From: a virus
Length of the DNA stretch: 25,138 nt
Reading direction: 5' to 3' (one strand)
IMG/VR virus record: IMGVR_UViG_3300042905_003512
Span: 1-25,138 of that record
A program made the translations under genes and the position numbers. Below, one piece after another: positions 1-25,138 of this stretch (within the stretch, counting starts at the first letter, position 1; every line of letters starts with the position of its first letter). The notes under the pieces are model-generated. The model had not been told where the DNA came from. It ran no database searches and saw only the letters and a program-made list of their open reading frames with translations.

Positions 1-1112
1 CCCGCGCCGCCACGGAACGAGTAGATGTAGCGCCCGTTGAGGATCGCAGACTCGTTCGTCCACGCGTCGTCTCCCACTTCCCACACCCAATGTGCCGACA
101 TTCCCACACCCGGCGCAGCGGCACGGGCGGCGGTCGGCGACAGCGTCGTCCACGTCCCCGCGCTAATGCTGTAGCGGAACAGCGTCACGGCGTTCGACCC
201 CATGTAGTAGATGAAGTCGTCGTTCCCTTCAATGTTGTACACGCTCGTGGCATCGGGCTGCGTCGTCCACGCCGCCGAGGTCGTCAGCACCGTGCCGGTG
301 TTGCTGGCGATGGTGCGAATCTGCCCCGCGCCCGTGCCCGACACGATGCGGACCTGTGAGTTGGCCCACTGGTTCGTCGCCCACGCCTTGCCGCTGTTCG
401 TGAGCGTCGATGCGCCGCCCGCCGTCGCCGTGCCGGTCGCAAACGCCGCGTAGCCATCACCCATCCACGACGGGGTGGCAATCAGCTTGGAGTCGGTGCC
501 GATCACCGCTGCCGGTGCGATACCGTCCGTCGCGCCCGTCTCGGCGCTCGACCATGTATTGAGCGCAAAGTCGTAAAACCTGAAGACGTTGGCCGTCGTC
601 GTGCCCGCTGCCGTGATGGCGTTCAAGACGTACCAGCGCGGCGTCAAGAGCCGGAACGTCGTCGATGCCGTAAACGCTGACGCCTGCGTGGCGACCGTGA
701 TGATGGCGTTCGTGCCGACGGTGTTGGACACAATCGCCAGCGTCACGCCAGCGTTCGGCCCGCCCGTGATGTGGATCGAGTAGCCGCGCAGGTCGCGGGC
801 CAGCGTCAGGTTCGTGGTGATCGTGGACGTGGTGCCCGCCGTCGCCGTGCCCGAGGGGCCGATTGACGTGGCCGTCCCACACGCGCCGACCGCGAACGTG
901 CCCGCGAGTGCGCCGGACGGGATCTGCACCCACGCATCTTCCATCGGGCTGTAGAGGTACTGCACCGTCGCGCTCACGACATATAACTGCTGCTGGCGAT
1001 GGTGCCGTGACGATGCAATGAACGCGCCCGCGACGGTGGCGGCAGGGGCGGGTGTGCAGAACTCCCACCGCTTCAAATCGAGGATCTTTCGGTTGCCGTT
1101 GGTCGTTGGCAT
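1..1112 (-). CDS. Kelch-like virion protein, 3' end beyond window
   Basis: The reverse strand is open from an ATG at 1112 to the left edge: 370 codons with no stop, so the C-terminus is missing. The protein has short beta-rich blades of kelch type, with phrases such as DAWVQIPSG, LNTWSSAETG, AGTWTTLSP and GRYIYSFRGG, and is probably a propeller. Two longer modules interrupt the blades at about residues 87-157 and 226-296. Each contains a TATAG-x-ST-x-T start, a central (R)IVSGTGAGQIRTIASNT-like stretch or its diverged equivalent, and an ending near T-x-P/T-x-FRLL or TSVYNI. Similar modules occur in environmental phage structural proteins. The gene starts 7 bases after the stop of the upstream gene, so it belongs to the same operon. 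A tail or fibre-tip role is inferred from position. Exact function is unknown. Confidence 0.75.
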   Translation of the reverse strand, partial: MPTTNGNRKILDLKRWEFCTPAPAATVAGAFIASSRHHRQQQLYVVSATVQYLYSPMEDAWVQIPSGALAGTFAVGACGTATSIGPSGTATAGTTSTITTNLTLARDLRGYSIHITGGPNAGVTLAIVSNTVGTNAIITVATQASAFTASTTFRLLTPRWYVLNAITAAGTTTANVFRFYDFALNTWSSAETGATDGIAPAAVIGTDSKLIATPSWMGDGYAAFATGTATAGGASTLTNSGKAWATNQWANSQVRIVSGTGAGQIRTIASNTGTVLTTSAAWTTQPDATSVYNIEGNDDFIYYMGSNAVTLFRYSISAGTWTTLSPTAARAAAPGVGMSAHWVWEVGDDAWTNESAILNGRYIYSFRGGA

Positions 1113-1119
1113 AGTCGGC

Positions 1120-2115
1120 TCAGGTGACGGAAATGTTGCGGCGGGCGCTGTCTGCGCCGAGGCGCATCAGCGAGGGGATCTGCTCGGTCGCGGCGAGGCC
1201 ACCGATCTGCGTCTGGTTCGTCAACGTGGACACCGTCGTGACGGTGCCGACCGTCGTGATCGTCGCAAGCGTCAACGACGCCGAGATCGAATCGACCAGC
1301 ACGCGCAAGCGCCCAGCGGTGTCGGGCATCGACTGGCCGATGGTGCGGACGAGGGCTTGCAGCGCCATCCGCTGCGCTTCGATGGCTTCGATCAGTTCAC
1401 CGATGGCCTCCACCGGCACCGGCGCGGCACGCAATTCGGCATCCGTCAACCCGCCGCCGCCTGCTGGCAACACCACGGGAATCCGGCCACCACTGAGCGC
1501 AGGCAGCTTGCCATCCATGCTCGACAGTGAGGCGTTGCCGCTGGTCTGCGCGGCAGCCGTCGCGGCCCCTGTCGGCAACGGGAGCGCCGCCGCGCTCACC
1601 GGCACAGGCGTTGCCCGCAACTCAGCGTCTGTCAGCCCCGAGCCGCCCGCCGGGAGCACCACCGGGATGCGACCACCGGAGAGCGCGGGGAGCTTTGCGT
1701 CCATGCTCGACAGCGAGGCGTTGCCGGTGGTCTGCGCGGCAGCTGTGGCGGCACCCGATGGCAGCGGCAGGGCTGCGGCAGTGACCGGGACCGCTGCCGC
1801 CCGCAGCTGGGTATCAGTCAGCCCTGCCGCAACCATGTTGCTGACCGCAATCGTGCCGCTGACCGGCAGTGGGGTGGCTCGCAGCTGGGCGTCTGTGGCT
1901 GGCCCGGTAACGACGATAGACGAGGCGATGCTGACGGGCTGCGTGGCCTGCCAAAAGGTCCCCGAGACTGGGACTGCCGTTGCCCGCAGCTGGTCGTTGG
2001 TCAACGGCCCAATGACGGGCATCCTGTCGGCATCCGCCACTGCGTTGCCGGTATCGGGGATGCGGGCCACCGCCACGACCGTGCCCGCAGAATCCCGAAC
2101 ATTGATTGTTCCCAT
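1120..2115 (-). CDS. Repeat-containing phage structural protein
   Basis: This 331-residue protein is dominated by a repeated LTDxxLRAxxVPV motif. It appears five times, near residues 38, 73, 99, 161 and 224. Two complete 62-residue copies lie back to back (residues 98-159 and 160-221), each containing AAALPLP, ASLSSMD, KLPALSGGRIPVVLPAGG. A third copy breaks off after its first 14 residues and passes into a helical stretch (EAIGELIEAIEAQ) and a Thr/Val-rich C-terminus. From memory, this repeat type with a similar C-terminus is common in phage structural genes of unknown role. The ATG shares its A with the stop of the upstream gene (TGATG), indicating translational coupling. Location among fibre genes suggests a virion surface or fibre-linker role. 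Confidence 0.8.
   Translation of the reverse strand: MGTINVRDSAGTVVAVARIPDTGNAVADADRMPVIGPLTNDQLRATAVPVSGTFWQATQPVSIASSIVVTGPATDAQLRATPLPVSGTIAVSNMVAAGLTDTQLRAAAVPVTAAALPLPSGAATAAAQTTGNASLSSMDAKLPALSGGRIPVVLPAGGSGLTDAELRATPVPVSAAALPLPTGAATAAAQTSGNASLSSMDGKLPALSGGRIPVVLPAGGGGLTDAELRAAPVPVEAIGELIEAIEAQRMALQALVRTIGQSMPDTAGRLRVLVDSISASLTLATITTVGTVTTVSTLTNQTQIGGLAATEQIPSLMRLGADSARRNISVT
1453..1824 (-). repeat. Two tandem 186-bp coding repeats
   Basis: Two head-to-tail copies of a 62-codon unit (1639-1824 and 1453-1638) lie inside the repeat-containing structural gene. They differ at only a few residues (for example DTQ/DAE and TTG/TSG), which suggests a recent duplication or continuing homogenisation. 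Confidence 0.85.
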
Positions 2116-2384
2116 CAGAACCCTCCAATAGTGAACAGCGCCAGCAGCCCAGAGTTGTTGGCGTTCGAGAAGTCCAGCGTGCCGGGCGGCGTCACCAGCG
2201 GGATGCCCGCCGCAGCCAGTGAGGCCAGAATGATAGACACCGTGTTTTCCAGCGCCACAACGCGAGCCTCTAGCGCCGGGTCTACCCCAAGCTCCCCCGC
2301 CGCGAACGCCTGTGCTATGTCCGAGAGGATAGCAGCCTCTCGGGTCGGCAGCGGGATCGGGCGCAGCGGCAGGACGGTAGCCAT
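2115..2384 (-). CDS. Small virion-region protein, 89 aa
   Basis: The ATG at 2384 overlaps the previous gene's TGA by one base (TGATG), which decides this start over longer in-frame extensions. The first half is charged and helical, with a probable short coiled coil around residues 37-60 (PALEARVVALENTVSIILASL). A Pro/Gly-rich segment and a hydrophobic tail follow (DFSNANNSGLLALFTIGGF). The short coiled coil with a small beta-like C-terminus fits a trimeric fibre or chaperone-like tail accessory protein, but that is inference. It is translationally coupled on both sides (2384 and 2115). No family is recognised. Confidence 0.65.
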   Translation of the reverse strand: MATVLPLRPIPLPTREAAILSDIAQAFAAGELGVDPALEARVVALENTVSIILASLAAAGIPLVTPPGTLDFSNANNSGLLALFTIGGF

Positions 2385-2845
2385 CAGAAGAAGATGTTGA
2401 GTACGGCAGTTGGCCCGTCGGTCATGCTGACTGGGTCGTGGTAGTAGATGTCCCAGCGCACTTCGCCGGTCGTGCTGATGCCCAGCTGCGGCTGCGTGAA
2501 CGGCCCGTCGGTCAACTCGTCCAGCGTCGTTGTCGCCAGTAACACGCCGGAGTTGTAGATGCGCTGCGTCCCGCGCACCCGCCACTGCGGCTGGCGGTTT
2601 GACAGGTTCAACGTCACCGTTGTGCTGCCGTTGACCGACATACTGCCGGTCGGTGCGACTGCGGGGGGAAAAGACGCGAAGCCTGCGTAAAACTGATTCC
2701 ACCCCCCCACCCCATCGCTGACCCAGAGACCGCTCGCCCCTTTCCACGCACCGCCGTCGCGGACCCAGACATACCCTGTCTGGACCGGCGGGGACCATGC
2801 CGGGGTAAGGGGCACCGTGGCGGTATCCCACACATGCAGTGGCAT
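2384..2845 (-). CDS. Hypothetical tail-region protein, 153 aa
   Basis: A beta-rich protein with many aromatic residues near the N-terminus (WDTATVPLTPAW, YVWVRDGGAWKGASGLWVSDG, WNQFYAGF). A predicted beta-sandwich-like half follows, with alternating hydrophobic residues (STTVTLNLSNRQPQWRV, EVRWDIYYHD). Tryptophan- and glycine-rich N-termini of this kind are common in small phage fibre or adhesin subunits. The start lies 2 bases after the stop of the tail-fibre gene, and its stop overlaps the next start (TGATG). It is most likely a minor tail or adhesion subunit. The specific role is unknown. Confidence 0.65.
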   Translation of the reverse strand: MPLHVWDTATVPLTPAWSPPVQTGYVWVRDGGAWKGASGLWVSDGVGGWNQFYAGFASFPPAVAPTGSMSVNGSTTVTLNLSNRQPQWRVRGTQRIYNSGVLLATTTLDELTDGPFTQPQLGISTTGEVRWDIYYHDPVSMTDGPTAVLNIFF

Positions 2846-2847
2846 CG

Positions 2848-4233
2848 CTACACCCGCGCCCAGATGGTTCCGGCGATGGCAGAGCCGCTGGGGGCCGACG
2901 TTGACACGATGATACCCGGCAAGGGGTTGCCCCCGACTGTTCCGTCTGAAAAAGTGCCGGTCCCACCTTGCGTCGTCTTGGTGCTCAGAGCCGACGCCAA
3001 CCCTGTCACATCAGCAATGACATGGGAGTGCGCCGACGGAGTAAAGCTGTCCGGCCTATCAGTGATATGCGCCCAAAGGTGGGTGTGGGCGCTGGGCGCA
3101 AAAGTCGCCGGGACGTTGTCAAGGTCCGACCACGGATGCCGGTGCGACGACGGCGCAAACGTGCTGGGGCGGTTGGCCACCGTCGTGTTCCAGTCGGCAG
3201 GCAGGAACGCCGGGACCCCCGTGATGGTGGACCACGCCTGATTGTGTGCCGCCGGGGTGAAGCTGCTGGGCACACCCGTCAGCTGGTTGTATGGCAGTGT
3301 CACGCTTGATGGGATAGCCCCCGGCGTGATCTGCGTAGCAGGCAACGTCACCCCAGCGCCAAGCGCCCCTGCTGTGATTTGCGTGGCGGGATGCGTATGG
3401 GCGTCCGGCGGGAAAACCAAAGGCCGACCTGTCACATCGACCCACGCCACCGTCCCGCCGCCACCGGAACCGGAAACGGTGGCCCACGCCAGATTGCCCG
3501 CGCCGTCAGTGCGAAGCGCCTGCCCCGTCGTGCCGTCTGCGGCGGGGAAGGTGTAGTTCACCCCGCCAATCTGGAGCGTGCGGGGCGTGTCGAGCCGCCC
3601 ACTGGCCCGCAACGCCAGCAGGGTGCTGGCCGTCGAAAGCAGGATGTCCCCGTTCCGGTCGTTCTGGACCGTCATCGCAGAAGACAGGCCCAAGAACCCG
3701 ACAGCCCCGCTGCGGACCGTCGGGGTTGCCGTTACGGAGTACAGCCCGAGGAACCCCGTCTGGACTCCGGCGTTGGCCGACGGCCCTGCACGCAGCCCCT
3801 CGACGAACACCTGTTCCTGCGTGAACCCGTTGCTCTGGTTGGCCAGCACGACCGACGACGGGAACCGGGCAACGTCCAGCGTGCCGCTGGTCAGCAGCAC
3901 GGCGCTGTGCGCCGAGGGCGGGAACGTCGCCGGACGCCCCGACAGCGACTCCCACGCGAAACTCTGCGAGACCCAGCTGACGCCATTGTCCAGCCACAGC
4001 AACGGCTGAGACGCGGTGTCGTAAGTGACAAACACCCGGCCCAGTATGCCCGCCGCAGGGCGGTCCGCCAGCAGGCCGCTTTGCACATGGATGCTGGCGT
4101 CGGCGTCGTGCTGGTTGAACGCCGCCGCGACAGTGTTGCCCAGCCCCCGGACAATCGACGAAGTAATGGGCCGCTCGTTCTGCGAGGGGCGAGTAAACGG
4201 GGCCAGCTGGTACTGACTGACAAGCAGCGGCAT
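2848..4233 (-). CDS. Tail fibre protein with HxH repeats
   Basis: This 461-residue protein has the composition of a trimeric tail fibre. A repeated W-x-x-(I/V/L)-x-(G/D/N)-(R/V)-P-x-x-F-x-P-(S/D/A)-x-H unit occurs near residues 94-109, 264-279, 315-330, 334-364, 368-383 and 387-402. Several copies end in an HxH metal-binding triplet (HTH 279-281, HRH 364-366, HTH 383-385, HSH 402-404). In T4-type receptor-binding tips, such HxH motifs bind iron along a trimer axis. The middle (about residues 139-250) resembles fibre shaft sequence, with GDILLSTASTLLALRASGR and an AADGTTGQALRTDGAGNLAW segment. The C-terminus ends in a typical GTIWARV strand. It sits 21 bases downstream of the IPT-domain gene. 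The role is probably host recognition. Confidence 0.85.
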   Translation of the reverse strand: MPLLVSQYQLAPFTRPSQNERPITSSIVRGLGNTVAAAFNQHDADASIHVQSGLLADRPAAGILGRVFVTYDTASQPLLWLDNGVSWVSQSFAWESLSGRPATFPPSAHSAVLLTSGTLDVARFPSSVVLANQSNGFTQEQVFVEGLRAGPSANAGVQTGFLGLYSVTATPTVRSGAVGFLGLSSAMTVQNDRNGDILLSTASTLLALRASGRLDTPRTLQIGGVNYTFPAADGTTGQALRTDGAGNLAWATVSGSGGGGTVAWVDVTGRPLVFPPDAHTHPATQITAGALGAGVTLPATQITPGAIPSSVTLPYNQLTGVPSSFTPAAHNQAWSTITGVPAFLPADWNTTVANRPSTFAPSSHRHPWSDLDNVPATFAPSAHTHLWAHITDRPDSFTPSAHSHVIADVTGLASALSTKTTQGGTGTFSDGTVGGNPLPGIIVSTSAPSGSAIAGTIWARV

Positions 4234-4254
4234 CAGAGTCTCACGGCCAAAGGA

Positions 4255-5448
4255 TTACTGGAACCGAATCCGCAGGCCCGCGAACGTCGCAAAGCCGATG
4301 GCGGCAGGAACTGCCAGTGTTCCGAGCAGGCTGGTGACAGGCCGCAGGACCAAGCTGGAGAATGTTACCAGACCGCCGCTCTGCACGGCAGTTCCTCCGC
4401 TGACGACTTCGGCCCCGGTCAAGACGATGTCGATGCCGATGGTGACGGTGGTGCCGTCCCCGTCGGTGGTGTCTACCGGACCCGCCGCAGTCGCCTGCAA
4501 GACCAGCGGCGGCGTCAGCACGGCGTTGATAGGGATAGACCCCAGCGCAGGGTAGCCAGACACGACCCGGAACCCGGTGCGAGTCGGCGGGGGTGTCGTG
4601 ACGGTGAACGTCGGGCCACCCGTGACACTGCCACCTGTGGCAGTGAGGCCCGTTGCGCCCGTCGTCGAGCCAGCACCCACCGTCGCCCGAACCTGCGTGG
4701 CGCTGTCGTTGAGGATGCCGGTCATCGCCGTGCCGTTCACGTTTGCGAGAGACGTACCACCGAGGTTCGTGCCGGTGAACGTGACTTGCGTTCCGACAGG
4801 CCCGCTCGTTGGGCTGATGCTGGAGACAGTCGGGCCGGAAGCGGCAACTGGCTCAAACGCAATGAAACTGACATCTGACGCAAAAACACCGCCCGCGTGC
4901 CCGCCGAGCACAAACTCCAGAACCCCTGTGCTGAACGTTAAAACAGAGGGGGTTGCCGTCAGAGCATTTGTTGCAATAGCGCGGGCTACTCCGTTCTGGT
5001 CAACCCACTGATCCTGATTCAGCGTTTCATCGCCGTCGCCAAAAACAACAGGGGAAGACCACGAGTAGTCGAGCCGGTTTGTGCCGCCAACACCATCGTT
5101 AATACGCCAGCGGCTTCGCTGATAGCTTGTTGCAGAGCAGCCGACAATGACACGATACTGTCCCGCGGCGGGGAGGTTAATACGAAACGTCCGGGCTGCG
5201 ATTGAGTTTGTCAGCCGCCACCGCCCTCGTAGCGCAAGGTCGTCACCTGAAGTCCACGGAACTGTTGTGTTTGTTCCGATTGCGGCAGAACCTCCAAACT
5301 CATCAACGCCCGCTCCCAGCGTAACGCCTCCAAGGGTGTACGGATACATCAAAGCATCCGTACCCCAGCGTGCGCCAATTACGTCTCCAACAACTTCTCC
5401 TGTCGCCGCAGGGTAATCGTTGCCAAACCGGATAATTGTGTATGCCAT
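4255..5448 (-). CDS. Adhesin with carbohydrate-binding-like, IPT/TIG and Ig-like domains
   Basis: Three parts are visible in 397 residues. Residues 1-200 form a beta-rich domain resembling galactose-binding or malectin-type modules (RTFRINLPAAGQYRVIVGCS, then VLEFVLGG). Residues 205-284 form an IPT/TIG immunoglobulin-like domain, recognisable from SISPTSGPVGTQVTFTGTNL. Residues 290-397 resemble a bacterial Ig-like domain (GGLVTFSSLVL, GFATFAGLRIRF). The first part is clearly lower in G+C (about 50-58% in sampled lines) than the IPT part (about 73%), and the change falls at the domain boundary. The stop of the preceding gene is directly adjacent (TAA then ATG). A virion-surface glycan-binding role is inferred from the domain set. 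Confidence 0.78.
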   Translation of the reverse strand: MAYTIIRFGNDYPAATGEVVGDVIGARWGTDALMYPYTLGGVTLGAGVDEFGGSAAIGTNTTVPWTSGDDLALRGRWRLTNSIAARTFRINLPAAGQYRVIVGCSATSYQRSRWRINDGVGGTNRLDYSWSSPVVFGDGDETLNQDQWVDQNGVARAIATNALTATPSVLTFSTGVLEFVLGGHAGGVFASDVSFIAFEPVAASGPTVSSISPTSGPVGTQVTFTGTNLGGTSLANVNGTAMTGILNDSATQVRATVGAGSTTGATGLTATGGSVTGGPTFTVTTPPPTRTGFRVVSGYPALGSIPINAVLTPPLVLQATAAGPVDTTDGDGTTVTIGIDIVLTGAEVVSGGTAVQSGGLVTFSSLVLRPVTSLLGTLAVPAAIGFATFAGLRIRFQ

Positions 5449-7425
5449 TTAATAGCCTCGTCCGGTTTCGGTGGTCACCATGCACGCCGCAATCAAGTCG
5501 TAATCTGGCCCCGGATCGCCACCGTCTTGTGCAATCCCTTTCCCAATCGTGCCGGTGCCAAGAGTCAGCGTCGTACTGTTGATGCCCGCAGCGGCCAAAG
5601 TAAGAGCGCCTCGGTTAGTGCTGCCAAGTGTTGCAAAAAGCTGTGCGGCTTGGTCGCTGATACCTGTCACCAGATTGCCTTCAGACACCACAGCAGTTTT
5701 GACTGGAAACGTCCAACTGACCGGCAGTGGGACTGTAGTGTTTGGCGAATCTTCATAGTTGGCAATGATCCCCCACCCCCCAGCAATATCCAACCCAGCC
5801 AAAACGTTGTTGCTGATGTCCCATCGGCGCATTTCTGGAGGGTTTCCGGCATTTCCAAAGCTCATCGCCCACTTGTAGTTCTCTGTCGGCTGGATACGAG
5901 TCGCGCAGTACCATGCGTTATGCCGGATGGCGATGTCTGTGACACGCTTCCATTCGTCCGACCCAAAAAATGTTCCAGTGCGTTCCCCGCCAATACGGAG
6001 GCCATGAAGCGTTGTAATTTCTTCGGCAATGCCAAGGTCGGCGGGGTTCCACGGCAACTGAACGTTGTGCGAGAAATCGACCTTGTGCGTAGCGCGATAA
6101 TCTCCGCCACCAAAGTAGTCACCCCCCTGAATGACGAAGAAGCCAGACGACCGGACTAGCTTGTTAAGTCGGATCACAATATCCGAGGCACTAGCGAAGA
6201 CCTCTCCGGTGCCTTGGTCAGACGACTTGGCAACAATGGCATACAACTGCGACCCCAACCGATTGAAGCCGTAGTAGTTTTCGATCAGGTTGCCTTCCCA
6301 TGTGATCCGCTGACCGATCTTGGTTTCCAGCATGTTCTTGTGCAGCCGCCCCTGCGTATGCCAGCGCGGACGGAACGTGAGCCGGTTGTAGCCAACCACC
6401 ATGTCTTTTGGCACATATTGCTCTGCCCACGCATTGCCGCCACCGTAAATGACATGTTCGCCCCATGCACACGCCATCTCGTTGTTCCAGATGTAGTGGT
6501 CGCCCGTGCAGGACAACACCGCGATGACTTGCGCGTCACCGTTGTTGCTGTCACCAGCATTTTCGGCCCACGAATTGATGAGCGCGAACCGATGGAAATT
6601 GGCAAGAAGCAGTCGGCGGAATCGAATCTGATCGTCGCCTTCAAGAATACAGCGATCCACGATGATGTTTTGCGGCTCGCCAGTCTGACGAGTCAACGGT
6701 GACGTACTATAATTGCCAACGTCCCATCCAAGATACCCCATGTACGTCCACGTTGAATTGCCGCCACCGGGGCCGCCAACTGTTGCATTCTGGCCGAATT
6801 GGCTCGCCCGGATACTTGCGACAAGATCAGTGTCCACTCGGAAGTGCAGCCCTGTGAGGCGAACGCCGTTGGTCTGGTTTGTAAAATTGAAGATGCGCTG
6901 GTTGTAGGTTTGCATCTCCATTTTTGCCATCAACGACGCATCATCTGCCAGCGACACACGCTGCCCTTCACCACGCAGCGTCCCTGCGCCGACTGACACC
7001 GATTCGATGTACGTCCAACGCAGAATCCCGCCCGACGTATACACAGGCGGAATGTCGATTTCTTCCCCAGTGATACGGATGCCGTTGGCAATCCGAATCT
7101 TGCATGGGCCTGTTGTTCCTCTGCCAGCAATCGCGGCGACCAATGCTGCACGATTGAGAGCGGGCGACCCTTGTTCTGTAATGGTGACCGAGGAGGTCGG
7201 CTCGTTTGTCGCGTAGGCCAGCCACGCGGCCGTTGTCGCAGTTGGCTGATGCCGCTTTGTCGTCGTGTTGTACTCGACCGTCAGCGCACCGCGCTGCGTC
7301 GGAGCGTACCGAGCAGATTCGCCGGGATACAGCGGCGGACCGCTTGGCGGAATTACACTAAACCCAGTGGTGGCCCCGACCAGCGGGGTCGCACCGGGAG
7401 AGGTAAAGCGAATCTGGAACGTCAT
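5449..7425 (-). CDS. Right-handed beta-helix tailspike-like protein
   Basis: This is a 658-residue protein. After about 110 N-terminal residues it shows short irregular repeats of alternating hydrophobic strands and turns, with many Asn and Asp (NIIVDRCILEGDDQIRFRRL, FALINSWAENAGDSNNGDA, HYIWNNEMAC, ITWEGNLIENYYG, IVIRLNKLVRSSGF). This is typical of pectate-lyase-type right-handed parallel beta-helices in phage tailspikes. The N-terminus (IRFTSPG, then GFSVIPPSG) resembles the end of an Ig-like domain in the neighbouring upstream gene. Its start overlaps that gene's stop by four bases (ATGA). Base composition is lower in G+C than the flanking genes. It probably binds or degrades surface polysaccharide, but no catalytic residues could be assigned by eye. 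Confidence 0.82.
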   Translation of the reverse strand: MTFQIRFTSPGATPLVGATTGFSVIPPSGPPLYPGESARYAPTQRGALTVEYNTTTKRHQPTATTAAWLAYATNEPTSSVTITEQGSPALNRAALVAAIAGRGTTGPCKIRIANGIRITGEEIDIPPVYTSGGILRWTYIESVSVGAGTLRGEGQRVSLADDASLMAKMEMQTYNQRIFNFTNQTNGVRLTGLHFRVDTDLVASIRASQFGQNATVGGPGGGNSTWTYMGYLGWDVGNYSTSPLTRQTGEPQNIIVDRCILEGDDQIRFRRLLLANFHRFALINSWAENAGDSNNGDAQVIAVLSCTGDHYIWNNEMACAWGEHVIYGGGNAWAEQYVPKDMVVGYNRLTFRPRWHTQGRLHKNMLETKIGQRITWEGNLIENYYGFNRLGSQLYAIVAKSSDQGTGEVFASASDIVIRLNKLVRSSGFFVIQGGDYFGGGDYRATHKVDFSHNVQLPWNPADLGIAEEITTLHGLRIGGERTGTFFGSDEWKRVTDIAIRHNAWYCATRIQPTENYKWAMSFGNAGNPPEMRRWDISNNVLAGLDIAGGWGIIANYEDSPNTTVPLPVSWTFPVKTAVVSEGNLVTGISDQAAQLFATLGSTNRGALTLAAAGINSTTLTLGTGTIGKGIAQDGGDPGPDYDLIAACMVTTETGRGY

Positions 7426-7967
7426 ACGAGAGTCACCCGGATGGAGGTGCTGAAGGCCGTCGTCAATCCCGGCGCAGTGGCTCGCAGTACGACATCGCGT
7501 TCCGTGCCGCTGATGTAGACGACGGAGAAGATAGACAGCGTGATCGTGCCGACATACGACGGGGCCAGTGTGCCGTCCGCCGTTTCGACTCGCACCTGCA
7601 CCGAGGACATGACAGCGTTCTCGTTGACGGCGACCGGCGTGCTGCCAAAAGCCAGCCGGGTCGGGACCAACGTGACCGCAGGCACGACATCGAAAACGTT
7701 CGACAAGACATCCGGCAACCCCGGACTGGTAAACCGAATCTGGTGGGGGGAAGGGTCAGGAGAGCCGGGCGGCACGGTGACCGCCAGCCCGACGAAGGTG
7801 GCTCGTCCCGCCGCAGCGGCTGCGGTAAGCGTCCCTGACAGGGTGCCCACTCCAGAGGCGAGTGCCGCCGTCACAGTGCCGGTGGCACCAAAGACGCGCT
7901 CGCCGTTGACATCGACCAAGTCCACCGCTGGCTGCTGCGGGAACGGGATTCCACTTTGGACGGCCAT
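7422..7967 (-). CDS. Two-domain bacterial Ig-like virion protein
   Basis: The start is taken at the ATG at 7967, 4 bases after the stop of the upstream tail gene. Longer in-frame extension into that gene is rejected as an overlapping shadow. The product has 181 residues. Residues 1-90 fit the invasin/Big-type immunoglobulin fold: a VDVNGERVFGATGTVTAAL start, SGVGTLSGTLTAAAAAGRAT, then FVGLAVTV, and a closing HQIRFTSPG-LPDVLSNVFDV. A second beta-rich domain occupies about residues 95-181. Such domains decorate phage heads and tails and bind surface glycans weakly. It is translationally coupled to the beta-helix gene and may form the base of that spike. Confidence 0.75.
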   Translation of the reverse strand: MAVQSGIPFPQQPAVDLVDVNGERVFGATGTVTAALASGVGTLSGTLTAAAAAGRATFVGLAVTVPPGSPDPSPHQIRFTSPGLPDVLSNVFDVVPAVTLVPTRLAFGSTPVAVNENAVMSSVQVRVETADGTLAPSYVGTITLSIFSVVYISGTERDVVLRATAPGLTTAFSTSIRVTLV

Positions 7968-7971
7968 GGGG

Positions 7972-9624
7972 TTATCCGGGTTGGGTGACGACGGCCATGC
8001 CAACGACCGGCAGCGGGAGTGTCCCACCAATGTCGATGGCCAGCTGCATGGCGACAGCAGGCAGCGCAGGTGCGGGGATAAACGGCGGCGGAACCGGACG
8101 GTACAGCGGGCGCGTGCCCATTGCCGTGGCTTCGACGACAACGGCAGAGATAATGGTGGCCGCTTCCCCGACATCGTCGAAGTCAATGTCGATGCTGGCC
8201 CCGCGTCCGCTCACCGGAACGGCGAACGTCTGCACCCCGCCAGAGTCGTAGGCGTAGTCCGGGTCGTCGTAGGCCGCGTTGGCATCGTATCCCGTAATCA
8301 GGCCGAGCGTGTCGCCTGTGATCGGGCGCTGCCCGGCCTGCGTGCTGGTCCGCCACCCAATGACAGGGGCGGGATCAGACCGGATGTCGGCCACGACGTA
8401 GGCGCGGCGGTACAGCTTTTCCATTGCGACGTCGTTGTGGTAGAAGCGCCGCAGTGTCAGACGCATCGTGTAGCGTTCACCACCCGTGCCCGCCGCAGAG
8501 GCATTGTCCCGAAACACACCCGGCGCATCCAGCTGCGTGACGAATCCGAGGGTATCCCCCCGCAACACGATGCTGACCCCGTCGGCGTTCTGCGATTCGG
8601 CCATGGCGGTCGTGGCTACCGTCAGAAACCCGCCCGTGAAGGGGCCGGTCCATGCGCGAAGGCGGTAGTCGTAGCACACCACCCCCACCGTCGGGATGTG
8701 CCACAGCACCGTGCGAAGGCGGCGATCATGCACCCCGACCACCTGTGCCAGCACGGCGTCGTCAAGGTCCTGCAACAACGGCTGGATGATTTCTCCGATG
8801 GCGTCCATGCCGTCCTGCGCGACCCGGTAGAACCCACGGTCAGACAGGAAGTAGACGCTCTGCTCGGCCTTCACAACGCTGAACGGGGCGCTGGTGCCGA
8901 CATCGGGCGTGATGCCCTGTGTGCCCGCTTGAATGGCGATGTCGTCTTGCCCCAGCCCGGTGAAGCTGGAGATGCCGGACACATGGAACAGGAGCAGCCG
9001 GTCGGCCAGCACCTCCAGCGACTCCAGCTGCTGGTCCCCGAACGTGCGGACGACGCCGAACCCGCCGAACGCCCCGGCGTTGCCCAACGTGTCGCCGTTG
9101 TTGAGCGCCGAGAAGTAGAGGCGTTCGGTCAAGCCGTCCACCGCCAGCAGTCGCTGGTTGTAGACCCGCAAGACCGTCACGCCGGACGGCGCACCCGCCA
9201 CAGACGACAAGGTGGTGCCGTTGAACTTTCGCAGGGCGACCCCGTCTGCGATGTAGACAGCTTCGACCGCCCCGGCATCGCGGAAGACGGCAAAGCTGGG
9301 CGTGGCGGTGGCCGACAGGCCGGTCCCTTGCAGCGTCCATGTCAGGGCACCAGCAACCAACGGGGCGCTGTAAAGCGAACCGCCCGCCACGGCCAGCAGC
9401 AGCACGCCGCTTGGGCGGGACCATGTGAATAGAGCACGCACTGCGGCGGGCAAGGCGGTGACATGGCGGCGCAGGAGGCCCCCGCGCTTTTGGATGGCTC
9501 CGCGCTGCGTCAGGCGGGCGTTCTCAGCCCACCGCAGCCGGTCTTCGGGCAGCGACAGCGCATCGCTGGTCAGGTCCAACCCACCGCCGAACCCGGCTGC
9601 CATGTCTTTGCGGAGTTCGCGCAT
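7972..9624 (-). CDS. Tail / DNA-stabilisation protein, propeller-like
   Basis: This 550-residue protein opens with GGLDLTSDALSLPEDRLRWAENARL...KRGG. In my recollection that signature marks phage stabilisation or tail-hub proteins of the P22 gp10 kind and their relatives. About residues 60-330 contain repeated beta blades with ALFTWSRPSGVLLLAVAGGSLY, SFAVFRDAGAVEAVYIADG, SVYFLSDRGFYRVAQDGMD and RLRTVLWHIP, consistent with a beta-propeller. The C-terminal 200 residues are a different beta domain with a Pro-rich segment (PLYRPVPPPFIPAP). The start overlaps the previous stop (TGATG). It likely plugs or extends the portal channel after DNA packaging. The fold assignment is by pattern only. Confidence 0.75.
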   Translation of the reverse strand: MRELRKDMAAGFGGGLDLTSDALSLPEDRLRWAENARLTQRGAIQKRGGLLRRHVTALPAAVRALFTWSRPSGVLLLAVAGGSLYSAPLVAGALTWTLQGTGLSATATPSFAVFRDAGAVEAVYIADGVALRKFNGTTLSSVAGAPSGVTVLRVYNQRLLAVDGLTERLYFSALNNGDTLGNAGAFGGFGVVRTFGDQQLESLEVLADRLLLFHVSGISSFTGLGQDDIAIQAGTQGITPDVGTSAPFSVVKAEQSVYFLSDRGFYRVAQDGMDAIGEIIQPLLQDLDDAVLAQVVGVHDRRLRTVLWHIPTVGVVCYDYRLRAWTGPFTGGFLTVATTAMAESQNADGVSIVLRGDTLGFVTQLDAPGVFRDNASAAGTGGERYTMRLTLRRFYHNDVAMEKLYRRAYVVADIRSDPAPVIGWRTSTQAGQRPITGDTLGLITGYDANAAYDDPDYAYDSGGVQTFAVPVSGRGASIDIDFDDVGEAATIISAVVVEATAMGTRPLYRPVPPPFIPAPALPAVAMQLAIDIGGTLPLPVVGMAVVTQPG

Positions 9625-10274
9625 CAGGAGCCACCCCAGTCAGACGCATCGTCCATGGGGCGGACACTTTCGGGGGTCATCCCCGCCCGCCGCAGGACCG
9701 CCATCATTTTTTGGCGTTCGGCGTCGGCCATGCGGAACTGGTCGGCAGCTTCGCCCGACTCGACGCTGCCCTTGATGAGCATACGCCCCGCCAGTTCGTA
9801 CACCAGCACGAAGGCAAACTCGTCGGGCCAGTCCACGGTGGCCAGCGTCTCGTCCAGCGCCGGGACCACGCTGGCCCGGATCACCAGCTGAGTGCCAACG
9901 GGCAGGCCGCGAATCAGCAGCGTCTCGTTCTCCCAGACCCAACCGGGCCGGGGCGCAGGAGAGACGCCAGTCAGGTCAGTGCCGCGATCAGGGACTTCGG
10001 GAAGCTCTTGCCCGTTGACCATGACCGACAGGATGCGATGAACACTGCCGATCCCAGCCAGCGTTGGCTGAGACACCGACAGGCCCAGCCCCAGCTGCAC
10101 GCCGACCGTAACAACACGGTGGCGCGGGGCCAAGTCCAGCAGCCGTCGCCACTCGCTGCGGAGGACGATGGCAAACAGCCGGTTCAGGGACTCGTCCGGG
10201 TAGCGGTCGAGGTCATCTTCCTTCTCGGCAGCCCGGCGGGCTTCCGTGAGATAGTTCGCCCGCGTCCACGGCAT
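9624..10274 (-). CDS. Head-tail connector/adaptor candidate
   Basis: This 216-residue protein has a helical N-terminus (TRANYLTEARRAAEKEDDLDRYPDESLNRLFAIVLRSEWRRLL). A beta-rich core with a PxPRPGWVWENETLLIRGLP hairpin follows. The C-terminus is helical (EFAFVLVYELAGRMLIKGSVESGEAADQFRMADAERQKMMAVLRR). Two helical ends around a small beta domain are typical of adaptors that dock under the portal. Its place between capsid and stabilisation-protein genes fits that role. The ribosome-binding site is strong: AAGGAG 9 bases before the ATG. No specific family can be named with certainty. Confidence 0.6.
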   Translation of the reverse strand: MPWTRANYLTEARRAAEKEDDLDRYPDESLNRLFAIVLRSEWRRLLDLAPRHRVVTVGVQLGLGLSVSQPTLAGIGSVHRILSVMVNGQELPEVPDRGTDLTGVSPAPRPGWVWENETLLIRGLPVGTQLVIRASVVPALDETLATVDWPDEFAFVLVYELAGRMLIKGSVESGEAADQFRMADAERQKMMAVLRRAGMTPESVRPMDDASDWGGS

Positions 10275-10280
10275 CCCGAC

Positions 10281-10802
10281 TTACTCCTTGGAAGAATCCT
10301 TGGCCTGCTGGGCCGCGAGCAGCACGCGGTCAGCCCGCTTCAGCTTGCCTTTCTGGACGACGGTGTTGGCCGTCTGCCCATCGACGAACCCGAACTTTGG
10401 TCGCGCTTCGGTCGGCATGACCGCCGCGTAGTTCAACACATCCCCGAACGCTTCGTCGTGGTTCTTGGCGTCGATGGCGCGGTTGAAGTGATGCACCCGC
10501 TCCAGCAACCGCTGGACCTCCAGCTTTCCGTCCGCCCGAGAACCGATGCGCTTGAAGGTATTCGTCACATGCGAATACGTCTCTTCGATGGTGGCACCCG
10601 CCGGGCAGTAGTCCAGCACATCCCACGCTTCCGACTCGGGCACCAGCTGGGCGCGGATGGCGCTGCGGCGGGGGTCGTCTTCCGACCACGCATACATCAC
10701 CATCCACTGGTTCAGCATCGGGTGCCAGCGCAGGCCGAGGTTGGGGTCGATCTCCCGCAACCCGGCCAGCACCAGTGGCTCAATCTCAGGACTCTGCATC
10801 AT
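10281..10802 (-). CDS. Unknown virion-module protein, 173 aa
   Basis: The start is chosen at the ATG at 10802, which overlaps the preceding stop as ATGA; a second ATG follows directly. Visible features are an N-terminal REIDPNLGLRWHPMLNQWMVMYAW segment, a central mixed region with DYCPAGATIEETYSHVTNTFKRIG, and a Lys/Ala-rich basic C-terminus (KGKLKRADRVLLAAQQAKDSSKE). The family is not recognised, though the LGLRWHP...W motif resembles short phage proteins I recall beside capsid genes. Tight coupling on both sides places it in the head-completion block. It could be a completion or scaffold-accessory protein. Its role is unknown. Confidence 0.65.
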   Translation of the reverse strand: MMQSPEIEPLVLAGLREIDPNLGLRWHPMLNQWMVMYAWSEDDPRRSAIRAQLVPESEAWDVLDYCPAGATIEETYSHVTNTFKRIGSRADGKLEVQRLLERVHHFNRAIDAKNHDEAFGDVLNYAAVMPTEARPKFGFVDGQTANTVVQKGKLKRADRVLLAAQQAKDSSKE

Positions 10803-11263
10803 TCCTGAACGAACAGATCGACCGACACCTGCATCGTCGGCTGGACCGTCAGGGTCGTGATAGCGAGATCGACATACAGGATGTCGTCCGGCATCACCGT
10901 GCGCTGCTCGTCGGTCAGCGTCGTGACCTGCGGCAGGGTGTTCGTCTTGCCTACGCCGCCCAGCGCCGTGATGCCAGCGGCCAGCACCGACTGCGCCGTG
11001 GTCAGCGGAACGTCCACCCCTGCCGCCGTGCGCTTGCCGACGGTGATGGTGTAGGTCGCCGCCGAAGCGGCAACCAGCGCCACCAGCGAAGCGTCCGCCA
11101 CGATGACCTTGTTGCGGCCCTTCGGGATGATGACCCGGAGGTTGCCAGTGGCGGCGATGCCGTTCGTCCCGATGAGGGGCGACGACGTTGAATCGAACCG
11201 GAAATCGGAGCGGTACGCGGGACGCGCACGGAACACACCATTCTTGATCGACGGCAGCAGCAT
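10799..11263 (-). CDS. Capsid decoration-like beta protein
   Basis: This 154-residue protein is rich in Val, Thr and Ala with alternating strands (GNLRVIIPKGRNKVIVADASLVALVAA, TYTITVGKRTAAGVDVPL, DDILYVDLAITTLTVQPTMQVSVDLFV). The composition fits an all-beta head protein. It is the first gene after the major capsid gene, where decoration or cement proteins are often found. It has a good ribosome-binding site (GAGGGGGG a few bases before the ATG) and an 85-base gap from the capsid stop. That gap contains a hairpin that may set different expression levels. Decoration is inferred from position and composition only. Confidence 0.55.
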   Translation of the reverse strand: MLLPSIKNGVFRARPAYRSDFRFDSTSSPLIGTNGIAATGNLRVIIPKGRNKVIVADASLVALVAASAATYTITVGKRTAAGVDVPLTTAQSVLAAGITALGGVGKTNTLPQVTTLTDEQRTVMPDDILYVDLAITTLTVQPTMQVSVDLFVQE

Positions 11264-11298
11264 AGACCCCCCTCACAAGGAACCCGTGACACGCCAAC

Positions 11299-11326
11299 GG
11301 GGGACTGGAGCGAATCCCCAGCCCCC
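11299..11326. other. Hairpin after the major capsid gene
   Basis: GGGGGACTGG (11299-11308) pairs with CCAGCCCCC (11318-11326) around a short loop, with a single-base bulge. It lies in the 85-base gap between the capsid and decoration-like genes, read on the minus strand. No T-run follows, so it may be an mRNA processing, stability or partial-termination structure rather than a simple terminator. Confidence 0.5.
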
Positions 11327-11348
11327 CGCAGCATGGACTTCATCCGGC

Positions 11349-12695
11349 TCAGTTCACCGGGGTGTAGCGCGACGTATCCGTGTAGCCAGAGATCATGCCG
11401 TGCGAGTTGCGCTGGACGAGGCCGAGGTTCCAGTAGGTCCCCCAGTTCATCATCTTCGCGTCACGGCCATCCACCGGGCGCTCGCCGTTGTTGTTGCCGA
11501 CTTCGGCCACGCCCCAGTCCTTGCCGTCGATCCAGACCAGCGACGGGGTGTGGACCATCTTGAACTCGCCAGCCGGTGCCCAGCCGGACGAGATGTACGG
11601 CATCCCGAGGATGTTCACGGCAGAGTACCCGCCGTTGATCTTCATCTGGCCTTCCGGCATGAAGCGGCGTGCGCCGAGGAACGACTCGGCCAGCTTCCGT
11701 TCGATGCCGTAGGTGCCCATCATCATGAAGTCGCCGGGCCGCTCACGCGGGGACATGCCGGAGCGCATCCCGATCTTCGTGGCCAGCTCCCAGACATCCA
11801 TCTCGTTCGGGTTGTTCGGGTCGATCACGCCCGACGCCGTCAGGCGCAGCGCGTCCCAGCGGGCGTGCGTTGCGGCGCTGATCCCGTGCAGCGAGTTGTA
11901 GCTGGTGCCGTCGCGGTTGAGCAGGTTGCCCAGTCCGTTCGGGGACTGGTTGAAGCCCGTCATGCTGCCGATGGTGCCACCCGACGGGGCGTTTGTGGCC
12001 GCGACGATGATGTCACCGATGGTGGCAGCAGACGCAAGGGCGGTGTCCAGCACCAGCACGGCGGTGTCGGTCGAGGCATTCTGCGTGATGCTGGCGATGG
12101 TCGAGCGACCACGCAGCGTCAGGCCGTCCGCCGAGAGGATGGCGATGTCCTGCCCGCGATCCAGCAGCAGGGCACCCGGACCCGCGTTGGTGTAGCCATA
12201 CGGGGAGTCCACGTTGAACGTGTTCGTCACCGCATTGCGGATGATGCCCTTCACACCGCGACCGTCGCCGTGGATCACCTCGCTGAGAGCCAGCTTGGTC
12301 GCATCCATCGCTTCCTGCACCAGCTTCTTGGCGATGCCGATGTACGCCCCTTCCTTCGTGGTCGTGCCGATGTCGGCCAGACCGTCGAGGACGCGGGTCA
12401 CATACATCCGCTTGATGTCCATGTTGCCCTGCACTTCCGTCGTCTGCGCCGACTTCGGGAACCAGCCCTCTTGGTTGGAGACGACGCCGACCGGGCGGTT
12501 CATCACCGTGTCGAAGGCGACACCGCGACCGGACCAGCGGAGACCCTTCATGCCACGGGTGCCCTTCTTGATCTGGGCAAGCACCGGGTCGGCAATCGGG
12601 AAGAACTTCATGCGGAAACTGGAGTGGACCTGCTTCAGCAGGCCATCGAACTCCGTTGCCGTGATCTGTGACACGGGGACGACTGTTGCGCCCAT
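11349..12695 (-). CDS. Major capsid protein
   Basis: The 448-residue length, position after portal and scaffold, and sequence style fit a phage major head protein, probably HK97-fold. The N-terminal third carries GMKGLRWSGRGVAFDTVMNRPVGV and an E-loop-like EGWFPKSAQTTEVQG segment. A long helical stretch follows (AYIGIAKKLVQEAMDATKLALSEVIHG), then a Gly-rich insertion domain around residues 145-260. The C-terminal part (ELATKIGMRSGMSPRERPGDFMMMGTYGIERKLAESFLG...DWGVAEVGNNNGERPVDGRDAKMMNWGTYWNLGLVQRNSHG) resembles phage coat proteins. It has a 33-base gap from the scaffold gene and no strong Shine-Dalgarno. Capsid function is well supported; the exact family is not assigned. Confidence 0.9.
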   Translation of the reverse strand: MGATVVPVSQITATEFDGLLKQVHSSFRMKFFPIADPVLAQIKKGTRGMKGLRWSGRGVAFDTVMNRPVGVVSNQEGWFPKSAQTTEVQGNMDIKRMYVTRVLDGLADIGTTTKEGAYIGIAKKLVQEAMDATKLALSEVIHGDGRGVKGIIRNAVTNTFNVDSPYGYTNAGPGALLLDRGQDIAILSADGLTLRGRSTIASITQNASTDTAVLVLDTALASAATIGDIIVAATNAPSGGTIGSMTGFNQSPNGLGNLLNRDGTSYNSLHGISAATHARWDALRLTASGVIDPNNPNEMDVWELATKIGMRSGMSPRERPGDFMMMGTYGIERKLAESFLGARRFMPEGQMKINGGYSAVNILGMPYISSGWAPAGEFKMVHTPSLVWIDGKDWGVAEVGNNNGERPVDGRDAKMMNWGTYWNLGLVQRNSHGMISGYTDTSRYTPVN

Positions 12696-12729
12696 GAGAA
12701 TACCCTACGAGAGAGAGAAGTGGCGTGAA

Positions 12730-13923
12730 CTACCGGCCATAGTTGGCGGCGTCCTGCATGATGGAATCCAGCACGTTCGTGTAGTCCACGGGTCCCTGCG
12801 GCGGGCGCATCCCTGCGGCGGGCGTGCCTGACGTTGGGGCCACGGCGGTCCGACGAACAAACTGACGGCGCTGGAGGGTGGCGGCTTCCGCTGCCTTCCG
12901 CTTCGCTGCGCCTTCGGCTGCCAAGATGCGGGCTGCGTCGCTCGCCTTGGTAGCCGTTGCCGCCTGTGCCTTGCTCTGCCGCTTCTCGACGGTGGCCTCG
13001 ACCCACGGGATCAGTTCATTGACCAAGACATGGCCCATGATGCCGATTTTCTCCGGCGGGACGATGCCATTGCGCTTGAATGGCATGAGCATCTGGTCGT
13101 ACTTCCCCCAGACTTCTTCCCACGAAACGTGCTCGCCGTGCTGGGCAAGGATCGTCTCAAACTGGGGGGCGATCTGCTCGTCTACATACGACGAGATCGC
13201 CTGCTGGGTGGATTGACCTTCGGCGGCGGCATCCCGTTCACGCAAGGCACGCTCGGCCCGTTCCAGTCGGGCTTCGGGGGTGTTGGCGCGTTCAAGGGCT
13301 TCTCGCTGCTCAAACAGGTACTCGTCATCTCCGAGTAGCCGTTCGACTTGCTGCTGCAAAGATGTGATCGTGGTCTCGTAGTCGGCAAGGGTGGCCCGAA
13401 TCTCAGGCACTGCCGCCCGGAACTCCTGCACTTCGTCGTGGACCCGCTGGTTGTAGATGCCGCGCTGCGCCAACTGGATGACATGCGGCAGCGGGATGTT
13501 CTCAAACACCTTGCCGCCGTCGGCCTTGAAGGTGAACGACAACCCCTCGGGCGGCTGGAGTGCTTCGCCTTCGGCATCGCGGATTTCGTACTGGACGTTC
13601 GGGAACTTCGGGTCCGGCACCGGCAGCTTCTGCTCGGCAGGTGTTGCCTCGGCAGCTTCGTCCGACTCTTCGCCCTCTTCGTCTTCGGACGGCTCGTCCA
13701 CCAGCGTGTCCGAAGTCACGGCGACCGGGGCCTTGGGCGCAACGACGGGCGCGTCGGCCACGATCTTGACCCCTGCGGCGGGCGGATCAGCAGGCGGCAT
13801 TACCAGTCCGTCCACCACCTGTGGCTGTTCTGCAACAGCGGCCTCCTCGGCACTGCCGCCGTTGAGGTCCGAGATGATTTCGGCAGCCATGCTGTCGAAG
13901 TCGAAGGCGTTGGGGGCTGTCAT
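12730..13923 (-). CDS. Scaffold / head-assembly protein
   Basis: This 397-residue protein is low-complexity and strongly charged. An acidic N-terminus contains runs such as EDEEGEESDEAAEATPAEQ. A long predicted coiled coil follows (about residues 165-250: EVQEFRAAVPEIRATL, ITSLQQQVERLLGDDEYLFEQREAL, EARLERAERALRERDAA). A basic, Ala/Lys/Arg-rich region (about residues 310-355) and a conserved-looking tail (VDYTNVLDSIMQDAANYG) finish the protein. An acidic coiled coil with a basic C-terminus placed between portal and capsid genes is the classic scaffold arrangement. The ribosome-binding site GGAG lies 8 bases before the ATG. Scaffold function is inferred from architecture and position. Confidence 0.8.
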   Translation of the reverse strand: MTAPNAFDFDSMAAEIISDLNGGSAEEAAVAEQPQVVDGLVMPPADPPAAGVKIVADAPVVAPKAPVAVTSDTLVDEPSEDEEGEESDEAAEATPAEQKLPVPDPKFPNVQYEIRDAEGEALQPPEGLSFTFKADGGKVFENIPLPHVIQLAQRGIYNQRVHDEVQEFRAAVPEIRATLADYETTITSLQQQVERLLGDDEYLFEQREALERANTPEARLERAERALRERDAAAEGQSTQQAISSYVDEQIAPQFETILAQHGEHVSWEEVWGKYDQMLMPFKRNGIVPPEKIGIMGHVLVNELIPWVEATVEKRQSKAQAATATKASDAARILAAEGAAKRKAAEAATLQRRQFVRRTAVAPTSGTPAAGMRPPQGPVDYTNVLDSIMQDAANYGR

Positions 13924-13951
13924 ATGGCAGGCTCCGGTCGTGGGGTGGGGG

Positions 13952-16387
13952 TCATGCGGACATCAGGGGAATGTTGCCTTGGATTTCGGCGTCAGAGTCG
14001 GGCATCATCATTTCCGTGCCCGCCGCCGCCATGCCGGGGAGCGCCCCAAGCAGCGGCTGCTGCCCGGCAGGGAGATTCTCGCCCTCGACGGTGCCCATTT
14101 CCTCTTCGCCGGGCGCGGCAGGCTGCCCGCCCTGCTTGAGCATGGCCTGATCGGCCAGTTTCTTCCATCGGGCGTCCGCGATCTGGATGATTTGCTCCTC
14201 CAAGTCGTCCCGCAGCAGGATTTGCCGCTCCAGCACGGTCTGATGGATGGCTTCATCGTCCTGCCAGCGGATGCCGAAGCCCGGATCGGCGGAAAACTCG
14301 GGATCACCACGGGCAATTCGCTCTGCGAGGCGCAACGCACGCGCTTCTTGGGCGTCATCGGCGGTCTCAAAGCTGCCGGTGAAGGCAAAGGGCTGCCTGC
14401 GACGGAACTCTTCGGGGGAAATCACGCCTTTTTCCAGATTCTGCTCCAGCAGGAACAGCCGGAGGGCGCGGGGCATGGGCACCAGCGTCTCCGGGTCCAG
14501 CTGCACATCCGCAATCCCGTTGAAATCGTCACGGGTCAGCTGCCGGGCGAGGTCGACACGGGACTCGCCGGTCAGGGCGATGGTCCGGGGGAGGTCGTAC
14601 CCCCACCGCATGAACTCCAGCGTGATCTCGGCCCACTCGACCATGGCTTCCGACATGGCAATGACGCCCGGCAGGAAGACCCGCTCGACCTGCTCGCGCT
14701 GGGCCAAGATGGCACGACCCGATGATCCCGCAGAGAAGTTCCCACGGGTCGAGTCGTTCCACCCCATCTTGGCCTCAAAGGCGTCCCGCTCCAGCTGGAA
14801 CAATTCCTTGGCGTCCGGGGCGAGGCTCATCCCCGGCAGCACCTTCAGCGCGTTGGCGTCACCCTCGACATCCAGAATGGTCATGGTGCCGACGGCCATG
14901 GATTCTTTCTTCAGGCTGCCCGCCCGCCCCATCAGCTTGGGGCCAGCGTTGAGGCGGACGTTGTCCACCCACTTTGACAGCACGGCATTGACGCGCATCT
15001 GGTGTTCCAGTGCGTCGTCAAGTCGGCCTTCGGGGAAGTAGCGGGGGTCGGGCGTCCCGTCCGGCACCCGCACCACCGGGATGCGGGGGATCGGCAGGCC
15101 CGACACGCTCACGACGACATCCCCCACCGTGACCATCATCAGCCCGTTGGGCAGGGCGTCACTCGGCTCGCAGTAGAGCGTCCGGCGCATCACCGTCTGG
15201 ACTGGCTCCCCGCCGCCCCATGCGGACTGCATCGGGTTCTGGGCGGCTCCTGATCCCCAGACCGAACCAGTCCCAAGCGTACCCAGTCCAGCTGACAGTG
15301 TGCCACTGGACTGAGGGCCTGACATACCCAGTTCAGCAGCCACCTCCCGACCGTACCGGGCGGCGGATTCAGCCAGACTGATCTCATCCAAGAGGAGAAC
15401 GTAGAAGGGCTTCTGGCTGGCGGTGGCGTTGGGGGAGACACGGACATGCTCCAGTGTGTAGGTCTTGGTCCGGGGGTCGCCCAGTCGCGCCATCTGGCCG
15501 GTGCTTTCCATTCGCTCCAGCGGCCCGGCATCGACATCCCAGTAGATGTGCCAGAAGGCAACGGCGTCGGTGCCTGCGGCGTGCCGGGCCTCGACCGTCT
15601 GCTGCTTCATTTTCTGCTGGGTCCACTGGTACTCCAGCCCGTCCTGCTGCACCTCGGCCTGCTTCAGGCGCTCGGGGTCGCGGGAGCGGGGCTGGGTCCT
15701 GAAGCCGGGGCGCTGCTCGGAGATGACCTGCGTGTGCAGGTCGAGGGCGGGCTTCACCATGTTGAAGACCACCCGTGAGACATCAGAGGGCTGCGGCGGT
15801 TCGATCCACCGCACAGCGGCATCGCGTCCCTGTGGGCCAGCCCGGCGGGTGATCCACTGCTTGCCCGAATAGAACAGGCGGTTGCGGGTAACGGCGGGCA
15901 TCCGCTGGGCGACCATCGGCTCGGTCAGCGTCTCCAGCCCCTGCACCCATGCCACCCACGCCATGTCGTCGATGGCGTCGGTATCGACCATGCCCGTGGC
16001 CAGATCGACCGGCGCACCCTGCTGGGCGAAGGGGCAGTCGGCTCCGTACATGGCGCGGAGCCATGTCTCTTGCCCATCCACGGCGTCGGGGTCGTTCGGG
16101 TCCACCCGACCCACCATCAGGTCGGGGATGATGCCGGACTCGCTTTCCTCTGCGGCGGGCGGCTCCTCGCTTGACATGACGTTCCCGAAGTCGTCTTCGG
16201 CAACCTCGTCTTCCATGGGCATCTCTTCGCCCATGGCTTCGGCCATGATGCGGTCGGCCAGCGCCGTATCCAGTGCCTCGTCGGGTTCGGCGGCTTCCAG
16301 CTCCGAAAGCGCGATCCCGCCGGGGAGGATGGGGTCTTCCTCATCCTCCAGCATCTCGTCGTCCTGCGGCGGGAACGGGCTGGTCAT
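13952..16387 (-). CDS. Portal protein
   Basis: This 811-residue protein is long for a portal but in the range of P22-type large portals. After an acidic N-terminal 130 residues it contains RNRLFYSGKQWITRRA, VFNMVKPALDLHTQVISEQRPGF and FWHIYWDVDAGPLERM, phrases typical of large podovirus portals. The clip/stem region includes RLDDALEHQMRVNAVLSKWVDN and the helical DAKELFQLERDAFEAKMGWNDSTRGNFSAGSSGRAILAQREQVERVFLPG. The C-terminal helices (VLERQILLRDDLEEQIIQIADARWKKLADQAML) are followed by a Gly/Met-rich acidic tail. The ring would sit at the capsid vertex and guide DNA packaging with TerL. The Shine-Dalgarno is good (GGAGAG 7 bases upstream). Confidence 0.88.
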   Translation of the reverse strand: MTSPFPPQDDEMLEDEEDPILPGGIALSELEAAEPDEALDTALADRIMAEAMGEEMPMEDEVAEDDFGNVMSSEEPPAAEESESGIIPDLMVGRVDPNDPDAVDGQETWLRAMYGADCPFAQQGAPVDLATGMVDTDAIDDMAWVAWVQGLETLTEPMVAQRMPAVTRNRLFYSGKQWITRRAGPQGRDAAVRWIEPPQPSDVSRVVFNMVKPALDLHTQVISEQRPGFRTQPRSRDPERLKQAEVQQDGLEYQWTQQKMKQQTVEARHAAGTDAVAFWHIYWDVDAGPLERMESTGQMARLGDPRTKTYTLEHVRVSPNATASQKPFYVLLLDEISLAESAARYGREVAAELGMSGPQSSGTLSAGLGTLGTGSVWGSGAAQNPMQSAWGGGEPVQTVMRRTLYCEPSDALPNGLMMVTVGDVVVSVSGLPIPRIPVVRVPDGTPDPRYFPEGRLDDALEHQMRVNAVLSKWVDNVRLNAGPKLMGRAGSLKKESMAVGTMTILDVEGDANALKVLPGMSLAPDAKELFQLERDAFEAKMGWNDSTRGNFSAGSSGRAILAQREQVERVFLPGVIAMSEAMVEWAEITLEFMRWGYDLPRTIALTGESRVDLARQLTRDDFNGIADVQLDPETLVPMPRALRLFLLEQNLEKGVISPEEFRRRQPFAFTGSFETADDAQEARALRLAERIARGDPEFSADPGFGIRWQDDEAIHQTVLERQILLRDDLEEQIIQIADARWKKLADQAMLKQGGQPAAPGEEEMGTVEGENLPAGQQPLLGALPGMAAAGTEMMMPDSDAEIQGNIPLMSA

Positions 16388-16390
16388 GGG

Positions 16391-16675
16391 TCAGCTCTCC
16401 AAGGGGTTCAGTCGGGCGACGGCTTTGTCCCAGTCACCCAGCAGCTGCATCTGCTCTCGCAGGGTGGCTTCGGCCTGCTCACGTTCCCAGCCCTCGGGCC
16501 AGCTATTGACCCAGTCGATTGCGTTGGGGGTCATCGGGACTTGGGCGTCCAGCGAGGGCTTCTGCGGCGGGCGGGGGGCGAACAACTCCACCGTGTTCCA
16601 GAGCCGGAGCGCCGCATAGAGCAGCGCTCCGGTCTGGAGCAGGGAGACGACGCCTTCGATCCAGTTCACGGCCAC
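16391..16675 (-). CDS. Small membrane-like protein, 94 aa
   Basis: The N-terminus carries one hydrophobic stretch, about residues 6-28 (EGVVSLLQTGALLYAALRLW), long enough for a membrane helix. A charged helical C-terminal half follows (WEREQAEATLREQMQLLGDWDKAVARL). The start is a GTG. Either GTG at 16675 or the GTG at 16669, which overlaps the previous stop as GTGA, is possible; the latter would shorten the product by two residues. It sits 3 bases before the portal gene's ATG. Membrane localisation is a guess from hydrophobicity. A holin or spanin role cannot be shown and the location is unusual for one. Confidence 0.6.
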   Translation of the reverse strand: MAVNWIEGVVSLLQTGALLYAALRLWNTVELFAPRPPQKPSLDAQVPMTPNAIDWVNSWPEGWEREQAEATLREQMQLLGDWDKAVARLNPLES

Positions 16676-17037
16676 ACCAGCACGGTGAATCGGAGGGCGT
16701 CCGTCACTTCATCCAGCTCGACGCCGATCTTCCACGGGGCGGTGCGAGGCATCGACACCAGTTCGGTGGCCACTTTCTTGGCGACCTTCGTAAAGCCTTC
16801 CTCGGCCTGCCGCATCATCTGCTCGCGCTTGGCCCATGCCAGCGTCAAGAGGGCGTGCTCGGTCGAGTCGGAATCGACGCGGGTCTCCGTCGGCTGCTGG
16901 CTGGCGGCGCGAGACGCCTCGCTGGGCGGGCCAACCAGCGTGGGCACGGCAGTGGCGGCCTGAATCTCGTCCACCGTCGTCAGGTGGGGGATGTCGTTGG
17001 CGGGCGTCGTCGGTTCCATCGTGAACTCGGTGGTCAT
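16666..17037 (-). CDS. Small unknown protein between TerL and portal, 123 aa
   Basis: The start is the ATG at 17037, which overlaps the preceding stop as ATGA; a longer in-frame extension upstream is rejected because it would run across the preceding gene. The first 60 residues are Thr/Pro/Ser-rich and probably flexible. The second half is helical and charged (STEHALLTLAWAKREQMMRQAEEGFTKVAKKVATELVSM), followed by a short beta-like end (WKIGVELDEVTDALRFTVLVWP). No family is recognised. The coupled arrangement with its neighbours indicates a real gene in the packaging/head cluster. Confidence 0.6.
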   Translation of the reverse strand: MTTEFTMEPTTPANDIPHLTTVDEIQAATAVPTLVGPPSEASRAASQQPTETRVDSDSTEHALLTLAWAKREQMMRQAEEGFTKVAKKVATELVSMPRTAPWKIGVELDEVTDALRFTVLVWP

Positions 17038-17417
17038 AGCATGGTCTCCGTTGGTGTGGTGGTCAGCTGGGCATCGACCCAGCATTTGCAGGCGAGGGTG
17101 AGATCCCCATTGGGGTCGGTCACCACCGCGATTTCCAGTACCCGGATGCCCGGACCCAGCCGGGCCGTCAGCGGGACCTGCACCTTCGACAGCAGATACC
17201 GCAACTGGGCTTCGGCGTACTCCATGGCCGACCGATCCCCCCGCATGGCGGCGCTGATCCGGTCGTCCTGCCGCTGCTGGAACAGCTGGCGGATGTCGCT
17301 GGGGATGCTGCCCGCCATGCTGGAGAGGCGCACCGCCAGTGTCTGGGTGGAGCCGTGGCCCTTCTTGCCGAACTTCTTGCCCGTGACAAACAGCTTGCCT
17401 GCGGCGGGCTTGGGCAT
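17034..17417 (-). CDS. Small unknown basic protein, 127 aa
   Basis: The N-terminus is strikingly basic (PKPAAGKLFVTGKKFGKKGHG). A helical region follows (SSMAGSIPSDIRQLFQQRQDDRISAAMRGDRSAMEYAEAQLRYLLSKV), then a beta-rich end (LGPGIRVLEIAVVTDPNGDLTLACKCWVDAQL). The start shares one base with the preceding stop (TGATG) and the stop overlaps the next start (ATGA). The basic tail would suit binding nucleic acid or an acidic partner. The function is not known and no family is recognised. Confidence 0.62.
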   Translation of the reverse strand: MPKPAAGKLFVTGKKFGKKGHGSTQTLAVRLSSMAGSIPSDIRQLFQQRQDDRISAAMRGDRSAMEYAEAQLRYLLSKVQVPLTARLGPGIRVLEIAVVTDPNGDLTLACKCWVDAQLTTTPTETML

Positions 17418-17788
17418 CAGCTGGCGACCACCCGGTCGAGCAGGAGCACCGTGGCGATGCAGCCTGCGCCGAGCGCCGGGACATCAATCTGGTAGCTGGT
17501 GGCTTCGGCCAGCAGGAGTGCCGTGTCGGGAATCCGCAGTTCCGCACCTCCCGTCGTGCCCGTCGTGGTGCCGACGATGATGATGGGCTGCGCGAGGCCG
17601 CCGCCTGAGATCGTCAGGGTCGGGGCCACGGCAGGGGCTGCGCCGTAGTAGGTCAGGCGCACCATCTTGAACGCCCAGCGGGACTGCCGGGCCGGGGCGG
17701 CGCGGACCACGCTGATGGCGGCGTTGGTCACGACCGCTGTGCTGGTCGGCAGGAATGGGGTTGCGGTCAACTCTTCCAGTCGGGCCAT
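17417..17788 (-). CDS. Small beta-rich unknown protein, 123 aa
   Basis: The protein is Ala/Thr/Val-rich with repeated strand-forming segments (MVRLTYYGAAPAVAPTLTISGGGLAQPIIIVGTTTGTTGGAELRIP, then SYQIDVPALGAGCIATVLLLDRVVAS). This looks like a compact beta-sandwich, such as a minor head or decoration protein. It follows TerL by 38 bases and has a clear Shine-Dalgarno (CAGGAG about 10 bases before ATG). No family is recognised. A structural role is inferred from composition and position. Confidence 0.6.
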   Translation of the reverse strand: MARLEELTATPFLPTSTAVVTNAAISVVRAAPARQSRWAFKMVRLTYYGAAPAVAPTLTISGGGLAQPIIIVGTTTGTTGGAELRIPDTALLLAEATSYQIDVPALGAGCIATVLLLDRVVAS

Positions 17789-17826
17789 CGGTCACAGCTC
17801 CTGTGGTGGGGAAGGATGCCCCAAGT

Positions 17827-19422
17827 CTACCACCCCAGCCCCAGCCCGCCAGCCCCCCACGCGCCCGCGTCATCCTCCCCCGCGAAACCCTCGTCTGCGG
17901 GGGGCAAGATGATTTCTCCCCTCCATGGGGTGTGCTCGGGCAGCAACACCGGAGCCACCGCCCCCCGCAGCCATGTGGCGATCCCATACCGGAGCGCATC
18001 CGCCAAGTCGTCGCCGCCCAGCCCGCCGACGGCGTCCACCTTCTGGGCGTCTTCGGGGTTGCGAATATTCCGGTCCATGCCGACCAGCTGCCGCAGGACG
18101 GCTTGGGCACCGGGCGTGTCATGGAAGACCAGCTGCGGCGGGCTACTCGCCACCAGCCCCCGGATGGCCTGCCACCCCGCCACCCGGTCCATCATGGCCC
18201 GGATCAAGACCACCTCACTCCCGAATACATCGACAATGGCGGGGGCGGAGGTCCCACGGGCGACCTGCTTGTTCCAGCAGTCATGCCCGGCGTAGGTCTC
18301 CTTCAGGCACCGCTCCCATTTGCCGTCATGGGCAGCGGCCTTGAGGACTTCTCGCTGTGCCTGCGGCACATGCTGGTACATGGACACAGAGTCGAGCACG
18401 TGGACCACGCCGTCGCCGTCGCGGGCCAAAGCCACAAAACTCGCGGGATGGTGATACCCCCAGTCGAACCCGCCCCAGTACGTCCACCACTGGGGGAGGT
18501 GTCCTTCGCTGTCGGCATAATCGCTCCGTGCTACGGTGTGGGTGTTCTGGCTGACCTCTCCGAAGTACCGGCCCAGCAGGGCGTCCCAGTTGCCCAGCAC
18601 ATACACCTGCCGCTCCGCTTCCGGCAGCGTCTCCAGCACCCGCCGGTACTCCTCCGACAGAAACGGATTGTCCGACGGCAGGGCGTTGATGTAGAACTCG
18701 CGGGGTCCCAGCGTCCCCATGTGGAAGGGGTCGTAGAACACACTCCGGGGCCACGCCATCGTCGGGTTGAAGCTGCACCACGTCAAGGGCGGCGGGGTCT
18801 GCTGCCCTGCCGGGGTGGGCCAGCTACCCACACGGGTGCGAAGCACGTTCAGGAAGCCCAGACTCACCTCATTGGCTTCCTCGACGTAGGCCCCCGAACA
18901 CTGGAAGCCGCGCAGCCGCTGGAACGTCGGGTCCTGCGCTTCGCTGGCCGGGAACAGGATGATCTCACTCCCGTTGCTACAGGTCACCGTCCATGTCGCC
19001 TGATTGAACTTCTCGCTCACGAAGTTCGGACACATCGCCCGGACTAACGTCGCCCAGCTGGGCAACGTCGTCTTCCGCAGGGACGGCAGGTCCTTTCGCA
19101 CTATCGCCCACCGCGACCCCGGAAACGCCTTCGCCAGAATCAGGATCGCTCCCAGACAGGCATTGGTCTTCCCGTTCTGAATCGCCCCCCCGTACCCCAG
19201 CAGGTCGTAGTTCCCCGACAACAGGGCTTCGATGAACCGCACCTGCGCCGGAAAGAACGAGAAGTCCGGGGGCCTTGCAGGGCCAGCAGGGGTGGTCGCT
19301 GAAGTGGTATCCGAGACAGGTGGAGCAGCGGATGATGCCATGTGTCCCCATGGTGGCGCTATCTGTGAGGGGGAAGGCGACAGTAGCCCTGTCTCCACCC
19401 GTGATTTCCGAGACTTCATCAC
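17827..19422 (-). CDS. Terminase large subunit
   Basis: This is the packaging motor ATPase/nuclease that feeds DNA through the portal and cuts concatemers. A Walker A-type loop GGAIQNGKT lies at residues 78-86 (lysine 85), Walker B at about 178-182 (AYVEE) and the coupling motif SFNPT at 217-221. The C-terminal nuclease has acidic residues in GGFDWGY (D320), GHDCW (D381) and GGDDLADALRYG (D471/D472/D475). The protein is 531 residues if it begins at the GTG at 19422, which is followed directly by ATG. An alternative is the ATG at 19341 (residue 28), preceded by GGGGA; it would trim a low-complexity N-terminus. It heads the late gene series. Confidence 0.93.
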   Translation of the reverse strand: MMKSRKSRVETGLLSPSPSQIAPPWGHMASSAAPPVSDTTSATTPAGPARPPDFSFFPAQVRFIEALLSGNYDLLGYGGAIQNGKTNACLGAILILAKAFPGSRWAIVRKDLPSLRKTTLPSWATLVRAMCPNFVSEKFNQATWTVTCSNGSEIILFPASEAQDPTFQRLRGFQCSGAYVEEANEVSLGFLNVLRTRVGSWPTPAGQQTPPPLTWCSFNPTMAWPRSVFYDPFHMGTLGPREFYINALPSDNPFLSEEYRRVLETLPEAERQVYVLGNWDALLGRYFGEVSQNTHTVARSDYADSEGHLPQWWTYWGGFDWGYHHPASFVALARDGDGVVHVLDSVSMYQHVPQAQREVLKAAAHDGKWERCLKETYAGHDCWNKQVARGTSAPAIVDVFGSEVVLIRAMMDRVAGWQAIRGLVASSPPQLVFHDTPGAQAVLRQLVGMDRNIRNPEDAQKVDAVGGLGGDDLADALRYGIATWLRGAVAPVLLPEHTPWRGEIILPPADEGFAGEDDAGAWGAGGLGLGW

Positions 19423-19433
19423 ACCTACTGTCG

Positions 19434-19462
19434 CTATCCCCGGATCATACAGGCCGTGTCAA
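19434..19462 (-). promoter_or_regulatory. TTGACA promoter-like site before TerL
   Basis: On the minus strand TTGACA (19462-19457) is followed by TATGAT (19449-19444) and then GGGG (19441-19438). The TTGACA-to-GGG distance (about 22-24 bases) matches the repeated plus-strand leaders, but the CCCTCT box is shifted and no hairpin follows. It lies 16-41 bases upstream of the first TerL start. It could be a diverged late version of the same promoter; this is inference. Confidence 0.35.
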
Positions 19463-19589
19463 GAGAGGGAAAGCGGGATATTTGGTGAGGCAGGACGGCC
19501 AACGCTGGGGGACCCTCGACCCGTGATACCCCCTCCCACCCCTCCGTCGTGCCCCCTGCGCTCCGCGATTCCTTCCTCATATCTGTCGT

Positions 19590-19997
19590 TCAGAAGGTGA
19601 TGGACACGTTCCCGATCTGCACCACCCGGACATTCACGCCGCCCTCGCCATCCTCCTCTCCTGCTGGCAAGTGATTGGCCTGTACGGGTTTACCGTAGGC
19701 TCGGTCGTGGACGGTCTCCAGAATCTTGGTCGCAGCCTCCAACGCTCGGACCTTTCCTGCCTTCACGCCATCGTGCAGCTCGCCAGACGCAATCCCGACG
19801 CTAATCTGGTTCAGCAGCTTGCCTGTCAGTTCCCGCATCAGCGCATTCTTCGTGTTCTTGTTGTATCCCTTGCGCGGTCCGGGCTTCCCGCCAGTCAGCA
19901 ATCGTCCGCCGTTCTTGGCTGGGATCATCGGCAGCGTGTCTGCGGCGGGCTGCTGGATGGGCGCTGTGAGGGTCTCTGCGACGGGTTCGTCAGTCAT
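19590..19997 (-). CDS. Putative small terminase-like packaging protein
   Basis: This 135-residue protein has a basic Gly/Lys motif near residues 28-48 (KNGGRLLTGGKPGPRKGYNK). It resembles the 'GxFxPGxSGNPxGR' start of small proteins often annotated beside terminases. A helical region follows (TKNALMRELTGKLLNQISVGIAS, VRALEAATKILETVHDRAYGKP) and ends in a beta tail (VNVRVVQIGNVSITF). It precedes TerL on the same strand, the normal slot for a small terminase subunit that recognises the packaging site. The ATG at 19997 faces the divergent control region. Small terminases vary greatly, so the call rests on position and the basic motif. Confidence 0.55.
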   Translation of the reverse strand: MTDEPVAETLTAPIQQPAADTLPMIPAKNGGRLLTGGKPGPRKGYNKNTKNALMRELTGKLLNQISVGIASGELHDGVKAGKVRALEAATKILETVHDRAYGKPVQANHLPAGEEDGEGGVNVRVVQIGNVSITF

Positions 19998-20015
19998 GGC
20001 TGGTATCTATCCTCT

Positions 20016-20082
20016 CCCTCTGTAAATTGCCTCTTGACGTGCTATGGATACTTCATGGGTCAGCAGGAATGGCCTGTCTGAC
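20016..20082 (+). promoter_or_regulatory. Leader element A (promoter-like boxes plus hairpin)
   Basis: CCCTCT (20016) - 12 bases - TTGAC (20034) - 18 bases - GGGTCA (20057), with TACTTC at 20049. The hairpin uses GTCAGCAGG (20059-20067) and CCTG-T-CTGAC (20073-20082) with one bulged T and a five-base loop. It precedes the 97-residue gene by 54 bases from the GGG. It also forms most of the 113-base divergent region with the minus-strand arm. Confidence 0.7.
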
Positions 20083-20110
20083 ATCCACGATGACTTCTGG
20101 AGACTGCACC

Positions 20111-20404
20111 ATGACGAACGCCGAACGCAAGATCAGCCACAAGGATGCCGACTGGGTGCTGGAGTGGTACGAGACGACGCCGATTGGTCCCCGCGCAGTG
20201 AAGACGGCTTCCACCGACCGGCTGATGGCTCGGGCCAAGTGGCTGTTTGAGGGGCTGGGCGAAGGGGAGGGCATCGAAGCTCAGCGCATCGACGACGAAC
20301 TCCTGCGGCGGCAGGAGGACGCCGTGGGCGAGCAGGTCGTCTTCACCGAACACGGCGTCGGCCTGATCTGGAAGGACGGGGTGCTGATCGGCGCCATGCT
20401 CTGA
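20111..20404 (+). CDS. Small unknown early-region protein, 97 aa
   Basis: The ATG at 20111 is preferred because GGAG lies 8 bases upstream and the start then follows the leader element. The longer reading frame would begin inside that element. The sequence is mixed alpha/beta: KDADWVLEWYETTP, STDRLMARAKWLFEGLGEGEGIEAQRIDDELLRRQEDAVGE, ending in a short beta hairpin (VVFTEHGVGLIWKDGVLIGAM). No family is recognised. As the first plus-strand gene it is probably made early, but that is inferred only from layout. Confidence 0.65.
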   Translation: MTNAERKISHKDADWVLEWYETTPIGPRAVKTASTDRLMARAKWLFEGLGEGEGIEAQRIDDELLRRQEDAVGEQVVFTEHGVGLIWKDGVLIGAML

Positions 20405-20415
20405 TCCGCCGCTCT

Positions 20416-20486
20416 CCCTCTAGGATTCGGCACTTGACATGCTCATGAAGTTTCATGGGTCAGTCAGCACATCCGCTGGCTGGCCC
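20416..20486 (+). promoter_or_regulatory. Leader element B (promoter-like boxes plus hairpin)
   Basis: CCCTCT (20416), TTGAC (20434) and GGGTCA (20457) have the same spacing as the other copies. The hairpin is GGGTCAGTCAGC (20457-20468), loop ACATCC, GCTGGCTGGCCC (20475-20486): 12 pairs including two G-T/U wobbles. The start codon of the next gene is 65 bases after the GGG. Confidence 0.75.
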
Positions 20487-20521
20487 GCCGCAGGACCATT
20501 TCATCTTGTGAGGATTTCCCG

Positions 20522-20887
20522 ATGACGCACGAACTGCTGGACACGACTGGTGCGCTGGACGAGTCGCTGATTCTGGCGATGGACATGACGCAGATTCGCC
20601 AGTGGTCTGACGCCGACCACGACGACCTGATCGACGCCCTTGGGTCCATCACGCACTGCGCCGACCGTGAGGCGGGCAGCGTGGACGGGCCGACTGGCTA
20701 CTGGTGCTGCTGCTACACCTTCCCGCACACCGATCCTGCCGAGGGCGAGGGAGCCGTGATCTACGCCGAGGATTCGCTGGGCTTCCGGTACGCATGGCTG
20801 TTCGGGTCCGCCGCAGACGCCCTGCACGAAATGGACTCGGTGGACGACGCCGACGCCGAAGCGAACGCCGACGCCGAGGAAAGCTGA
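20522..20887 (+). CDS. Acidic unknown early-region protein, 121 aa
   Basis: The product is strongly acidic (repeated DADHDD, DPAEGEG, DDADAEANADAEES). It has a central aromatic/Cys patch (TGYWCCCYTFPHTD) and a SLGFRYAWLFGSAADALHEM segment. The acidic tail may mimic DNA or be simply disordered. GAGGA lies 10 bases before the ATG. It heads the second plus-strand unit downstream of leader B. No family is recognised. A DNA-mimic or host-inhibitor role is speculation from charge only. Confidence 0.65.
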   Translation: MTHELLDTTGALDESLILAMDMTQIRQWSDADHDDLIDALGSITHCADREAGSVDGPTGYWCCCYTFPHTDPAEGEGAVIYAEDSLGFRYAWLFGSAADALHEMDSVDDADAEANADAEES

Positions 20888-20899
20888 CCCACCGTAGGG

Positions 20900-20929
20900 G
20901 CCGGGCTGTGGAATCCGCCGCAGCCCGGC
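20900..20929. other. GC-rich hairpin between early genes
   Basis: GCCGGGCTG (20900-20908) and CAGCCCGGC (20921-20929) form a perfect 9-base inverted repeat with a 12-base loop. It lies 12 bases after the stop of the acidic gene and 29 bases before the next start. No T-run follows, so it may be an mRNA-processing or attenuation structure rather than a full terminator. Confidence 0.55.
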
Positions 20930-20958
20930 GCAGTCTCATCACCATGAGGACCAATCCC

Positions 20959-21249
20959 ATGAACATCAACGGCATTTGGGTGGGGCGCGAGTTTGCCTCG
21001 CTGTACGAGCACGGCGGCGTGTTCTTGGCCGACGAGATGGACAACGAGGGTTTCGCCAGCTTTGGCCACGACAACCACACGCAGATCGCCCACATGCGGC
21101 GGGCAGGAACCATCGAACGCACCACCGACTGGCTGTCCTCACCGTATGTCGCGTCGATGCTGTCCGACACGCTCCGCGATCCAACCCGTGGCCGTGGGCT
21201 GCACACGCTGCCTTACCTCATCACGCTGCACAACGCATGGGAATCCTGA
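20959..21249 (+). CDS. Small protein carrying a copied AAA+ Walker B segment
   Basis: The start at 20959 is supported by GAGGA 8 bases upstream; an in-frame ATG at 20944 would add five residues. In the 96-residue product, residues 17-29 (EHGGVFLADEMDN) are identical to the Walker B segment of the AAA+ ATPase encoded 2.5 kb downstream, and the DNA is identical over 40 bases. The rest, including NHTQIAHMRRAG and LHTLPYLITLHNAWES, shows no resemblance to the ATPase and there is no Walker A. It is not expected to hydrolyse ATP. It could be a chimeric relic or a regulator that mimics an ATPase surface. Coupling with the next gene (2-base gap) argues that it is translated. Confidence 0.6.
   Translation: MNINGIWVGREFASLYEHGGVFLADEMDNEGFASFGHDNHTQIAHMRRAGTIERTTDWLSSPYVASMLSDTLRDPTRGRGLHTLPYLITLHNAWES
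21006..21045 (+). repeat. 40-bp direct repeat, copy 1
   Basis: This 40-base segment is identical to 23585-23624 in the AAA+ ATPase gene. It encodes the GGVFLADEMDN Walker B sequence in the same frame in both places. Identity ends abruptly on both sides. Confidence 0.9.
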
Positions 21250-21251
21250 CC

Positions 21252-21500
21252 ATGAAACACACCACATGGAACCCGACCCGCCACAGCATCCGCCTGTGGT
21301 GGAACCGAAACGCCGTCACGGTCCTCGTCAGCCTTGGGGCGCTGGCCGTGATCTTGTGGGTGGACGGCGTGGACTCCCGGCAGGACCGCTGGAACGCCCT
21401 GTACGACCGCTGTGAGATCGCCATGCGGCAGGACAGCACCGCCAGCGACCACGAGATCGCGGATGTCTGCGGCGAGGCCGCCACCCGACTGACCAAGTAG
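21252..21500 (+). CDS. Small single-pass membrane protein, 82 aa
   Basis: The ATG lies 2 bases after the stop of the upstream gene, suggesting co-translation. A basic N-terminal stretch (HSIRLWWNRN) is followed by a hydrophobic helix at about residues 21-37 (AVTVLVSLGALAVILWV). A soluble acidic helix with two cysteines (YDRCEIAMRQ, IADVCGEAATRL) follows, probably outside the cytoplasm if the positive-inside rule applies. It lacks the length or paired helices of common holins. It could be a host-membrane modifier or superinfection factor, but the function is unknown. Confidence 0.65.
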   Translation: MKHTTWNPTRHSIRLWWNRNAVTVLVSLGALAVILWVDGVDSRQDRWNALYDRCEIAMRQDSTASDHEIADVCGEAATRLTK

Positions 21501-21506
21501 CCCGCT

Positions 21507-21577
21507 CCCTCTGTGATTCAGCCCTTGACATGGGCTGGATACTTCAAGGGTCAGCCAGAACATCCTCTGGCTGGCCC
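21507..21577 (+). promoter_or_regulatory. Leader element C (promoter-like boxes plus hairpin)
   Basis: CCCTCT (21507), TTGACA (21525), TACTTC (21540) and GGGTCA (21548) repeat the fixed spacing. The hairpin is GGGTCAGCCAGA (21548-21559), loop ACATCC, TCTGGCTGGCCC (21566-21577): 12 continuous pairs with one G-T/U wobble. The next start is 56 bases after the GGG. Confidence 0.78.
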
Positions 21578-21603
21578 GTTTCACTCCGCACTGAGACCAT
21601 CCC

Positions 21604-22056
21604 ATGCGAAAGAACACCGCCCGCGCCCTGACCAACTTCCTGAAGGGCAAGGCTGACATCCCGTCGCTGCACGGGTCCAGCATCTGGTCCGATGGCCAGA
21701 CCCTCTGGTCGTACCACACCGCCCTCTGCACATGGTTCGTGTCGGGCGCGGAACCCACCAGCCGCATCCCCCGCAGTGACGACCGGCGGGCGCTGGCCCT
21801 CAACATGACCAAGTATTCCGTCACCACCACGCAGCACCAGTACGCCATCCGGTACGACCTGACACTGCGGGGGTGCCTCAAGGCGTATGACCCGGATCAC
21901 CGCCGCTGGTGCCTGACGAACAGCGCCCCGCTGGTGCAAGAAGTGTGTGACGCTGACCAAGGCATTGGACGCGAGACGCTGGCCGAATACGCCAGCCACC
22001 TACTGTCCGCGTGCTACGCCGCTGACAACGCCCTCGCTGCGGCGGGTCTCCGCTGA
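21604..22056 (+). CDS. Unknown phage protein, 150 aa
   Basis: This 150-residue protein resembles, by style, short phage proteins with an N-terminal RALTNFLKGK helix. A DGQTLWSYHTALCTWFVSG beta region and a YSVTTTQHQYAIRYDL segment follow, then a helical C-terminus (RETLAEYASHLLSACYAADNALAAAGL). I recall similar families in tailed phages but cannot name one with certainty. GAGAC lies about 9 bases before the ATG. It overlaps the next gene by one base (TGATG), forming a two-gene unit behind leader C. Function unknown. Confidence 0.7.
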   Translation: MRKNTARALTNFLKGKADIPSLHGSSIWSDGQTLWSYHTALCTWFVSGAEPTSRIPRSDDRRALALNMTKYSVTTTQHQYAIRYDLTLRGCLKAYDPDHRRWCLTNSAPLVQEVCDADQGIGRETLAEYASHLLSACYAADNALAAAGLR

Positions 22057-22277
22057 TGGCCCGCGAATATCGCCCCCTCCACTGGCAGGTCGAAGTCACG
22101 GCCACCCTGCGCGACGGCACCACCCGCCACATCCTGACGCGCCGCCACTGCTCATTCCGCGAAGGACTGCGGCGGGGCCACACCTTCTGCCGCAAGCACG
22201 GGATCGACTGGGTCCAGCTTCACGCCACTACCCCGAGTCTGGGCACCATGCCGACCGAGACGCTTCTCCCTCTGTAA
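22056..22277 (+). CDS. Small basic unknown protein, 73 aa
   Basis: The ATG shares a base with the preceding stop (TGATG). The product is rich in Arg and His (TRHILTRRHCSFREGLRRGHTFCRKHGIDWVQLH), with a probable small beta/alpha fold, which would suit nucleic-acid binding, though that is only a charge argument. The last codons (LLPL, stop) are read through the CCCTCT box of leader D. The gene therefore ends inside the control element of the following gene. No family is recognised. Confidence 0.62.
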   Translation: MAREYRPLHWQVEVTATLRDGTTRHILTRRHCSFREGLRRGHTFCRKHGIDWVQLHATTPSLGTMPTETLLPL

Positions 22278-22339
22278 TTGCCCCCTTGACACGGGTAGTT
22301 ACTTTCACGGGTCAACTGGACACCCTGTCTGGTTGGCCC
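22268..22339 (+). promoter_or_regulatory. Leader element D (promoter-like boxes plus hairpin)
   Basis: CCCTCT (22268), TTGACA (22286), TACTTT (22300) and GGGTCA (22309) keep the common spacing. The hairpin is GGGTCAACTGGAC (22309-22321), loop ACCCT, GTCTGGTTGGCCC (22327-22339): 13 pairs with three G-T/U wobbles. The stem sequence differs from copies B and C yet still pairs. The ATPase start is 56 bases after the GGG. Confidence 0.78.
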
Positions 22340-22364
22340 TTTCCACTCCACCGGGACCACTCCG

Positions 22365-24131
22365 ATGGCAACACCGAAGAAGACCGCGTTCGATGTGGGG
22401 CAGCGGGTCCGCCTCACCACCACCTGCGACGGGCTGCACCCCGATGGCGAGACTGCCGTCCGGGTCAACCCCGGCGAACTGGTGGAAATCACGGCCCACC
22501 TGTCGGGCAACAACTACCACGCCAAGTACGCCCAGCGGGTGGGCACCAACTGGGGGTGGGGTAGCGTCCGCCTCAACTTTGCCGACGCCCAGACCGTGCT
22601 CGGACGGCAACTGTTCCCCGGCCCACTGGACCGAGACCTTGGGGTCCGCCCGCAGGATCAAGGCAACGGCCCCACACTGAATGCCTCTGGGCAGGGGTCC
22701 ACCGCTGCGAAGGACGAACTCCACGCCCACGGCAAGGGTGACGCGCCCAGCCCCGAGACAAGCGACGAGGAAGGCGACGGCACGGGTGGGGGCAAGGCCG
22801 ACCCCGCCGCAGAGAAGGACCCGCAGGACATGACCACTCAGGAATTGTACGACGAGTTGCAGGACGCAGGTGCAGGTTCCCCGCAGGATTCCGCCGAGAC
22901 CACTTCCGACGACGAGACCGACGACATGACCGACGACCAGAAGCACGCAGCCGACGCCCTCGCCAAGGCCCTCCAGCAGATGGGCACCCCCCCCGCTGCC
23001 ACCCCGCCACAGCAGCAGGACGCCACGCTGGAGCAGCGTGTCGCCACGCTGGAACGACTCGACTCCACCATGACTACGCCCGTGCGGGATGCGTTCCCGT
23101 CGGTGGCGAAGCAGGTGTCGGCCATCGGTGCCATCCTGACGGGGCCGCTCGCCACCTTCATGGGCACCACGGGGGCCACGCTCGACGAAGTGAAGAAAGA
23201 CATGGCCGCGATACAGGCGGCGCTCGTCGAAGCGGTGAAGGACGCAGCCAAGGCAGCGGCTGCCGCAGCGCCCGCCGCAGGGGAACCCGTGATCCATGTC
23301 TTCCAGACCCCGACGCAGACCTTCCAGACCGAGAAGGGCGACCGCCCCGAGATCGTGGAGTCCCTGTTCCGCATCGGCTGCGGGATCAAGAACATCCAGT
23401 GGGTGGGTCCGGCGGGCTGCGGCAAGACGACGATGGCCGCGATCATCGCCACCCGACTGGGCTTGGAAGTGGGGGACGCGACCTGCTCCCCCGGCATGTC
23501 GGAGACCATCTGGACGGGCCGACTGGTCCCGAACATCGCCACCGGGGTGGACAACTACCGGGTCTCGCTCTTCGCCCACCTCTTCGAGCACGGCGGCGTG
23601 TTCTTGGCCGACGAGATGGACAACTCCGATCCCGCCTCGCTGCTCGCCATCAACACGGCGCTGGCAAACAGCTACTTCACCCTGCCCGATGGTCGCCGGA
23701 TCGTGCGCCACGCGGACTTTGTGATGATTTCCGCGATGAACACCTACGGCAACGGTGCTGATCGGGTGTATGTGGGACGCGCCCAGCTGGACGGTGCCTC
23801 CAAGGACCGCTACAAGGGGGGTGTCATCACGGTGGGCTACGACCCGACCATCGAACGGGCGATCTGCGGCGGGGTGGGCAACAAGAACGACGCGAAGCGG
23901 CTCTACGCTGCGGTGGTGGCCCTGCGGAAGGCGGCATCCAAGGCGGGCATCCGCGAGATCATCTCCACCCGCTGGATCGTCAGCTGCTCCAAGCTGATGG
24001 CGGGGGGCCGGACGCTGGCCGAAGCCATGCGAATCTGCGCCGAAGACTGGTCCGAGAACGACCGACTGGCCTGTGGCATTGCCGACACCGCGCCCGCCGC
24101 AGTCGAAGCCGAAGTCGAACCCACGTTCTGA
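22365..24131 (+). CDS. MoxR/CobS-type AAA+ ATPase
   Basis: In this 588-residue protein, residues 8-80 form a small beta domain (FDVGQRVRLTTTCDG...WGWGSVRLNF). Residues 95-215 are acidic and probably disordered. Residues 219-305 are helical and Ala-rich. The AAA+ core spans about residues 322-545: Walker A GPAGCGKTT (348-356), Walker B GVFLADEMDN (411-420, D416/E417), sensor 1 at N459 (ISAMNT), an arginine-finger candidate at DRY (R482) and sensor 2 STRW (R536). Such MoxR/CobS-like ATPases act as remodelling chaperones with VWA-type partners. The long acidic linker may recruit one. The gene follows leader D and is followed 31 bases later by a likely partner gene. A cobaltochelatase reaction is not implied. 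Confidence 0.88.
   Translation: MATPKKTAFDVGQRVRLTTTCDGLHPDGETAVRVNPGELVEITAHLSGNNYHAKYAQRVGTNWGWGSVRLNFADAQTVLGRQLFPGPLDRDLGVRPQDQGNGPTLNASGQGSTAAKDELHAHGKGDAPSPETSDEEGDGTGGGKADPAAEKDPQDMTTQELYDELQDAGAGSPQDSAETTSDDETDDMTDDQKHAADALAKALQQMGTPPAATPPQQQDATLEQRVATLERLDSTMTTPVRDAFPSVAKQVSAIGAILTGPLATFMGTTGATLDEVKKDMAAIQAALVEAVKDAAKAAAAAAPAAGEPVIHVFQTPTQTFQTEKGDRPEIVESLFRIGCGIKNIQWVGPAGCGKTTMAAIIATRLGLEVGDATCSPGMSETIWTGRLVPNIATGVDNYRVSLFAHLFEHGGVFLADEMDNSDPASLLAINTALANSYFTLPDGRRIVRHADFVMISAMNTYGNGADRVYVGRAQLDGASKDRYKGGVITVGYDPTIERAICGGVGNKNDAKRLYAAVVALRKAASKAGIREIISTRWIVSCSKLMAGGRTLAEAMRICAEDWSENDRLACGIADTAPAAVEAEVEPTF
23585..23624 (+). repeat. 40-bp direct repeat, copy 2
   Basis: This copy lies in the Walker B region of the AAA+ ATPase and is identical to 21006-21045. 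Because it encodes an essential catalytic segment here, it is likely the donor copy. Confidence 0.9.
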
Positions 24132-24162
24132 TCCATCCCTCTCCCTTCACTGAGACTCTCCC

Positions 24163-25138
24163 ATGAAAGGCCGCAACAAGAGCACCCTGCCCGAAGCACA
24201 CCGCTACGAGCACTACCTTACGTCCAAGGTGGACCATGACGCCCGTGTCACCATCACGGGCTACGACACCAGCGAGATCGGCGGCGGCAGCATCGTGAAG
24301 TACGACGCCCCTGCGGGGAAGGAGACCGCCTCGCTGGTCTGCTACGACATGGATGGGTTCCGCAACATCCAGAAGCTGGGGGTCGCCATGAACCACAAGG
24401 CACTGGCTCCGCGCCCCGCTGGCTGGGGGCCAGCCCCGACCGACATCTCGTGGAACGGGTACACCCATGCCCGAGGGGCCAGCTGGCTCAACAACTGGAC
24501 GCAGCAGGACCGGGGTCCGGGTTCCAAGCCCGTCTGGTCCCCGACGGTGGTGATGAACGCCCTGCGGGGGGAAGGCCCTGTGATTGCCAAGAACGCGAAC
24601 CTGCTGGGGGTGGTGGCCGACGCCTTGCGCCGCCGACTGCCCGCCGCAGAGGACCTGCGCCCTCGGCAGGAGTGGGGGGCCGAGGGCCACACGCTGGATG
24701 CGATGCGGGCCATGAACGGGGACTGGGACCACGCCTTCCGCCGCACCAAGCGCCGGGCGCGGGTGTCCAGTCCCGTGGTCACGCTGATGGTCACGCCGGG
24801 CGGGTGCCAGCAGTGCATGATGCAGGTCTGCCCGGTGACCGACGCATCCCAGCTGCTGATGTGGGCCGCGCCGATGGTGGCGGCGGCACTCCTGCTGGAA
24901 GAGGCGGGCTGGCGGGTGCGGGTGCAGGTCGGGCTGCTCACATCCACCGGCTCCAGCGGCGGGCCGCTCCAAGGCAGCGTCATCACGGTGAAGGAAGCCC
25001 ACGACCGAGTGGACCTGCGGGTACTGGCGGCGGCCTGTGCCACGCAGCAGCTCCAGTTCGGGGCCTACGGGGTGGCGAACGGCGCACTGCACAGAGGCAA
25101 CCACGAACACGGCGGGGTGGTGTTGGTGGTGAAGGACG
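24163..25138 (+). CDS. ATPase-partner-like protein, 3' end beyond window
   Basis: The frame is open from the ATG at 24163 to the window end (325 codons); the C-terminus is missing. A beta-rich N-terminus (DHDARVTITGYDTSEIGGGSIVKYD) precedes a middle region with SWLNNWTQQDRGPGSKPVW. Then comes an Arg-rich block (DHAFRRTKRRARVSSPVVTLMVTPGG). The C-terminal part has the pattern of an alpha/beta partner domain: MWAAPMVAAALLLEEAGWRVRVQVGLL. This resembles phage proteins, which I recall as DUF7192-like or VWA/CobT-like, encoded next to MoxR/CobS-type ATPases. The start follows GAGAC about 10 bases upstream and lies 31 bases after the ATPase stop without its own leader element, so co-transcription is likely. 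Family assignment is tentative. Confidence 0.6.
   Translation, partial: MKGRNKSTLPEAHRYEHYLTSKVDHDARVTITGYDTSEIGGGSIVKYDAPAGKETASLVCYDMDGFRNIQKLGVAMNHKALAPRPAGWGPAPTDISWNGYTHARGASWLNNWTQQDRGPGSKPVWSPTVVMNALRGEGPVIAKNANLLGVVADALRRRLPAAEDLRPRQEWGAEGHTLDAMRAMNGDWDHAFRRTKRRARVSSPVVTLMVTPGGCQQCMMQVCPVTDASQLLMWAAPMVAAALLLEEAGWRVRVQVGLLTSTGSSGGPLQGSVITVKEAHDRVDLRVLAAACATQQLQFGAYGVANGALHRGNHEHGGVVLVVKD

Follow-up and report, generated by a model that had tools for sequence, protein, structure and literature searches.

A rigid four-copy phage element leading into a stem-loop: a candidate promoter class ahead of rightward gene clusters

The window analysed here, a 25,138-nt stretch of DNA (positions 1 to 25,138 of the IMG/VR virus record IMGVR_UViG_3300042905_003512), carries four copies of a short element, A to D, which always lie immediately 5' of genes on the + strand (Table 1). 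Copy A falls within a 114-nt gap between the TerS gene (- strand) and the first + strand gene, with ~17 nt left between it and TerS on the upstream side, and because these two genes diverge, a + strand promoter is required in this gap. Copies B to D directly follow stop codons inside one run of genes, with copy D overlapping the final codons of the gene upstream. The preliminary description had each copy begin a separate gene unit; since no terminator was detected between the four units and copy D overlaps its upstream gene, this holds for gene order only.

Table 1. Coordinates of the element copies, their inverted repeats and the neighbouring genes in the window.
Feature	Position	Strand	Details
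Site F	19444..19469	-	CCCTCT-C-TTGACA-N7-TATGAT; ~20-30 nt 5' of TerL start
Copy A	20014..20062	+	CTCCCTCT; TTGAC 20034-20038; GATACT 20047-20052; TCAT; GGGTCA 20057-20062
Hairpin A	20057..20086	+	9 pairs with bulged U, plus 2 outer pairs; -13.7 kcal/mol; z -2.06; weak
Gene after A	20111..20404	+	97 aa; no family
Copy B	20414..20462	+	TTGAC 20434-20438; hexamer GAAGTT 20447-20452; GGGTCA 20457-20462
Hairpin B	20457..20486	+	12 pairs; loop ACATCC; -24.2 kcal/mol; z -6.45
First gene after B	20522..20887	+	121 aa; no family
ORFs following it	20959-21249, 21252-21500
Copy C	21505..21553	+	TTGAC 21525-21529; hexamer GATACT 21538-21543; GGGTCA 21548-21553
Second repeat C	21513..21542	+	loop TTGACAT; 11 pairs with one bulge; p about 0.001
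Hairpin C	21548..21577	+	12 pairs; loop ACATCC; -24.9 kcal/mol; z -7.96
First gene after C	21604..22056	+	150 aa
ORF following it	22056-22277
Copy D	22266..22314	+	TTGAC 22286-22290; hexamer TTACTT 22299-22304; GGGTCA 22309-22314
Second repeat D	22274..22302	+	TTGAC within loop; 10 pairs; p about 0.001
Hairpin D	22309..22339	+	13-14 pairs (14 in the minimum-energy fold); -21.7 kcal/mol; z -5.38
Gene after D	22365..24131	+	MoxR/CbbQ-type AAA ATPase (PF07728, phrog_249)

All four copies match CCCTCT-N12-TTGAC-N18-GGGTCA exactly, at 20016, 20416, 21507 and 22268, as described previously, and at up to 3 mismatches the window still holds just these 4 matches, against 0.07 expected from 100 shuffles. 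Conservation extends slightly beyond the earlier description, with (T/G)CTCCCTCT and CTTGAC also constant, as are a G three bases 3' of TTGAC and a TTCAN immediately 5' of GGGTCA; the N12 segment contains a loose ATT. A -10-like hexamer stands 7 bp 3' of TTGACR in every copy (Table 1), and its match to a -10 is poor in copies B and D, which, like the weak hairpin of copy A, speaks against reading the element as a promoter. Other candidate sites lacked either second copies or a matching hairpin and were taken as chance occurrences. Among the sites outside A to D, site F, ahead of the large terminase gene (TerL), is a lead that favours a promoter: it has the same box at the same distance of 7 bp, reading CTTGACAYGG-N7-hexamer, with no comparable hairpin seen 3' of it.

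GGGTCA opens a hairpin in each copy, and the stems fold as previously reported, with 12 pairs in B and C, 14 in D, and 9 with a bulged U in A. Ranked by stability among all 91,710 31-base windows of a near-identical genome, hairpins C, B and D come 12th, 17th and 106th, and A comes 3454th. Because every non-Watson-Crick pair in hairpins B to D is a G-U on the coding strand, with no A-C among them, these hairpins are weaker on the opposite strand (-14.6, -20.0 and -11.2 kcal/mol for B, C and D), and this strand bias points to RNA. Compensatory change between the stems, proposed earlier, is suggestive: among B, C and D two pairs changed on both sides, three changed on one side to G-U, and none is broken. 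Covariation alone is nevertheless not significant, as the score of these three sequences was equalled in 58 of 500 shuffles. Measured from GGG to ATG, the leaders of A to D span 54, 65, 56 and 56 nt, in agreement with the 54-65 bases given before.

A second inverted repeat surrounds TTGAC in copies C and D, where the only non-Watson-Crick pairs are again G-U, whereas A (p 1.0) and B (p 0.44) show no such pairing; combined over the four copies, the Fisher probability on the + strand is 0.0004. Pairing of the segments that flank TTGAC in C and D is not predicted by a pure promoter and counts against one.

One near-identical relative was found, an apparently complete genome of about 45.5-45.9 kb with 99.95% identity to the window. 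It carries only these four copies: in a position weight matrix scan the next best full-motif scores are ~70 bits lower, and a covariance model of the hairpin recovers, below E 0.01, hairpins B, C and D, the first two on their reverse strands as well, and nothing else. The 13 differences between window and relative all lie outside the elements, so the relative provides no covariation information. Searches of IMG/VR with three forms of the pattern and with the MoxR, TerL, MCP and portal proteins revealed no further element-bearing relatives, returning, apart from the near-identical contig, chance matches and two distantly similar proteins of 26-27% identity. Scans of GTDB genomes by TerL and by element pattern found nothing related, and MCP and portal protein gave no match among GenBank phages (tblastn). 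The sample thus consists of four copies from one uncultured phage lineage.

The preliminary description had proposed a phage RNA polymerase or sigma factor as the reader of these sites, and the relative lends this no support. The single-subunit RNA polymerase family PF00940 is absent from it, with the T7 enzyme, used as a positive control, detected at 9.9e-110; a polymerase motif search yielded one unconvincing six-frame match; Sigma70_r2 has no match; and Sigma70_r4_2 appears only below cut-off (E 0.0026 and 0.0086). No MotA/AsiA-type family occurs among the phage proteins scanned in a general family search, where a D5-like regulator (phrog_323, E 1.7e-5) is a candidate activator. The right arm of the relative also contains a gene for a small HTH protein (HTH_3). 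The earlier statement that the element is not a normal sigma-70 promoter is borne out, as no canonical pair (TTGACA/TATAAT 16-18 bp apart) exists between 19900 and 22500, where it is GGGTCA that stands 17 bp from TTGACA. Elsewhere the same genome has two canonical sigma-70-like promoters, TTGACC-18-TAGTAT and TTGACA-17-GATACT, and the -10 of the latter is the hexamer of copies A and C. We know of no sigma arrangement in which TTGAC lies 7 bp from a -10.

Taken together, these features would be explained best if A to D formed one phage promoter class, used by the host RNA polymerase with a putative additional factor and giving transcripts that start with GGG and a protective stem-loop, a reading to which we give about an even chance. 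The promoter and GGG start put forward in the preliminary description, though not their proposed reader, thus remain the best single reading, given the rigid spacing, the recurrence before gene clusters, the gap around copy A and the strand-specific hairpins of B to D. The class would serve the rightward (+) gene clusters, with a phage or host factor recognising the CTCCCTCT and CTTGACR boxes alongside the host polymerase, the degenerate hexamer 7 bp after TTGACR acting as a -10, and transcription starting in the next GGG. From such a start it follows that each transcript would carry the stem-loop, of 12-14 bp and weak in A, at its extreme 5' end. There it would most likely shield the message from 5'-end-dependent decay and leave the start-codon region free; 5' hairpins are known to hinder RppH and can stabilise mRNA (reviewed in PMC3997798).

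Two other readings are each unlikely, though worth weighing. According to the first, the dyads are DNA operators bound by a repressor or activator dimer, for instance the right-arm HTH protein encoded in the same genome, and the hairpin is mere DNA symmetry over the -10 and start of an alternative-sigma promoter, TTGACA-N17-GGGTCA, whose spacing is exactly that of a -35/-10 pair. In line with this, the spacer of a canonical promoter of the same genome holds a perfect 19-bp palindrome, ACCAGACACCGTGTCTGGT, whose sole other match in the genome within 3 mismatches is the copy D hairpin (16/19), and TGAC...GTCA forms a loose dyad in the element, strongest in D. Operators, however, predict no strand bias, in contrast to the exclusive G-U pairs of B to D, and a single protein should keep its half-sites alike, whereas these vary between copies.

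The second, to which we assign a similarly small share of belief, has the element transcribed whole from upstream as a structured RNA of two hairpins, with TTGAC in the loop of the first and the GGG stem as the second, acting as a put-like antitermination signal, a processing site or a regulator of translation. Constant loops on variable stems would account for the rigid spacing, the N12 and N18 segments do pair around TTGAC in C and D, and copies B to D follow stop codons within one gene run in which no terminators were detected. Yet the first hairpin is missing from A and B, no Rfam family matches the element at E up to 1, a separate + strand promoter upstream of copy A would fit only inside TerS, and the reading arose after the fact. 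A combination, distinctly less probable still, is a ~80-nt DNA/RNA module in which the boxes (CTCCCTCT, TTGAC, TTCA) double as promoter boxes and as loop and linker parts of the two-hairpin RNA, coupling the choice of start to transcript protection or terminator resistance, with neither a phage polymerase nor a phage sigma factor involved. A conventional attenuator or intrinsic terminator lying 3' of a promoter would fit a stable GC-rich stem in the leader but is hardly credible and was dropped, as all four stems lack a T-run on their 3' side and scanning for terminators gave no hit at these places.

If the promoter reading is true, this phage diverts the RNA polymerase of its host to promoters in which no -35/-10 pair is recognisable, and gives their transcripts a built-in hairpin that protects the mRNA; this would imply an additional transcription factor and offer a compact design usable as a genetic part. 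The two-hairpin RNA, if true, would add a possible antitermination or processing RNA.

Several known systems resemble the element in part. Like T7-type promoters, it is a rigid repeated sequence 5' of a GGG, here the putative start, with transcripts that would open on a GGG stem-loop, and the leader of T7 gene 10 likewise has a hairpin. Unlike in these systems, PF00940 is absent from the relative, the boxes reach -41 and thus exceed the T7 promoter in length, and the T7 consensus 23-mer (ending GGGAGA) has no match in the window at up to 3 mismatches. HK022 put antitermination RNAs form hairpins in tandem close to the start of phage transcripts; tandem hairpins occur here in C and D only, the first being absent from A and B, and the element has no Rfam match. 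In T4 middle promoters, a phage box takes the place of the -35 and the host polymerase uses the -10, as would also happen here. However, 12 +/- 1 bp separate the MotA box from its strong -10 (PMC2988021), whereas here the hexamer is poor, its distance from TTGACR is 7 bp, and an extra box lies 12 bp upstream of TTGAC. In Cluster K mycobacteriophages, the repeated SAS/ESAS elements, which include variable inverted repeats, precede some of the non-structural genes (PMC3203893), and in this they resemble A to D; the SAS sequence GGGATAGGAGCCC has no match in the window at up to 2 mismatches, and SAS/ESAS sit at the translation start, whereas the element described here lies 54-65 nt from the start codon.

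The motif CCCTCT-N12-TTGAC-N18-GGGTCA matches the window exactly four times (copies A-D), always on the + strand and against 0.07 matches expected, which bears out the positions and fixed spacing of the preliminary description; allowing up to 3 mismatches retrieves the same four copies only. A near-identical longer contig, IMGVR_UViG_3300042553_000422 (45,886 bases; hereafter the relative), contains the window, itself a complete IMG/VR record of 25,138 bases, at 99.95% identity; its only copies of the element are these four. The overlap of its two ends (343 bases, 97% identity) makes it behave like a circular map that is complete at ~45.5 kb. Conserved in register across A-D are (T/G)CTCCCTCT, a loose ATT, CTTGAC(A/G)(T/C)G, TTCAN and GGGTCA, and the hexamer that follows TTGACR at 7 bp and precedes GGG by 4 bp reads GATACT in A and C, GAAGTT in B and TTACTT in D. 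We regard the four-copy element as a sound observation, and the mechanism as a proposal.

Left of 19997, genes lie on the - strand and include the large terminase, portal and major head protein, as well as a small terminase assigned by position only (its ORF has no PHROG family match); right of 20111, they lie on the + strand. Copy A sits inside a 114-nt gap between divergent genes, and B and C each begin 5-10 nt past the stop codon of the gene before. That each copy opens a separate gene unit, as had been proposed, agrees with its place ahead of + strand genes, but no terminator was detected between the units, and D shares sequence with the final codons of the neighbouring gene. At the sensitivities used, searches of IMG/VR, GTDB genomes and GenBank phages turned up no element-carrying relative beyond the near-identical contig, and the head protein and portal gave no tblastn match (E 1e-5) in 50,697 GenBank phage records, suggesting a sparsely sampled phage lineage. 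Three further features are listed in the table: a 40-bp exact repeat, which suggests that gene conversion or a partial duplication took place recently; a 31-base window without a T-run whose fold (-28.1 kcal/mol) is more stable than that of any other in the genome; and a 2682-aa ORF that probably encodes a very large virion protein.

Coordinates of the features discussed (window positions unless stated)
Feature	Position	Strand	Context
Copy A	20016 (start)	+
Copy B	20416 (start)	+
Copy C	21507 (start)	+
Copy D	22268 (start)	+
Site F, CCCTCTCTTGACACGGCCTGTATGAT	19444-19469	-	between small and large terminase genes
Major head protein	11349-12695	-
Portal	13952-16387	-
40-bp repeat HGGVFLADEMDN	21006-21045		within small ORF 20959-21249
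40-bp repeat HGGVFLADEMDN	23585-23624		in MoxR-type ATPase
GCCGGGCTGTGGAATCCGCCGCAGCCCGGC	20900-20930	+	gap ahead of ORF 20959-21249
TTGACC-18-TAGTAT promoter with palindrome (L035)	relative, reverse-complement 25872; corresponding to window 25634		immediately past the window end
TTGACA-17-GATACT promoter	relative, 33500	-	ahead of gene read as SSB-like from its sequence
2682-aa ORF (L034)	relative, reverse-complement 34857-42905

The stem-loops starting at GGG have fold energies of -24.2 (B), -24.9 (C), -21.7 (D) and -13.7 (A) kcal/mol, with z-scores of -6.5, -8.0, -5.4 and -2.1, and rank 17th, 12th, 106th and 3454th in stability among all 31-base windows on both strands of the relative (91,710). 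Folds of the opposite strand are weaker (-14.6, -20.0, -11.2 and -11.5 kcal/mol, same order), in B-D because the non-Watson-Crick pairs, six in number at four independent positions, are all G-U when read on the + strand, with no A-C among them. By our own estimate, 4/4 same-strand G-U would arise with a chance of ~1/16 if transitions ignored strand, so that this bias is supportive, not decisive. Across B-D the stem pairs show two double-sided changes, three one-sided changes to G-U and none broken, and sliding the 3' arm destroys pairing. Of the compensatory change originally described, the maintained pairing with its two double-sided pairs stands, but a claim of covariation cannot be made, since only three sequences are available and column-wise shuffling reaches the score in 58 of 500 trials. 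Judged from these sequences, an RNA hairpin in B-D is very likely.

Promoters used by the host RNA polymerase, with a weak -10 and a further factor, fit the facts for A-D. In B-D, a start at GGG would put the stem at the very 5' end of the transcript, leaving ~25-35 nt to the start codon. According to a review (PMC3997798), bacterial mRNA can be stabilised by a hairpin located at its 5' end or close to it, and such a hairpin impedes conversion by RppH. The stem may stabilise the mRNA by its 5'-terminal position. Site F, ahead of the large terminase, reads TTGACA-N7-TATGAT and shares the CTTGACAYGG box and the 7-bp spacing to a -10-like hexamer, with its CCCTCT 11 bp nearer TTGACA than in A-D; it is possibly a promoter of this class without the hairpin, a match noticed after the fact and a lead only.

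It is also possible that A-D are DNA-binding (operator) elements. A perfect 19-bp palindrome, ACCAGACACCGTGTCTGGT, lies in the spacer of the canonical sigma-70-like L035 promoter and is probably an operator for a repressor; its sole other genome match within 3 mismatches is the stem of copy D (16/19), and TTGACA-N17-GGGTCA has -35/-10 spacing; the G-U strand bias in B-D, however, is not what a DNA palindrome would predict. The N12 and N18 segments are complementary in C (11 pairs) and D (10 pairs), giving a second hairpin with TTGAC in its loop (p ~0.001 each, arms shuffled) that is absent by the same shuffling in A (p 1.0) and B (p 0.44). On this evidence a two-hairpin RNA, transcribed in its entirety, is possible, although copy A has almost no space for a promoter further upstream. 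The phage single-subunit RNA polymerase or sigma factor earlier suggested as the reader finds no support in the relative, where PF00940 (T7 positive control detected), Sigma70_r2 and polymerase-like motifs in the 2682-aa ORF are absent and Sigma70_r4_2 similarity is below threshold only.

By the usual rule, no sigma-70 promoter is found in the element region. The relative has a second sigma-70-like promoter (TTGACA-17-GATACT), followed by a gene that reads as SSB-like by its sequence and is found in PHROGs only as phrog_862, annotated as of no assigned function.

The two-hairpin reading of C and D resembles the put sites of phage HK022, where both hairpins belong to one transcribed RNA. As host-polymerase promoters requiring a further factor, A-D would follow, at a different spacing, a logic comparable to that of T4 middle promoters (as defined in PMC2988021).
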